A stretch of 64,000 nucleotides of DNA from the NCBI GenBank assembly GCA_002700365.1, contig PADB01000012.1:1-64000 (forward strand), written 5' to 3'. The notes below the pieces were generated by a model. That model was not told where the DNA came from and did not search any database. It worked only from the letters and a program-made list of their open reading frames with translations. Both the position numbers and the translations under genes were made by a program. This DNA comes from Kordiimonas sp. (GTDB taxonomy: Bacteria; Pseudomonadota; Alphaproteobacteria; Sphingomonadales; Emcibacteraceae). Positions 1 to 64,000 of the stretch are shown piece after piece; position 1 is the stretch's first letter; the number at the start of each line of letters is the position of its first letter.

Positions 1-94
1 CAGCCCGATTGCGATGGATGAAGGTCTGCGCTTTGCGATCCGTGAAGGTGGTCGTACCGTCGGTGCCGGCGTCGTCTCCAAAATCGTTGAATAA
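1..94 (+). CDS. tuf: Elongation factor Tu, C-terminal end (partial)
   Basis: Only the last 30 codons and the TAA stop are inside the window; the frame is read from base 2. The visible tail, including [19 protein letters not shown], is the conserved end of EF-Tu domain 3. EF-Tu is the GTPase that carries aminoacyl-tRNA to the ribosome. Its place 48 bases before rpsJ is the usual bacterial str-to-S10 junction. No terminator or obvious promoter is seen in the 48-base gap, so co-transcription with the S10 genes is likely but inferred. Confidence 0.95.
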
Positions 95-142
95 TTAAAG
101 AGAAGGTGTCGGCCCTTGAGGTCGGCATATAGGTTGCCAATT

Positions 143-457
143 ATGGAAACGCAAAATATTCGCATTCGTCTAAAAGCTTATGACCACCGTGTGCTGGATC
201 AGGCTGCTGGCGAAATTGCAAATACAGCGAAGCGGACCGGTGCCAATGTGCGCGGACCAATTCCACTGCCAACGAAGATTGAAAAGTACACTGTGCTGCG
301 TTCACCGCACATTGACAAGAAGTCTCGTGAGCAGTTCGAAATGCGGACGCATAAGCGTCTGTTGGATATTGTTGAACCAACACCACAAACTGTTGATGCC
401 TTGATGAAACTGGATCTGGCGTCTGGTGTGGATGTTGAAATCAAGCTGCAGGGTTAA
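143..457 (+). CDS. rpsJ: 30S ribosomal protein S10
   Basis: 104-residue S10 (about 103 is usual), a 30S head protein that also serves as NusE in transcription antitermination. The sequence opens [19 protein letters not shown] and carries the conserved loop [19 protein letters not shown]. The start is the ATG at 143, which gives the standard N-terminus; the frame is open from 116 but that extension matches nothing in the family. First gene of the S10 block, one base ahead of rplC. Confidence 0.97.
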
Positions 458-458
458 G

Positions 459-1205
459 ATGATGCGTGCAGGTTTGATCGCAAAAAAAGTAGGTATGTCC
501 CAGGTTTTTGCCGAGGATGGACAGCGTGTTCCGGTAACGGTTCTGCATGTGGATAACTGCGAAGTTGTTGCACAGAAGGACGGTGAGCGTGACGGGTATA
601 CGGCTGTTCAGCTTGGTGTGGGCTCTACTAAAGTAAAAAATGTCACAAAGCCAATGCGGGGTCATTTCGCAAAGGCGGGTGTTGAACCGAAAGCCAAGCT
701 TGCTGAATTCCGTGTCGAGGCAGATGGTCTGCTGGATGTAGGCGCAGAGCTGACAGCGGAACATTTTGTCGAAGGACAGTTTGTTGACGTTACCGGTACA
801 AGTATTGGTAAAGGCTTTGCCGGTGGTATGAAGCGGCATAACTTTGGCGGTTTGCGGGCCACACACGGGGTGTCTATTTCACACCGTTCACATGGTTCGA
901 CAGGTCAGTGTCAGGATCCAGGTCGTGTTTTCAAGGGTAAGAAAATGGCTGGCCACATGGGTGCAACACAGGTGACCGCACAGAATCTCGTTGTCGTGGG
1001 TACAGATGCTGATCGCGGCCTGGTTTTAGTGAAAGGCGCGGTGCCAGGAGCCAAGGGCAATTGGGTCATTATTAATGACGCAGTGAAAAAAGCCCGTCCT
1101 GAAAGCGCACCTTTCCCAGGAGCTGTTCGCACAGCACCGGCCGTTGAAGAAGCTGCTGACGCATCAGAAGTAGAAGCTGCTGCTGACGCAGAGAAAGAGG
1201 AATAA
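459..1205 (+). CDS. rplC: 50S ribosomal protein L3
   Basis: L3 binds 23S rRNA early in 50S assembly and lies near the peptidyl-transferase centre. The N-terminus [16 protein letters not shown] and the central [20 protein letters not shown] loop are diagnostic. Two adjacent ATGs (459 and 462) are both possible starts; 459 leaves one base after the rpsJ stop. At 248 residues it is longer than the 209 of E. coli. The excess is an Ala/Glu-rich acidic tail, roughly residues 222-248, of a kind common in alphaproteobacterial L3. Confidence 0.96.
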
Positions 1206-1208
1206 GCC

Positions 1209-1829
1209 ATGAAAGCCGATGTGATTACGCTGGAAGCTAAAAAAGCCGGCAGCATCGACCTGGACGAGGGGATCTTCGGATTGCCTGAGCGTGCAGATAT
1301 TCTGCAACGTGTAGTCGTCTGGCAGCTGGCAAAGCGTCGTTCCGGGACGCATAAAATTAAAACGCGTGGCGAAGTTACGGCCACAACAAAGAAGTTCCTT
1401 CGTCAGAAGGGTTCTGGTGGTGCGCGTCACGGTGATAAAAAGGTTGGTGTTTTCCGGGGTGGGGCGAAAGCCCATGGTCCGGTTGTGCGTAGCCATGCAC
1501 ATGGATTACCTAAGAAAATTCGTCTACTGGGTCTGAAGACAGCCCTGTCTACAAAACAGGCTGCGGGCAAGCTGGTTGTTATTGAAGATGCCGCTGCAGC
1601 AAGTGTTAAGACCAAAGACATGATTGCGACACTGTCAAAGCTGGGTGTGAATAATGCCCTGTTTATCGATGGTCCGGAAGTAAACGATAACTTCAAACGC
1701 GCTATTTCGAACATTCCTTATGTGGATGTTCTGCCAACGCAGGGTGCCAATGTTTATGACATTTTACGTCGTGATACGCTGGTGCTGACGAAGGCTGCGG
1801 TTGAGAGTTTGATGGAGAGGCTCAAATGA
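1209..1829 (+). CDS. rplD: 50S ribosomal protein L4
   Basis: 206-residue L4, a primary 23S rRNA-binding protein whose extended loop lines the exit tunnel. In E. coli it also represses the S10 operon. The loop is visible as [19 protein letters not shown], followed by the globular domain ending in [16 protein letters not shown]. It starts three bases after rplC and overlaps rplW by four bases (ATGA), a sign of translational coupling. No S10-leader-type regulatory structure could be judged because the upstream start of the operon is not clear. Confidence 0.97.
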
Positions 1830-2119
1830 CTGACGTAAAGCATTACGACATCATTCTTAGCCCGGTGATTACGGAAAAAGCCACAATGGCTTCCGAGCAG
1901 AATAAAGTTTTCTTTAAAGTGGCTTTATCTGCAACGAAACCTGAGATCAAGGCTGCTGTAGAGGCTTTATTCAACGTGAAGGTTGAAAAGGTGAATACAG
2001 CCGTGACCAAGGGTAAAGTGAAACGCTTCCGCGGTATTATAGGCCGTCGTAGCGATGTGAAAAAAGCGATGGTGACATTGGCGGAAGGCCAGTCCATCGA
2101 TGTGACGACGGGGGTATAA
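1826..2119 (+). CDS. rplW: 50S ribosomal protein L23
   Basis: 97-residue L23, which sits at the tunnel exit and docks trigger factor and SRP. Diagnostic segments are [20 protein letters not shown] near the start and [20 protein letters not shown] near the end. It overlaps rplD by four bases and is followed four bases later by rplB, so it is embedded in the operon. Confidence 0.97.
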
Positions 2120-2123
2120 GCCA

Positions 2124-2957
2124 ATGGCATTGAAGGCTTTTAATCCGACGACACCTGGTCAGCGTAGCCTGATCATCGTTGATCGTTCCGAGCTGCACTC
2201 TGGCAAACCTGTAAAGTCATTGACAGAAGGTTTGACAAAGTCAGGTGGTCGTAACAACACTGGCCGCATTACATCACGTCGTCGTGGTGGTGGTCATAAG
2301 CGTAGCTATCGTCTGATCGACTTTAAGCGTCGTAAATTTGACGTGGAAGGAACTGTAGAGCGTCTGGAATATGATCCCAACCGTTCAGCTTTTATCGCGT
2401 TGATTAACTACGCAGATGGCGAACAGGCTTATATCCTGGCACCACAGCGCTTAGCTAAAGGCGATAAAGTTATTGCCTCAGAAAAGGCGGATGTGAAACC
2501 TGGTAACGCGATGCCGCTGTATAGCATTCCTGTTGGAACCATTATCCATAATGTTGAACTGAAGCCAGGTAAGGGCGGGCAGATTGCACGTTCGGCAGGG
2601 GCCTATGTTCAGCTCGTGGGGCGTGACCGTGGTTACGTATTGCTGCGCCTATCTTCTGGGGAACAGCGTTATGTTCGTTCAGAGTGTATGGCGACAGTCG
2701 GGGCGGTTTCAAACCCGGATCACCAGAATACGAATAAAGGTAAAGCAGGCCGCTCTCGTTGGTTGGGTGTACGCCCATCTGTACGCGGGGTCGCGATGAA
2801 CCCGGTAGATCACCCCCATGGTGGTGGTGAAGGCCGGACATCTGGTGGTCGTCATCCGGTCAGCCCATGGGGCAAGCCGACTAAAGGTAAACGTACGCGC
2901 AGCAACAAGGCGACTGATCGGTTTATTCTCCGTTCACGCCATGAGCGCCGTAAATAG
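2124..2957 (+). CDS. rplB: 50S ribosomal protein L2
   Basis: 277-residue L2, required for subunit association and tRNA binding. The start [19 protein letters not shown] and the C-terminal [19 protein letters not shown] segment are characteristic; the latter contains the conserved histidine near the peptidyl-transferase centre. Length matches the family (about 273-277). Sixteen bases separate it from rpsS. Confidence 0.98.
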
Positions 2958-2973
2958 GTAGGGGTTAGATAAA

Positions 2974-3252
2974 GTGGCACGTTCAGTTTGGAAAGGCCCT
3001 TTTGTCGATATGCATCTTCTGAAAAAATCAGAAGTCATGCGCGAAAGCGGCAAAAACAGCCCAATTAAAACATGGTCCCGTCGGTCCACCATTCTGCCCC
3101 AGTTCGTGGGTCAGACTTTCAATGTTCACAACGGCCAGAAATTTATTCCGGTCTATGTGTCTGAAGAAATGGTTGGACATAAGTTGGGTGAATTTGCACC
3201 AAGCCGTACTTATTACGGTCATGGCGCTGATAAAAAAGCGAAGAAGAGGTAA
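2974..3252 (+). CDS. rpsS: 30S ribosomal protein S19
   Basis: 92-residue S19, a 30S head protein that forms a complex with S13 near the A site. It begins [18 protein letters not shown] and contains [17 protein letters not shown], both family hallmarks. The start codon is GTG at 2974; no in-frame ATG gives a complete protein. rplV follows after two bases. Confidence 0.97.
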
Positions 3253-3254
3253 CC

Positions 3255-3635
3255 GTGGGTAAGAAGACAGCAGATCGTCGTGTAAACGACAGCGAAGCAT
3301 ATGCCATCGGCAATATGTTTCGGATCAGCCCGCAGAAGCTGGGTCTTGTAGCTGGAATGATCCAGGGCAAGAAGGCGGAAGCGGCGTTGAATGACCTGAC
3401 TTTCTCGCGGAAGCGTATCGCGCTTGACGTGAAAAAAGTTCTGGAATCAGCGATTGCGAATGCAGAAAACAATCATGGTTTGGATGTGGATCAGCTCGTT
3501 GTTGCGGAAGCAAGCGTGGGTAAAAAAATGGTGATGCGCCGTTTTCGTCCCCGTGCCCGTGGCCGTGTTGGTAAGATCCTGAAGCCGTTTAGCCGTATCC
3601 GTATCGTTGTACGCGAAGTCGAGGAGAGTGCATAA
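3255..3635 (+). CDS. rplV: 50S ribosomal protein L22
   Basis: 126-residue L22, whose hairpin lines the nascent-peptide tunnel. Visible family features are [31 protein letters not shown] and the hairpin/C-terminus [22 protein letters not shown] is used as start (3255), two bases after the rpsS stop. The stop overlaps the rpsC ATG by one base (TAATG). Confidence 0.97.
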
Positions 3636-4327
3636 TGGGTCAGAAGGTAAATCCGATTGGGCTTCGTCTCGGCATTAACCGCACGTGGGATTCACGGTGG
3701 TACGCAGACGAGGAATATGGTTCGTTACTTCATGAAGATCTAGCCATCCGTAAGTATCTGATGGAGAAGCTTACACAGGCAGCGATCAGCAAGGTTATTA
3801 TCGAACGCCCTGCGAAGAAAGCACGTGTGACGATCTATTCAGGTCGTCCTGGTGTGATCATTGGTAAAAAAGGTGCGGATATCGAAAAACTGCGTCGTGA
3901 AGTCGCCAAAATGACATCTTCGGAAGTCAGCCTTAACATCGTTGAGATCCGCAAGCCGGAGATTGATGCGAAGCTGGTTGGCGATAATGTAGCGCAGCAG
4001 TTAGAACGCCGGGTTGCATTCCGTCGCGCAATGAAACGCGTGATGCAAAATGCGATGCGTGCCGGTGCAGAAGGTATTCGTATTAACTGCGCAGGACGTC
4101 TGGGCGGTGCAGAGATTGCACGAACTGAATGGTATCGTGAAGGGCGTGTGCCTTTGCATACACTGCGTTCTGATATTGATTATGCCGAAGTAAAGGCCCA
4201 CACAGCCTACGGCGTTATCGGTATTAAAGTTTGGATCTACAAAGGGGATATCCTGGAGCACGATCCAATGGCGCATGATAACCGTCTTCGCGACCAGCAA
4301 AAAGTTGCTGGCGGCTCAAAGCGCTAA
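3635..4327 (+). CDS. rpsC: 30S ribosomal protein S3
   Basis: 230-residue S3 at the mRNA entrance, with ribosomal helicase function. The N-terminus [20 protein letters not shown], the KH-domain motif [18 protein letters not shown] and the C-terminal [20 protein letters not shown] segment are all present. Length is typical. It shares one base with rplV and is followed 18 bases later by rplP. Confidence 0.98.
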
Positions 4328-4345
4328 GATTTAGGGGCAAGAAAA

Positions 4346-4759
4346 ATGCTGCAACCAAAAAGAACTAAATTCCGGAAGGCGCATAAAGGCCGTATCCATG
4401 GAAACGCGAAAGGTGGCACAACGCTAAATTTCGGTGCTTATGGGTTGAAAGCTCTGGAACCAGGGCGTATAACAGCTCGCCAGATCGAAGCGGCGCGTCG
4501 TGCGATGACCCGTCACATTAAGCGTTCCGGTAAGATTTGGATCCGCGTCTTTCCTGATGTTCCTGTCAGTAGTAAACCTGCCGAAGTCCGTATGGGTAAA
4601 GGTAAGGGTGCGCCTGAGTATTGGGCCTGCAAGGTGAAGCCAGGTCGGATTATGTTTGAAATGGATGGCGTTCCCGTTGAATTGGCGCATGAAGCCTTTG
4701 AACGTGCCGCTGCTAAATTGCCGATTGCAACGCGTGTCGTTGCACGTCTTGGCGAGTAA
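4346..4759 (+). CDS. rplP: 50S ribosomal protein L16
   Basis: 137-residue L16, which helps organise the A-site tRNA environment of the 50S subunit. It starts [19 protein letters not shown] and contains [20 protein letters not shown], the loop that bears the hydroxylatable arginine in some bacteria. Standard position between rpsC and rpmC. Confidence 0.97.
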
Positions 4760-4773
4760 TTGGAGAGGTTGTG

Positions 4774-4971
4774 ATGAAAGTGTCAGAACTTCGTGACAAA
4801 ACGAATGACCAACTGAAAGAACAGCTGGGCGAACTGAAAAAAGAACAGTTCAACTTACGCTTTCAACAGGCCACAGGTCAGTTAGAAAATACGGCCCGCG
4901 TACGTGAAGTGCGTCGGGACATTGCCCGCATTAAAAGCCTGCTGAATGAAAAGCAGGCAGCTAGTGCGTAA
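4774..4971 (+). CDS. rpmC: 50S ribosomal protein L29
   Basis: 65-residue, mostly helical L29 at the tunnel exit, next to L23. The motif [20 protein letters not shown] is diagnostic. The frame is open from a GTG at 4771, but the ATG at 4774 gives the usual [10 protein letters not shown] start and has an AGAGG-like ribosome-binding site in the 14-base gap after rplP. Confidence 0.95.
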
Positions 4972-4989
4972 CGCAGAAGGAAAGTAGAT

Positions 4990-5214
4990 ATGCCTAAGCG
5001 TATTTTGCAGGGGGTGGTAAGCAGTTCAGCCAACGACAAAACTGTTGTTGTTCGTGTTGAGCGTCGCTTTAAGCATCCGCTGCTGAACAAAGTTGTGCGT
5101 CGGTCAAAAAAATACCATGCGCATGATGAAGATAATAAGTTCAAGGTCGGAGACGAAGTCCGTATTCAGGAATGTCGTCCTTTGTCCAAGAAAAAGAATT
5201 GGACAGTAATCTAA
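4990..5214 (+). CDS. rpsQ: 30S ribosomal protein S17
   Basis: 74-residue S17, an OB-fold primary 16S rRNA binder. It begins [20 protein letters not shown] and contains [20 protein letters not shown], both conserved in the family. A 43-base gap follows before rplN; no hairpin with a T-run is seen there. Confidence 0.96.
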
Positions 5215-5257
5215 TTACTGTTCTTAGCATCGTTTAAGTTTAAATTGGGGTGTTCCC

Positions 5258-5626
5258 ATGATTCAAATGCAAACCAACCTGGATGTTGCCGACAACTCAG
5301 GCGCTCGCCGGGTGCAGTGCATTAAAGTACTCGGTGGTTCCAAACGGAAAACTGCCGCTGTCGGCGACATTATCGTCGTGAGCGTTAAAGAAGCCATTCC
5401 ACGCGGACGCGTGAAGAAGGGTGATGTTCACCGCGCTGTTATCGTACGCACTGCAAAAGAAGTTCGTCGTACGGATGGTACGTCCATTCGTTTTGATAGT
5501 AATGCTGCTGTGTTGATTAACAAGCAGGGTGAGCCGATTGGCACACGTATTTTTGGCCCGGTTGTTCGTGAGCTGCGCGCGCGTAAGCACATGAAAATCA
5601 TTTCTTTAGCACCGGAGGTTTTATAA
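5258..5626 (+). CDS. rplN: 50S ribosomal protein L14
   Basis: 122-residue L14, a 50S protein contacting 16S rRNA in an intersubunit bridge. The family signature [19 protein letters not shown] and the later FGPVVRELR segment near the C-terminus are present. First gene of the spc block. Its stop overlaps the rplX ATG by one base. Confidence 0.98.
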
Positions 5627-5952
5627 TGGCACAAGCTAAGATGAAACTTAAAAAGGGTGATGAAGTCATCGTTCTGGCGGGCAAAGACAAAGGTAAAACC
5701 GGCGAAATCCTGAAAGTGATTCCAGCTGATAGCCGTGTCGTTGTGCAGGGCGTAAATGTCGTAAAACGTCACAACCGTCCGGGTGCTGGTACACCTGGTG
5801 GGATTGAGCAAAAAGAAGCTCCTATTCATGTGTCTAATCTGGCGCTAAAAGACCCAAAGACCGGCAACGCCACACGCGTTGGCTTCAAAACACTTGAAGA
5901 CGGGAAGAAGGTTCGGGTTGCCAAAGCATCAGGGGAGGTTATCGATGTCTGA
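5626..5952 (+). CDS. rplX: 50S ribosomal protein L24
   Basis: 108-residue L24, one of the two initiator proteins of 50S assembly. The KOW motif ([20 protein letters not shown], about residues 8-27) and [20 protein letters not shown] are diagnostic. It starts one base inside rplN and overlaps the start of rplE by eight bases. Confidence 0.97.
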
Positions 5953-6496
5953 TTATAGCCCTCGCCTTAAAGAGGTTTATAAGAGCGAAGTTTGTGCAAA
6001 TTTGCAGGAACAGTTCGGTTACGCAAATCCAATGCAGCTTCCAAAACTTGAGAAAATTGTTCTCAATATGGGTGTTGGCGAAACGGTTGGCGATTCCAAA
6101 AAGATTAAAGGTGCTGTTGCTGAAATGGCTCTTATTGCCGGGCAAAAGCCGGTGGTGACACGTGCGAAGAAGTCTATTGCGGGCTTCAAGGTGCGCGAAG
6201 ATATGCCGTTAGGGTGTAAAGTGACATTGCGTGGCAATCAGATGTATGAATTTTTGGATCGTTTGATTCAAATCGCATTGCCACGTGTTCGCGATTTTCG
6301 CGGTGTGTCAGGTAAAAGCTTTGATGGCCGTGGCAATTACGCTATGGGCCTGAAAGAACAGCTGGTTTTCCCTGAAATCGAATATGACAAAGTCGATGAG
6401 ATTCGGGGTATGGATATCGTAATTTGTACGACGGCGAAAACGGATGAAGAAGCGAAAGCTCTTCTTGCCGGTTTTCAGATGCCGTTTTCAAGCTGA
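5945..6496 (+). CDS. rplE: 50S ribosomal protein L5
   Basis: 183-residue L5, which binds 5S rRNA in the central protuberance. The ATG at 5945 gives the expected [16 protein letters not shown] start; an in-frame extension to 5879 lies wholly within rplX and matches nothing. Conserved segments include [13 protein letters not shown] and [20 protein letters not shown]. It overlaps rplX by eight bases. Confidence 0.97.
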
Positions 6497-6518
6497 GACG
6501 GCGGAAGAGGATTGATCA

Positions 6519-6824
6519 ATGGCTAAAGTAAGCGCCATCGAAAAACAGAAGAAGCGTGAGCGTCTCGTTGCAAAATATGCCGAGAAGCGCGAAGCACTAA
6601 AGAAAGCGGCTGTGGATGAAAGCCTGTCTGCGGATGAGCAGTTCATGGCCCGTTTGAAACTTTCTGCATTGCCACGCAATAGCTCCAAAACACGTTTACG
6701 GAACCGCTGTCAGGTGACGGGACGTCCACGGGGTTATTATCGTAAATTTAAAATGTCACGTGTTTCCCTACGTCAATTGGCGTCACAAGGGGAAGTTCCT
6801 GGCGTTGTTAAGTCAAGCTGGTAG
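6519..6824 (+). CDS. rpsN: 30S ribosomal protein S14 (zinc-free type)
   Basis: 101-residue S14 of the long form without the CxxC zinc-binding pairs. The C-terminal signature [20 protein letters not shown] is present. S14 is needed late in 30S head assembly. Position between rplE and rpsH is standard for the spc operon. Confidence 0.97.
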
Positions 6825-6836
6825 AGGAGAAGATTT

Positions 6837-7235
6837 ATGTCTATGTCAGATCCTTTAGCAGACATGATTACCCGTATTCGTAACGGTCAACGTGCCTATA
6901 AAGGCGCGGTCATGTCACCGGCGTCTAAGATGCGTGCGCGCATTCTGGATGTTTTGAAGCGTGAAGGTTATATCCGCGGCTATGAAGTTGAAACAAGTGA
7001 AGATGGTAAAGCAGCTATTAGTATCGAGCTGAAATATCACGAGGGCGAACCTGTTATTCGCCAGATCACACGCGTTTCAAAGCCAGGCCGACGGGTTTAT
7101 TCATCAGTAAATGACTTGCCACGGGTCGCTAACGGCCTGGGTATTTCTATCGTCTCTACACCGAAAGGTGTGCTGTCTGACGCGGAAGCGCGTGAGCAGA
7201 ATGTGGGCGGTGAAGTCATCTGCAAAGTATTCTAG
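6837..7235 (+). CDS. rpsH: 30S ribosomal protein S8
   Basis: 132-residue S8, a central-domain 16S rRNA binder that in E. coli represses the spc operon by binding within rplE mRNA. It begins [18 protein letters not shown] and ends with [20 protein letters not shown], both diagnostic. Two in-frame ATGs (6837, 6843) are possible; the first has a GAGGAGA ribosome-binding site. Confidence 0.97.
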
Positions 7236-7244
7236 GAATTCGGC

Positions 7245-7778
7245 ATGTCTCGTATTGGTAAAAAACCTATTGAACTTCCAGCTGGCGTTGACGCCAAGCT
7301 GGAAGGGCGTGACCTGACGGTCAAAGGGCCAAAAGGCGAATTGAATATGCAATTCGTTGATGAGGTCGATGTAAACTTTGAAGATAACAAGATTACAGTC
7401 CTGCCGGTGAATAACGGTAAGCTTGCCCGCTCTATGTGGGGTATGCAACGTACATTGGTGGACAACATTGTTACAGGCGTTACAGAAGGATTTTCTAAAA
7501 CGCTGGAAATCAATGGTGTTGGTTATCGGGCTGCGTTGAAAGGAAAAGACCTTCAATTGCAGCTTGGCTATAGCCATGATGTGATCTTCCCAATTCCGGA
7601 AGGGATTGATGTTAAATGCCCAGATCAGACGACTGTTGTGATTTCAGGCATTGAGAAGCAAAAAGTTGGACAAGTCGCTGCGGAAATTCGTGAATGGCGT
7701 AAACCAGAGCCGTATAAAGGCAAAGGGATTAAATACGCTGATGAATACATCTTCCGCAAAGAAGGTAAGAAGAAGTAA
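7245..7778 (+). CDS. rplF: 50S ribosomal protein L6
   Basis: 177-residue L6 with two tandem RNA-binding folds, near the factor-binding site. The N-terminus [19 protein letters not shown] and the C-terminal [20 protein letters not shown] are family hallmarks. Nine-base gaps lie on both sides. Confidence 0.98.
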
Positions 7779-7787
7779 GGGGTCGTT

Positions 7788-8147
7788 ATGCAGCAAGCAA
7801 AGCTTTTTGACCGCCGTCGTCGTCGTGTCCGCACACGCCTACGCCAGTTGGCAAATGGGCGTCCACGCCTGTCAATTCATCGTACAAACCAGCATATCTA
7901 TGCCCAGGTTATTGATGATGAAAAGGGTGTGACCGTCGCAGCCGCGTCAACATTAGACGAAAATCTGCGCAAAGAGGTCAGCGTTGGAAGTAACGTGGAT
8001 GCAGCGAAAGCTGTGGGTACGTTAATTGCAGAACGCGCGAAAAGCGCAGGGGTAGAGCAGGTCGTTTTTGACCGTGGTGGTTTCCTTTATCATGGGCGCA
8101 TCAAGGCCTTGGCAGATGCAGCTCGCGAGGGTGGCCTAGAATTCTAG
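7788..8147 (+). CDS. rplR: 50S ribosomal protein L18
   Basis: 119-residue L18, a 5S rRNA-binding protein of the central protuberance. Diagnostic parts are [18 protein letters not shown] and the C-terminal [21 protein letters not shown] 51-base gap precedes rpsE, with no terminator visible. Confidence 0.97.
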
Positions 8148-8198
8148 GCGCTCAGGAAATTATTGGATTAAACGGATAAGTGAAGAAGGAAGCCTAAC

Positions 8199-8750
8199 AT
8201 GGCACGGCCAGAACTTGATCGACAAGAGAGCGATCTGATTGAAAAGCTGGTTCACATTAACCGTGTGGCCAAGGTGGTAAAAGGTGGTCGTCGTTTTGGT
8301 TTCGCTGCCCTCGTGGTAGTCGGAGATCAAAAGGGTCGCGTAGGATTTGGTAAAGGAAAGGCCCGTGAGGTCCCTGAAGCCATTCGTAAAGCGACTGAAG
8401 ACGCCAAGAAGAACATGATTCGTGTTCCCCTGCGTGAAGGACGGACATTGCATCATGACGGTAACGGACGGCACGGTGCTGGTCGCGTGGTTTTGCGTAC
8501 GGCAGAACCCGGGACAGGTATTATTGCCGGTGGTCCGATGCGTGCAGTCTTCGAAGCCCTTGGTGTTCAGGATGTTGTGACCAAATCTCTGGGGACTGCA
8601 AACCCCTACAACATGGTGCGGGCGACTTTTAATGCCTTGACACGTCAGGTGTCACCGCGAATGGTGGCCTCTCGTCGGGGTAAAAAAGTCAGTGATATCG
8701 TCAGCCGCCGCGGGGATCAAACCCGTGCTGCTGAAGATGCCGCCGAATAG
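8199..8750 (+). CDS. rpsE: 30S ribosomal protein S5
   Basis: 183-residue S5, involved in decoding fidelity and mRNA entry. The double-stranded RNA-binding fold is marked by [20 protein letters not shown] and [18 protein letters not shown]; the C-terminal domain contains [19 protein letters not shown]. Normal length with a basic tail. Confidence 0.98.
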
Positions 8751-8761
8751 GGAGAACGAAA

Positions 8762-8947
8762 ATGGCGAAGAAGAAAACCATTAAAGTGACCCAAATCGGC
8801 AGCCCGATCCGTCGTAAAGAGGATCAACGTCAGACTTTGGTGGGCTTAGGCCTGAATAAAATGCACCGTACACGCGAACTGGAAGATACCCCGGCGGTTC
8901 GGGGAATGATCCGTAAAGTACAGCACATGGTGCAGGTTGAAGAATAG
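8762..8947 (+). CDS. rpmD: 50S ribosomal protein L30
   Basis: 61-residue L30. The motif [19 protein letters not shown] followed by [20 protein letters not shown] is the usual bacterial L30 signature. It lies 11 bases after rpsE and 35 bases before rplO. Confidence 0.96.
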
Positions 8948-8982
8948 GTTGCACTACGCAACATTAGACAAGGTTAGCAGTT

Positions 8983-9468
8983 ATGAAACTGAATGAACTT
9001 GCCAATAAGCCAGGATCTACCAAAGAGCGCATCCGTGTGGGGCGTGGTATTGGTTCTGGAAAGGGTAAAACCGGTGGTCGCGGCCATAAAGGGCAGAAGT
9101 CCCGTTCCGGTGTTGCGATTAAAGGCTTTGAAGGTGGGCAGATGCCCATCCACATGCGTTTGCCGAAACGCGGCTTTAACAATATCTTCCGCAAAAACTA
9201 CGCAGAAGTTAATTTAGGCCGTCTGCAGGAAGCGATCGATGCCAAGAAAGTTGATGCGAAGGCTGTAATTACAGCTGAGCTATTGGCAGACGCGGGTGTT
9301 ATTCGCCGTGTTAAAGATGGCGTGCGCCTGCTGGCGAAAGGTGAACTGAAGTCAAAAGTGACTATTCAGGTGGCCGGTGCGTCAGCCGCAGCAGTGAAAG
9401 CTGTTGAAGCGGCGGGCGGAAGTGTAGAGGTGCTGGCACCAGTTGTGCCAGAGGCCGCAGACGCTTAA
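8983..9468 (+). CDS. rplO: 50S ribosomal protein L15
   Basis: 161-residue L15, a late-assembling 50S protein. The glycine- and basic-rich N-terminus [20 protein letters not shown] and the [18 protein letters not shown] motif are diagnostic. It ends in an Ala/Val-rich acidic tail beyond the E. coli length. secY follows after 27 bases, as in most spc operons. Confidence 0.97.
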
Positions 9469-9495
9469 GTATCGTTAACGCAGGGATCAATATAA

Positions 9496-10833
9496 ATGGC
9501 ATCAGCAGCAGAACAACTTGCGGCAAATATCAATTTTGGCGCCTTTTTCAAGGCGACGGAGCTGAAGAACCGCATTTGGTTCACGCTTGGGGCACTTATT
9601 ATTTATCGCCTCGGCACGTATATTCCGATGCCGGGTGTTGATCCTAATGCGCTTGCACAAAGTTTTGGCCAGAATTCAGGTGGCATCCTGGGGATGTTAA
9701 ACCTGTTTTCTGGTGGTGCACTTCAGCGTATGTCTATCTTTGCGCTGAATATTATGCCGTATATTTCGGCCTCGATCATTATCCAGCTGATGACGTCAAT
9801 TTCGCCGTCTCTGGGGGCCTTGAAAAAAGAAGGTGAATCTGGTCGTAAAAAAATCAATCAATACACCCGTTACGGTACAGTGATCCTGACAGCCCTGCAG
9901 GCTTATGGTATCGCGGTTGGCCTTGAAGGTGGCAATATCGCCATTGATCCAGGCCTGTTCTTCCGTGCGTCAACGGTTATCACGTTAGTAGGTGGCACCA
10001 TGTTCCTGATGTGGCTTGGCGAACAGATCACATCGCGTGGTGTTGGTAACGGTATTTCTTTGATAATTTTCGCTGGTATTATTGCGGAGCTTCCCTCTGC
10101 ATTGGCTGGCACATTAGAGCTTGGGCGCACAGGAGCGCTATCAACATTTCTCATTATCGGTCTGCTTATCATGGTTGCTGCCGTGATCATGGGCATTGTT
10201 TTCATGGAGCGTGCCCAGCGTCGGGTTGTTATTCAATATCCTAAGCGGCAAATGGGGAACAAGGTGACCCAGGGTGAGACCTCCCACATGCCGTTGAAGG
10301 TGAACACGGCAGGCGTGATTCCGCCCATTTTCGCTTCATCCCTGTTGTTGATGCCGATTACGGTTGCAAGTTTTGCATCAGAAGGTGGACCGGAGTGGCT
10401 GACGACTATGACGGCGTTGTTAGGACATGGACAGCCACTGTATATTGCCCTTTATGTTGCGGGAATTGTCTTCTTTTGTTTCTTCTATACGGCGATCGTG
10501 TTTAACCCTCAAGAAACTGCGGACAATCTGAAAAAATACGGCGGCTTTGTGCCAGGTATTCGCCCGGGCAAAAACACGGCAGACCATCTTGATTATATTC
10601 TGACGCGCCTGACGGTTGTGGGTGCCGCTTATCTATCAGCGATTTGTCTATTGCCGGAAATTTTGATTTCTCAATATTCGATCCCCTTCTACTTTGGTGG
10701 GACTTCCCTTCTTATCGTTGTCAATGTAACCATGGACACGGTTGGACAAATTCATAGCCATTTGATGGCACATCAATATGAAGGTCTGCTGAAGAAGTCC
10801 AAACTAAGAGGTAAGAAAGGGTCACGTAAATGA
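9496..10833 (+). CDS. secY: Preprotein translocase subunit SecY
   Basis: 445-residue inner-membrane channel of the Sec translocon with ten predicted membrane segments. Recognisable parts are [14 protein letters not shown] in the first periplasmic region, [20 protein letters not shown], the cytoplasmic loop with [15 protein letters not shown], and [20 protein letters not shown]. The basic C-terminus [13 protein letters not shown] is expected. It overlaps adk by four bases (ATGA). Confidence 0.98.
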
Positions 10834-11480
10834 ATATAATCCTGTTAGGTCCACCCGGTGCCGGTAAGGGCACCCAAGCCCAGCGCATCCAAGATAGTCA
10901 TCATATGATTCAGCTATCAACTGGCGATATGTTGCGTGCAGCCGTCGAGGCGGGGACAGAAGTCGGATTAAAAGCGAAAGCCTTTATGGAGAGTGGCGGG
11001 CTTGTGCCGGATGAAGTGGTGATAGGAATCATTTCGGAACGCATCGACCAGCCGGATTGTAAAGATGGTTTCATTCTTGATGGTTTCCCAAGAACATCTG
11101 CCCAGGCCGAGGCTCTGGATAAGATGTTGGAAGAGAAATCCCTGAAGCTTAATGCCGTTATTGAGATGAAGGTCGAGGATGAAGTGTTAGCAGACCGCGT
11201 CGCAGGTCGTTATTCGTGTGCCAAATGTGGTGCAGGATATCACGATACATTTCTTCAGCCGAAGGTTGATGGGGTATGTGATAGCTGCGGGTCAACTGAA
11301 TTTAAGCGTCGCGCCGATGATAACCGTGAAACGGTTATTTCCCGGCTAGAAGCTTACCATGCTCAAACAGCGCCGTTGCTGCCGTATTACGAAGGTAAGG
11401 GTGTATTGAGATCGATTGACGGTATGGCCTCTATTGATGAGGTGACGAAACAGATTAACCACGTACTCTCTGCCCTTTAA
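10830..11480 (+). CDS. adk: Adenylate kinase (zinc-LID type)
   Basis: 216-residue cytoplasmic kinase interconverting AMP, ADP and ATP. The P-loop [10 protein letters not shown] (residues 7-16), the AMP-binding LSTGDMLR and the DGFPRT motif are present. The LID domain keeps four cysteines (C130, C133, C150, C153), which in this family bind structural zinc. It overlaps secY by four bases, the standard pairing. The 126-base gap that follows contains the alpha-operon promoter. Confidence 0.98.
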
Positions 11481-11508
11481 GGTATGTGAAAAAAGTTAGC
11501 CGTAAAGG

Positions 11509-11536
11509 TTGACTGTACAGGTTCAATCCATATAAT
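11509..11536 (+). promoter_or_regulatory. Sigma70-type promoter of the alpha operon
   Basis: TTGACT (11509-11514) and a perfect TATAAT (11531-11536) are separated by 16 bases, between adk and rpsM. Transcription would start near 11543 and read rpsM-rpsK-rpoA-rplQ. It is one of the best consensus matches in the window. It suggests the alpha genes can be transcribed independently of the spc operon. Confidence 0.75.
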
Positions 11537-11540
11537 CGCG

Positions 11541-11570
11541 CAACTTCAGATAAATGCAGAAGTTGTGCAT
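11541..11570 (+). promoter_or_regulatory. Alpha-operon leader with two mutually exclusive hairpins
   Basis: CAACTTC (11541-11547) can pair with GAAGTTG (11559-11565). Alternatively ATGCA (11554-11558) can pair with TGCAT (11566-11570). The two helices share bases 11559-11565 as arm or loop, so both cannot form together. The element lies immediately after the promoter and about 37 bases before the rpsM start. In E. coli the alpha operon is controlled by S4 binding to its leader; a similar role here is inference. Confidence 0.4.
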
Positions 11571-11606
11571 ATTGATAGTAATAATTGATGTTCGGGAGAA
11601 CGAGTC

Positions 11607-11975
11607 GTGGCGCGTATTGCAGGCGTTAACATTCCGACAGCGAAGCGTGTCGAGATTGCGCTGACCTATATCCATGGTATTGGTCGCACACACGCAAAGG
11701 ATATTTGCGTAAAAGCAGGCTTGCCTGCGGAGAAACGGGTGAATGAACTGAGCGATGCTGAGGTTATTCAGATCCGTGAAATTATTGATCGGGATTACCT
11801 TGTGGAAGGTGACCTGCGTCGTGAGGTATCCATGAACATCAAACGTTTGATGGACTTGGGCAGCTATCGCGGTTTGCGTCATCGTAAGAAACTGCCTGTT
11901 CGTGGGCAGCGGACGCACACAAACGCCCGTACCCGTAAGGGTAAGGCGGTGGCGATCGCCGGTAAGAAGAAATAA
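11607..11975 (+). CDS. rpsM: 30S ribosomal protein S13
   Basis: 122-residue S13 of the 30S head, which contacts the 50S subunit and P-site tRNA. It begins [20 protein letters not shown] and ends with the conserved [20 protein letters not shown] region and a basic tail. The start is GTG at 11607, preceded by a GGGAG ribosome-binding site. First gene of the alpha operon; rpmJ is not between secY/adk and rpsM, as is usual in alphaproteobacteria. Confidence 0.97.
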
Positions 11976-12002
11976 CCTGTAAGTATTAAGGTATAGAAAA
12001 AG

Positions 12003-12389
12003 ATGGCAACTGAAAGACGTATTCGCCGTAAAGAGCGCAAAAACATCACCAATGGTGTTGCGCATGTAAACGCGACGTTCAATAACACGATCATCACTAT
12101 TACCGATGCACAGGGGAATGCTATTTCCTGGTCAACGGCAGGGGGTATGGGGTTTAAGGGCTCTCGTAAGTCTACGCCTTATGCCGCGCAGGTTGCCGCG
12201 GAAGATGCGGGCCGCAAGGCACAGGAACATGGCATGAAGACACTGGAAGTGGAAGTTAAGGGGCCGGGCTCAGGACGCGAATCTGCGTTGCGTGCTTTGC
12301 AGGCTATTGGGTTTACCATCACCTCTATTCGTGATGTGACACCAATTCCACATAACGGTTGTCGCCCTCCTAAGCAGCGTCGCGTATAA
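12003..12389 (+). CDS. rpsK: 30S ribosomal protein S11
   Basis: 128-residue S11 of the 30S platform, next to the E site. Signature segments are [19 protein letters not shown] and the C-terminal [19 protein letters not shown]. Normal length and position between rpsM and rpoA. Confidence 0.98.
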
Positions 12390-12460
12390 CATTTGGCGAC
12401 AGGGGAACCTGTTTGTGCCCGTATATTAAGGGCTGAGCGTTTAAGAACGAGGTTGGAATC

Positions 12461-13477
12461 GTGATCCAAAAGAACTGGCAAGAACTCATCAAGCCGACCA
12501 AACTGGATGTCAACCAGCATGGTGAAGGCCGGACAAAGGCGACTATCGTGGTGGAACCACTGGAGCGTGGCTTTGGCATGACATTAGGGAATGCGTTGCG
12601 TCGTGTTCTTTTGTCATCGCTACAGGGTGCTGCAGTGACGGCAATTCACATTGATGGTGTTTTGCATGAATTCTCTTCTATTCCAGGGGTGCGTGAAGAT
12701 GTCACGGACGTGATCCTGAATGTGAAGAAAATCTCATTGGGGATGCAAAGTGAAGGACCAAAGCGTATCGTGCTTGAAGCGACAGGCCCGGGTGAAGTAA
12801 CCGCCGGTCAGATCGTAGAAACTGCAGATGTTGAGATCTATAATAAAGATCAGGTTCTTTGCCATCTTGATGACGGCGCTGAAGTCCGTATGGAAATGAC
12901 TGTAAATTCCGGAAAAGGGTATGTGGCAGCGGAACGCAATCGGCCTGAAGATGCGCCGATTGGTTTGATCCCTGTTGATGCACTGTACAGCCCTGTACGT
13001 AAAGTCAGCTATAAGGTTGAGAATACGCGCGAAGGTCAGGTTCTGGACTATGACAAGCTTACACTGACTGCTGAGACAAACGGTACAATCAGCCCGGAAG
13101 ATGCAATTGCTTATGCAGCCCGTATTCTTCAGGATCAATTACAGGTCTTCATTAACTTTGAAGAGCCGAAAGAAGTGACGACAGAGAAAGAAAGCGACGA
13201 GCCTGAATTCAACCGCAACCTGTTGCGGAAGGTAGACGAGCTGGAACTGTCTGTTCGGTCGGCGAATTGCCTGAAAAATGATAATATTGTTTACATTGGT
13301 GATCTGGTCCAAAAGAGCGAAGCCGAAATGCTGCGTACACCAAACTTTGGCCGTAAATCATTGAATGAAATTAAAGAAGTCCTGTCTTCTATGGGGCTGC
13401 GTCTGGGCATGGAAGTGTCTGGCTGGCCGCCTGAGAATATTGAAGACATGGTGAAAAAACTTGAGAGCGAATTTTAG
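12461..13477 (+). CDS. rpoA: RNA polymerase subunit alpha
   Basis: 338-residue alpha subunit, which nucleates RNA polymerase assembly and contacts promoters and activators through its C-terminal domain. The NTD shows [20 protein letters not shown]; the CTD (about residues 250-330) shows [20 protein letters not shown]. The start is GTG at 12461, giving [17 protein letters not shown], which matches alphaproteobacterial homologues. The 71-base gap upstream shows no terminator. Confidence 0.98.
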
Positions 13478-13535
13478 TTAAGGCTTCGCCCCCACTCGGC
13501 TTGAGACAGGGCGTAAGCAATGAGGAGAAGGTACC

Positions 13536-13967
13536 ATGCGGCATCGTAAATCCGGCCGTAAGCTGAACCGCACAAGCAGCCACCGTGAAGCTATGTTTTC
13601 AAACATGGCGTCTGCGCTGCTGAAGCACGAGCAGATCATTACGACACTGCCTAAAGCCAAAGAACTGCGCCCAATCGTTGAGCGTCTGATCACTTTAGGT
13701 AAGCGCGGTGATTTGCATGCCCGTCGTCAGGCACTTTCTAAGCTGCCTGCAAGCGACAAAGCTATTGTTGAAAAGCTGTTCGGCGAACTGACAGAGCGTT
13801 ACAAAGAGCGCAGCGGCGGTTACACGCGCGTGCTGAAAGCTGGCTTCCGTCATGGCGACAATGCGCCGATTGCGGTTATTGAGCTGGTTGATCGCAACGA
13901 AGACGCCAAAGGCCAAGATAGCGGTCCACGCTTTGATGAAGAAGATGGTGCAGAAGACGCAGCATAA
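13536..13967 (+). CDS. rplQ: 50S ribosomal protein L17
   Basis: 143-residue L17. The N-terminus [20 protein letters not shown] is diagnostic. The core ends near residue 120 and is followed by an acidic tail ([11 protein letters not shown]) of the type seen in alphaproteobacteria. Last gene of the ribosomal cluster; an intrinsic terminator follows 24 bases after the stop. Confidence 0.97.
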
Positions 13968-13991
13968 GCTTTCATTCAAGTGAAGAGTTTT

Positions 13992-14021
13992 AAAAAGGCA
14001 GCTTTTAGGCTGCCTTTTTTT
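13992..14021 (+). terminator. Intrinsic terminator after rplQ
   Basis: GGCAGC (13997-14002) and GCTGCC (14009-14014) form a stem around a six-base loop; flanking A5 and T7 runs extend it. It closes the ribosomal supercluster. Confidence 0.9.
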
Positions 14022-14084
14022 GTGCCAGATATTTATGCTATGACAATCAACAAACTTTTTGTGATGTGTCGAGGAGTTATTGTC

Positions 14085-15563
14085 GTGATTGATAAACAAG
14101 GTCATGCAGCCATAAGGTCATATAATTACGTTATGGCTTTGTTTTGTTTTGCTTTGTTTTGGGCGGTCATCATACCGGGTGCAAAGGCCGAAGTGAGGCG
14201 AGTACTACCGGAATCAATCAGCGAAATAAAGTTGAGCTATGCGCCTCTCGTTGCGAAAGTGACGCCTGCGGTCGTGAATATTTATACGAAACGGGTGGTT
14301 AAAACAAAAAGCTTTCGGTCGCCCTTTTTTGATGATCCGCTATTTCGGCATTTTTTCGGTGATAGTTTCGGGAATAGTGCCCCCCGGGAGCGTGTGCAAC
14401 GTTCGTTGGGGTCAGGCGTAATCGTCCGCAGCAATGGTATTATCGTTACAAATAATCACGTTATCGGCGAAGCCGATGAAATTACCGTCGCATTGGCGGA
14501 CCGTCGGGAGTTCGCGGCGGAAGTAATCCTGACGGATGAGCGTACCGACATTGCTGTTTTAAAAATTGAGACAAAGGGAGAAGAGCTAGCCGCTTTGTCT
14601 TTTAATGATTCCGATAATGTTGCGGTTGGTGATTTGGTACTAGCGGTAGGAAATCCATTTGGGGTGGGGCAGACTGTGACCAGTGGGATTGTCTCTGCGT
14701 TGGCACGTACACAAGTCGGGGTGAGCGATTACCAGTTTTTTATCCAAACCGATGCCGCGGTAAATCCGGGTAATTCCGGTGGGGCGCTCGTCGATATGAC
14801 CGGGCAGCTTATTGGCGTTAATACAGCTATTTTCAGTCGTTCAGGGGGGTCTAACGGTATTGGTTTTGCCGTTCCGGCCAATATGGTGCGCTATATTGTC
14901 GCGGCGGCGTTAGCAGATGGAAAATTGACGCGCCCCTGGTTGGGGGCTGCAGGGCAAACCGTAACAGCAGAGATTGCCGAATCTTTGGGATTAGACCGGC
15001 CGGGCGGGGTATTGGTCGATGACCTGTATCCGGGTGGGTCTGCCGCACGTGCCGGGGTACGCAACGGAGATATAATCCTGTCCATAGATGATAAAGACGT
15101 GCTGGACCCGCAAGGGCTGCGTTATCGCATTGGAACACGTAATGTAGGGGTGCAGATAGATGTACGTCTCATGCGGGCAGGACGGGTCATAACTGTACCG
15201 ATCGTGCTTCAGGAAGCCCCGGAAGATCCCCCACGCAATGAAACCATGATAGAGGGACAGACACCTTTTGCTGGCGTAAAGGTGGCGAACTTGTCCCCCG
15301 CCTATGCGGAAGAAATCGGGACGGACCCGTTCCGGCGCGGTGTCATGGTGGTGGCAGCAAACCGTAATAGCGCAGTTATCCGTGCAGGGTTGTTGAAGCT
15401 GGGAGATATTATTCAATCATTGAATGGTATAAAAATAAAAAAGGTGCGGGATATCGAACGCGCTTTGCGAAAAGAAGCCGATAGTTATGATATCGTGCTG
15501 GACCGCAAAGGCCGGATGATTAACTGCCGGATCAGCAGTAAAAATCGTTATTACTGTCGTTAG
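14085..15563 (+). CDS. Periplasmic serine protease of the HtrA/Deg (Do) family
   Basis: 492-residue Deg-type protease/chaperone for misfolded envelope proteins. A Sec signal peptide spans about residues 1-35 (hydrophobic core MALFCFALFWAVIIPGAKA). The trypsin-like domain has the triad H125 (TNNHVI), D155 (TDIAVLK) and S231 (NPGNSGGA). Two PDZ domains follow, roughly residues 255-365 and 390-485. The start chosen is GTG at 14085, because GAGGAG lies eight bases upstream; longer in-frame starts at 14040 and 14064 lack such a site. rarA follows directly. DegP and DegQ cannot be told apart from sequence alone. Confidence 0.92.
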   Translation: MIDKQGHAAIRSYNYVMALFCFALFWAVIIPGAKAEVRRVLPESISEIKLSYAPLVAKVTPAVVNIYTKRVVKTKSFRSPFFDDPLFRHFFGDSFGNSAPRERVQRSLGSGVIVRSNGIIVTNNHVIGEADEITVALADRREFAAEVILTDERTDIAVLKIETKGEELAALSFNDSDNVAVGDLVLAVGNPFGVGQTVTSGIVSALARTQVGVSDYQFFIQTDAAVNPGNSGGALVDMTGQLIGVNTAIFSRSGGSNGIGFAVPANMVRYIVAAALADGKLTRPWLGAAGQTVTAEIAESLGLDRPGGVLVDDLYPGGSAARAGVRNGDIILSIDDKDVLDPQGLRYRIGTRNVGVQIDVRLMRAGRVITVPIVLQEAPEDPPRNETMIEGQTPFAGVKVANLSPAYAEEIGTDPFRRGVMVVAANRNSAVIRAGLLKLGDIIQSLNGIKIKKVRDIERALRKEADSYDIVLDRKGRMINCRISSKNRYYCR

Positions 15564-15577
15564 GACCTACAGCCATT

Positions 15578-16885
15578 ATGTCTGACTTATTTGAAAACGC
15601 AGGACTGGAAGAAAACGCGCCGCATCCATTAGCGGATCGGCTGCGGCCTGTGACGTTAGACGATGTTGTGGGCCAAGACCACCTGACGCGCGATGAAGGC
15701 ACCCTGGCGCGGATGTTAGCTGCCGGGCGATTGACGTCATTGGTTCTTTGGGGGCCGCCGGGGACAGGAAAGACGACGATAGCGCGGCTATTGGCAGACC
15801 AGGTCAAATTACACTTTGTCCAGATATCGGCGATTTTTTCCGGGGTGGCCGATTTACGCAAAGTTTTTGCCGAAGCTCAAAAAAGGCGTCAGACCGGTCA
15901 GGGGACATTGTTATTTGTAGATGAAATTCACCGTTTTAATCGGTCGCAACAGGATAGCTTCTTGCCTTATGTAGAGGATGGTACGGTTATTCTGGTGGGG
16001 GCGACGACGGAAAATCCTTCGTTTGAATTAAACGCGGCTCTCTTATCCCGAATGCAGGTGCTGACATTGCACAGGTTGGGGGATGCCTCCTTAGAAGAAT
16101 TATTGCAACGGGCCGAAGTGGAAATGGACCACCCCCTTCCGCTGACAGAGGAGGCGCGGGCTGCCTTGCGGGCGATGGCTGATGGTGATGGGCGTTTTTT
16201 GTTAAATCAGGCCGAGACATTATTATCATTGACCTTTGAAGGCCCGTTGACCCCATCCAGTTTAGCTGAGGTTTTGCAGAGACGTGCCCCTATTTATGAT
16301 AAGGACCGTGAAGGACATTATAATCTGATTAGCGCGCTGCATAAATCCCTGCGCGGTTCAGATACCGATGCGGCTTTGTATTGGGCGGCGCGGATGCTGA
16401 CGGGGGGCGAGGAGCCACTATATATTTTGCGACGTCTTGTGCGTTTTGCAGTGGAAGATATCGGCCTTGCGGATCCGCAGGCAGTACAACAGGCGATAGC
16501 AGCCAAGGAATGTTATGAGTTTCTGGGGTCACCAGAGGGGGATCTGGCAATCGCGCAGGCGGTCATTTATCTGGGCACTGCTCCCAAGTCTAATGCGGTT
16601 TATAAAGCCTTTAAGTTATCAGCCAGTGCCGCGAAAAAGACAGGGTCGTTGATGCCGCCTAAGCATATTTTGAATGCGCCAACGGCGATGATGAAAGAGC
16701 AGGGCTATGGAAAGGGATATCAGTACGACCACGATACCCAAGACGGCTTTTCCGGTCAGGATTATTTCCCTGAGGAAATGGTACGAGATGCATTCTACCA
16801 GCCTAAAGACCGTGGTTTTGAACGTGATGTGAAAAAGCGGCTTGCGTACTGGGCAAAATTACGCGAAGAGTTGGGCCAAGCGTAA
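15578..16885 (+). CDS. rarA: Replication-associated recombination protein A (RarA/MgsA)
   Basis: 435-residue AAA+ ATPase acting at stalled replication forks. Walker A is GPPGTGKT (59-66) and Walker B is LLFVDEIH (111-118). The C-terminal region shows the family segments DPQAVQQAIAAKECYEFLGS and LPAKHIL-like MPPKHILNAP. It starts 14 bases after the protease stop. The Deg protease - rarA - crcB - rluC order is common in alphaproteobacteria. Confidence 0.95.
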   Translation: MSDLFENAGLEENAPHPLADRLRPVTLDDVVGQDHLTRDEGTLARMLAAGRLTSLVLWGPPGTGKTTIARLLADQVKLHFVQISAIFSGVADLRKVFAEAQKRRQTGQGTLLFVDEIHRFNRSQQDSFLPYVEDGTVILVGATTENPSFELNAALLSRMQVLTLHRLGDASLEELLQRAEVEMDHPLPLTEEARAALRAMADGDGRFLLNQAETLLSLTFEGPLTPSSLAEVLQRRAPIYDKDREGHYNLISALHKSLRGSDTDAALYWAARMLTGGEEPLYILRRLVRFAVEDIGLADPQAVQQAIAAKECYEFLGSPEGDLAIAQAVIYLGTAPKSNAVYKAFKLSASAAKKTGSLMPPKHILNAPTAMMKEQGYGKGYQYDHDTQDGFSGQDYFPEEMVRDAFYQPKDRGFERDVKKRLAYWAKLREELGQA

Positions 16886-17054
16886 GACGGCAAGGTGGAG
16901 AATAAGCAGGAGCCGTGCCGAAAAGGATGCCGCAGTGTGGCCCAATGTAGAACCTAAGTATAGTGTTGGGATGTGTGGTTTTTGTGGGTTGTGTTCTGGC
17001 CTGTCCGGTGTTTTTTATCCGGAACTATTGTGCAGTGGCAAGAAAGTGGACTGT

Positions 17055-17435
17055 ATGTTGGAAAAAATATTTGCCGTCGCTATAGGGGGCGCAATTGGGG
17101 CAACGGGTCGTTATCTTATGGGTATGGGAATGTTGCGGGTTATGGGGCCTGGATTTCCATATGGTACATTAACGGTAAATGTTGTTGGTTCATTGTTGAT
17201 TGGACTGTTGGCGCACGTTGCGGCGGCCCGATACAATTTATCCCCGCTTTGGCAGGTCTTTGCCGTGACGGGCGTATTGGGTGGGTTTACCACCTTTTCT
17301 GCCTTTTCCCTGGAGGTTGGATTGATGATAGAGCGTCATGAATTACAGATGGCCATGATATATGCGTTGGGTTCTGTTGTTGCGGGGGTTGTGGCGATGT
17401 TTGCGGGTTTATATATCGGCCGGATTTTACTTTAA
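17055..17435 (+). CDS. crcB: Fluoride channel CrcB/Fluc
   Basis: 126-residue inner-membrane protein with four predicted helices, forming a dual-topology fluoride exporter. Family motifs are GGAIGATGRYL, YGTLTVNVVGSLLIG (with the pore asparagine) and TGVLGGFTTFSAFSLE (phenylalanine box). The ATG at 17055 gives the family start; the frame is open further upstream but that part overlaps rarA and is unlike CrcB. No fluoride riboswitch was recognised in the 169 bases upstream. Confidence 0.95.
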   Translation: MLEKIFAVAIGGAIGATGRYLMGMGMLRVMGPGFPYGTLTVNVVGSLLIGLLAHVAAARYNLSPLWQVFAVTGVLGGFTTFSAFSLEVGLMIERHELQMAMIYALGSVVAGVVAMFAGLYIGRILL

Positions 17436-17460
17436 TATAGACAAGAAAGATCAAGAGATC

Positions 17461-18444
17461 ATGACAGGCGTTCAAACCGTTCGTGTTAAAAAAGATGAGG
17501 CTGATTGGCGATTGGATAAATGGTTTAAAATTCATTTTCCTGAATTAACCTACGGCCGTCTATCGAAATTACTACGCACGGGACAAATCCGCATGGATGG
17601 TAAACGGGTAAAAGCTAATGCGCGCATATCACCCGGCAATGAAATACGTGTTCCCCCCTTAGGCGCGGCACCGGATGCGCCGCGTGCTGACTATGTGCCG
17701 GCGGTGACGGCAGAAGAAGTGCGTTATGCTCGGGAGCTGATTATTCATGAAGATGAGGATATCGTCGTGTTGAATAAACCGCCTGGGCTTGCGGTGCAGG
17801 GCGGCACCAAGACAACACGACATATTGATGGTTTGTTGCCAGCGTTTCAGAAAAAAGGGCAGGGACGTCCCAAACTGGTTCATCGGTTGGATAAGGATAC
17901 CAGCGGTGTGCTGGTGATTGCGCGTAATGCGCAGGCAGCAAAGTTTTTGACGGCAGCTTTTCGTGAGCGGACAACACGTAAAATATATTGGGCATTGGTT
18001 GTTGGCCGTCCTGAACTGGAAAGTGGTCAGGTCCGGGCACCATTGGAAAAAGAAGCAGGGGCGGGTGGTGAGCGCATGATGGTCAGTGATGATGGAAAGC
18101 CTGCGCACACACTTTTTCATGTGATGGATCATGCACATGACAAGGCCAGTTGGTTGGTGATGATGCCGCTTACGGGGAGAACGCATCAATTGCGTGTGCA
18201 CGCAAAAGTCATGGGAACCCCTATTGTCGGGGATGGGAAATATGGCGGTCAGGATGCTTTTTTGCAGGGAGCCGTGAGCCGTAAATTGCATTTACATGCG
18301 CGACATCTGGATATTCCACACCCCAAGGGCGGAACGCTTTCTATCACCGCAGAGCTGCCCGCACATATGTTGGAAACATGGAATATGTTCGGGTTGGACC
18401 CCCATGACCGGACGGACCCGTTCTTAGAGGAAATATCCTATTGA
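17461..18444 (+). CDS. rluC: 23S rRNA pseudouridine synthase, RluC type
   Basis: 327-residue RluA-family enzyme. An S4 RNA-binding domain covers about residues 16-64. The catalytic motif HRLDKDTSGV (141-150) contains the nucleophile D144; LTGRTHQLRVH is a second family motif. RluC modifies uridines 955, 2504 and 2580 in E. coli 23S rRNA; the exact target here is inferred from neighbourhood and similarity. The ATG at 17461 lies 25 bases after crcB. Confidence 0.9.
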   Translation: MTGVQTVRVKKDEADWRLDKWFKIHFPELTYGRLSKLLRTGQIRMDGKRVKANARISPGNEIRVPPLGAAPDAPRADYVPAVTAEEVRYARELIIHEDEDIVVLNKPPGLAVQGGTKTTRHIDGLLPAFQKKGQGRPKLVHRLDKDTSGVLVIARNAQAAKFLTAAFRERTTRKIYWALVVGRPELESGQVRAPLEKEAGAGGERMMVSDDGKPAHTLFHVMDHAHDKASWLVMMPLTGRTHQLRVHAKVMGTPIVGDGKYGGQDAFLQGAVSRKLHLHARHLDIPHPKGGTLSITAELPAHMLETWNMFGLDPHDRTDPFLEEISY

Positions 18445-18539
18445 TGCATGTAACAGATACTGACCAGGTGATGATGATATTGTGACGTTACGAGAGGCTG
18501 ATGCTGTAAAGGTCGACTTTCGATATGTATGAGGCGTAA

Positions 18540-19205
18540 ATGACAGAGCTAAAGCTAATCGTATTTGATTGTGATGGAACCCTGGTTGATGGTCAGTACA
18601 TGATACTGGAAGCGATGCGCCGGGCGTGTCATAAACTGGCAACGGAAATGCCGAATGATAATGATGTTCGCCGTATTGTCGGTTTATCATTACCAGAAGC
18701 AATCCGGCGTTTATTTCCGTTGAAAGATCATGCCTTGCATATGGAAATAGATCACGCGTTTAGAAGCAGTTATCAGGACATGCGCCATGAAGATAGCCAT
18801 GAAGAGCCGTTGTTTGACGGGGTTCATGAGGTCTTGCAGGATTTAAACAATCAGGGATATTTGTTAGCCGTGGCAACAGGGAAGTCCCGCAAGGGATTAG
18901 ATAATACTCTAAGGCTTCAGGGGCTGGAGGATATGTTTGTTGCCACGAGAACGGCAGATGACGGGCCGGGAAAGCCACATCCGCAAATGATTGCTGACAT
19001 AATGAATATTACAGGTGTGAATCCCGCGGCGACAGCGATGGTGGGGGATACCAGTTTTGATATACAAATGGCCCGCGCCGCAGCGGTACATGCGGTGGGC
19101 GTGAGCTGGGGATATCATGATTTCGAGGATTTGCAGCAAGCCGGGGCCCATCATATTTTAGGACATATGCGGGAATTGCCGCCTTTGGTGGAGACGTTGT
19201 TATGA
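18540..19205 (+). CDS. HAD-family hydrolase, phosphoglycolate phosphatase-like
   Basis: 221-residue haloacid-dehalogenase-type phosphatase. Motif I is FDCDGTLVDG with D10 and D12; motif II is AVATGKSRKGL; motifs III/IV are seen as GKPHPQM and MVGDTSFDIQMA. The substrate cannot be told; Gph-like or PpaX-like activity is plausible. A GAGGCG ribosome-binding site precedes the ATG. It overlaps the AsmA gene by four bases, and its neighbours rluC and ATP12 are a common alphaproteobacterial context. Confidence 0.85.
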   Translation: MTELKLIVFDCDGTLVDGQYMILEAMRRACHKLATEMPNDNDVRRIVGLSLPEAIRRLFPLKDHALHMEIDHAFRSSYQDMRHEDSHEEPLFDGVHEVLQDLNNQGYLLAVATGKSRKGLDNTLRLQGLEDMFVATRTADDGPGKPHPQMIADIMNITGVNPAATAMVGDTSFDIQMARAAAVHAVGVSWGYHDFEDLQQAGAHHILGHMRELPPLVETLL

Positions 19206-21178
19206 GGATCGTTGATTTCATACAGATCAGCGGCGTGATCGTGGCTGTGGCTATGTTTGCGATTATCATCTGTCTGGCACTGGGATATCCCGGTCCATTA
19301 AAAAAAATGGCCGAAGAAAAGCTATCACAGGAGATCGGCCAGCCCGTAAGTATTTCCGGAGGGGTTAAATTCTTCATTTTACCCCGGCCCATGTTAGACG
19401 TGCATGATGTGACTGTAGGAGGGGATGACAGAGGCACGATTAGTGTCGGTCATCTATTGGCACAGATAGAATTAGGACCTTTGTTCGTGGGCAAGGTCGT
19501 TGGCATCGAAATATTGCTGGATCAGCTGCGTGTGGTCGTGGCGGATAATCAATGGCCGCTGGTCCTCGGCGATGGCAAGACCTTGGTTACGAATGAGGAG
19601 GAGAACAGGACTTCAGCGTCATCGCAGGAGGTTGTCTCTGGTCTGCTACGCAGTGTGAAGCACATCGAAATCCGTGACGCACAGTATCGTTATTTTGCCA
19701 CTGACCGCACTTTGCCGTTAGAGGGGCATTTTAATGCCCAGGTTTCGGCTTCCGGCCCCCTTCGCCCCTTAAATATAGAGGCGGATTTACAGGCAATGCC
19801 GGGCCAATTACGATTGGATATGACGTTGGATGATTTGGGCGGGCTGTTTGCGTTTGAAGAACAAGCCCTGAAAATCACAATGCAGCATAGACAGGATGTA
19901 TTGACATTAAATTCCAAGGTGACTTGGCAAGATATTCTGCGTATACGCGGGCAGTTTTCTGCCGAGCGGGTTACATTGTCCGCATGGCAGGCTTTAGCAG
20001 ATTCCTTAAGTGCGCCCCAAAAAGCAAGTGTGCCCCAGAAAGCTGAGGCCGCACAGGAATTGACAGTAGAGGCTGCCGTAAAGAACGGAACAAAGCCGAA
20101 GAGTGTAAAACCTGTTCAGGGCGATGGATCAGCAGAAAGGGAACAGCAGCAACAGCAACAGCAACGTCAAGACCAAGACCAAAAGAGCACTGCGCCCACC
20201 CCCGATAATGCCCGCCCTGACATAGACACCGGGGATGTGGAAAGCGTGACGACCGCGGCTATCCCATTTCCCAGTCTTCCAATGAATGTTGATATTGACC
20301 TGGACTGGGATGTGGGTACGTTTGAAATGGCATCAATGAAGATGACAGACCTATCCGGTCACTTACGGCTGGCACAGGGGCAGCTGAGTATTGATCCTTT
20401 CAAGCTATCCTGGCTGGGGGGGGCATTTACAGGGGGTGTCGGACTCTATAGTGCGGAAAATAAGGGGCATTATAGCAAGATTGAAGGGCGTGATATTCAG
20501 CTTTCACAAGTGGATGATTTTCTGGGAGGGCGTGAATGGGAAGGGGCGTTGAAATTGCAGGCGGACCTAAAAGCCGCAGGTGATAACCATGTTGATGTGC
20601 TTTCCAGTCTTGCGGGGCGTGTTGAAGCGAAGACCGACGCGGCTATCCTGGATACATATTATCTTGAAGTTCTGGCTGCAGATTTATTTGCAGCCCTGTT
20701 TGCGGATAAAGACCGAACTGTATCTAAAGTAAAATGTTTTGATGCGAAGGCCGATATAGAACAGGGGGTTGCATCATTATCTTCATTGGTTTTGGATACG
20801 CAGAAGCTTATTGTGACAGGAAAGGGCAAAGTTGATATCGCTCGACAGAAACTGGACCTAAAGCTTAACCCGAAGCCCAAGAACCCCAGTCTGATTAGTA
20901 TTGCCCCCAAAATAAATATTAGCGGTGATTTCCGTGCGCCTAAAATTTCTCCGGACAGTCTTGATGTGTTGACCAGTGTTGCAACAACGGTTGGTGCCGG
21001 GGCACTGGGCCCAGTGGGATACCTGTTGACGGTGGCGAAAACAGGCAGTTTAGGCAAGAGTGATTGCGCAAAAAGACTGCGTCAGGAAATGGAAGAAGAA
21101 GCGGCAAAGGTGCCAGCCACCTCTGCTACAACATTGCCGCAAGATGACAAGACGGCAAATGAAAATATGCAGAAATAA
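19202..21178 (+). CDS. AsmA-family envelope protein
   Basis: 658-residue protein with an N-terminal membrane anchor (about residues 10-30, IVAVAMFAIIICLALGY) followed by an AsmA N-terminal domain (PVSISGGVKFFILPRPMLDV). A second AsmA-like domain begins near residue 360. AsmA proteins act in outer-membrane assembly and, in some members, phospholipid transport between membranes. A low-complexity linker near residues 265-350 contains seven consecutive glutamines (315-321). It starts inside the HAD gene and ends just before the ATP12 gene. Confidence 0.85.
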   Translation: MRIVDFIQISGVIVAVAMFAIIICLALGYPGPLKKMAEEKLSQEIGQPVSISGGVKFFILPRPMLDVHDVTVGGDDRGTISVGHLLAQIELGPLFVGKVVGIEILLDQLRVVVADNQWPLVLGDGKTLVTNEEENRTSASSQEVVSGLLRSVKHIEIRDAQYRYFATDRTLPLEGHFNAQVSASGPLRPLNIEADLQAMPGQLRLDMTLDDLGGLFAFEEQALKITMQHRQDVLTLNSKVTWQDILRIRGQFSAERVTLSAWQALADSLSAPQKASVPQKAEAAQELTVEAAVKNGTKPKSVKPVQGDGSAEREQQQQQQQRQDQDQKSTAPTPDNARPDIDTGDVESVTTAAIPFPSLPMNVDIDLDWDVGTFEMASMKMTDLSGHLRLAQGQLSIDPFKLSWLGGAFTGGVGLYSAENKGHYSKIEGRDIQLSQVDDFLGGREWEGALKLQADLKAAGDNHVDVLSSLAGRVEAKTDAAILDTYYLEVLAADLFAALFADKDRTVSKVKCFDAKADIEQGVASLSSLVLDTQKLIVTGKGKVDIARQKLDLKLNPKPKNPSLISIAPKINISGDFRAPKISPDSLDVLTSVATTVGAGALGPVGYLLTVAKTGSLGKSDCAKRLRQEMEEEAAKVPATSATTLPQDDKTANENMQK

Positions 21179-21185
21179 AAAGATT

Positions 21186-21947
21186 ATGACAAACGAGACG
21201 AGCACGTTGAACGACGACAATGCGCCCAAGGCAACAATGCCTGAGAAAAAGGTTTTAAAGCGTTTTTATAAAAATGTGGATGTGGTTGCGAAAGGTGATG
21301 ATTTTGAAATACATCTGGATGGCCGCCCTGTAAAAACGCCACTGCGTAAAAGATTGACGCTGCCCACGGATAAAATGGCCCAAGCGGTGGCGGAAGAGTG
21401 GCAGGCGCAGGGCGAGAATATTGACCCCTTATCCATGCCGTTGACACGTCTGGCGAATACGTCCCATGATCGTATTGGTGAGCATCGCCTTGAAATAACG
21501 CAAGAATTAGTCCGTTTTGTCAATGGGGACCAAATCTGCTACCGCGCTGATTATCCGCAGTCGTTAATCGAACGTCAGGCAGAAATGTGGACCCCGTTGT
21601 TAAATTGGCTGTCACAGCGACATGATATACAATTGCTTGTCACGACGGGTATTATTCCGCAGGACCAGACAGCGGAAACATTGGGGCAGTTTGAAAAGAT
21701 TTTTAACGGTTATGATGCCTTTCACCTGACAGCGTTACATAATATTGTGACAATCTGTACGTCAGTGACGATTGGTCTGGCGGCGATGGATGGCTTCCTG
21801 GATGCGCAGTCGGCATGGGCTGCCGCGCAGGTAGATGAGAATTTTCAGATTGAAAATTGGGGTGCGGATGACGAAGCGGAGGCCCGCCGAGAGCAATTAT
21901 ATGGCGAGTTGTCCCAAGCCCTGACTTTTTTGTCCCTCTGTGCCTGA
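21186..21947 (+). CDS. ATP12-family F1-ATPase assembly chaperone
   Basis: 253-residue ATP12 protein, which in mitochondria and alphaproteobacteria helps the F1 alpha subunit assemble. Diagnostic parts are VKTPLRKRLTLPTDKMAQAV, EEWQAQGENIDPLSMPLTRL and the central VRFVNGDQICYRADYPQ. The ATG at 21186 is chosen because it falls after the preceding stop; the frame is open from 21060 but that overlaps the AsmA gene. Essentially restricted to alphaproteobacteria and mitochondria, so a good taxonomic marker. Confidence 0.93.
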   Translation: MTNETSTLNDDNAPKATMPEKKVLKRFYKNVDVVAKGDDFEIHLDGRPVKTPLRKRLTLPTDKMAQAVAEEWQAQGENIDPLSMPLTRLANTSHDRIGEHRLEITQELVRFVNGDQICYRADYPQSLIERQAEMWTPLLNWLSQRHDIQLLVTTGIIPQDQTAETLGQFEKIFNGYDAFHLTALHNIVTICTSVTIGLAAMDGFLDAQSAWAAAQVDENFQIENWGADDEAEARREQLYGELSQALTFLSLCA

Positions 21948-22088
21948 GGCAAAGATTAGAGGGGGCATCTCGCTATTAGAGGACTATTTTCGTTTACTAT
22001 AGAGCGATGGTCTAATTTATTTTTTCGTGGTTTATTGCAAAAAAGGTAAGGGGGGACTGGTCAAGAGAATAAATCCGGGATATAAGGT

Positions 22089-22100
22089 TACTCATGAGTA
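22089..22100. promoter_or_regulatory. 12-bp perfect palindrome upstream of pccB
   Basis: TACTCATGAGTA is self-complementary over all 12 bases and lies 31 bases before the pccB ATG, in the 184-base gap after ATP12. It could be an operator. No known regulator was matched. Confidence 0.25.
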
Positions 22101-22131
22101 GCTTTTAGAAGAAGATGTCGTGAGGCTTAGC

Positions 22132-23664
22132 ATGCAAAAGATACTGGAAAAATTAGAAGAAAAGCGTGCCCAGGCACGGGCAGGCGGTGGTGCACAGCGT
22201 GTAGAAGCGCAGCATAAACGTGGGAAGTTAACGGCCCGCGAGCGGATTGAATTACTGCTGGATCCAGAATCTTTCGAAGAATATGACATGTTCAAAGAGC
22301 ACCGCTGTACTGATTTTGGGATGGCGGATCAAAAAATTCCAGGAGATGGGGTTGTTACGGGTAACGGGACGATTAATGGCCGTTTGGTCTATGTCTTCAG
22401 TCAGGACTTTACGGTGTTCGGTGGGTCGTTATCTGAAACATATGCCGAAAAAATAAGTAAGATCATGGATATGGCCATGAAAGTCGGGGCGCCGGTCATT
22501 GGCTTAAACGATTCTGGTGGCGCGCGTATTCAGGAAGGCGTCGCATCACTGGCGGGCTATGCGGAGGTATTCCAACGCAATATCATGGCGTCAGGCGTGA
22601 TCCCGCAAATTTCTGTGATTATGGGGCCGTGCGCAGGTGGGGCGGTATATTCCCCGGCGATGACAGATTTTATTTTTATGGTCAAAGATAGCTCATATAT
22701 GTTCGTGACGGGCCCGGACGTTGTGAAGACTGTCACAAACGAAGTTGTCACGCAGGAAGAATTAGGTGGTGCAGATACCCATACCACGAAGTCCAGTGTT
22801 GCGGATCGGGCGTTTGAAAATGATGTTGAGACGTTAAAGCAGGTGCGTCGTTTCTATGATTTTCTGCCTTTAAATAATAAAGAAAAACCGCCGGTACGAG
22901 CTTCGTTTGATGATCCGGACCGTTTAGAAATGTCGTTGGATACATTGGTGCCCGCCAATGCAAATAAACCATACGATATGCATGAACTGATTATGAAGAC
23001 AGTCGATGAGGGGGACTTTTTTGAAGTGCAACCCAGATATGCGGCAAACATTATCACGGGTTTTGGGCGTATTGAGGGGCAGACTGTCGGGGTTGTCGCG
23101 AACCAGCCTATGGTGCTGGCAGGGTGTTTGGATATTAACGCCTCACGTAAGGCTGCGCGTTTCGTTCAGTTCTGCGATTGTTTTAACATTCCTATTCTGA
23201 CATTGGTGGATGTTCCCGGCTTTCTTCCCGGAACGGCGCAGGAATATAATGGTATCATCAAGCATGGTGCTAAACTGCTTTTTGCCTATGGGGAAGCAAC
23301 AGTCCCTAAAATTACGATTATCACGCGTAAGGCTTATGGTGGGGCCTATGATGTGATGGCATCGAAGCATTTGCGCGGCGATTTGAATTACGCATGGCCA
23401 ACGGCAGAAATTGCTGTGATGGGAGCGAAGGGCGCGGTGGAAATCATATTCCGTAATGAAATTGGTGACCCAGATAAAATCGCAGAAAAGACGCAGGACT
23501 ATACTGAAAAATTTACGAACCCCTTTGTTGCGGCGGGGCGGGGCTTTATTGATGAGGTTATCATGCCACATTCTACACGACGTCGTGTCGCTAAAGGGTT
23601 GCGCATTCTTAAGAATAAGCAATTAGAGAACCCCTGGAAAAAACATAGCAATATTCCACTTTAA
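22132..23664 (+). CDS. pccB: Propionyl-CoA carboxylase beta chain (carboxyltransferase)
   Basis: 510-residue carboxyltransferase subunit that moves carboxylate from biotin to propionyl-CoA, giving methylmalonyl-CoA. Crotonase-fold halves are marked by [20 protein letters not shown] and [20 protein letters not shown]. The ATG at 22132 gives the family length; a GTG at 22120 is also possible. pccA follows after 14 bases, so both holoenzyme subunits are made together. Acetyl-CoA carboxylase subunits are less likely given the AccD5/PccB-type length and partner. Confidence 0.93.
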
Positions 23665-23678
23665 GGGGAGGGCTGATA

Positions 23679-25664
23679 ATGTTTTCAAAAATTTTAATTG
23701 CCAACCGCGGTGAAATTGCCTGCCGTGTTATTAAAACGGCCCGTAAAATGGGAATTCAAACCGTAGCGGTATTTTCTGAGGCGGATACCGATGCCTTGCA
23801 TGTGCAAATGGCTGATGAAGCTGTCTTTATTGGGCCTGCCCCCGCAGCGGAAAGTTATTTGATTGCAGATAAGATCATTGCAGCATGCAAAGAAACAGGC
23901 GCAGAGGCAGTGCATCCGGGATATGGATTTCTGTCTGAAAACGCGGACTTTTGTCGCCGTCTTCAGGAAGAGAAAATCACATTTATTGGCCCTGGCATCC
24001 GTGCCATTAGTGCTATGGGGGATAAAATTGAATCCAAGAAGCTGGCCTCAGAGGCCGGGGTAAGCACCGTTCCTGGATATATGGGGGTTATTCCAACCGC
24101 AGAAGAAGCCGTAAAAATAGCGCAGGAGATAGGCTATCCCGTGATGATTAAGGCGTCTGCCGGCGGTGGGGGTAAGGGTATGCGGGTCGCCTATAATGAT
24201 CAGGAGGCGCATGAAGGTTTTGTATCCGCGACCAATGAAGCCATATCCAGCTTTGCTGATGATCGTGTTTTCGTGGAAAAGTTTATTGAAGAACCGCGCC
24301 ATATTGAAATTCAGGTTCTGGGCGACAGTCACGGCCATGTCATTTATCTGGGGGAACGGGAATGTTCCATTCAACGGCGCCACCAGAAAGTCGTTGAAGA
24401 GGCCCCGAGTCCCTTCCTGGATGAAAAGACGCGCAAAGCCATGGGGGAGGAAGCTGTGGCTCTGGCGAAAGCGGTAGATTACCAGTCTGCGGGAACGGTG
24501 GAATTTATCGTTGATAAGGATAAGAATTTCTATTTCCTTGAGATGAATACACGTTTGCAAGTGGAACATCCCGTCACAGAACTGGTCACGGGAGTGGACC
24601 TTGTGGAGCAGATGATAAATGTAGCCGCAGGACGCGAATTAGAGATCGCCCAGGATGACGTGAAGCTGACAGGGTGGGCGATTGAGAATCGCATTTATGC
24701 TGAAGATCCTCTACGTAACTTTTTGCCGTCAATCGGTCGGTTGGTGCGGTATCGTCCCCCGGAAGAAAATGCGAATGTGCGGGTTGATACCGGGGTATAT
24801 GAAGGTGCGGAAATCAGCATGTTTTACGACCCTATGATCGCGAAGCTTTGTACTTATGGGGATACGCGCGAAGAAGCCATAGGTCATATGCGTAAAGCTT
24901 TGGATGAGTATTATATCCGTGGCATTGGTCACAACATCAGCTTTGTCGCCGATGTGATGAACAATCAACGGTTTCAGGAAGGCCGCCTGACAACTAATTT
25001 TATAGCTGAAGAATATCCGGACGGGTTTAGTGGTGGTCAATTGCGTGAGACATCGCGTCGCGTCATCACGGCGGTGGCGTTGGCCGTTCATGCCTGCGAA
25101 ATTGGACGCCAAAGTCGCATTTCAGGAAAAATAGACGATGCCGCCCCGGCATATGGCGATGAATGGGTTGTTAGTATTGAAGGGGATGATGAGCTTGCGA
25201 TGTTCAAATTGTCATCTTCTGGGCTTGATGTCGTTCTAGGTAATGAACATGTCGCAGTAGAGACAAGCTGGACGCCTGCTGATCCCGTTTTCAGAGGGAC
25301 AGTAGCAGGAACGGATGTATGCGTTGAGGTTGACCGCGCCGAGGATGGTTATCGGTTGCGTTATGATGGCGTAGACAAGGTTGTTTACGTGCGGACGCCG
25401 CGTGAAGCGGAATTAGCGGCCTTAATGCCGGAGAAAGTCGCGCCTGATACATCGAAATATCTGTTATGTCCAATGCCGGGGCTGATCGTATCTTTATCTG
25501 TTGCCGAAGGGGATGAGGTCAAGGCAGGACAGGCATTGGCAGTCGTAGAAGCCATGAAAATGGAAAATATACTGCGCGCCGAAAAAGATGCGGTTGTGAA
25601 AAAAATATATGCTGAAGCCGGAGCAAGTCTGGCTGTGGATGACGTGATTATTGAATACGAATAA
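23679..25664 (+). CDS. pccA: Propionyl-CoA carboxylase alpha chain (biotin carboxylase and BCCP)
   Basis: 661-residue biotin-dependent subunit. Biotin carboxylase occupies about residues 1-450 (KILIANRGEIACRVIKTARK; ATP-grasp loop KASAGGGGKGMRV). A BT linker domain follows. The biotinyl domain at the C-terminus carries EAMKMEN with biotin lysine K627. It works with PccB in propionate, odd-chain and branched amino-acid breakdown. Methylmalonyl-CoA epimerase and mutase are not in the window. Confidence 0.95.
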   Translation: MFSKILIANRGEIACRVIKTARKMGIQTVAVFSEADTDALHVQMADEAVFIGPAPAAESYLIADKIIAACKETGAEAVHPGYGFLSENADFCRRLQEEKITFIGPGIRAISAMGDKIESKKLASEAGVSTVPGYMGVIPTAEEAVKIAQEIGYPVMIKASAGGGGKGMRVAYNDQEAHEGFVSATNEAISSFADDRVFVEKFIEEPRHIEIQVLGDSHGHVIYLGERECSIQRRHQKVVEEAPSPFLDEKTRKAMGEEAVALAKAVDYQSAGTVEFIVDKDKNFYFLEMNTRLQVEHPVTELVTGVDLVEQMINVAAGRELEIAQDDVKLTGWAIENRIYAEDPLRNFLPSIGRLVRYRPPEENANVRVDTGVYEGAEISMFYDPMIAKLCTYGDTREEAIGHMRKALDEYYIRGIGHNISFVADVMNNQRFQEGRLTTNFIAEEYPDGFSGGQLRETSRRVITAVALAVHACEIGRQSRISGKIDDAAPAYGDEWVVSIEGDDELAMFKLSSSGLDVVLGNEHVAVETSWTPADPVFRGTVAGTDVCVEVDRAEDGYRLRYDGVDKVVYVRTPREAELAALMPEKVAPDTSKYLLCPMPGLIVSLSVAEGDEVKAGQALAVVEAMKMENILRAEKDAVVKKIYAEAGASLAVDDVIIEYE

Positions 25665-25769
25665 AGCTGACAACAATGATTGAAGGCGAAGAGGACCGGG
25701 GGGCAACAAGGAGGTTCTCCGGCCCTTTTGTACAAGAAAGACTGAATAGGGCCGGGGAGAGAATATCTT

Positions 25770-26084
25770 ATGCTGGCAGAGGGCAAAAAAGCGGTTAAAG
25801 CCGTCATCAGCGGTAAGGTTCAGGGAGTCTGGTTCCGGGACTGGACGGTCCAGGAGGCGCAAAAACGTCATTTGGACGGGTGGGTGCGAAATCGCACAGA
25901 GGGCACGGTAGAAGCAATGTTTGTAGGAGATGAGGCAGACGTCGATGATATGCTTCATGCCTGCGAAAGTGGACCTGCGGCGGCGCGTGTAGATCGTGTT
26001 GATGTCCGTGCAGCTATTGGCATTGTTGCGAAGGGTTTTGTGCGTAAGCCAACGGTTGATCTGGGTGAAAGCCGCAATCAATGA
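25770..26084 (+). CDS. acyP: Acylphosphatase
   Basis: 104-residue acylphosphatase, which hydrolyses acyl phosphates such as acetyl phosphate or carbamoyl phosphate. The active-site loop GKVQGVWFRDW includes R23, and the second catalytic residue N41 lies in WVRNRTEGTVEA. Normal length. It is 105 bases after pccA and convergent with lipB. Confidence 0.92.
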   Translation: MLAEGKKAVKAVISGKVQGVWFRDWTVQEAQKRHLDGWVRNRTEGTVEAMFVGDEADVDDMLHACESGPAAARVDRVDVRAAIGIVAKGFVRKPTVDLGESRNQ

Positions 26085-26114
26085 CAGGGTTGAAGCACCG
26101 CCAAATGCTTTCGG

Positions 26115-26756
26115 TTACAGTTTGACGGGCATTTCCCCAAATGTCTGTTCAAAACAGCGTATCAGCGCCGTATCAAGGTCATCCATCGTGACGGGAAGGC
26201 CAAGGTCGACGAGTGATGTTACACCAAATTGATCCAGACCACATGGCACGATGCCCTTAAAATGGCCTAAGTCAGGTTCGACATTAATGGAAATTCCATG
26301 GAAACTGACCCACTTGCGCACGCGAACGCCTAAAGCGGCGATTTTATCCTCACGCCCGTTGTCGCGGGCAACCCAGACACCAACGCGTCCATCGCGACGT
26401 TCGCCTACAACATTGAATTCGGCGAGCGTGTCAATAATCCATTGTTCCAGATCACAAACAAATTTGCGGACATCACGACCACGCTTACGCAGGTCGAGCA
26501 TGACATAGACAACGCGCTGACCCGGGCCATGGTATGTGTATTGGCCGCCACGCCCCGCGTCAAAGACAGGGAAGCGATCGGGTTCAAGCAAGTCATTCTG
26601 GTCTGCAGAAGTGCCAGCGGTATATAGCGGGGGGTGTTCAAGCAGCCATAATAGTTCTGCGGCCTGATTATTGCTGATTACTGCAACACGGGCTTCCATT
26701 TCTGCTAAAGCTTGTTCATAGGGGATCAGCCCTGTGCTTGTTTTCCACTCAATCAT
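26115..26756 (-). CDS. lipB: Lipoyl(octanoyl) transferase LipB
   Basis: 213-residue enzyme that transfers octanoate from acyl carrier protein to lipoyl domains. The signature [16 protein letters not shown] (69-84) is present. Catalytic C172 (PCGL) and K138 (KIAALGVR) match the Cys-Lys dyad. Lipoylation activates 2-oxoacid dehydrogenases and the glycine cleavage system. lipA is not nearby. It is transcribed away from the FliN-like gene. Confidence 0.95.
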
Positions 26757-26778
26757 TGCCAGCGCCTATCCCTTGGGC

Positions 26779-26792
26779 ATGATATGCATCAT
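26779..26792. promoter_or_regulatory. Short inverted repeat upstream of lipB
   Basis: ATGAT-ATGC-ATCAT is a perfect 5-bp inverted repeat 22 bases upstream of the lipB start, in the lipB / FliN-like divergent region. An operator role is only a guess. Confidence 0.2.
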
Positions 26793-26879
26793 TTGTGTTT
26801 CTCCGTGACCACAAAAAGAGCCATTCTGTTCTTTAATACGCCCGCATAGCGTAAATCGCTAGTGTTTAAACTGCCCTTT

Positions 26880-27137
26880 ATGTTACAAGGGGGCATGATT
26901 ACACGTGCAATAGAAGATGTCGCCGTTGAATTAACGGTGGTCCTCGGCCAGACGGAAATGCCGATCAGCCAATTATTGAAAATGGGCCGGGGGGCTGTAA
27001 TTGATCTGGATGCGGACCATGATGATCCGGTGATGATTTATGCCAACGGTGAATTAATTGCCAAGGGTGAAATCATTTTATCCGGGGATAAAATCGCAAT
27101 TAACATTACCGAAAGCGTCAAGAGCTACCAGCGATAG
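26880..27137 (+). CDS. FliN-family (SPOA domain) protein
   Basis: About 85 residues consisting of one SPOA (surface presentation of antigens) domain, as in the C-terminal half of flagellar switch protein FliN. Family features are AVELTVVLGQTEMPISQLLK, GAVIDLD and VMIYANGELIAKGEIILSGD. FliN builds the C-ring of the flagellar motor; type III secretion homologues exist. The start is uncertain: GTG 26862, ATG 26880 and ATG 26895 are all in frame. No other flagellar or secretion gene is in the window, so the role here is open. Confidence 0.75.
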   Translation: MLQGGMITRAIEDVAVELTVVLGQTEMPISQLLKMGRGAVIDLDADHDDPVMIYANGELIAKGEIILSGDKIAINITESVKSYQR

Positions 27138-27156
27138 CTTTTTTTTACCCAGAAAC

Positions 27157-27222
27157 AACACTTAATTAGTGTTATTATATAATTTTTACATAATTTCTTG
27201 ATTTTTTAGTGTAAAACACTAA
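27157..27222. promoter_or_regulatory. Paired inverted repeats upstream of the siroheme/APS-reductase operon
   Basis: Two inverted repeats share the half-site AGTGT/ACACT: AACACT-N5-AGTGTT at 27157-27173 and TTAGTGT-N3-ACACTAA at 27206-27222. The AGTGT copies are exactly 40 bases apart, about four helical turns. They lie in a very AT-rich gap 33-98 bases before the operon start. A sulfur-responsive repressor or activator is a plausible binder, but none is identified. Confidence 0.5.
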
Positions 27223-27254
27223 TTTATAGGCTTCTGTCATTAAAGGATGAACCC

Positions 27255-27830
27255 ATGTTGCCATTAATGCTTGATATTGCTAAAGGCAAGATCCTGCTCG
27301 TGGGGAAGGGGGCAGCCTTAAAGCAGCGTTATACTTTGTTGATGCAGGCAGGGGTGACAGATTTAACGATCTATGTACCAGAAGCGGAAGATGCAGCGGT
27401 ATTGTTTGAAGGCGCGGATAAGACGCGGTCGGTCAAAGTACACGTGGGTGTTCCCGGTGATGGTGACGTGGCTGATGCGTTGCTGTTGATGGTCGCGGGA
27501 ATTGATGAGGCGATTGCCGAGCAATTTGCGAGTCTTGCACGGTCACACAACGTGCTCGTGAATGTGGAAGACAACAAACGTCTGTGTGATTTTTATATGC
27601 CGTCATTGGTACGGCGAGGGGATTTGGTTCTGGCCATCTCCACGGGGGGGAAAAGCCCGGGTCTTGCCCGGCGGCTACGGTTGAAGTTGGAAGATATGTT
27701 CGGCCCTGAATGGGAAGCACGATTGGAGCAGATCGCGACATTACGTAAACAGTGGCGGAATGATGGTATTGAGTTAAAGCAGCTTTCCACCAAGACGGAT
27801 GAGCTGATTGATAAGGAAAATTGGTTATGA
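27255..27830 (+). CDS. Precorrin-2 dehydrogenase / sirohydrochlorin ferrochelatase (CysG N-terminal type)
   Basis: 191-residue protein matching the NAD-dependent N-terminal half of CysG and yeast Met8. It oxidises precorrin-2 and inserts iron to make siroheme, the cofactor of sulfite and nitrite reductases. The Rossmann start ILLVGKGAAL, the catalytic-Asp motif NVEDNKRLCDFYMPS and AISTGGKSPGLARRLR are visible. The methyltransferase half is absent, so a separate CobA is needed elsewhere. It overlaps the APS reductase gene by four bases (ATGA). Confidence 0.9.
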   Translation: MLPLMLDIAKGKILLVGKGAALKQRYTLLMQAGVTDLTIYVPEAEDAAVLFEGADKTRSVKVHVGVPGDGDVADALLLMVAGIDEAIAEQFASLARSHNVLVNVEDNKRLCDFYMPSLVRRGDLVLAISTGGKSPGLARRLRLKLEDMFGPEWEARLEQIATLRKQWRNDGIELKQLSTKTDELIDKENWL

Positions 27831-28549
27831 CCGCAGTGCAGGCACAACATGTTCTCAAGACGGAAGACCGTCTGCAGGAGATGACAGAAAAATATGGGCA
27901 GTTTGAGACTCTTGACCTGATTGAGGCGATGGTTAAGCAGGAATTTTCTGGCGAGATTGCCCTGGTGTCGTCTTTTGGGGCGGAAGCTGTTGTGTTGTTG
28001 GACTTGGTCGCACAGGTCGACAAAAACGTGCCAGTTATTTTTATTGATACACGTAAACTGTTTGGTGAAACGTTGCGGTACCGCGATAAGGTTGCCGAAA
28101 CACTGGGGTTGACGAATATCATTTCTGTACAGCCCGATCCGGTCGATGTGGAAGCCGAAGATAAGAACGGTCTGTTGTGGAGTCGCAATGTGGATGCCTG
28201 CTGTGATCTGCGGAAGGTGCGCCCGTTGGCCCGTGCGATGGACCAATATGCCGCATGGTTTACAGGGCGCAAACGGTTCCAAGCGTCAACGCGTGCTAAT
28301 ATTCCATTGATTGAACAGGATGGTAGTAAGTTCAAGATTAACCCATTGGCCCATTGGGATGCAGCCGCGTTGGAAAAACATATGCAGAGCCGTAATCTGC
28401 CGCGACACCCATTGGTTGAGGATGGCTATCCTTCTATTGGGTGTATGCCATGTACGCGACGTGTAGAGCCGGGCGAAGACGCGCGCGCGGGGCGTTGGGC
28501 CGGGATTGAAAAGACGGAATGCGGCATTCATATCGCCGAAAATATTTAA
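27827..28549 (+). CDS. cysH: Assimilatory adenylyl-sulfate (APS) reductase
   Basis: 240-residue reductase of activated sulfate to sulfite. The cysteines typical of the iron-sulfur APS-type enzyme are present: C125-C126 in DACCDLRKVRPL and C206/C209 in GCMPCTRRV, which bind a [4Fe-4S] cluster. The C-terminal KTECGIH holds catalytic C232. These extra cysteines argue for APS rather than PAPS as substrate. Start is ATG 27827, overlapping the siroheme gene. cysI, cysD and cysN are not adjacent. Confidence 0.93.
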   Translation: MTAVQAQHVLKTEDRLQEMTEKYGQFETLDLIEAMVKQEFSGEIALVSSFGAEAVVLLDLVAQVDKNVPVIFIDTRKLFGETLRYRDKVAETLGLTNIISVQPDPVDVEAEDKNGLLWSRNVDACCDLRKVRPLARAMDQYAAWFTGRKRFQASTRANIPLIEQDGSKFKINPLAHWDAAALEKHMQSRNLPRHPLVEDGYPSIGCMPCTRRVEPGEDARAGRWAGIEKTECGIHIAENI

Positions 28550-28566
28550 ATTTTCTGATTATCAGC

Positions 28567-28595
28567 TTGCCAGTTATGGCGGCTTTTGCTATCTG
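28567..28595 (+). promoter_or_regulatory. Candidate promoter of tRNA-Leu
   Basis: TTGCCA (28567-28572) and TATCTG (28590-28595) are 17 bases apart and place a start about five bases before the mature tRNA. The -10 match is moderate. Confidence 0.4.
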
Positions 28596-28606
28596 CTAGC
28601 TCACTT

Positions 28607-28694
28607 GCGGCCGTGGCGGAATTGGTAGACGCGCAGCGTTGAGGTCGCTGTGGGCGAATAGCCCGTGGAAGTTCGAGTCTTCTCGGCCGCACCA
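28607..28694 (+). tRNA. tRNA-Leu (anticodon GAG)
   Basis: The acceptor stem GCGGCCG (28607-28613) pairs with CGGCCGC (28684-28690). The anticodon arm CAGCG-TTGAGGT-CGCTG places anticodon GAG at 28641-28643, reading CUC and CUU. A long variable arm typical of class II tRNAs precedes the T arm GTTCGAGTC. Discriminator A (28691) and an encoded CCA (28692-28694) complete it. Confidence 0.97.
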
Positions 28695-28701
28695 AAATTT
28701 C

Positions 28702-28740
28702 AAAAAGGACGTTCTCTGTTGAAGGGAACGTCCTTTTTTA
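28702..28740 (+). terminator. Intrinsic terminator after tRNA-Leu
   Basis: A perfect 13-base stem, AAAAAGGACGTTC (28702-28714) with GAACGTCCTTTTT (28726-28738), encloses an 11-base loop and ends in a T-run. Confidence 0.9.
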
Positions 28741-28994
28741 TGTCATAGGCGGTGCTGTTTATGAAAAAATATATCTCGCCGACAACTTTGCACGCGGACG
28801 TACAATTGTCATTTGGCCAATTGTCGTATGGCGAGATACTGGGCTAAAGCGCCGGTATTTTGAGATCAATTTTCTAAACAGGAATAGAAGAGAACAGCGT
28901 CATGATTGACATAGCGTGAAGTAGAAAAAACTGTTGTTATGCCCGATTTGCGGCATAATATTTTTAGATATATGCCAGCTGTCAGGGGGACAAT
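28741..28994. other. Non-coding gap with a long imperfect hairpin
   Basis: No convincing gene lies here. TATCTCGCC (28772-28780) is perfectly complementary to GGCGAGATA (28830-28838). The adjoining GACAA (28781-28785) can pair with TTGTC (28821-28825), leaving a four-base bulge. Two CAATTG hexamers lie in the loop. The whole could be a structured RNA, a regulatory site or a small repeat element. The rest of the gap shows nothing recognisable. Confidence 0.35.
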
Positions 28995-29225
28995 ATGAAT
29001 TATTTTATAGATGCCTATCGCAAAAATTACGTCAATTTCTTCGGGGTGGCGGATCGGGCGGAGTTTTGGTGGTTCACCTTGTTTCTTTATATTACGTATT
29101 TTGTGCTGGCACTGGTCGATGCAGTTTTAGGAACGGCCGGGGTACTTTTACGATTATTCGGGGGCATCATTCTGCTTATTTTCGCATGCCTGCCGAGCGT
29201 GAAAATACATAATCAATACACTTAG
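28995..29225 (+). CDS. Small DUF805-like membrane protein, apparently truncated
   Basis: 76 residues. The N-terminal half (YVNFFGVADRAEFWWFTLF) resembles DUF805, inner-membrane proteins of about 110-130 residues. Two hydrophobic segments follow (about 24-44 and 46-65). The family's C-terminal GVRRLHD-type motif is absent; the frame ends soon after LPSVKIHNQ. An AGGGGG ribosome-binding site lies five bases before the ATG, so it may still be translated. It could be a decayed gene; function unknown. Confidence 0.5.
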   Translation: MNYFIDAYRKNYVNFFGVADRAEFWWFTLFLYITYFVLALVDAVLGTAGVLLRLFGGIILLIFACLPSVKIHNQYT

Positions 29226-29365
29226 TAGCAATAGTGTAAGTCTTTTAGCAACGCCGCTATAATTCAGCCAGCCGGGGCGTAGGTGTCGTTATGGGTTGGA
29301 TTTTTTCTTGACCTCATTGTCGATAAAGTTGATACCGATAAAGCATATCAGGACAGGGCAAAGCG

Positions 29366-30760
29366 ATGACGGCACACCAAAATCAGAGCATAGAAGATGA
29401 GCTGACGGGGACACCGGAAAATGTCACGGTAGGACCACGTTTTGTTGCCAAGGTCAAAAAGGCCATTAAAAAAGAAAAAATCCACAAATTACGCGAATTG
29501 GTTTTGCCGCTGCATTCTGCAGACCTCGCAGACCTTATTGAACAGCTCAGCATTCCAAAACGGGAAGAACTCGCCAGGCTGGTCGGAGCAGAGCTGGACC
29601 CGCAGGTTTTTTCTGAATTGGAAGAAAACGCCCGTGACCAGGTGATCGAACAAATGGACACGGCGGATGTGGCACAGGCCCTTTCCCAGATGGAAATGGA
29701 TGATGCTATTAATGTTCTGGAAGATTTAAGCGAGGACAGCCAGCGCAAAATTTTGGATGAAATGCCGGCGGTGCAGCGTAGTTCTGTAGAAGAGGGGCTG
29801 TCTTATCCAGAGGACAGCGCGGGGCGCTTGTTGCAGCGGGGCCTGATTGCCGTGCCGGGGATGTGGACCGTTGGGCAGGTGATAGATTACCTGCGTGATG
29901 AACGTGACTTGCCGGATGAATTTTATGAAATTTATGTTGTGGACCCTAAATATCATCCTGTCGGTACCATTTCATTAAGTCGCCTACTGCGTACCAGTCG
30001 CCCGACAACGGTGCGGGATATTATGGATGATAATCAGAAGGTCGTTCCGGCACATATGGATCAGGAGGAAGTAGCACACCTGTTTCGCCAATATGACTTA
30101 CCTTCTGTAGGGGTTGTTGATGATAACAGTCGCCTGATCGGGATGATTACCATTGATGATGTGGTGGACGTGATTGATGAAGAGGCGGAAGAAGATATTT
30201 TGCGGCTGGCCGGGGTGCAAGATAGCGATTTGGCGGAAACCGTTTTTGAGGCCAGTCGTAAGCGTTTGACATGGTTGATGGTAAACCTTGCTACGGCGTG
30301 TCTGGCGGCGTTTGTAATTAGTGTTTTTGATGCCACTATTCAGGAAATGGTGGCGTTGGCGATATTGATGCCGATTGTGGCAAATCTGGGGGGGAATGCC
30401 GGAACGCAGACCATGACTATTGCTGTGCGGGCATTGGCCACAAAAGAATTAACAGCATCAAACGCACCGCGGCTTGTGAGCCGGGAATTGGCCATTAGCC
30501 TTTTAAATGGCGTCATATTGGCGATTGTGATTGGTCTGGCTGCGGGTATTTGGTTCCATAATATGCCGCTGGGCGGGGTATTATCCCTGGCCCTGATTAT
30601 GAATATGGTTTGTGCAGGGCTATCCGGTATTTTGATCCCTATCACATTAGATAAATTAAAAATTGACCCGGCAATTGCCAGTAGCGTGTTTTTGACGACG
30701 ATAACGGATGTGGTCGGTTTCTTTGCCTTCCTGGGCCTGGGGACAATGTTATTATTGTGA
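29366..30760 (+). CDS. mgtE: Magnesium transporter MgtE
   Basis: 464-residue homodimeric Mg2+ channel. The cytoplasmic N-domain (about 1-140) contains HSADLADLIEQL; two CBS domains follow (about 145-270, with YVVDPKYHPVGTISLSRLL and GMITIDDVVDVIDEEAEED). Five membrane helices (about 295-464) include PIVANLGGNAGTQTMTIAVR, the conserved selectivity region. High Mg2+ closes such channels through the CBS/N-domains. No Mg2+ riboswitch was seen upstream. Confidence 0.95.
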   Translation: MTAHQNQSIEDELTGTPENVTVGPRFVAKVKKAIKKEKIHKLRELVLPLHSADLADLIEQLSIPKREELARLVGAELDPQVFSELEENARDQVIEQMDTADVAQALSQMEMDDAINVLEDLSEDSQRKILDEMPAVQRSSVEEGLSYPEDSAGRLLQRGLIAVPGMWTVGQVIDYLRDERDLPDEFYEIYVVDPKYHPVGTISLSRLLRTSRPTTVRDIMDDNQKVVPAHMDQEEVAHLFRQYDLPSVGVVDDNSRLIGMITIDDVVDVIDEEAEEDILRLAGVQDSDLAETVFEASRKRLTWLMVNLATACLAAFVISVFDATIQEMVALAILMPIVANLGGNAGTQTMTIAVRALATKELTASNAPRLVSRELAISLLNGVILAIVIGLAAGIWFHNMPLGGVLSLALIMNMVCAGLSGILIPITLDKLKIDPAIASSVFLTTITDVVGFFAFLGLGTMLLL

Positions 30761-30767
30761 TGTGCTG

Positions 30768-31196
30768 ATGATCCATATGTCGAAAGTGGCGGTGGGGATT
30801 GAGAGTCTGGAACATCTTGCAGATGTGCAAAAAGGCCGCCGTGGCCAAAGTGCAGATGGGCAGGCCTGCGTTAAGGTCTATACCCGTTTTTTGCCTAAAA
30901 GAGCGCGTGACCTAGAAGACGGCGGATCATTATATTGGATTGTTAAGGGGCATTATTTAGCCCGCCAGCGCATCATAGGTTTTGAAACATACACGTCTGA
31001 CGATGGCAAAAAACGCTGTTTAATATCGGTAAGTCCTGAAATCGTTCCGACTATGATACAGCCACGCCGGGCGCATCAAGGGTGGCGTTATCTTAAAGAT
31101 ACTGAAGCCCCTGCAGATATGTCTGATGCAGGCGAGGGGGCGGCGGAGCTCCCTGCGCATATGGCGGCAGCATTAAGGGATTTAGGCTTGCTGTAA
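30768..31196 (+). CDS. DUF1491 family protein
   Basis: 142-residue protein of unknown function. The segment VKVYTRFLPKRARDLEDGGS followed by YWIVKGHYLARQRIIGFE is the DUF1491 core, found mainly in alphaproteobacteria. Starts at 30768 and 30777 are both possible; the frame extends upstream into mgtE without a better start. It lies seven bases after mgtE and may be co-transcribed with it. Confidence 0.75.
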   Translation: MIHMSKVAVGIESLEHLADVQKGRRGQSADGQACVKVYTRFLPKRARDLEDGGSLYWIVKGHYLARQRIIGFETYTSDDGKKRCLISVSPEIVPTMIQPRRAHQGWRYLKDTEAPADMSDAGEGAAELPAHMAAALRDLGLL

Positions 31197-31247
31197 GAAA
31201 CATACGACACGTGCCGAATATTCATCCAAGGGGTAAGGAGCGGCGGG

Positions 31248-32114
31248 TTATACGGAGGCGGGGTTAATGGCCATATTGTCAATGAGACGGGTTGTCCCTA
31301 CCTGTGCAGCAATAAACACCCGTGCGGGGTTATGCACCCGGGTAATATTTTCTAATGTCTGGGCGTCCCGTATGTCCAGATAATGAATATTGTGGATGCC
31401 GCCCTCTTGTAACGTCCGGCGGGCCTTGGCGATAACGTTTTCACATAAGGCATTGGGACCTTGTTCTAATGTGGTGGTGATATGTTGTAATGTGCGGGGA
31501 ATAAGCAGGGCTGTCTGCCGCTCGCTTTCTGACAGATAGACATTACGCGATGACGTTGCGAGACCGTCTGCGTCACGGATCAGTGGGGCGCCGAGAATAT
31601 CAACCGGGATATCCAAATCACGCGCAGATTGGCGGATAACGGCTAATTGCTGATAATCTTTTTCACCGAATACGGCGCAGTCCGGTAGGCCCTGCAAGAG
31701 TAATTTTGTAACAACGGTACTTACCCCGTCAAAATGTCCGGGGCGGCTGGCCCCGCATAAGGCGGATGTGAGCCCCGATACCTGGACGGTGGTGGCAAAT
31801 CCAGGGGGATACATTTCGGAAACCGCCGGGGCATAGAGAATGTCAACTTTATGCTCTTTTAGCAGGGCTACATCCTGTTGTTCCTGCCGGGGGTATTTGT
31901 CGAAATCCTCGTTTGGGCCAAATTGTGTGGGATTGACAAAGATCGTCACTACAATTCGGTCCGCATGTCCTATTGTGCGGGCATGGGTGACAAGTGACAT
32001 ATGAGCATGATGTAATGCCCCCATGGTGGGGACCATGGCAACCTTTAGGCCATCAGCCTTCCAGGCATGTACCTGCTGGCGTAGTTCAGCAACAGTGCGA
32101 AGAATTTTGGTCAT
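31248..32114 (-). CDS. panC: Pantothenate synthetase
   Basis: 288-residue enzyme joining pantoate and beta-alanine with ATP, in coenzyme A synthesis. The nucleotide-binding PTMGALHHAH motif has the HxxH pair H35/H38; FGEKDYQQL and a KMSKS-like region with SSRNVYLS are further family signs. It overlaps the upstream glucosaminidase stop by one base (TAATG), so the two are translated from one mRNA. panB is not in the window. Confidence 0.95.
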   Translation of the reverse strand: MTKILRTVAELRQQVHAWKADGLKVAMVPTMGALHHAHMSLVTHARTIGHADRIVVTIFVNPTQFGPNEDFDKYPRQEQQDVALLKEHKVDILYAPAVSEMYPPGFATTVQVSGLTSALCGASRPGHFDGVSTVVTKLLLQGLPDCAVFGEKDYQQLAVIRQSARDLDIPVDILGAPLIRDADGLATSSRNVYLSESERQTALLIPRTLQHITTTLEQGPNALCENVIAKARRTLQEGGIHNIHYLDIRDAQTLENITRVHNPARVFIAAQVGTTRLIDNMAINPASV

Positions 32115-33055
32115 TAAGACAAGTCCTGTTTTTGTCTGTGATCGGCCATTTGGGTTGAGAGAGGGGCTTTATCGAAATCTTTCAGGCGGTTAACACGAAT
32201 GATGTTGTTCAGCGTTCGTACATAACTATGCCCTAATTCGGAATAACCATGCAGAGTCTTTGTTAATTCTTTGTTGGCGGTTAATGGCGCATTGTCCCGG
32301 CGTAATTTCGCCCGGACGTTGCGAAAATTACGATATGCGGGATGGGTGTTCAGGTTCAGGGTATAGCTGTGTACAGACCCTATCAAATTGTCAAAAGTTT
32401 TAATGCGATGTCGTTTTCCTTCAGCGCGGGCTTTGGGTACCATGCCCTGACCTGACCATGTCCATTGTCCGTAAAGGGCATTTCCTTGCTGTGCGAAGCG
32501 CGATGTTCCCCAGCCTGACTCAATAGCGGCTTGTGCCAGTGCCAGAGAGGGCGGAATGGTGTCAACACGTGTTTTTAATTCATTCCATTTCCCGGGTGAG
32601 ACTTTATAGCGTTTGAAGGTGCGATGTAGCCATGCTTTCTGGGTGTCTGTGAGGGATTGTCCTGCTTTATATCGGCGATGCAAGGCGTCTATGTTTTTCT
32701 TTTCTGCCTGGATTGTTTGATTGACATAAAGAATGGAGGGTAAGAGTGCGGCGATAAATACTCTTTTACGCTGCGGGGCATGCGTTGTGGTGACCAGAAA
32801 GCGGGGAAGGTGACGGAAGTATAGGGGCGGGACAGAAATTTCCCCGTGGCGAATAAGGGGTAATTTATCAGATAGCGGCGTTATAACATCAAGTTGTGGT
32901 GTCAGGAATGACGCGGCGGGTATTTTGTGCCAGACTGGTTGTGTGACATTGTGAAGTTGTGTCTGCTGCCAGAGTGCCAAGGTTATTGGTGCGACTATAA
33001 AACCGTTGAAAAGGCAAAAAAACAATATGATTTTGCTGGAACGAGATTGCGGCAT
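32114..33055 (-). CDS. Bax-like peptidoglycan glucosaminidase
   Basis: 313-residue protein with an N-terminal signal or membrane anchor (about residues 8-28). The GH73-type glucosaminidase domain (about 160-310) carries the catalytic-glutamate motif AAIESGWGTSRFA (E179) and YGQWTW. Members cut the glycan strands of murein; the E. coli homologue is Bax. The linkage to panC is probably incidental. It is transcribed divergently from mipZ. Confidence 0.85.
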   Translation of the reverse strand: MPQSRSSKIILFFCLFNGFIVAPITLALWQQTQLHNVTQPVWHKIPAASFLTPQLDVITPLSDKLPLIRHGEISVPPLYFRHLPRFLVTTTHAPQRKRVFIAALLPSILYVNQTIQAEKKNIDALHRRYKAGQSLTDTQKAWLHRTFKRYKVSPGKWNELKTRVDTIPPSLALAQAAIESGWGTSRFAQQGNALYGQWTWSGQGMVPKARAEGKRHRIKTFDNLIGSVHSYTLNLNTHPAYRNFRNVRAKLRRDNAPLTANKELTKTLHGYSELGHSYVRTLNNIIRVNRLKDFDKAPLSTQMADHRQKQDLS

Positions 33056-33354
33056 ATATCTTCATATCTATACGGCGGCAAATATGTGCCGCCACGGTTT
33101 AAGCTTATCGCGTAATGTTATCATATGGCATCTTAACGTATTACGGGTGTGTAATGGGGTAAGAAACGCCAGCTTCTTTTCATTTTTTTCTAACTGTGAA
33201 AAACTTAACTGTAAATATATATTATATGCCGTTATACCCTGTGGAAAACAGGGCAATGGCAGTATTATGCTATAGAATAGACCAGAGAGTAAATCAGAAG
33301 TCTATCAATGTCTTAAGTTGTAGTAACGCGTATTATTTATAATGGAGTAGGCCT
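33056..33354. other. Divergent promoter region between the glucosaminidase gene and mipZ
   Basis: 299 bases without a gene. GGCGGCA (33074-33080) and TGCCGCC (33087-33093) form a seven-base hairpin just upstream of the minus-strand gene. TATAAT at 33338-33343 lies 12 bases before the mipZ start, so as a -10 box it would give a nearly leaderless message. GGAG at 33344-33347 is the mipZ ribosome-binding site. Confidence 0.5.
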
Positions 33355-34194
33355 GTGTCGAAAAATAAAGCGCATGTCATCGTCATGGGAAATGAGAAAG
33401 GCGGTTCCGGTAAATCTACAACCGCCATGCATGTCATCGTCAGTTTGCTGAAGAAGAATTTTCGCGTTGCGACAATAGATCTTGATTCCCGGCAACAGTC
33501 TTTGCATCGCTATATCGAAAATAGACAGAACTACGCACAAAGCCATAATTTGCGCCTACGGATGCCTGATACTTATGTGCTGGATCGTTCTGATAAAAAT
33601 CAGCTTGATGATATTCGGGCAGATGAACAGGAACGTTTCGATGACCTGTTATCAGAATTGTGGGCGCGTTATGATTACGTGGTGATCGATTGCCCGGGGA
33701 GCGATACCCATTATGCGCGGCTAGCACATGGTATTGCCGATACTTTAATTACCCCGGTCAACGATAGTTTTGTGGATTTGGACCTTATTGCCCAGGTTCA
33801 TCCTGATAATTTCAAGGTTGAAAAGCTTAGCCTGTATAGTGAGCGGGTCTGGGAAGCGCGCAAAAAGCGTGCAATGAAAGACCGTGGCAGCATTGACTGG
33901 ATTGTCATGCGTAACCGTACATCAAGTTTGGATGCGAAAAATAAACGGCGGGTGCATGAAGCGTTAAGCCAGTTGCAAAAACGGGTGGCGTTTCGTTATG
34001 TGACAGGGTTAGGGGAGCGTGTCATTTATCGTGAGCTATTTCCCAAAGGACTGACCCTGGTTGATTTTAAAGATAGTGCGGAGACAGAAAAAATGACATT
34101 GTCGCACGTTGCCGCCCGTCAGGAAATTCGCCGCCTGATGGAAGATCTTAACCTTCCGGGGTGGATAAATACCGTGGTCACCGCGGCAGAATAA
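33355..34194 (+). CDS. mipZ: Division-plane positioning ATPase MipZ
   Basis: 279-residue ParA/MinD-superfamily ATPase. The deviant Walker A KGGSGKST (15-22) and DLDSRQQSLHRYIENR, with the alphaproteobacterial MipZ-type motif after it, are diagnostic; VVIDCPGSDTHYARLAH is the Walker B region. In Caulobacter MipZ binds ParB at the origin, forms polar gradients and blocks FtsZ assembly away from midcell. The start is GTG with GGAG seven bases upstream. parA and parB are not adjacent. Confidence 0.92.
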   Translation: MSKNKAHVIVMGNEKGGSGKSTTAMHVIVSLLKKNFRVATIDLDSRQQSLHRYIENRQNYAQSHNLRLRMPDTYVLDRSDKNQLDDIRADEQERFDDLLSELWARYDYVVIDCPGSDTHYARLAHGIADTLITPVNDSFVDLDLIAQVHPDNFKVEKLSLYSERVWEARKKRAMKDRGSIDWIVMRNRTSSLDAKNKRRVHEALSQLQKRVAFRYVTGLGERVIYRELFPKGLTLVDFKDSAETEKMTLSHVAARQEIRRLMEDLNLPGWINTVVTAAE

Positions 34195-34214
34195 ATCTAG
34201 GATAACCTATCTAC

Positions 34215-34679
34215 GTGCATTTTCTATTATTCGGCATTGTTGGCGTTTTTTTATTTCTCCTTCTCTTAAACTGGTTGGCGAAAACGGATGCGACGTCGCT
34301 TGCACGGTATGTACGCGTCATCAGTTCCGGTCTGTTATCCCTGACGGCGGTCATATTGTTGGTGCGAGGGCAGTTGTATTTAGCGGGGCTCTTGGCAATG
34401 GCCGTGTATTGGCTGTGGACAGGGCGTGGTCGATTATCATTTGGTAGAGGAAAAACAGAGCAAACATCGGCGCAATCACGGGCTGCCTCTGGTCAGAATA
34501 TGACCGTACAGGAAGCTTGCGACATATTAGGCGTGAATGAGAATGCAACTGTAACAGAAATTAAAGATGCACACCGTAAGTTGCTAAAAAAAATGCATCC
34601 AGATCAAGGTGGTTCAGACTATCTGGCCGCAAAAATTAATCTGGCAAAAGAAACTTTGTTGGCGGCGAAAGAAAAGTGA
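34215..34679 (+). CDS. Membrane-anchored J-domain protein (Tim14/DnaJ-like)
   Basis: 154 residues: hydrophobic segments at about 1-20 and 36-69, then a C-terminal J domain (about 98-154) with the HPD motif at 128-130 in KMHPDQGGSDYLAAKIN. The layout resembles mitochondrial Tim14/Pam18, which stimulates Hsp70 at the membrane. A DnaK partner is presumed. The apparent start is GTG 34215 without a clear ribosome-binding site. It follows mipZ by 20 bases. Confidence 0.8.
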   Translation: MHFLLFGIVGVFLFLLLLNWLAKTDATSLARYVRVISSGLLSLTAVILLVRGQLYLAGLLAMAVYWLWTGRGRLSFGRGKTEQTSAQSRAASGQNMTVQEACDILGVNENATVTEIKDAHRKLLKKMHPDQGGSDYLAAKINLAKETLLAAKEK

Positions 34680-34725
34680 TCGTGGCATCAGCGGATCGCC
34701 TGCCCAAGATATGAAAGGATTGACA

Positions 34726-36120
34726 ATGACGGCTGCCCATAATTTTGATGCGGATATCCTGCGGGAATACGACATTCGCGGCGTTGTTGGGGAAAACCTT
34801 ACAGAAGATGATGCCCGGGCTTTGGGAAAAGCTTTTGGGACAACAGTACGGCGGAATGGCGGGCAACGTGTAAGTGTGGGCTATGATGGCCGCATGACAT
34901 CACCCGCTTTTGAGGCCGCATTGATTGATGGCATCACGTCTACCGGTATTGATGTGGTGCGTGTGGGATTGGGACCAACGCCCATGCTTTATTATTCGGT
35001 ATTTGAACTGGATACGGATGGCGGCGTTATGGTAACGGCTTCGCATAATCCGTCAGCCTATAATGGCTTCAAAATGATGCTGGGTAAGGAAGCTTTTTTT
35101 GGCGATCAGATATTAGCCCTGGGGCGTCTTGCGGAGGTAGCCGACTATGACGTTGGGTCCGGCCAGGTCGAGGATGACTTTATTATCGACCGTTATGTGG
35201 AGCGGCTCTATCAGGATGTTGATGTAGAGGGCTTGGCGCAGGCTGATATTCTGGTGGGATGGGACCCGGGGAATGGCGCCACCGGTGATGTGGTACAAAA
35301 GTTAGTAGCCAAACTCCCTGGCCGCCATGTCATGATTAACGAGGCTGTCGACGGCACATTTCCTGCACATCACCCTGACCCAACGGTGGAAGAAAATCTG
35401 CAGCAGTTAAAAGAATTGATTATCAAAGATGGCCTGTCCATAGGTTTAGCCTTTGATGGAGATGGTGACCGTGTCGGCGCGATGGATGAAAAAGGGGACG
35501 TCGTTTGGGGTGACCAGATACTGGCCATTCTTGCTGAAGACGTTCTGGCGGATCGTCCTGGCAGTACAATTATTGCCGATGTAAAAGCGAGCCAGATTCT
35601 CTTTGATCATATTGCGGCTTTGGGCGGGGAGCCGTACATGTGGAAGACTGGTCATTCGCTGATTAAAAGTAAAATGGTGGAACTGGGCGCGCAATTGGCG
35701 GGTGAAATGTCCGGGCATATATTCTTTAAACACAAATATTACGGTTTTGATGATGCGGTGTATGCGGCAATCCGTCTGCTTAATGTTGTGGTTGGACAGC
35801 AGACCAGTTTGAAGAAACTTAAGGATAAATTGCCGCCCGTTATTAATACGCCGGAAATGAGATTGTCCTGCCCGCCACGCCGTCGTTTTGAAATTGTAAA
35901 GGAAGTCCATGCCAGGCTGATGGAGCAGGGGGCAGAAGTCAATGACACGGATGGTGTGCGGGTGTTGACGGAAGATGGCTGGTGGTTGCTACGGGCGTCT
36001 AATACCCAGGACGTGTTGGTTGCGCGTGCTGAAGGTCACGACGATGCTGCGTTGCAGCGGCTTTTGCAGCTTCTGAATGAACAATTAGCCTTAAGCGGGG
36101 TTGAGTCACGCGCGTCATAA
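34726..36120 (+). CDS. Phosphomannomutase / phosphoglucomutase
   Basis: 464-residue alpha-D-phosphohexomutase. The phosphoserine loop TASHNPS has S106; the metal loop DGDGDR is at 244-249; the sugar-binding EMSGHIFF and C-terminal RASNTQDVLVARAE regions are present. Members make mannose-1-P or glucose-1-P for GDP-mannose, LPS and exopolysaccharide. ATG 34726 is chosen as it gives the family N-terminus (ILREYDIRGVVG). AlgC/ManB/PgmG cannot be separated without biochemistry. Confidence 0.92.
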   Translation: MTAAHNFDADILREYDIRGVVGENLTEDDARALGKAFGTTVRRNGGQRVSVGYDGRMTSPAFEAALIDGITSTGIDVVRVGLGPTPMLYYSVFELDTDGGVMVTASHNPSAYNGFKMMLGKEAFFGDQILALGRLAEVADYDVGSGQVEDDFIIDRYVERLYQDVDVEGLAQADILVGWDPGNGATGDVVQKLVAKLPGRHVMINEAVDGTFPAHHPDPTVEENLQQLKELIIKDGLSIGLAFDGDGDRVGAMDEKGDVVWGDQILAILAEDVLADRPGSTIIADVKASQILFDHIAALGGEPYMWKTGHSLIKSKMVELGAQLAGEMSGHIFFKHKYYGFDDAVYAAIRLLNVVVGQQTSLKKLKDKLPPVINTPEMRLSCPPRRRFEIVKEVHARLMEQGAEVNDTDGVRVLTEDGWWLLRASNTQDVLVARAEGHDDAALQRLLQLLNEQLALSGVESRAS

Positions 36121-36214
36121 ATGCGCGCATGGCCAATAATTCATTACAAATCAATAAGTTGTATTTTATGATGTTGCGATTGCGTTAAATTTTTATTGCG
36201 CTGCACAAAAATGC

Positions 36215-36263
36215 TTGACTTGCACCTCTAATAAGGTTAATTTGCCCTTACGTTGCAACGCAA
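36215..36263 (+). promoter_or_regulatory. Phasin promoter with candidate PhaR operator
   Basis: TTGACT (36215-36220) and TTAATT (36237-36242) are 16 bases apart, giving a start near 36249. Directly downstream TTGC-AAC-GCAA (36253-36263) matches the TGC-N3-GCA inverted-repeat form described for PhaR, the polyhydroxyalkanoate-sensing repressor of phasin genes. The position overlaps the start of transcription, as expected for repression. The regulator gene is not in the window. Confidence 0.5.
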
Positions 36264-36353
36264 CATGCCCATTTAAGTTCGGTCTGAACGATCCAGAGGC
36301 TCTGATGCGTTGGCTTAGTTTAGAACGCTATATATGCATAAGGGAATTACGTT

Positions 36354-36890
36354 ATGACGACTGCTAAAAAAACAACCACTGCTAAAAAGACAACTGCTGC
36401 TGCAGAAGAAACAGTTCAAAAAGCTGTAGAAGCAGGCAAAGAAACATTTGAAAATGCTGTAAAAGCAAGCACAGAAACTGTTCAGCGTAACATTGAACAG
36501 TCTGTAGAAATGGCGAAAAAGCGCATGGAAGAAACAGTAAAAGGTTATGATGAGCTGAACGCTCTTGGTCGTGAAAACTTTGACGCGGTTGTTGCCGCAG
36601 GCGAAGCCACAACAAAAGCGATCGAAGGTATCAATGCAGAAATCGTATCTCTGTCTAAGAAGGCTGTAGAAGATAACGTTGCGGCTGCTAAATCACTGAT
36701 GGCAGCTAAATCTCCACAGGAATTCTTTGAAATCCAGAGCGAACTGGCAAAAAGCCGCTATGAGCAGACAGTTTCTGAAGGCCAGAAACTGAATGATATG
36801 ACCACACAGGCTGTGACAGAAATTGTTGAGCCCCTGCAAGCGACATTCAAGAAAACTTTTGAAGCCATGGGCGCACGTTTGGCCAGCTAA
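36354..36890 (+). CDS. Phasin family protein
   Basis: 178-residue alpha-helical protein matching the alphaproteobacterial phasin family, which coats polyhydroxyalkanoate granules. A Lys/Thr/Ala-rich start (to about residue 18) precedes a long coiled-coil-like region rich in Glu, Ala and Lys, with FENAVKASTETVQRNIEQ and KSPQEFFEIQSELAKSRYEQ. The latter is the typical Phasin_2 segment. It forms a single-gene transcript with its own promoter and terminator. Codon use (AAA, GAA, GTT) suggests high expression. Confidence 0.88.
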   Translation: MTTAKKTTTAKKTTAAAEETVQKAVEAGKETFENAVKASTETVQRNIEQSVEMAKKRMEETVKGYDELNALGRENFDAVVAAGEATTKAIEGINAEIVSLSKKAVEDNVAAAKSLMAAKSPQEFFEIQSELAKSRYEQTVSEGQKLNDMTTQAVTEIVEPLQATFKKTFEAMGARLAS

Positions 36891-36950
36891 TCGGCGGACG
36901 TAGACAGGTTTCAAGATTACGAAATCTTCCCCACAGAGTTTCGTGGGTCT

Positions 36951-36981
36951 GGGCTCTGGATGTATATCCAGGGCCCTTTTT
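36951..36981 (+). terminator. Intrinsic terminator after the phasin gene
   Basis: GGGCTCTGGA (36951-36960) pairs with TCCAGGGCCC (36967-36976) over ten bases with one G-U pair, a six-base loop and a following T5 run. Confidence 0.88.
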
Positions 36982-37041
36982 CGTGTTGAATGAAGGGCAA
37001 TATTAAGATGTTTTTGCCTTTCCTTACCGGGGCAAAAATTG

Positions 37042-37056
37042 TTAACATTTCTTTAA
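37042..37056. promoter_or_regulatory. CtrA-like site upstream of clpS
   Basis: TTAA-N7-TTAA, the spacing of the CtrA consensus, lies 124 bases upstream of clpS; read on the minus strand it ends TTAAC. One such match per 65 kb is expected by chance, so this is weak. Confidence 0.25.
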
Positions 37057-37179
37057 GTATAAAGGGCTCAAACTAGGCAAAGGTAAGTTTATACTGCGGT
37101 TTATTGTTGTGGGTCCCTTTACTTTCAGCGTTTGAATTCTATCTATTCTAAAAGCGGTCTCACAAGGTAACGACGAACG

Positions 37180-37509
37180 ATGAGCGATAAAGATAACGGG
37201 CAACATGGCGATGATATGGAACAGGGTCTCCTGACCAAGCCTAAGCCCAAAACAAAAAAACCGTCAATGTACAAGGTGCTGATGCTGAATGACGATTATA
37301 CACCGATGGAATTTGTCATTCATGTGTTGGAAAAATTTTTTACAAAACCAGCGGATGAAGCAACGCGTATAATGTTGCAGGTACATCAAAAAGGTGTGGG
37401 TATTTGTGGTGTATTTACCTTTGAAGTAGCGGAAACCAAAGTCGCACAGGTCATGGATTACGCTAGACAACACCAACACCCTTTGCAATGCACGCTGGAA
37501 AAGGATTAA
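37180..37509 (+). CDS. clpS: ATP-dependent Clp protease adaptor ClpS
   Basis: 109-residue adaptor that delivers N-end-rule substrates to ClpAP. The core [20 protein letters not shown] forms the N-degron pocket; H-containing [20 protein letters not shown] is the second conserved region. The disordered N-terminus (about 1-25) is the part that enters ClpA. clpA follows after 65 bases, the usual pairing. Confidence 0.96.
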
Positions 37510-37574
37510 CCTTATTCTTAATGAATAAGACAAGTAGATAAATAAGGGCTTTAACTGTAAACGGAAGATTTATC

Positions 37575-39887
37575 GTGCCAACATTTTCTCCCAATTTAGA
37601 ACATACCCTCCATCGTGCTGTGGCCGAAGCAAACAGCCGAAGTCACGAATTTGCCACGTTGGAACATTTGCTACTGGGATTGTTGGAAGATAAAGAGGCC
37701 GTGGCGGTATTACGTGCCTGTGGCGTAAATTTGCAACAGTTACGCGATGAACTTACAGAGTATCTGGATAACGAACTACAAAACATCATTAGTGATATCG
37801 TGACAGATGCAGTTCCCACGGCCAGCTTCCAGCGGGTCATTCAGCGATCCATTTTACATGTCCAAAGTTCAGGCAGGGAAGAAGTAAATGGTGCGAATGT
37901 TTTAGTCGCCCTGTTTTCTGAACGTGAAAGCCACGCGGTTTATTTCCTTCAGCAGCAGGATATCACCCGCCTGGATGTGGTCAGTTATATTTCCCACGGT
38001 TTAGCGAAGTCCGCTGAATATTCTGAGCCACGTACACCGCAAGGTGCGGATGATGAGGAATTTGAATTGGGCGGTGCGGACGGCAAGGATGAAACGGCAT
38101 TAGAAAAGTACTGCGTAAACCTGAACGAGAAAGCCCGAAAAGGTAATATCGACCCGCTTATCGGGCGTGATGATGAAATTAATAGAACTATTCAGGTTTT
38201 ATGTCGCCGTTCAAAGAACAACCCTTTGTATGTGGGGGACCCGGGTGTGGGTAAGACAGCCATTGCAGAGGGACTGGCTTTGCGCATTGTCAAAGAAGAT
38301 GTGCCGGAGGTTCTGCATGGTGATGTGATCTTTTCTTTGGATATGGGCGCGTTGCTTGCGGGCACACGGTATCGTGGAGATTTTGAAGAACGGCTGAAGC
38401 AGGTTTTGAAAGAATTGGAAGACATTGATGGCGCGGTGTTGTTTATTGATGAAATCCACACCATCATTGGGGCTGGCGCGACCAGCGGTGGGGCAATGGA
38501 TGCGTCTAATCTTTTAAAGCCGGCATTGGCCAGTGGTGAAATACGCTGTATCGGATCTACAACATATAAAGAATACCGGTCATATTTTGAAAAAGATCGG
38601 GCGTTGTTGCGTCGTTTCCAGAAAATTGATGTCAAAGAGCCAAGCATTCAGGATGCGGTTGATATTCTGAAAGGCCTACGGTCGTATTATGAGGATCATC
38701 ACAAAGTAAAATATAGCGATGAAGCGATTGAAACGGCGGTTGAGCTGTCTGCGCGCTACATTAGTGATCGTAAATTGCCTGATAAGGCGATTGATGTGAT
38801 TGACGAAGTCGGGGCCAGCCAAATGCTGAAGCCATCGGCCAAACGTAAAAAGAATATATCTGTGGAAGATGTGGAAAATGTTGTGGCCAAAATCGCCCGT
38901 ATTCCATCTAAAACAGTTAATAAAGACGATAAAGAGGTTCTGCGGAGCCTGCACAAAGATTTGAAGCGTGTCGTCTTTGGCCAGGATAAGGCGATTGATG
39001 TTTTGGCGGATGCGATAAAAATGTCGCGGGCAGGGCTTCAGGAAGATCATAAAACGATTGGTTCCTATTTATTCTCTGGACCAACAGGTGTTGGTAAAAC
39101 AGAAGTAGCCCGGCAACTGGCGAGCCTTTTGGGGCTTGAATTGCACAGATTTGATATGTCTGAATATATGGAGCGTCATTCTGTGTCCCGTTTGATTGGC
39201 GCACCGCCCGGCTATGTGGGATATGACCAAGGGGGGCTTCTGACAGACGCCATAGATCAACATCCCCATAGTGTTTTGCTGTTGGACGAGGTGGAAAAGG
39301 CACACCCTGACCTATTCAATATTTTGTTGCAGGTGATGGATAACGGTAAGCTTACGGATAACAATGGTAAGAATATCGATTTTCGTAATGTGATACTGAT
39401 TATGACAACCAATGCCGGTGCACAAGAAATGGAAAAGGCGGCTATAGGCTTTGGTAAATCAGTACGCGAAGGGGAAGACGAAGAAGCGATTAAGACGCTC
39501 TTCACGCCGGAATTCCGTAACCGTTTGGATGCAATCGTTCCATTCGCGAATCTGAGTACAGACGTTATCAGTCGTGTGGTAGAGAAATTCGTACTGGAGC
39601 TGGAATTGCAGTTGGAAGATCGACGTGTTCACTTCGATTTGACCCCTGCTGCGCGTGCGTGGTTAGCGGATAAAGGTTATGACCGTAAGATGGGGGCACG
39701 TCCATTGAAACGGGTGATACAAGAACATATTAAAAAGCCGCTAGCTGACGAGCTGTTGTTTGGTAAACTGGTCAATGGCGGTGAGGTGCGCGTCCGTGTG
39801 AAAGACGGCAAGCTGGCTTTCGACATAGAACCTGGCAACTATGCCCCGGTGGCGAAGGTTAAAGATAAACCCTTAAAAGTAAAATGA
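37575..39887 (+). CDS. clpA: ATP-dependent Clp protease ATPase subunit ClpA
   Basis: 770-residue Hsp100 unfoldase that feeds ClpP. The N-domain (about 1-150) contains two Clp repeats and binds ClpS. D1 has Walker A GDPGVGKT (221-228) and D2 has GPTGVGKT (502-509). The D2 region also contains the ClpP-docking IGF loop, seen in AAIGFGKS. The start is GTG 37575; [20 protein letters not shown] matches homologues. It pairs with clpS upstream and ends at a strong terminator. Confidence 0.97.
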
Positions 39888-39938
39888 CGGCTTCTGTAAT
39901 GGGTTATCGCCCATGCAGAAATGCGCATGTCAGGTAAT

Positions 39939-39968
39939 TAAAAAGCAGGCTTTACAGCCTGCTTTTTT
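39939..39968 (+). terminator. Intrinsic terminator after clpA
   Basis: AAAAGCAGGC (39941-39950) and GCCTGCTTTT (39957-39966) form a ten-base stem around TTTACA, followed by more Ts. Confidence 0.9.
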
Positions 39969-40045
39969 GCGCTACAGCACTATTCATGCCCTGTTCAGAT
40001 TGTCTGACATAAACTATTCTAGCTTAATAGAGAAGGAGGCAGTTT

Positions 40046-40456
40046 ATGTTAGGTAAAGTTGTCACATTATGTTGTGCAGGGGTGATGATGAGCCAAATAG
40101 CTGTGGCGGACGAGGCAAAAAACAGCAAGCGTCTGGATAAGCTTTTGAGCAAATATGAACAGACCAGTGAGACTAAAAAGTGCCTTAGCATAGCGCGTAT
40201 CCACGATACAGAGGTGTTGGATAATCAGCATATTGTGTTTCATATGCGCGGTGGCGAAAGCTATCTGAACCATCTCCCTAATCGTTGTCCGCGGCTAGGG
40301 GTGGAACGGGCTTTTGGTTATAAGACATCAACGAGCGAATTATGCCATGTGGATATTATTACAGTTTTGGAGTCGGGGGTATCAGGCGTAGATACTGGTG
40401 CTTCATGCGGTTTGGGACATTTTACTTTGTTGAAAGAAAAGGCCGTCGCTGAGTAA
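40046..40456 (+). CDS. Secreted DUF6491-like protein
   Basis: 136 residues with a signal peptide (about 1-21, cleavage after VADEA uncertain). Four cysteines in the mature part (CLSIARI, NRCPRL, ELCHVD, SCGLGHF) and the pattern YLNHLPNRCPRL ... TSTSELCHVDIITV ... CGLGHF resemble DUF6491, small exported proteins of unknown function. An exact AAGGAGG ribosome-binding site precedes the ATG. Function unknown; disulfides in the periplasm are likely. Confidence 0.65.
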   Translation: MLGKVVTLCCAGVMMSQIAVADEAKNSKRLDKLLSKYEQTSETKKCLSIARIHDTEVLDNQHIVFHMRGGESYLNHLPNRCPRLGVERAFGYKTSTSELCHVDIITVLESGVSGVDTGASCGLGHFTLLKEKAVAE

Positions 40457-40571
40457 CACCCCGTTGAGCATCACCGTTCGGCAAAGTCCATTATTTGCTA
40501 TAGACATAGATATTTAACTGCTGAACAAACTGCATTTTCATTGGCCTTTGTCGTGATATAGCCTAAGGCCG

Positions 40572-41744
40572 TTAAAGATCACGTTTATAGGGGCTATATT
40601 GTTCATTAATTTGCTCTATGCCGTAGAGTACATCTTCGCGTTCATTCATAAGGTAACGCGCAACGGCATCATGAAAACTTTCATTTGCGAGCCAATGGGC
40701 ACTATAGGTCGGTGTAGGCAGATATCCACGGGCTAATTTATGTGGTCCTTGTGCCCCGGCTTCGACTTTCTTCAGCCCGTGGGTAATGGCATATTCAATA
40801 GCCTGATAATAACAGACTTCGAAATGCAAAAAACGGTGGTCTTCTATACAGCCCCAGTAACGTCCATAGAGGCTATCATAGCTTTTAAGGTTTAAGGCCC
40901 CGGCGATATATCGCCCTTGCCGTTGGCACATTATTAAAACAATATCATCTTTAAGCCGTTGCCCCAGCAATGAAAAGAATTGCCGGTTCAGATACGGGCG
41001 CCCCCATTTGCGCTGTCCTGTATCCTGATAAAACATATAATAACTATCCCAATGCTCTTCACGGATATCATCCCCGGTGAGAATATGAATTTCAATGTCA
41101 TTGGCTAAGGCCTGCTGGCGTTCTTTGCGGATATTTTTACGTTTACGAGATGACAGGGCTGCTAAAAAATCTTCAAAATTTTTATAGCCTTCATTGACCC
41201 AGTGAAATTGTTGGTCCATGCGCTGTAGCAGGCCAGCATCAGCCATCAAGTCCCATTCCTGTTTGAGGGGAAATGTAAAATGCAATGACGAGACACCTAA
41301 ATCCCGGGCACGCTGTATGGCACCATCAATCAGGCTACGTTTTAGGGCCTCAATATCGTCCTGGTCGGGGTCCACTAATAAACGTGCGGTTGTCACAGGG
41401 GAGAACGGTACGGAGGCCTGCATTTTGGGATAGTAATGACCACCGGCACGTTCATAAGCATCCGCCCAGCTATGATCGAAGACATATTCGCCGTAGGAAT
41501 GGTTTTTAAGAAATAATGGTAAAAGACCGATGATGTTTTCGCCTTTTTCTATGATTATGTGCTGTGGCTGCCAGCCAGTATCTGCTGTGGCACTACCGCT
41601 GTCTTCCAGTGATGAAAAAAAGGCATGAGAGATAAAAGGATTATAGAGTGGGGATTGGCGTCCTTTGTCACCGAAAGCACAGCGGTCCCAGGTTTCGGCG
41701 GGAATGGCCGCAGTGGAAGGGAGGCAAGTGATTTTTGTATTCAT
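40572..41744 (-). CDS. FemAB-like N-acetyltransferase (DUF482 / peptidogalycan biosynthesis family)
   Basis: 390-residue GNAT-fold protein of the FemAB_like (DUF482) family. Family segments are HSWADAYERAGGHYYPKMQA, ASVPFSPVTTARLL and AGAQGPHKLARGYLPTPTYS near the end. The substrate is unknown; the family name comes from a proposed role in cell-wall or polysaccharide aminoacylation. It overlaps the glycerophosphodiesterase gene upstream by four bases. Confidence 0.85.
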   Translation of the reverse strand: MNTKITCLPSTAAIPAETWDRCAFGDKGRQSPLYNPFISHAFFSSLEDSGSATADTGWQPQHIIIEKGENIIGLLPLFLKNHSYGEYVFDHSWADAYERAGGHYYPKMQASVPFSPVTTARLLVDPDQDDIEALKRSLIDGAIQRARDLGVSSLHFTFPLKQEWDLMADAGLLQRMDQQFHWVNEGYKNFEDFLAALSSRKRKNIRKERQQALANDIEIHILTGDDIREEHWDSYYMFYQDTGQRKWGRPYLNRQFFSLLGQRLKDDIVLIMCQRQGRYIAGALNLKSYDSLYGRYWGCIEDHRFLHFEVCYYQAIEYAITHGLKKVEAGAQGPHKLARGYLPTPTYSAHWLANESFHDAVARYLMNEREDVLYGIEQINEQYSPYKRDL

Positions 41745-42496
41745 GCGACGTCTTCAAAAATTATATTATCTGCAAACTTTGCCGCCCGGTCTTTTTGTTG
41801 TGGTGTGCGGACTGTCCATGTCAGAAGGGGGATGTTCTGACGGCGACAGTGCCTGGTGAAGGGGTTTGGCAAACTGTTGATATCATAGGCAATAAAGTCT
41901 GGTTGCAGGCGGTCTACAATTTGTTGTTGCCCGGTGATGCTGCGCTCCCACCATGAAAGTTCATGTCCGGACCCAGTGCTGCAGACATAACCAAGGGCAA
42001 TGGGAGGTGTATTGATTGCCGATCTGGTGATGTTGATTGCATATGGCAGATGAGCGATAATATCGGGATCAAACGACATAATGCCGAGGGGGCCGGGGTA
42101 GTCTCGTACGGCCTGTGCGCAGGCAAGTGCCAGAATGTTGGCATGAGCCGCCGTTGCTTTGACTTCCACCAATATAGGCAGGGGACTGTGAAGCTGGCTT
42201 AGGGTGTCTTGTAATGTCATAAGACGGTCTGGGCTATTTGACAGCGGGATCTGGCAGAGCTCTGCTGCGCGTCTGTCACGTACGGCCCCCTGCGTTGTTG
42301 TTAGCCGGTCTAGCGTTGCATCATGAAACACCATCGCAATGTTATCCCGGCTGATCTGTACATCTAATTCGATGCCAAAGCCATTTTTTATAGCCGCGCG
42401 AAAAGCGGAAAGACTGTTTTCCACCCGGGCAGTACCAGGGAGATGTAGCCCTCTATGAGCAAAGGCTGTGTGTAGAAGCCACGGATGGGTTATCAC
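41741..42496 (-). CDS. Glycerophosphodiester phosphodiesterase
   Basis: 251-residue cytoplasmic GDPD-type TIM-barrel enzyme hydrolysing glycerophosphodiesters to glycerol-3-phosphate and alcohol. Active-site residues H14 (FAHRGLH), E43 and D45 (GIELDVQ) and H58 (FHDATLDR) are present, as is the C-terminal LLTWTVRTPQQ motif. No signal peptide. It sits between the RidA and FemAB-like genes in one minus-strand transcript. Confidence 0.9.
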   Translation of the reverse strand: MITHPWLLHTAFAHRGLHLPGTARVENSLSAFRAAIKNGFGIELDVQISRDNIAMVFHDATLDRLTTTQGAVRDRRAAELCQIPLSNSPDRLMTLQDTLSQLHSPLPILVEVKATAAHANILALACAQAVRDYPGPLGIMSFDPDIIAHLPYAINITRSAINTPPIALGYVCSTGSGHELSWWERSITGQQQIVDRLQPDFIAYDINSLPNPFTRHCRRQNIPLLTWTVRTPQQKDRAAKFADNIIFEDVA

Positions 42497-42517
42497 AACG
42501 GTAGTGGCCTCCTCCGG

Positions 42518-42985
42518 CTATAGTCTTATTTCGACGAGGGCGTCAATTTCCACGGGTACGTTCAGTGGCAGGGCATTTGTTCCGACGGCAGAACGGCTGT
42601 GGCGGCCTTTGTCGCCAAAGACTTCTACCATCAGGTCAGAAGCCGCATTGATAATACCAGGCTGGCCCGCATAACCATCAATACAGTTTACAAACCCCCC
42701 TAATTTTACAATACGGACAACGCGTTCCAGGTCCCCCGCACAGGCGGCCCTGACCTGGGCAATAATATTCAAACCGCATAGACGGGCGGCAGCTTTCGCA
42801 TCATCTTCTGTTATATCAAGACCGACCTTGCCGTTAAAGGCGACGCCGTCAGGCCCCATCGGGATTTGTCCAGAAATGGAAACGATATTGCCACTAATGA
42901 CAAAAGGAACGTAATTGGCAACAGGTGCTGCGGGTTGCGGCAGAATAATGCCCTGTTTTTCGAGGCGCGCATCGATCGTATTCAT
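42518..42985 (-). CDS. RidA family protein (YjgF/YER057c/UK114 superfamily)
   Basis: 155-residue protein; this family deaminates reactive enamine/imine intermediates. Family segments are VSISGQIPMGPDG, ARLCGLNIIAQVRAACAGDL and the C-terminal RSAVGTNALPLNVPVEIDAL with the conserved arginine and glutamate. The length and the VGTNALPLN ending place it in the longer YjgF-like-2 group rather than classical RidA. Exact substrate unknown. Confidence 0.85.
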   Translation of the reverse strand: MNTIDARLEKQGIILPQPAAPVANYVPFVISGNIVSISGQIPMGPDGVAFNGKVGLDITEDDAKAAARLCGLNIIAQVRAACAGDLERVVRIVKLGGFVNCIDGYAGQPGIINAASDLMVEVFGDKGRHSRSAVGTNALPLNVPVEIDALVEIRL

Positions 42986-43070
42986 GATTATTTATCCTTA
43001 GGCGTTATGCCTTGAGAATAGTCAGAAAACGGTGCACTGAAAAGACCTTACAGGTGAATTTTTTAGGGCA

Positions 43071-43751
43071 TTAACTTTTTTGTGATTGTTTATCCCGGTA
43101 CATATCTTCGTCGGCAAGCCGATAATGTTTTTTCATTGTGAATGAGGCGTTCAGGTCGGCCATGCCAATGCTGACCGTAATGAGCAGGGGTGTTGTCTCA
43201 ATATTTATAGGGGATGTGGCAAGACCGTCTTTTAAATGTCTTATGCGGCTTTTCGCCCCCTGCATATCACAGTGATTAAGAAGAATGGCAAATTCGTCCC
43301 CGCCGAGACGACCGATATGGTCTGTTTTCCGTGTCATGAGGGCGAGCCTTGTTGCGACATGACATAGGACTTCATCGCCAACGTTATGACCAAAGCGGTC
43401 GTTGATGGTTTTGAAGTGATTGATGTCAATATACAACAGGACAGAGGCCTCTTTATGCCGCTGAACACGGGCGATAGCCCGTTCCAATGCACGGTCAAAC
43501 CCACGTCTGTTTAACAAGCCTGTGAGTTCATCTGTCTGGGCCAGGGATTCTAATAAGGCAATCCGTTGCTGTTGTTCCGCTATGGTTTTTTCTGCGTGAT
43601 TGGCAAATGTTAGAAACTTGCTAATTAATGACCAGTGGCTGCGACTTAGCTGTTTTTCCTGCGCCCTAAGGTTCCCCATCAAACGGTTGACGAGGCCAAA
43701 GCTGTTGTCCGAAGGTGGGGCAGAAACAAAATGGGAAGATGTCTGGTTCAT
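43071..43751 (-). CDS. Diguanylate cyclase (GGDEF domain)
   Basis: About 226 residues making cyclic di-GMP from two GTP. A helical region (about 20-70) could form a coiled-coil signalling stalk. The GGDEF domain starts near residue 72 (QTDELTGLLNRRGF). The active site GGDEF (150-154) and the inhibitory I-site RKTD (141-144) are both intact. The start is uncertain: ATG 43751 or an upstream codon at 43796. A CtrA-like site lies about 180 bases upstream of the start. Confidence 0.9.
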   Translation of the reverse strand: MNQTSSHFVSAPPSDNSFGLVNRLMGNLRAQEKQLSRSHWSLISKFLTFANHAEKTIAEQQQRIALLESLAQTDELTGLLNRRGFDRALERAIARVQRHKEASVLLYIDINHFKTINDRFGHNVGDEVLCHVATRLALMTRKTDHIGRLGGDEFAILLNHCDMQGAKSRIRHLKDGLATSPINIETTPLLITVSIGMADLNASFTMKKHYRLADEDMYRDKQSQKS

Positions 43752-43928
43752 GGCGGTGTTTCGCTTTGCATTGTTACATTGTCTGTTTGTAGACATTGAC
43801 AGAGCAAAGTGTGTGCCATCTTATTAACATATTGATATATTGGTATTTTTAAAATTAAAAACGCGAGGGCGGGAAAAAATAGTCACATTTTTCCTAGGGT
43901 CATTGGGCACGAATTGACCTGCATATGG

Positions 43929-43943
43929 TTAATTTTTTATTAA
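43929..43943 (-). promoter_or_regulatory. CtrA-like binding site upstream of the GGDEF gene
   Basis: Read on the minus strand the site is TTAA-N7-TTAACCAT, matching the full CtrA consensus including the extended half-site. It overlaps the last codons of the HAD-like gene and lies about 180 bases before the GGDEF start. DivK and PleD, encoded nearby, act around CtrA in Caulobacter. Confidence 0.4.
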
Positions 43944-44615
43944 CGTAGCTGGTGGCGATGGCGGGTGTTGGCCCTGCCAATATTGTTCTATAGCGTTATG
44001 GATTTCGTCCCAATTCTGGCAACGGATATGGCTATGGGCCGCCTGTTTTTCAATCTGTGATAATTCTGCACTCGCAATAAAGTGTAACCTGAGAGAATGG
44101 GGGACGTATTGCGCGACAGAGGTAATATGTTTGTCAATGTCATCTATGAAAATGACCGGTTCTTTGATTTGGCTTTGAAGGTAATTGACAATAGGCCCTT
44201 TAGGGCCTGAGTTGGAAATTAAGGGAAACTCTAACCCATTATTATGGAGGTGCTTTTTACGTTTCTGCGCCTGATGGGTATTAATATTGGTCAGAATTAA
44301 AACCTGCGCTGTTTGGGCTAATTGGCAAAGGTTCGCGACGGCCCCTTCGACCAGTGGTTGTTGATCGGTGATGTGGTCCAAAAAGTCATCTACCAGGGGT
44401 TTGATTTGTTGCCTGTCAATGGGTTCGTTATTGTGTTGATGGCGCACATTGCCCCAGAGGGCGTAACTTTTGAAATCAACGTACAGATTACGCTGTTTAA
44501 TATATTCCTTAAAAGGGGCCGCAAAATGAACGATGACTTCGTCTGCATCACTAATAATCAACGGTTTATGTGTGTCTAACTTAAGATTTTGAATATCGTC
44601 GGCGGTGTAGAACAC
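43929..44615 (-). CDS. HAD-like protein of unknown function
   Basis: 228 residues. The N-terminal ISDADEVIVHFA (D23, D25) resembles HAD motif I, and VIFIDDIDKH near residue 155 resembles the acidic motif IV; LILTNI near 107 could be motif II. A phosphatase-like Rossmann fold is likely but the substrate is unknown. It is followed by DUF3572 upstream on the same strand. Confidence 0.6.
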   Translation of the reverse strand: MFYTADDIQNLKLDTHKPLIISDADEVIVHFAAPFKEYIKQRNLYVDFKSYALWGNVRHQHNNEPIDRQQIKPLVDDFLDHITDQQPLVEGAVANLCQLAQTAQVLILTNINTHQAQKRKKHLHNNGLEFPLISNSGPKGPIVNYLQSQIKEPVIFIDDIDKHITSVAQYVPHSLRLHFIASAELSQIEKQAAHSHIRCQNWDEIHNAIEQYWQGQHPPSPPATLIKN

Positions 44616-44644
44616 TATTTATCCTTTTGCAGCGGAAGACAAAA

Positions 44645-44926
44645 TCAGGGCTGGAGCGGTGGTAATGCGCCGCCCGGTAAAGCATGGCGGGCCTGTTGCA
44701 GAAAGTGGGGGGGAATGTCTTCCTGATCGCAAAAAGCCAACAGACGCTCTTCCCGCTGCATTAAAAAGTCCAATATCCCCCCGAGGAGGGACGGGTCTGC
44801 CGCATTACGGGCCAGATCCTGTAAGCTGATGCCGGTCATGCGTAGTAAACCTGCCAACGCGTCTTCATCAGCGGCAAGGAAGGTCAGTGCCTGTAGGGCA
44901 ATGGTTTCGGCCTGTTCTTGCTGCAT
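44645..44926 (-). CDS. DUF3572 family protein
   Basis: 93-residue cytoplasmic protein. The pattern AETIALQALTFLAADEDALA followed by LRMTGISLQDLARNAADPSL and LLAFCDQEDIPP is typical of DUF3572, an alphaproteobacterial family of unknown function that commonly neighbours divK. First gene of the minus-strand block; divergent from divK across a 236-base gap. Confidence 0.85.
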   Translation of the reverse strand: MQQEQAETIALQALTFLAADEDALAGLLRMTGISLQDLARNAADPSLLGGILDFLMQREERLLAFCDQEDIPPHFLQQARHALPGGALPPLQP

Positions 44927-45162
44927 GATAATACTTTCTTTAAGTGTTATGGGCCTGGGGGGCTGCGTTTTATCTTAACATTAGGCTTTATATAAGTTTG
45001 AGTATTAAAAAATACCAGCTCACGCCCGCAGATAGATATAGTTAATTTTGTTAACCACTTCTTCATATGTCATTTGATATTGTATCTTAAATATTTGATT
45101 TTATGCGGTTAACTGCAAAAAAATAGCTTGCGCAGTGTATCGCGTCATGTAGGGCGTAGTTG

Positions 45163-45528
45163 ATGACTAAGACAGTGTTGATCGTCGAAGATAATGAACT
45201 GAACATGAAGTTGTTCAGCGACCTTTTAGAAGCGCATGGCTACCAGACGATAAAAACGAAAGAAGGCATGCAGGCACTGGAACTGGCGCGTGAACATCGT
45301 CCGGACCTTATTTTAATGGATATCCAGCTACCTGAAGTTTCTGGACTTGAAGTCACGAAATGGATAAAGCAAGATGAGCAGCTAAAGGCCATACCCGTAA
45401 TTGCGGTGACGGCCTTCGCGATGAAGGGTGATGAAGAGAAGATCCGTAAGGGAGGCTGTGAAGCCTATATTGCCAAACCGATCTCTGTCAGCAACTTCAT
45501 TGAAACAGTGAAACAGTTTGCAGGTTAA
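45163..45528 (+). CDS. divK: Cell-cycle response regulator DivK
   Basis: 121-residue single-domain receiver. The acidic pocket VEDN (8-11), phospho-acceptor D53 (ILMDIQLP) and the KPIS lysine are intact; [20 protein letters not shown] is close to Caulobacter DivK. DivK controls CtrA through DivL/CckA and is phosphorylated by PleC/DivJ. ATG 45163 is chosen over the TTG directly before it. pleD follows, the conserved alphaproteobacterial arrangement. Confidence 0.94.
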
Positions 45529-45590
45529 TGCAGGAAACAACACAACGTTGTATGTATCTGTTTGCTTTATTTTGCAGGAAAACATTTTAA

Positions 45591-46982
45591 ATGTCTGCCC
45601 GTGTGCTTGTTGTTGATGATGTCATTCCCAATGTGAAATTGCTGGAAGCGAAGCTGACTAGCGAGTATTTCGATGTTGTTACGGCCAATAGCGGGGAAGA
45701 AGCATTGGCGCGTGTGGCGGAAGATGCCCCGGATATAATTTTGTTAGATGTCATGATGCCGGGCATGGATGGTTTTGAGGTCTGCCGTCGTCTAAAGGCC
45801 AATGCTGATACAATGCATATCCCTGTGATTATGGTCACAGCGCTGGATCATCCGCGCGACCGGGTCAATGGTCTGGAGGCAGGGGCTGATGATTTTCTGA
45901 CGAAGCCTGTTCAGGATTTACCTTTATTTGCCCGTGTGCGTTCTCTGGTGCGTTTGAAGATGCTGACAGACGAATTACGTATGCGGGAGACAACGGGGCA
46001 GAATCTGGGGTTTGAGGCTTCCGGTTATCTGGATGGGAGTATTGAGGTAAGTGATGCCAAAATTCTGCTCATTGAAGATTATGAAAGAGTTGCCAAACGT
46101 GTTTCCGGGCATTTGGAAGAAATAGGCCAGGTAACGATTAATGACGGCCAGTCTGACATACAGGATTTGGCGAACAGGGAAAGCTTTGACCTGATAATCG
46201 TTTCTTTAGGCCTGAAAGAGATGGACGGTCTGCGCATTTGTTCGAATGTGCGTTCTTTGGAAACAATCCGACACCTACCATTATTGGTTTTAGTGGATGA
46301 AGGGGATTCGCAGCAATTAATCAGGGCACTGGAAATTGGCGTGAATGACTATCTGGTGCGGCCGATTGACCGTTTGGAGCTGCTGGCGCGCGCAAAGACA
46401 CAGGTGAGACGGAAGCGTTATTCAGAACAATTGCGCCAAAACATGCATATGAATTTTAAGATGGCCATGACTGATGCTGTGACGGGCCTTTATAATCGCC
46501 ATTTCCTTTATAATCATCTGGATACCTTGATACGCAGCGTTGAAGGGACTGATAAGAAGGTATCGGTCATGATGATGGATCTGGATCATTTCAAGGCGGT
46601 TAATGACCAATATGGGCATGGGGCCGGTGATGAAGTATTGAAAGAATTAGGTCATAGAATCTCACAAAATATCCGTGGCGTAGATATGGCGGCCCGCTAT
46701 GGTGGTGAAGAATTTGTGGTTATGATGCCGGATACGGATGTTGATTTTGCCGCAGGGATTGCAGAACGCCTTCGCGCATCGGTGTCGGATACACCTTTCA
46801 TGGTCGGTGGTGTTGAGGGCGGGCTTGCCGTGACGGTGAGTATTGGCCTGGCGTGTACAGATATGGGCTTTGTTAGTAGTAAAGACCTACTAAATGGTGC
46901 GGATAAGGCCCTTTACAGTGCCAAGGGGGAAGGGCGTAATCGCGTTTGTCTTTATGGTCCCGAAGTCAGAGAGTTGGGCTAA
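45591..46982 (+). CDS. pleD: Response regulator / diguanylate cyclase PleD
   Basis: 463 residues. REC1 (about 1-120) has phospho-acceptor D53. REC2 (about 153-275) is degenerate, with Ser where the Asp should be (IIVSLGLKEMDG), as expected for the PleD adaptor domain. The GGDEF domain has active site GGEEF (371-375) and I-site RGVD (362-365). Phosphorylation dimerises PleD and switches on c-di-GMP synthesis at the stalked pole in Caulobacter. It lies 62 bases after divK. Confidence 0.95.
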   Translation: MSARVLVVDDVIPNVKLLEAKLTSEYFDVVTANSGEEALARVAEDAPDIILLDVMMPGMDGFEVCRRLKANADTMHIPVIMVTALDHPRDRVNGLEAGADDFLTKPVQDLPLFARVRSLVRLKMLTDELRMRETTGQNLGFEASGYLDGSIEVSDAKILLIEDYERVAKRVSGHLEEIGQVTINDGQSDIQDLANRESFDLIIVSLGLKEMDGLRICSNVRSLETIRHLPLLVLVDEGDSQQLIRALEIGVNDYLVRPIDRLELLARAKTQVRRKRYSEQLRQNMHMNFKMAMTDAVTGLYNRHFLYNHLDTLIRSVEGTDKKVSVMMMDLDHFKAVNDQYGHGAGDEVLKELGHRISQNIRGVDMAARYGGEEFVVMMPDTDVDFAAGIAERLRASVSDTPFMVGGVEGGLAVTVSIGLACTDMGFVSSKDLLNGADKALYSAKGEGRNRVCLYGPEVRELG

Positions 46983-47013
46983 GAGCGACAGCAGATTATC
47001 AATAGGTAAATAT

Positions 47014-47043
47014 AAAAGGCCCGCCTAATAGGCGGGCCTTTTA
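47014..47043. terminator. Bidirectional terminator between pleD and rpmG
   Basis: AAAAGGCCCGCC (47014-47025) and GGCGGGCCTTTT (47031-47042) form a perfect 12-base stem with a five-base loop. A- and T-runs on both sides let it serve the convergent pleD and rpmG. Confidence 0.92.
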
Positions 47044-47066
47044 TATTCATGATGAAAGAGGCAAAT

Positions 47067-47234
47067 TTATTTAATTTTTGCTTCTTTAAATTCTACATGC
47101 TTGCGCACTACGGGATCATATTTGCGCAATACCATTTTTTCTGTGATGTTCCGCGGGTTTTTCTTGGTTACGTAGTAGTAACCTGTACCTGCAGTACTTA
47201 CCAATTTAATCTTAACACCGGCCGGCTTCGCCAT
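47067..47234 (-). CDS. rpmG: 50S ribosomal protein L33
   Basis: 55-residue L33 read from the minus strand: [20 protein letters not shown], then [20 protein letters not shown] and a lysine-rich end. It lacks the cysteine pairs of zinc-binding L33, so it is the zinc-free form. GGAG lies just before the ATG. A longer open frame on the plus strand over the same bases is spurious. The pleD-rpmG pairing is common in alphaproteobacteria. Confidence 0.95.
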
Positions 47235-47342
47235 AGCTCCAGCTCCAAATTTATATGCTTATGTTTCGGTTGCTGGGAAGATACTCAGCCTACTGCACAA
47301 GTCAAGCGTCAAATCTCAGAAACGTTAAAAATCTACACTGAA

Positions 47343-47384
47343 TGTGATGTCACACGAAAAATTAACGCCTCATAAGTTATGAGG
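47343..47384. promoter_or_regulatory. Two palindromes upstream of the Hpt/pseudo-receiver gene
   Basis: TGTGA-TG-TCACA (47343-47354) and CCTCATAA-G-TTATGAGG (47368-47384) are both perfect. The second would overlap the -35 region of a promoter whose -10 is TATAAT at 47398-47403. They are candidate operators. Confidence 0.4.
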
Positions 47385-47429
47385 GCAGCATAAGTATTAT
47401 AATGCAAAAAGAAAAATAGAGGGGTTGCT

Positions 47430-48200
47430 GTGCAGACGGATGAATTATTATTGCAGTTAAAGCAGGAAGCAAAAGACAGCTTTGCTGACACCATTCAGGC
47501 TCTTAATCAGGCATTGGATGATATTCGTGCGGGGCAGGGGGAAGCGAGCACTTTATTTCGTCAAATATGTTATGACATCCATAACTTAAAAGGAATGGGT
47601 GGAACATACGGTTATCCGGTGGTTAGTGTTGTTGCCCACCGTTTTGAAGAACAACTGTCTGATATCAATGAGCTTACGGCCGACAATATACGGGTGATGC
47701 AGCGCGGGGTGGATATTCTGGAGGATGTGACAGAGCATCACTTAGAGGCAAAAAATGATACCATCGCCGACATTGTCAGGCAGTTTATACCGGTCGGTGC
47801 AGATGAATTTGATGAGACGGACATTGTCGTGCGTCATGTCGAGGTGATGCTTGTAGCGGAGGCCGGTATAGCAACCAAAATGGTCAGCCGCGAATTAAAA
47901 GAATGTGGTTATCGTGTCAGTCATGTCAGTGACCCCTTTGAAGCAATGAAATTTACAGTGATTTACCCGCCGGACCTGCTCATCGTGAACGCGGTGATGG
48001 AGAATTTAGGCGGTATCGACCTGATCCGGGGGTTGAAGTCTATGAAGCCGACATCGCGCGTGCCGATGGCTCTTCTGACCAGTTGGGCGGAAGGTGACGC
48101 ACGATTAGCAGACGTGCCGTCAGGAGTGCCTATTTTACGCAAAAGCAGCACGTTTAGCGATGACATTGCCCAAGCCTTGATCGGTTTGGGTGTTGTATGA
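47430..48200 (+). CDS. Hpt domain fused to a degenerate receiver domain
   Basis: 256 residues. An N-terminal histidine phosphotransfer domain (about 1-115) has the phospho-histidine motif HNLKG with H51. A C-terminal receiver-like domain (about 135-255) keeps the conserved lysine region (PILRKSS, K238) but has Asn187 (LLIVNAVMENLGG) where the phospho-acceptor Asp belongs, and lacks the acidic pair. It is probably a phosphorelay intermediate with a phosphorylation-blind regulatory domain. GTG start with AGAGGGG upstream. Its place beside divK/pleD suggests cell-cycle signalling, an inference. Confidence 0.75.
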   Translation: MQTDELLLQLKQEAKDSFADTIQALNQALDDIRAGQGEASTLFRQICYDIHNLKGMGGTYGYPVVSVVAHRFEEQLSDINELTADNIRVMQRGVDILEDVTEHHLEAKNDTIADIVRQFIPVGADEFDETDIVVRHVEVMLVAEAGIATKMVSRELKECGYRVSHVSDPFEAMKFTVIYPPDLLIVNAVMENLGGIDLIRGLKSMKPTSRVPMALLTSWAEGDARLADVPSGVPILRKSSTFSDDIAQALIGLGVV

Positions 48201-48244
48201 GTTCGGACCTGTTTTTATCGGGAATAACAGTGGGTTAGGGGCGG

Positions 48245-50533
48245 TTATTTCTTACGATACTTTCGCCGCCGTTGCGGTGATGTGCCCGCGGGTGGCCGCG
48301 ATTTACTTGCTGCTGCTTTACCACGCTGACGGTGTCCTTTACGGTTATTACGAAAAGGGCCGTCATTGTCATTTTTGATATCGTCACCCATACAAATATC
48401 AAGCACAAGGCCACCGGTAACAGGATTGGCTTCAACCAGTTTTACAGTGACAGTTTGTCCTAGCTGGAAAGTCAGGTTAGTTTTCTCTCCAATTAAAGCA
48501 TGGCGTTCTTCCACATGGTGGTAGTAGTCATATGGAAGACTTGAAATAGGGACCAGACCATCGCCGCCGCTGTCATTTAAGGTGATGAACAGACCGAAAC
48601 GATTTACCCCCGAAATTTTACCTTCAAAAATATCCCCGACATGTTCGCTCATAAAGGCAGCAATATATCGGTCTTTGGATTCCCTTTCTGCTACCATCGC
48701 GATGCGTTCTGTTTTTGAGATGTGTTCCGCAATATTACGGAAAGTTTCTTTATCCTGATCGGATAAGCCATCATTGCCCAGATTATACGCACTAATAAGC
48801 GCACGGTGGACCATTACATCTGCATAGCGTCTAATAGGTGAGGTGAAATGAGCATAACGTGACAGGGACAGGCCAAAATGGCCAAGATTTTCAGGGGTGT
48901 ACATCGCTTGGGATTGTGTGCGCAAGACAACCTGATTGATGACATCAGCGTGAGGACTTTCAACAGCCTGAGATAAAATCGCATTAAAAATACGCGGTTT
49001 CATGACCTGCGCTTTTGCCATTTTATAATCAAGACTATCGAGAAAGTCGTGTAAAGCCACGATTTTTTCGGCCGCCGGTTCTTCGTGGACACGGTACATA
49101 CAGGGCCATTCTTTAGCTTCAAGGCTTTCGGCGGCACAGACATTCGCCTGTATCATAAATTCTTCTACGAGCTTATGGGCTGTTAGGGGTGTTTTTTGTT
49201 CAATGGCCATGACGTGGCCATTCTCATCCAAACGGATGCGTCGTTCAGGCAGCTCCAAAGCCAGAGGTTGACGTTGTTGCCGCCCTTTTTCCAGGACACT
49301 ATAGGCCTGAAAGAGCGGTGTTATCACAGAGTCAAGTAAGAGAGCAGATTTATCATCGGGATGCCCATCACCCGCCGCCTGAAACTGTTCATAGCTTAGT
49401 CCAGCAGCGCAGCGCATAAGCCCGCGGACAAAGCGATGACGTATTTTTTTGCCCGTGGCATCAAACCACATATGCACCGCCATACAGGCCCGATCTTCTC
49501 CTTCACGTAAAGAGCAGAGGTCATTAGATAGAGCCTCTGGCAGCATCGGAACGACCCTGTCAGGAAAATATACGGAATTACCACGACGGAAGGCTTCACG
49601 GTTCAGCGCAGATCCTGGGGTGACGTATAGGGCAACATCTGCAATGGCCACGATAACATGCCATCCGCCCTGATTTTGTGGGTCTGTGTCGGGTTCCGCC
49701 CAAATGGCATCGTCATGGTCGCGGGCATCTGCCGGGTCAATCGTTATCAATGGGATATCACGTAAATCGTCACGCGATCCTAACGGGACCGGGCTTGCGG
49801 CCTCGGCTTCGGCAAGGGTTTCCTCACTAAATTCCAACGGCAGGGAGTGTTCGTGAATGGCAATCAGGCTGATGGCTCTGGGTTCATTCAAATTTCCGAG
49901 CCGCTCTTTTACAATAGCGGTCCTTAGGCCCCGGCTGCGCCGCGCGGATACCGGTTTGGCTTCTGCCAGGACTAATTCGCCTTTTTGGGCGTCCAGACTG
50001 TCTTTGGGGGCTACGGCATAATGCTGACGATTCTTTTTGTCCGTTGGAATAATGACAAAGTCACCTTCGTCATTTTGCTGAAAAAATCCTAAAAATACCG
50101 CAGCTGACCGTTCCAGTTTACGAATGACTTTTGCGCGAAACAGGCCGTTGCGATCAGTGGGTTCTAATCGTGCTAAAACAGAATTACCCAGCGATAGCCC
50201 GGCGGCCTTCTCATGGGGGATATAGATTTGCGGAGGCTTCTTTTTTGTCGGCCACTTTGCAGGAACAGCTTTAAGATCGCCGTCATCATCCAAACCGATG
50301 ATATTAATGACGGTCACGGCCGGTAAGTCCCCGGCACCATGCAGGCGTCCCCTGTGGCCCCTGTTAACGTCGCCGTCTAAAGACATGGCGCGTAATATTT
50401 TTTTTAATTCGCGACGGTCGTCACCATGAATATGGAAAGCCCGGGCAATTTCACGTTTTGTTGCTTTATCCGGATTTTCTTTGATGAATTCCAGAATTTG
50501 TTTCTTGGTCGGGAAAGGGGTCTTGTTTGTCAT
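48245..50533 (-). CDS. rnr: Ribonuclease R
   Basis: 762-residue 3'-5' exoribonuclease that degrades structured RNA. An N-terminal winged-helix region (about 1-70) precedes cold-shock domains. The RNB catalytic domain has TIDPADARDHDDAIW with the metal-binding aspartates. The S1 domain (about 640-720) is marked by GDIFEGKISGVNRFGLFITL. A basic Lys/Arg-rich tail ends the protein. It lies 48 bases after topA on the same strand. Confidence 0.95.
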   Translation of the reverse strand: MTNKTPFPTKKQILEFIKENPDKATKREIARAFHIHGDDRRELKKILRAMSLDGDVNRGHRGRLHGAGDLPAVTVINIIGLDDDGDLKAVPAKWPTKKKPPQIYIPHEKAAGLSLGNSVLARLEPTDRNGLFRAKVIRKLERSAAVFLGFFQQNDEGDFVIIPTDKKNRQHYAVAPKDSLDAQKGELVLAEAKPVSARRSRGLRTAIVKERLGNLNEPRAISLIAIHEHSLPLEFSEETLAEAEAASPVPLGSRDDLRDIPLITIDPADARDHDDAIWAEPDTDPQNQGGWHVIVAIADVALYVTPGSALNREAFRRGNSVYFPDRVVPMLPEALSNDLCSLREGEDRACMAVHMWFDATGKKIRHRFVRGLMRCAAGLSYEQFQAAGDGHPDDKSALLLDSVITPLFQAYSVLEKGRQQRQPLALELPERRIRLDENGHVMAIEQKTPLTAHKLVEEFMIQANVCAAESLEAKEWPCMYRVHEEPAAEKIVALHDFLDSLDYKMAKAQVMKPRIFNAILSQAVESPHADVINQVVLRTQSQAMYTPENLGHFGLSLSRYAHFTSPIRRYADVMVHRALISAYNLGNDGLSDQDKETFRNIAEHISKTERIAMVAERESKDRYIAAFMSEHVGDIFEGKISGVNRFGLFITLNDSGGDGLVPISSLPYDYYHHVEERHALIGEKTNLTFQLGQTVTVKLVEANPVTGGLVLDICMGDDIKNDNDGPFRNNRKGHRQRGKAAASKSRPPAGTSPQRRRKYRKK

Positions 50534-50581
50534 GGCCTTTCCCTCTCTGGGTGGGGTTTGTTTAGTCAGTATAAGTCTCTA

Positions 50582-53185
50582 TTATTCTTGTTTGCTTGCA
50601 GCGGTTTTGCGCCGCGTTGTGGTTTTTCTTTTTGTAGCAGTTTTGGCTTTGGGTTTTGCTTTTGTCTTGGTTTTTGTTTTTGCAGCCCGGGCCTTTAGTA
50701 ATTCAATGGCCTCTTCCATGGTGATGCTCTCTGGTGTCTTATCTTTAGGAATGGTGGCATTGATTTTGTTGTGTTTGACATAGGGGCCGTAACGCCCATC
50801 CATAACCTGAACAGGATTGTTATCTTCCGGATGCGGGCCGAGTTCCTTCAGTGACTTGGAAGTGCTACCGCGTTTTTTATTTTTACTATCGGCAAGAACC
50901 GCTACAGCACGATTGACGCCTACTGTAAAGACGTCCTCTGTCGAATCCAGACTGGCGGAGGTTCCGTCATGGCTGAGGTAAGGTCCATAACGTCCAATGG
51001 TCGCTGTGATATCTTTACCACTTTCGGGGTGGACGCCGACCTGTCGGGGCAGCGACAACAGGGCTAAAGCCTTATCCAAATCAATGTCGTCAGGAACAAG
51101 GTCCTTGGGTATGGTGGCGCGCTTTGGTTTTTCCTTCTTATCAACAGGTTCGCCCAATTGGATATAGGGACCAAAACGACCAGTACGCAAGGTGACTTCC
51201 ATCTGTGTTTGGGGGTCGATGCCAAGAACTTTTGGTCCGTCATCTGCGACCATAGCTTCGTCCTCGCCCCCCGCTTTCAACGGACGTGTAAATTTACATT
51301 CCGGATAATCAGAACAACCGATAAAGGCACCATAGCGACTGGTTTTGATACTGAGCTGCCCTTTGCCGCATTTCGGGCAGAGACGCGGGTCCTTGCCATC
51401 CTCTTCCTGCGGGAACACATAAGGGCCCAAGACATCATTCAAGGTATCCAGCACATTGGTAATGCGCAGTTCAGCGGTTTCATCCACGGCCTTTTTGAAT
51501 TCTTCCCAGAAGTCTGCCAGGACTTTTTTCCAGGGAATATCACCGGAAGAGATCAGATCAAGCTGTCCTTCCAGGTCCGCAGTAAAGTCATATTGAACAT
51601 ATTTATGGAAAAAGTTTTCCAAAAATGCCGTAACGAGCCGGCCTTTATCTTCTGGAATGAAGCGGTTTTTCTCCATCTGCACATAATTGCGGTCGCGCAG
51701 TACAGACAAAATAGAGGCATATGTTGACGGGCGCCCGATGCCTAACTCTTCCATTTTTTTGACCAGACTGGCTTCGGTGAAGCGTGGTGGTGGTTCGGTA
51801 AAGTGCTGATCGGCATTGACCTTTTGCTGGTCTAATGCGTCACTGGCATTCAGCGGGGGCAGGCGGCGTTCTTCGCTGTCATCGCGGCTATCATCACGAC
51901 TTTCTTGATAGAGCTTAAGGAAGCCGTCAAATTTCTGTACGGCACCAGTAGCCCGTAAGACTGCATTGTTGGCATCGGAGATGATTTCTGCCGTGGTGCG
52001 TTCGATTTCCGCAGATCGCATCTGACAGGCAATGGTCCGCTTCCAGATCAATTCATATAGCCGGTATTGGTCTTTATCCAGAATACTGGCAAGATCCTGA
52101 GGTTTCCGAGACAGGTCCGTAGGGCGGATCGCTTCGTGTGCTTCCTGTGCATTTTTTGCTTTGCTTTTATAGAGGCGCGGTTTTTCAGGAAGATATTGGT
52201 CACCAAAATCATGAGCGATAACCTGACGACAGCCATTAATGGCTTCCTGTGCCATGGTGACACCATCGGTTCGCATATAAGTAATGAGCCCAATGGTTTC
52301 CCCGCCAATATCGGTGCCTTCATACAGCCGTTGAGCAACCTGCATGGTGCGCGAGGCACTAAAACCTAATTTACGGGAGGCTTCCTGTTGCAACGTTGAT
52401 GTGGTGAAGGGTGGATAGGGATTACGCTTTGCGGGCTTGCTGACAACGGAATGAACGGTGAATTTACCCTGTTCAATGATCTGCTTAGCTGCCGAGGCCT
52501 TTTCGGCATTAGAGAGAGAGAATTTGTCTAACTTTGTACCATCAAGGTGAGTAAGGCGCGCCGTCAGAGGCTGTCCGGTGGCAGTATGAAAATCAGCATC
52601 CACTGTCCAGTATTCTTCTGGCTTAAATATTTCTATTTGCAGTTCGCGGTCACAAATCAGGCGAAGTGCAACAGATTGCACCCGCCCGGCCGAACGTGCA
52701 CCCGGTAATTTACGCCACAGGACAGGTGATAATGTAAAACCCACCAAATAATCCAGTGCCCGGCGCGCCAGATAAGCGTCCACTAGCTCCTGATCCAGAT
52801 GCCGGGGGCTTTCCATCGCTTTTAGAATGGCATTTTTGGTGATTTCGTTAAAAACAACGCGTTCTACGTCGATTTTGTCCAGAATTTTTTCTTTTTTCAG
52901 AACTTCGAGCACATGCCAGGAAATAGCCTCTCCCTCACGATCAGGGTCGGTGGCCAGAATCAATTTGTCCGACGTCTTCGTGGCGGCAACAATATCTTTG
53001 ATCCGTTTCTTGCTGTCGCTATCCATCGCCCAGCGCATGGAAAAGTCTTCTTCAGGCTTTACCGATCCATCTTTGGAAGGCAGATCACGGATATGCCCGA
53101 AACTGGCCAGTACCGTGTAATCTTTACCTAGATATTTATTGATGGTTTTTGCTTTTGCCGGGGATTCAACAATTACAACGTTCAT
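50582..53185 (-). CDS. topA: DNA topoisomerase I
   Basis: 867-residue type IA topoisomerase that relaxes negative supercoils. The TOPRIM domain starts MNVVIVESPAKAKTINKYLG and continues with ATDPDREGEAISWH. The catalytic tyrosine is Y303 in ITYMRTDGV. One C4 zinc ribbon (CPKCGKGQLSIKTSRYGAFI, then CSDYPEC) is followed by three topoisomerase C-terminal repeats (GRYGPY, GRFGPY). The end is an unusually Lys/Thr/Arg-rich tail of about 35 residues. Confidence 0.96.
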   Translation of the reverse strand: MNVVIVESPAKAKTINKYLGKDYTVLASFGHIRDLPSKDGSVKPEEDFSMRWAMDSDSKKRIKDIVAATKTSDKLILATDPDREGEAISWHVLEVLKKEKILDKIDVERVVFNEITKNAILKAMESPRHLDQELVDAYLARRALDYLVGFTLSPVLWRKLPGARSAGRVQSVALRLICDRELQIEIFKPEEYWTVDADFHTATGQPLTARLTHLDGTKLDKFSLSNAEKASAAKQIIEQGKFTVHSVVSKPAKRNPYPPFTTSTLQQEASRKLGFSASRTMQVAQRLYEGTDIGGETIGLITYMRTDGVTMAQEAINGCRQVIAHDFGDQYLPEKPRLYKSKAKNAQEAHEAIRPTDLSRKPQDLASILDKDQYRLYELIWKRTIACQMRSAEIERTTAEIISDANNAVLRATGAVQKFDGFLKLYQESRDDSRDDSEERRLPPLNASDALDQQKVNADQHFTEPPPRFTEASLVKKMEELGIGRPSTYASILSVLRDRNYVQMEKNRFIPEDKGRLVTAFLENFFHKYVQYDFTADLEGQLDLISSGDIPWKKVLADFWEEFKKAVDETAELRITNVLDTLNDVLGPYVFPQEEDGKDPRLCPKCGKGQLSIKTSRYGAFIGCSDYPECKFTRPLKAGGEDEAMVADDGPKVLGIDPQTQMEVTLRTGRFGPYIQLGEPVDKKEKPKRATIPKDLVPDDIDLDKALALLSLPRQVGVHPESGKDITATIGRYGPYLSHDGTSASLDSTEDVFTVGVNRAVAVLADSKNKKRGSTSKSLKELGPHPEDNNPVQVMDGRYGPYVKHNKINATIPKDKTPESITMEEAIELLKARAAKTKTKTKAKPKAKTATKRKTTTRRKTAASKQE

Positions 53186-53268
53186 TTATTTCCTAACACA
53201 GAAGACCGCATAATCGGCGGCCCATTCTTTAAATAAGCTCTTCTCTTTTTGGCCAATAGCACAGTTTG

Positions 53269-54414
53269 TTATGCCAAGGCTACACGATTTCCTGAAGTTC
53301 TTATGACATTTCCAGCCAATTCCAGTTCCAGAAGGGCGGCGAGAACGTCCGAAACGTCAAAGTCGGTTTGGCGGATAAGCTCATCTATGTCAATGGGGGC
53401 ATGACTAAGTAAGTCATGGATTTTATGACGTATTTTATCCATTTCCGGTCCTTCTGTTTCTTTGACAGGGGCCTCTTCAAATAAATTAAGCTGCGTGTCA
53501 GATATGCGACGTTGCCGCATATTGTTCAAGGCCTGAAGAATATCACTGGCACTTTCGGTGAGTACGGCCCCTTGGCGAATCAATTCATTAGGGCCCTTGG
53601 CACGTGGGTCGAGCGGCGAGCCGGGAATGGCAAAAACTTCGCGTCCCTGTTCCAGTGCCTGCCGTGCCGTAATAAGTGAGCCTGATTTGTATGTGGCTTC
53701 AGTCACGAGTGTTCCCAGAGATAAGCCTGATATAATGCGATTACGGCGCGGGAAATGGCGGGCCTGAGGTTGTGTCCCGAGCGGCATTTCACTTACAACA
53801 AGACCCATTTCACATAATTGAGCGTAAAGGTCACGGTGTTGCTGAGGATAGATGACATCTACACCGCCAGCCAGAACTGCAATTGTTCCCGTCGCCAATG
53901 CCGCTTTATGCACAACCCCATCAATGCCGCGTGCCATACCGGACGTAATGACATATCCAGCCTGCCCGACCTCTTCTGCGATGCGCTGCGCCAGGTTCAT
54001 TCCTGCAGCAGAGGCATTCCGGGCCCCGACAATGGCGAAACAGTCTTTTTGTAACAAATGCAGATGCCCTTTTGCGATGAGAGCAGGTGGGGCGTCCTCT
54101 ATATAGGAGAGGGGGCGTGGATAATTATGATCGCCCCATATAATTAATTCTGCATTATTTTGTTCGACATGGGTTACTTCCCTTTCGATTTGCTCTAATG
54201 GGGCCGCGATTAAAGGCTTTTTGCGTCCGCCGCGCCGTGAGAGTTCGGGTAAGGCCTCAATAGCATGGATGGCAGATTTATAGCGGGAAACTAAATGCCG
54301 GAAAGTGACAGGACCAATATTTTCCGTACGAATAAGACGTAGTCTGGCCTGTTTTTCCTTACGAGAAAGGGGGCTCTGTGGTGAAGGGGGCTCTGTAGTG
54401 AAGGAAGAAGACAG
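53269..54414 (-). CDS. dprA: DNA processing protein DprA, with a non-canonical CTG start
   Basis: DprA loads RecA onto incoming single-stranded DNA in natural transformation. The Rossmann domain shows FAIVGARNASAAGMNLAQRI, TSGMARGIDGVVHKAA and PRRNRIISGLS; a winged-helix domain ends it. From the stop of plsY the frame is open for 381 codons with a good DprA N-terminus (RLRLIRTENIGPVTFRHLV), but has no ATG, GTG or TTG before 54057. The likely start is CTG 54414, directly after the plsY TAG, with AAGGAGG five bases upstream. A 17-bp tandem duplication lies at codons 5-15. Confidence 0.8.
   Translation of the reverse strand: MSSSFTTEPPSPQSPLSRKEKQARLRLIRTENIGPVTFRHLVSRYKSAIHAIEALPELSRRGGRKKPLIAAPLEQIEREVTHVEQNNAELIIWGDHNYPRPLSYIEDAPPALIAKGHLHLLQKDCFAIVGARNASAAGMNLAQRIAEEVGQAGYVITSGMARGIDGVVHKAALATGTIAVLAGGVDVIYPQQHRDLYAQLCEMGLVVSEMPLGTQPQARHFPRRNRIISGLSLGTLVTEATYKSGSLITARQALEQGREVFAIPGSPLDPRAKGPNELIRQGAVLTESASDILQALNNMRQRRISDTQLNLFEEAPVKETEGPEMDKIRHKIHDLLSHAPIDIDELIRQTDFDVSDVLAALLELELAGNVIRTSGNRVALA
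54369..54402. repeat. 17-bp tandem duplication at the 5' end of dprA
   Basis: Two adjacent 17-base units (54369-54385 and 54386-54402) differ at one base. Because 17 is not a multiple of three, gain or loss of one unit shifts the dprA frame. On the minus strand the units encode TEPP/SPQSP-type residues. Confidence 0.9.
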
Positions 54415-55023
54415 CTAATCCTCCTTTTTCTTGTGTCCGATTTTAGGTTCAGTACCCTCAAGAATTCTGCGTATATTTTCTTTATGTCTTATATAAATTA
54501 GACCTGTGAGAAGCAGGCATAAAATTGCCATGTGGGAAGTGGCGAAAAAATAAGAGTAAACCGGGGATAGCAAAGCTGCTATCAGGGCTGAGAGTGATGA
54601 AAGGCGAGTTGCTGCCGCGACTATAATCCAGGTGAGGCAACAGGCAACGCCCACGGGCCATGACAGAGCGATTATTGTCCCCAGAAAAGTGGCGACCCCT
54701 TTTCCGCCCTTAAATTTCAGCCACAGGGGATAGAGATGTCCTATAAAGGCACCGCCGCCAGCCAAGAGAGCCAGCAAGTCTTCATCCCATAGGAGCTTTG
54801 CGATGATCACAGCAATGGCCCCTTTACCGCTATCCAAAAGAAGCGTTAGCAATGCTAGGGGGCGATTTCCAGTGCGGAGTACATTGGTTGCCCCAATATT
54901 GCCTGAGCCTATTTTTCGAATATCACCATACCCGGCCAGTGACGTGAGCAACAAACCAAAAGGAATGGACCCGAGTATATACCCCCCCAAAATTACGCCC
55001 GTAATGAGCGTGATATCAGTCAT
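54415..55023 (-). CDS. plsY: Acyl-phosphate glycerol-3-phosphate acyltransferase PlsY
   Basis: 202-residue inner-membrane enzyme that acylates glycerol-3-phosphate from acyl-phosphate, the first step of phospholipid synthesis. Conserved motifs are GSIPFGLLL, IGSGNIGATNVLRTGN and LKFKGGKGVATFLG; five or more hydrophobic helices are apparent. The C-terminus KKKED encodes the ribosome-binding site of dprA. It overlaps pyrC by four bases. plsX is not in the window. Confidence 0.96.
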   Translation of the reverse strand: MTDITLITGVILGGYILGSIPFGLLLTSLAGYGDIRKIGSGNIGATNVLRTGNRPLALLTLLLDSGKGAIAVIIAKLLWDEDLLALLAGGGAFIGHLYPLWLKFKGGKGVATFLGTIIALSWPVGVACCLTWIIVAAATRLSSLSALIAALLSPVYSYFFATSHMAILCLLLTGLIYIRHKENIRRILEGTEPKIGHKKKED

Positions 55024-56312
55024 ACGGCCTCTCGTTCATAGACGGTTTTGCCAGCGACAAGTGTGCGCTGGACAATGCCCTGCACCGGTCTGTCTTCAAA
55101 CGGTGTGTTTTTAGTCTTACTGGGGAAGTCGTCGGGATTAAGTGTTGTGGGTTTGTCCGGGTCAAAAATGCAGAGGTCCGCCGGACTACCAACAGCCAGG
55201 GTGCCAGTATCGAGCTTTAGAAGCCGGGCCGGATTGCAGGTGAATTTTGCCAGCAGATCCAATAGAGCGATAGATTTGTTATGGTATAACTCTAAAGATA
55301 AGGGCAGCAGGGTTTCCAAACCAATGACGCCATCTGCGGCCTGCTCGAAAGGTAGTCGTTTACTTTCAGGATCCTGAGGGTCATGGCCGGAGACGATGAC
55401 ATCAATTGTGCCATCAGCCAAGGCGCTGACGATGGCCTGACGGTCCATTTCGTTACGCAATGGTGGCGATAGTTTGGCAAAAGTGCGGTAATCCCCCACC
55501 GCTGTTTCATTGAGGGCGAAATGTGGGACAGCAACACCCGCAGACAAGCCATTGCGACGTTTCTTTGCCTGCCGCATTGCGTCCAGTGCGTCATAGGTTG
55601 TCAACTGCGCCGCATGATATCTGGTGCGACATTCCTGCAATAGGCGCAGGTCCCGTTCCAGCATGATAACTTCGGCGATTGTTGGAATGCCGACAAGGCC
55701 TAGACGGCTGGCCTGTTCTCCGGCATTGACGCAGCCATTTGCCGCGAGTTCCGGTTCTTCTATGTGCTGAATGATGAGCGGGTCGAAATATTCAGCATAT
55801 TGCAGAATACGGCTCATGACCTGTGCGTTAGCGACAGGCTTTTTGCCATCTGTAAAGGCCGTGACGCCATATTGGCTTAATAGCCCGATTTCTGTCATTT
55901 CCTGCCCGGCCATCGCCTTTGTAAGGGGGGACATAGGGCAGACATTTATTGGCAGGCCTTCCGCCTGACGTGCGGTGTGTTCAATAACGGCGATATCATC
56001 GGTCAGTTCGGTCGCACGGGGTACCGTGATGATTGTGGTGACGCCGCCATATGCTGCGGCTTCGGTAATATTGCGTAAGCCCGCCCCGGAACTACCGATA
56101 AAAACCCGCATGTCAATAAAACCGGGAGAAAGGCATAAACCCTGACAATCAATGATGTCTATATCGTCGGGGGGGGAACCATTAAAGATATCCGGTCCCA
56201 GAGCGGAAATTTTTCCGTCTTCAATTAGCAATTGGCCCTGCTGATCCAGTTGTGTCGCCGGGTCCAGTAGTCGGGCGTTGGTCAGCAAGATTTTTCTATG
56301 CGCTGTGGTCAT
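55020..56312 (-). CDS. pyrC: Dihydroorotase-like protein lacking zinc ligands (pseudo-PyrC)
   Basis: 430-residue amidohydrolase of the dihydroorotase family. The metal-binding HxH normally found in GxIDxHxH is replaced by R69-V-F71 ([10 protein letters not shown]). Such inactive homologues next to PyrB (PyrX or PyrC') are known to support the aspartate transcarbamoylase complex. ATG 56312 is chosen to give the family start; an in-frame upstream extension overlaps pyrB. It overlaps both pyrB and plsY by four bases. A true dihydroorotase is expected elsewhere. Confidence 0.88.
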
Positions 56313-57334
56313 GACGCACCTCCGGTAACGGCCGGGCCGTTTTCTCTGGCGTGGCGGGTCAGAAGGTCGAGGCATGCCATCCTTACAGCAACGCCCATTT
56401 CGACTTGTTCCTGAATGAGACTGCGGTGAATATCATCGGCGACAGCTGTATCAATTTCTACGCCCCGGTTCATGGGTCCGGGATGCATAATCAATGCATC
56501 TGGTTTTGCCGCGGACAATTTATCAAGATCAAGTCCGTAAAGCGTAAAATATTCCCGAACCGAAGGCAAAAAAGCCCCCTGCATACGTTCCAGTTGCAGG
56601 CGTAGCATCATCACGATATCGCAGTCTTTCAGTCCTGCCTTCATATCATGGAAAACTTCCACGCCCAGCCGGTCAACATCAACGGGTAATAAGGTGGAGG
56701 GCGCAACAACGCGAACGCGTGCCCCCATGGCATGTAAGAGCAGGATATTTGATCGGGCGACACGGCTATGGAGGATGTCACCACATATGGCAACAATTAG
56801 GCCATGAAGGCGCCCTTTCCGTCGTCTGATTGTCAGGGCATCCAATAAGGCCTGTGTTGGATGCTCATGGCTACCATCCCCTGCGTTGAGGACAGCCCCG
56901 CTTACTTTTTCAGACAAGAGTTTAACGGCACCAGAGTTACCGTGACGCATCACGAGAAGATCCGGGTGCATGGCATTGATCGTCAATGCCGTATCCAATA
57001 ACGTTTCACCTTTTTTAATGGATGAGGTTGAGACCGACATATTAATGACGTCTGCACCTAATCGTTTCCCGGCTAATTCAAATGACATTCTTGTGCGGGT
57101 CGAATTTTCAAAAAAGAGATTGATTTGCGTCATGCCCTTCAGAATGGACTTACGCTTATTGGTTTGACGGTTTTGTTCCACATAGATATCAGCCAGATCA
57201 AGAATAGTGGTGATATCAGCGGGTTTCAGTTCCTGAATACCCAGTAGGTGTTTGTGCGGGAAGACTGGCTGTGCCACAGTCATGTTTTGCGGCCTGTTCT
57301 TTGTGTATGAGGAATTCTGTATTGTACTGTTCAT
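56309..57334 (-). CDS. pyrB: Aspartate carbamoyltransferase catalytic subunit
   Basis: 341-residue enzyme joining carbamoyl phosphate and aspartate, in pyrimidine synthesis. The carbamoyl-phosphate loop STRTR lies in [35 protein letters not shown] and the C-terminal [11 protein letters not shown] are diagnostic. The start is ATG 57334 with AAGG upstream, though ATG 57283 would give a shorter conserved N-terminus. No pyrI is present; the pseudo-dihydroorotase partner is the usual alternative. It overlaps pyrC by four bases. Confidence 0.95.
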
Positions 57335-57409
57335 CAAGGCCTTATGTTATAGGGCGAAGCAGGGGGCGGGGCAAGATGACTTTTTGTCACTATGGGGCAT
57401 AACTATAGG

Positions 57410-57871
57410 TCATATTAAGCTGAGGCGGTCTAGGGCACCTTGTAAAATATACGCGGCGGCCATTTTGTCGACGACTTCTTTCCGACGTTTGCGGCTGGAA
57501 TCAGCCTCCAGTAAAGTGCGGGTTACGGCTGCGGTTGAGAGGCGCTCGTCCCAAAAACAAACGGGCAGTTCAATGTGTTCCAAAAGGTTTGTCGTGAATT
57601 GTCGGGTGGATTGACAGCGCGGTCCCTCACTGCCATCCATATTAATGGGTAGTCCGATAATTAAGCCGCCTATATCTTCTTCCGCTATAATTTCTTTCAA
57701 ACGGATAATATCTTTAGAAAATTTTGTCCGCCGTATTATTTCTACAGGGGTGGCGATTTGCAACAGGCTGTCGGAACGGGCAATGCCAATTGTTTTGGTT
57801 CCCGGATCTAATCCCAAGAGGCGCATACCTGGCGTGAGCCGCGCTTTTAGTGTTTCTATATCAACAAGCAT
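57410..57871 (-). CDS. ruvX: Holliday junction resolvase-like RuvX (YqgF)
   Basis: 153-residue RNase H-fold nuclease family protein, implicated in 16S rRNA maturation as well as recombination. The first catalytic aspartate D22 is in LLGLDPGTKTIGIARSD; GGLIIGLPINMDGSEG and the CFWDERLSTAAV motif follow, with acidic residues near DKMAAAYILQ. ATG 57871 fits the family start; ATG 57907 is an alternative. It usually heads the pyrB or gat cluster in alphaproteobacteria; here thiC and hemN separate it from gatC. Confidence 0.92.
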   Translation of the reverse strand: MLVDIETLKARLTPGMRLLGLDPGTKTIGIARSDSLLQIATPVEIIRRTKFSKDIIRLKEIIAEEDIGGLIIGLPINMDGSEGPRCQSTRQFTTNLLEHIELPVCFWDERLSTAAVTRTLLEADSSRKRRKEVVDKMAAAYILQGALDRLSLI

Positions 57872-57996
57872 GCCATAGGTCTTATCTGCTTTATGACATT
57901 GATGCATCTTTTTTTTGCTGCCATGCAGATATGCAGTCCGCGTTCACAGTGATAGTCCTTGCTTTTAAATCAAAATAATTTAACCATATCTATTGT

Positions 57997-58094
57997 ACCT
58001 AGGGGAGCCGTGAAGAGGCTGAGACGCTGTCGGTAGAAATACAAAGACAGGGACCCTTTGAACCTGATCCGGATGATGCCGGCGTAGGGAAGGG
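57997..58094 (+). ncRNA. TPP riboswitch (THI element) of thiC
   Basis: Conserved segments appear in order: AGGGGAGCC (58001-58009), GGCTGAGA (58017-58024), the ACCCTTTGAACCTGATC core (58053-58069) and the closing GGCGTAGGGAA. Thiamine diphosphate binding turns off thiamine synthesis genes. No hairpin with a T-run separates it from thiC, so control is probably at translation start. A ten-C tract lies in the expression platform. Confidence 0.95.
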
Positions 58095-58126
58095 AGTGGG
58101 TCTCAGGGCATTCAGGACCATCACCT

Positions 58127-58136
58127 CCCCCCCCCC
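58127..58136 (+). repeat. Homopolymer of ten Cs in the thiC leader
   Basis: Ten consecutive Cs lie between the TPP aptamer and the thiC start. The tract could pair with the G-rich end of the aptamer (GGGAAGGGAGTGGG) and may slip in replication. A base-count error in sequencing is also possible. Confidence 0.8.
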
Positions 58137-58172
58137 TTAAATTTACGCATTCCGGATTTTTTGTAACAGTAG

Positions 58173-60053
<1,881 letters not shown>

Positions 60054-60104
60054 TGCGGAGTGTGATACCGTTTTTGTCTTAATAAACAGAGTTCCAGTAT
60101 TCGG

Positions 60105-60137
60105 AAAAGCCCGGTCATTTTTTGGCCGGGCTTTTTT
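60105..60137. terminator. Terminator between thiC and hemN
   Basis: AAAAGCCCGG (60105-60114) and CCGGGCTTTT (60126-60135) form a ten-base stem with an 11-base loop and flanking A/T runs, serving the convergent genes on both strands. Confidence 0.9.
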
Positions 60138-60170
60138 GTGCGCAATGCAGATGTTCAAAGAAAAAGTGCG

Positions 60171-61529
60171 TTATTCATCACGGAGTATATCTAATAATAA
60201 CTTTCCTTTGACCGGAAAATGAGGATCAAAGACAGTTGCAATACCGCGGACAAAGGGCCGCCCTTTTTTGGTGACACGCAGATGCCCTTTTCCTGATTTG
60301 ATATATCCCATATCTTCCAGAAATCTTAGATTTCTCCATTCCTTGGTAAAATCAATTTCCAGTTTATGTTTCTGCGCAACTTTTTCGGGTTTGACATCAT
60401 AGTAGGACATCAACTGAGAGATAATATCACGACGCAGGCGGTCCTCTTTATGTGTGGCCACACCACGCATTATCGGCAATCTACCTGCGGTAATGGCGTT
60501 TTGGTAAGTTTTAATATCAGGACTGTTTTGTGCATATCCTTTATGCAGGCAACTGATGGCAGAAACGCCGAAGGCGATCAGCGTATCAGAGGCATCGACG
60601 CTGTAGCCCTGAAAATTGCGTTTTAGGCTATGATCGGCTAATGCCTGTGCCAATTCGTCTTCTGGTCGTGCGAAGTGGTCAATGCCAATGGACAGATAAC
60701 GCCCTTTATTAAGTTCTGCCTGCATGGCATTGAACATGTCCAGACGCAGATCGGAATGAGGTACGGGGGCCGTTTCTAATAATTTTTGGTGTTTGCGCAT
60801 CCAGGGCACGTGTGCATAACCGAATAAGGCGATGCGCGATGGCATAAAGGCCATGGCAATTTTTGCTGTTTTGGTGACAGACGCGATTGTTTGATGGGGA
60901 AGGCCATACATCAAATCAAGGTTAATGTTATTGATATTGTGTTGGCGCAATTTGCTGATGACGGTGGCCACGAGGTCTAAAGACTGTATACGGTTCACAT
61001 TTTCCTGAACCCGGTGATCAAAGTCCTGTATGCCCAAACTGGCACGGTTTACACCGCAATGCTCATAAGCTTCGATTTTTTTATCGTCTACACTGCGGGG
61101 ATCAATTTCAATGGCAATATCCGCATTGTCATCAATATCAAAGCAGTGGGCCAGCGTGGCCATAATGCGGGTAAAATCTTTTGCGCTCAGCATGGAAGGG
61201 GAGCCGCCGCCAAAGTGTATATGACTTGCGGTTCTCGTCCCCAATTCGTTGTGAACCATGCGAATTTCTTTAAGGAGTATATCCACATAGTTTTTAACGG
61301 CACTGTAGTGATTAGTGACCTTTGTCAGGCAGCCACAAAACCAGCAAAGCTGTTCACAATAGGGGATATGTATATAGAGAGAGACAGTTTCATCATCTTT
61401 GACCGCTTTTAACCACGTGCGATATTTATCTTCTCCCAAGTCCGCAAATTGTAGGGCTGTAGGGAAGCTTGTATATCGCGGAAGGCGCAATTGATCCGGT
61501 GCGGCCTGCTTTTTGGCAAAGCTGTTCAT
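60171..61529 (-). CDS. hemN: Oxygen-independent coproporphyrinogen III dehydrogenase
   Basis: 452-residue radical-SAM enzyme for haem synthesis without oxygen. The cluster motif CEQLCWFC has C58, C62 and C65, with the extra C67 typical of HemN. GGGSPSMLSAKDF and the MYGLPHQT motif are present, and the C-terminal domain distinguishes it from HemW. Its promoter carries an FNR box, in keeping with induction at low oxygen. Confidence 0.95.
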   Translation of the reverse strand: MNSFAKKQAAPDQLRLPRYTSFPTALQFADLGEDKYRTWLKAVKDDETVSLYIHIPYCEQLCWFCGCLTKVTNHYSAVKNYVDILLKEIRMVHNELGTRTASHIHFGGGSPSMLSAKDFTRIMATLAHCFDIDDNADIAIEIDPRSVDDKKIEAYEHCGVNRASLGIQDFDHRVQENVNRIQSLDLVATVISKLRQHNINNINLDLMYGLPHQTIASVTKTAKIAMAFMPSRIALFGYAHVPWMRKHQKLLETAPVPHSDLRLDMFNAMQAELNKGRYLSIGIDHFARPEDELAQALADHSLKRNFQGYSVDASDTLIAFGVSAISCLHKGYAQNSPDIKTYQNAITAGRLPIMRGVATHKEDRLRRDIISQLMSYYDVKPEKVAQKHKLEIDFTKEWRNLRFLEDMGYIKSGKGHLRVTKKGRPFVRGIATVFDPHFPVKGKLLLDILRDE

Positions 61530-61560
61530 ATTTCTCTATAACTTTCAAGAAGACGTTATC

Positions 61561-61602
61561 TTTATATGTCACTAGAGATAAGTGCGCCTTGATCGAAATC
61601 AA
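61561..61602 (-). promoter_or_regulatory. FNR box and class II promoter of hemN
   Basis: TTGAT-CGAA-ATCAA at 61589-61602 is a perfect FNR/Anr half-site pair. On the minus strand TATAAA (61566-61561) lies downstream; a start near 61554 would centre the FNR box at about -41.5, the class II activator position. hemN begins 25 bases further on. Confidence 0.7.
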
Positions 61603-61791
61603 ATGAAAATTATAAGACAGTCGCCTCTTTGGGCTGTGTGTGGGCTGTGGCTGTGGTGACTGCAAAAAATCCCGACATCTGCAGCTTGCAGAAGGGGCAC
61701 GCGGATGCTAGTTTCCGGCCTTAACCGTCTGCCTTTTGACCTTAAAGGGTAGAATATCCCGATAAGTATAGTTTTAAGACATAGGATCATC

Positions 61792-62079
61792 ATGTCTGTC
61801 GATAAAAATACCGTTGCAAAGATTGCCCATCTGGCGCGTATCAAAGTGCCAGATGCTTCATTAGAACCACTGGTGGGCGAGTTGAATAATATATTGGATT
61901 TCGTTGAACAGTTGAACGAAGTGAATACCGATAATGTCGCTCCTATGACCAGTGTCGTCGCCGCGACGATGGTTTTGCGTGATGACGATATCACGGCAGG
62001 TGATTGCCGCGATGAGGTGCTGGCGAATGCGCCGGCGGCAGAGCATGGCTTCTTTGCTGTGCCGAAAGTAATCGAATAG
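61792..62079 (+). CDS. gatC: Aspartyl/glutamyl-tRNA amidotransferase subunit C
   Basis: 95-residue GatC, which stabilises the GatA-GatB complex. Family segments are [40 protein letters not shown] and the C-terminal FFAVPKVIE. gatA starts eight bases later, and the three genes form one operon. Confidence 0.95.
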
Positions 62080-62087
62080 GGGCGGGA

Positions 62088-63572
62088 ATGATGACTGAAC
62101 TTACTGCATTGACGCTGGCGGAGGCACGTGATGGCCTGGTGGCCGGTGACTTTAGTGCCCGGGAATTAACGCAAAGCTATGTAACGGCGATGGAGACGGC
62201 CACAGAATTAAATGCCTATATCGTTGATACGCCGGAACAGGCATTTTCTATGGCGGATGCGGCCGATGCGCGCCTGAAGGACGGCACGGCCAAGGCCATG
62301 ACAGGCATCCCGCTGGCGATCAAAGACTTGTTCTGTACCCGGGATGTCCATTCCTGTTCTGCCAGCCATATATTAAATGGCTTTCAACCGCAGTATGAAT
62401 CAACGGTGACCCAGAACCTGTGGGATGACGGCGCGGTGATGCTGGGTAAGGTGAATATGGATGAATTCGCCATGGGGTCTTCAAATGAGACCAGCTATTA
62501 TGGTCCTGTCAGAAACCCCTGGAAAGCATCGGGCAGTGAAAAAGAGCTGGTGCCAGGTGGGTCGTCCGGGGGATCGTCAGCGGCGGTTGCTGCGGAAATT
62601 GCTGTGGCGGCCACAGGGACAGATACCGGTGGTTCGATCCGCCAGCCTGCAGCCTTTACAGGGACTGTGGGGCTAAAGCCAACATATGGCCGTTGTTCAC
62701 GGTGGGGCATTATTGCTTTTGCGTCTTCACTGGATCAGGCGGGTCCAATTACCAGGACGGTCCGGGATGCAGCAATTATGCTGGAAAGCATGGCCAGCTT
62801 CGATCCAAAGGATACGACATCTGTCGACTGTCCGGTTCCAAATTATGAAGCGGCCCTGACGGGTGATATCCGTGGCCTGAAAGTAGGTATTCCTAAAGAA
62901 TACCATGCGGACGGCGTGCCGGAAGATATTGAGAAGATCTGGAAACAGGGTATTGAATGGCTGAAGGACGCTGGTGCGGAAGTAGTGGACATCAGCCTGC
63001 CGCATACAAAATATGCGCTGCCGACTTACTATATTGTTGCGCCTGCGGAGGCATCATCAAATCTGGCACGCTATGATGGCGTGAAATATGGTCTGCGTGT
63101 TACGGGAGAAAGCCTGGATGACATGTATGCCCTGACACGCGCTGAAGGTTTTGGTGATGAGGTAAAACGCCGGATTTTGATAGGCACATATGTGTTATCT
63201 GCGGGGTATTACGATGCCTACTATCTGAAGGCACAAAAGGTCCGCAGTCTAATCGCGCGTGACTTTGCCAATGCCTATGAAAAAGTTGACGTTATATTGA
63301 CGCCAACGGCCCCCTCCGCAGCTTTTGCGCTGGGTGAAAAGTCCAGTGATCCTTTGGAGATGTATTTGAATGATATCTTCACGGTTCCGGCTAGTTTGGC
63401 GGGGCTGCCCGGTATTTCGGTCCCCGCAGGTTTAAGTCAGGACGGTCTGCCTTTGGGGCTGCAGCTTATAGGTCGGGCTTTTGACGAAGAAACGGTGTTG
63501 AAAGTGGGCGGCGTGCTGGAGAGTGCAGCGCAATTTTCAGCAAAACCCGCAAAATGGTGGGGGGCAAAATAA
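62088..63572 (+). CDS. gatA: Aspartyl/glutamyl-tRNA amidotransferase subunit A
   Basis: 494-residue glutaminase/amidase subunit that supplies ammonia to GatB. The amidase triad region is seen as catalytic K79 (IPLAIKD), the Gly/Ser-rich loop [15 protein letters not shown] (155-169) and the Ser nucleophile in [11 protein letters not shown] (S183). Adjacent ATGs at 62088 and 62091 are both possible. Its stop overlaps the gatB ATG by one base. Confidence 0.96.
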
Positions 63573-64000
63573 TGTCAAATTATATACAAGGGGCAACTGG
63601 TGACTGGGAAATTGTGATCGGGCTTGAGGTTCATGCACAGGTGATCTCTCAATCAAAGTTGTTTTCAGGAGCGGCAACAGCCTTCGGTTCGGAACCAAAC
63701 ACACAAGTGAGCCTTGTGGATTCGGCAATGCCGGGAATGCTGCCTGTTATTAATGGTGAATGTGTGCGGCAGGCCGTCCGAACAGGACTGGCCTTGGGCG
63801 CGACTATTAATCTGTATTCGGTTTTTGATCGCAAGAACTACTTTTATGCAGATTTGCCGCAGGGCTATCAGATTTCACAGTTTAAACATCCGATTGTTGG
63901 TGAAGGTGACGTGGTCATCGATCTGGATAATGAGCAGAGCAAAGTTGTTGGTATTGAACGCATCCATCTTGAACAAGATGCGGGTAAATCCATGCATGAC
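63572..64000 (+). CDS. gatB: Aspartyl/glutamyl-tRNA amidotransferase subunit B (partial, 5' part)
   Basis: The first 143 codons of GatB, which phosphorylates and amidates Glu-tRNA(Gln) or Asp-tRNA(Asn). [30 protein letters not shown] and [20 protein letters not shown] are family hallmarks. The gene runs off the window edge. It overlaps the gatA stop by one base. Confidence 0.96.

Follow-up and report, generated by a model that had tools for sequence, protein, structure and literature searches.

The sulfate-assimilation genes of this Kordiimonas sp. share a 23-bp dyad, which lies at positions 27169-27191 of the window (the whole 64,000-nucleotide stretch analyzed here) and which is, with near certainty, a conserved operator for the pathway. 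An Rrf2-family protein, whose gene immediately precedes cysK on contig C5, is quite probably the regulator that reads the dyad, judging from gene order and distribution. Our main reading, to which we give a probability of roughly 70%, is that three operons (cysGH in the window, cysI on contig C4 and cysDN on contig C11, the latter two located by family search) would be held by this Rrf2 repressor with CysK as its O-acetylserine sensor, by analogy with Bacillus CymR.

Inverted repeats and the 23-bp dyad upstream of cysGH

The initial annotation had described two inverted repeats within 27157-27222, with AGTGT copies 40 bases apart. Both repeats are present at these coordinates and both are perfect; the AGTGT copies start at 27168 and 27208, i.e., exactly 40 bp apart. 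The two palindromes sit between a short FliN-like gene and the two-gene cysGH operon, and the region contains the following features:

27157-27173: palindrome 1, AACACT-TAATT-AGTGTT, perfect, formed where the third half-site meets the dyad's left arm
27158-27161, + strand: ACAC, the third half-site, separated from the dyad by 7 bp on its upstream side
27169-27191, + strand: 23-bp dyad RTGT-N15-ACAY, GTGTTATTATATAATTTTTACAT, conserved predicted operator, the pattern being matched exactly by the cysI site and the two cysD sites
27198-27203, + strand: likely -35 element TTGATT, assigned from its presence in 10/10 aligned promoters
27206-27222: palindrome 2, TTAGTGT-AAA-ACACTAA, perfect, in the likely -35/-10 spacer
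27221-27226, + strand: AATTTA, a weak likely -10 element 17 bp downstream of the -35 element, assigned by comparison with siblings
27255-27830, + strand: cysG-like gene, siroheme-synthase N-terminal (dehydrogenase) part only (NAD_binding_7, Sirohm_synth_M; cysG_Nterm above cut-off)
27827-28549, + strand: cysH, reductase (PAPS_reduct; NCBIfam PRK02090 and cysH above cut-off)

The cysH product fell below the cut-off of NCBIfam APS_reductase (194.5 vs 235.3), and its CC and CxxC motifs are, we presume, suggestive of the APS type. Upstream, the FliN-like gene (26862-27137) is a lone 91-aa gene with a FliN/FliM C-terminal domain between lipB and the cys operon; FliN-like genes hold the equivalent place in relatives. 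Just past cysH is a tRNA gene (28607-28691).

The palindrome pair is beyond chance. When 27138-27254 was shuffled 2000 times with its dinucleotides preserved, 35% of the shuffles contained one or more palindromes of such size and 6.7% two or more, while two palindromes with at least two G/C per arm appeared in 0.25% and two such palindromes with a common 5-mer in none (0/2000). Across the window, such a pair was found in 2/2130 overlapping 117-nt tiles, both covering the 27157-27222 area. The half-sites are oriented oppositely (ACACT..AGTGT in palindrome 1, AGTGT..ACACT in palindrome 2), and the palindromes therefore do not represent one dyad in duplicate. As motifs across the genome, with their spacings kept, they were rejected: each had one perfect copy and no enrichment, the searches giving 47 matches vs 113 for the reversed control with up to two mismatches allowed, and 39 vs 111 with up to three.

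For palindrome 2 the odds of a role are about even. That it arose by chance or within the lineage and does nothing, the dyad and palindrome 1 being the functional parts, is compatible with our main reading: palindrome 2 is absent from 9/9 aligned relatives, and its facing half-sites, 3 bp apart, have the wrong spacing for the dyad. Against this, the repetition of the AGTGT half-site is improbable by chance in a promoter, and a protein bound at palindrome 2 would block polymerase. The palindrome 2 region scored 4.4 (at 27209) with the matrix described below, second best in the promoter. Palindrome 2 may provide an additional contact peculiar to the lineage, or have no role.

The dyads of the own genome are GTGTTATTATATAATTTTTACAT (window), ATGTAAAATTAGATTTTATACAC (cysI), and ATGTATAATTATTTTTTTAACAT and ATGTACTTTTATAAAAAATACAC (cysD, 6 bp apart). 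The 23-bp pattern has exactly four matches in 2.4 Mb, at cysGH, at cysI and twice at cysD, a count which shows specificity rather than discovery because the pattern was shaped on these four sites; at up to two mismatches it was no commoner than its control (55 vs 56 matches). The candidate pattern AATTAGTGT-N2-T-N-ATATAA was rejected, its exact match occurring only before cysGH with cysI left unlisted. At cysI the parts stand one base closer than in that candidate, and the 23-bp reading was therefore adopted. Related sites precede cysI and cysDN, two of the places where the initial annotation had suggested a search for the motif. Across relatives the dyad geometry is constant: RTGT, 15 bp of A/T-rich sequence and ACAY, 23 bp in all. 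The window dyad stands at the conserved distance from TTGATT, as in nine relatives. Siblings carry TAAATT at the matching distance from the -35 element; the AATTTA at 27221-27226 was not reported by a consensus promoter scan.

A dimeric regulator bound cooperatively on one face of the helix had been proposed from the repeats. This proposal is in line with the additional half-sites, which stand at a fixed distance, but the unit is the 23-bp dyad with a flanking half-site and not the palindrome pair. Among 29 dyads read, 24 are accompanied by a further half-site at a distance of 6-10 bp, against a mean of 2.5 and a maximum of 9 with shuffled flanks, the 6-10 bp range having been picked after viewing the data. 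It lies upstream at cysGH, cysH and cysD and downstream at cysI; for the second of the own cysD dyads, the arm of the neighbouring dyad serves as flanking half-site. The centre of a second dimer would be ~30 bp from that of the first, close to three helical turns, so that the cooperativity on one face probably stands in this form. The densest cluster seen is upstream of the own cysD (L057, 1243-1312), where two full dyads 6 bp apart are accompanied by an extra half-site.

Distribution of the dyad among related genomes

A matrix trained on 25 sites from other genomes, with the own genome left out, was used to scan 510,548 own positions (the window, 400 kb of sampled sequence, and own loci including the cys promoters). 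The ranking was cysI (23.0), cysD (22.2), cysD (19.4), an unrelated position (14.4) and the window site (11.7). The last is the best match of the window and the weakest own member, 5th of 510,548 and below one unrelated position. When a flanking half-site at 6-10 bp was required, the four cys sites took ranks 1st to 4th. The top non-cys match (C3:159057; L212, 19057; 14.4) is ~120 bp before an efflux-adaptor-like gene, with a half-site at 5 bp, which narrowly misses the 6-10 range. Across relatives the cysI sites scored 18-31, 14 of these 16 sites belonging to the training set.

The genome sample numbered 80, own included, and the regulator was counted as present where a match had at least 61% identity over 151 residues (a partial match in G026 was excluded). 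For cysI and cysD, 30 upstream loci each were read, matches being present in 60 and 69 genomes, respectively. A strict dyad precedes cysI in 13/16 regulator-bearing genomes (shuffles: mean 0.26, max 2) and in 0/13 without it; in these 13 regulator-free genomes cysI is not first in its operon, and the absence of the dyad there therefore says little. The three regulator-bearing genomes without a strict cysI dyad were G007 and G008, whose sites end in ACAA, and G012, which has an N in the site; G040, with only 27 nt upstream of cysI, was left out of the count. Before cysD, the strict dyad was present in 3/13 genomes with the regulator vs 0/17 without. Many sibling cysD sites are degenerate, and their scores (1.4-15.6) overlap those of regulator-free genomes (up to 5.3). 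None of 26 cysG heads from genomes without the regulator had a strict dyad (the own locus and three from regulator-bearing genomes having been removed from 30 loci; for matches that begin within the gene, the 400 nt include some coding sequence). Moreover, within the own family f1, genus g5 has neither the regulator nor the dyad (4 cysI and 5 cysD regions). Presence and absence follow clades; the related genomes are not independent, and the counts represent few independent events.

At the position of the window operon, seven siblings carry cysH but lack the cysG-like gene. Four of these cysH genes have a strict dyad before them, and the other three have near matches (CTGT, or an N). Among cysGH heads the strict dyad is present in the window, G046 and G040 and missing in G034, which has the regulator. 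Upstream of cysGH in G034 (L008, about 1150-1250) is a stretch with GGGTTAGCATCAATAACTACAGAA in tandem repeat. A contig search with alignment returned 18 loci, of which the upstream sequence was read in six; L039, L042, L043 and L044 have no promoter of the window type. Most of the relatives read thus keep the element ahead of cysGH or cysH, so that the motif is neither confined to one promoter nor unconserved, the outcome by which the initial annotation would have been contradicted.

A candidate Rrf2 regulator beside cysK

Searches of the genome for regulators covered the Rrf2 and LysR families and returned two Rrf2 and six LysR genes, none of them in the window; the earlier statement that no sulfur regulator is encoded nearby holds for these two families. 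An Rrf2 gene (at least 61% identity) followed by a CysK-like ORF was found in 22/80 genomes, own included; the family-library check of CysK was made for the own CysK. The cysK-linked Rrf2 protein matched PF02082 (E 5.1e-30) and scored 109.8 for rrf2_super, above the cut-off of 73.3. It scored below the NCBIfam equivalogs for CymR (NF047409, 63.7 bits vs 195) and IscR (TIGR02010, 84.5 bits vs 207.55). IscR was its best solved-structure match, and IscR matches it better than CymR does. A plasmid search with the Rrf2 protein gave 222 records, all below 60% identity. No dyad was seen near rrf2-cysK itself.

The C-terminal tail of the protein is invariant at its key positions: all 22 orthologues are 151-aa proteins that terminate in F-[T/N/S]-I, with F149 and I151 invariant, while residues 134-147 are more variable than residues 1-133 (mean share of the commonest residue 0.68 vs 0.84). 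In the eight next homologues (L110-L117) a MoeB-like ORF follows with no cysK between, and the proteins end in A or S. This pattern suggests joint gain or loss of the tail and cysK. According to PMC12895370 and PMC4961446, CysE and a toxin of E. coli are each held in the active site of CysK by an isoleucine at their C-terminus; a tail of this kind has also been noted, or proposed, for CymR (PMC12895370). The CysE tail DFSI of M. tuberculosis has been crystallized with CysK1 (2Q3C; PMC9547175). The own tail, DFTI, resembles DFSI, and the own CysK has 2Q3C as its best solved-structure sequence match and keeps TSGNT and QQF. A role of the Rrf2 tail in docking to CysK would follow by analogy from the CysE and CymR passages of PMC12895370.

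Several features link the candidate to CymR-CysK of Bacillus subtilis and Staphylococcus aureus: i) membership of the Rrf2 family; ii) cysteine and sulfate genes as targets, predicted ones for the candidate; iii) the link to CysK; iv) a C-terminal isoleucine, as proposed for CymR (PMC12895370). In contrast to CymR, the candidate is alphaproteobacterial, falls below the CymR cut-off, is closer in sequence to IscR, and is encoded by a gene that adjoins cysK; the comparison with CymR covered protein and gene context. The candidate differs also from the Fe-S proteins IscR and NsrR, with which it shares the Rrf2 fold family: it misses the IscR cut-off, and Cys131 is the sole cysteine in 19/22 orthologues, the other three having one more at 143 or 76. 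It presumably lacks the three IscR-type Fe-S ligands, as we take CymR to do. The regulator may therefore work like CymR, by analogy, without being filed as CymR.

Other readers of the dyad and the proposed regulon

It is improbable that another regulator reads the dyad, be it the second Rrf2 protein of the genome (L062, of SUF type, encoded before sufB) or a member of some other family. The L062 protein scored above the cut-off for SUF regulators, 23-bp sites are usable by Rrf2 proteins (that of ScNsrR is 23 bp, according to PMC9338935), and the family search covered Rrf2 and LysR; but no link of L062 to sulfate genes was seen, and the cysK-linked Rrf2 fits the distribution and the pathway better.

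About as improbable is a LysR-type activator that reads the dyad from upstream of the -35 element, as CysB does in E. coli. CysB, which controls the sulfate-assimilation pathway in response to the state of the pathway, differs from the candidate Rrf2 in being a LysR-family activator. The genome has six LysR genes, one of which (L064, beside trxB) we take to be LsrB-like from its position. Palindrome 2 has the T-N11-A form, which we assume to be the LysR motif, and the dyad lies just upstream of the -35 element at cysGH and cysH, a position that alone would also fit an activator. At cysI, on the other hand, a promoter of the form TTGnnn, 16-18 bp, TAnnnn is followed 1-3 nt later by the dyad in 11/16 regions; the dyad there covers the likely start site, and repression is therefore favored. 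In addition, no sulfur gene was seen by eye beside any of the six LysR loci, trxB apart. In Agrobacterium tumefaciens, an alphaproteobacterium as well, the cys genes need LsrB and OxyR for induction after peroxide and no close CysB is present, according to PMC11975290; LsrB and OxyR differ from the candidate Rrf2 in being LysR-family proteins with a redox signal.

That the repeats act as RNA, in an attenuator or leader hairpin, is very improbable: the arms 27164-27173 and 27215-27224 are complementary at 10/10 positions and paired in the predicted fold, but the fold has a z-score of -1.33 with 20/200 shuffles folding equally well, Rfam (26700-29400, up to E 1) matched only the tRNA at 28607-28691, no terminator-like site was found, and the conserved dyad is upstream of the likely promoter while palindrome 2 is not conserved.

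Under the main reading, a repressor made of the cysK-linked Rrf2 protein and CysK, regulation would proceed as follows: i) cysGH, cysI and cysDN would form a sulfate-assimilation regulon with a common operator; ii) a dimer of the Rrf2 protein would bind the 23-bp dyad, and a second dimer would probably bind cooperatively at the flanking half-site; iii) the C-terminal isoleucine tail would sit in the CysK active site, as in the CymR analogy; iv) with plentiful cysteine and sulfide, O-acetylserine would be low and the Rrf2-CysK complex would repress; v) under sulfur shortage, O-acetylserine would rise, displacing the tail and freeing the promoters. In Bacillus, CysK senses the cysteine pool via O-acetylserine and stabilizes CymR on DNA (PMC2940859), and by this analogy we strongly infer that CysK would be the co-sensor here.

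No Rrf2-CysK regulator of sulfate assimilation was found for Alphaproteobacteria in the open-licence literature, subscription papers being mostly outside the search. We consider it somewhat better than an even bet that an alphaproteobacterial lineage has an Rrf2 repressor for which CysK would serve as sensor through a CysE-like tail, by deep common descent or convergence with Bacillus. A previously unassigned repeat is now a predicted operator to which three target operons and one specific candidate regulator can be assigned. Should the tail prove to dock in CysK, the use of CysK as a transcriptional sensor would extend past the Firmicutes.
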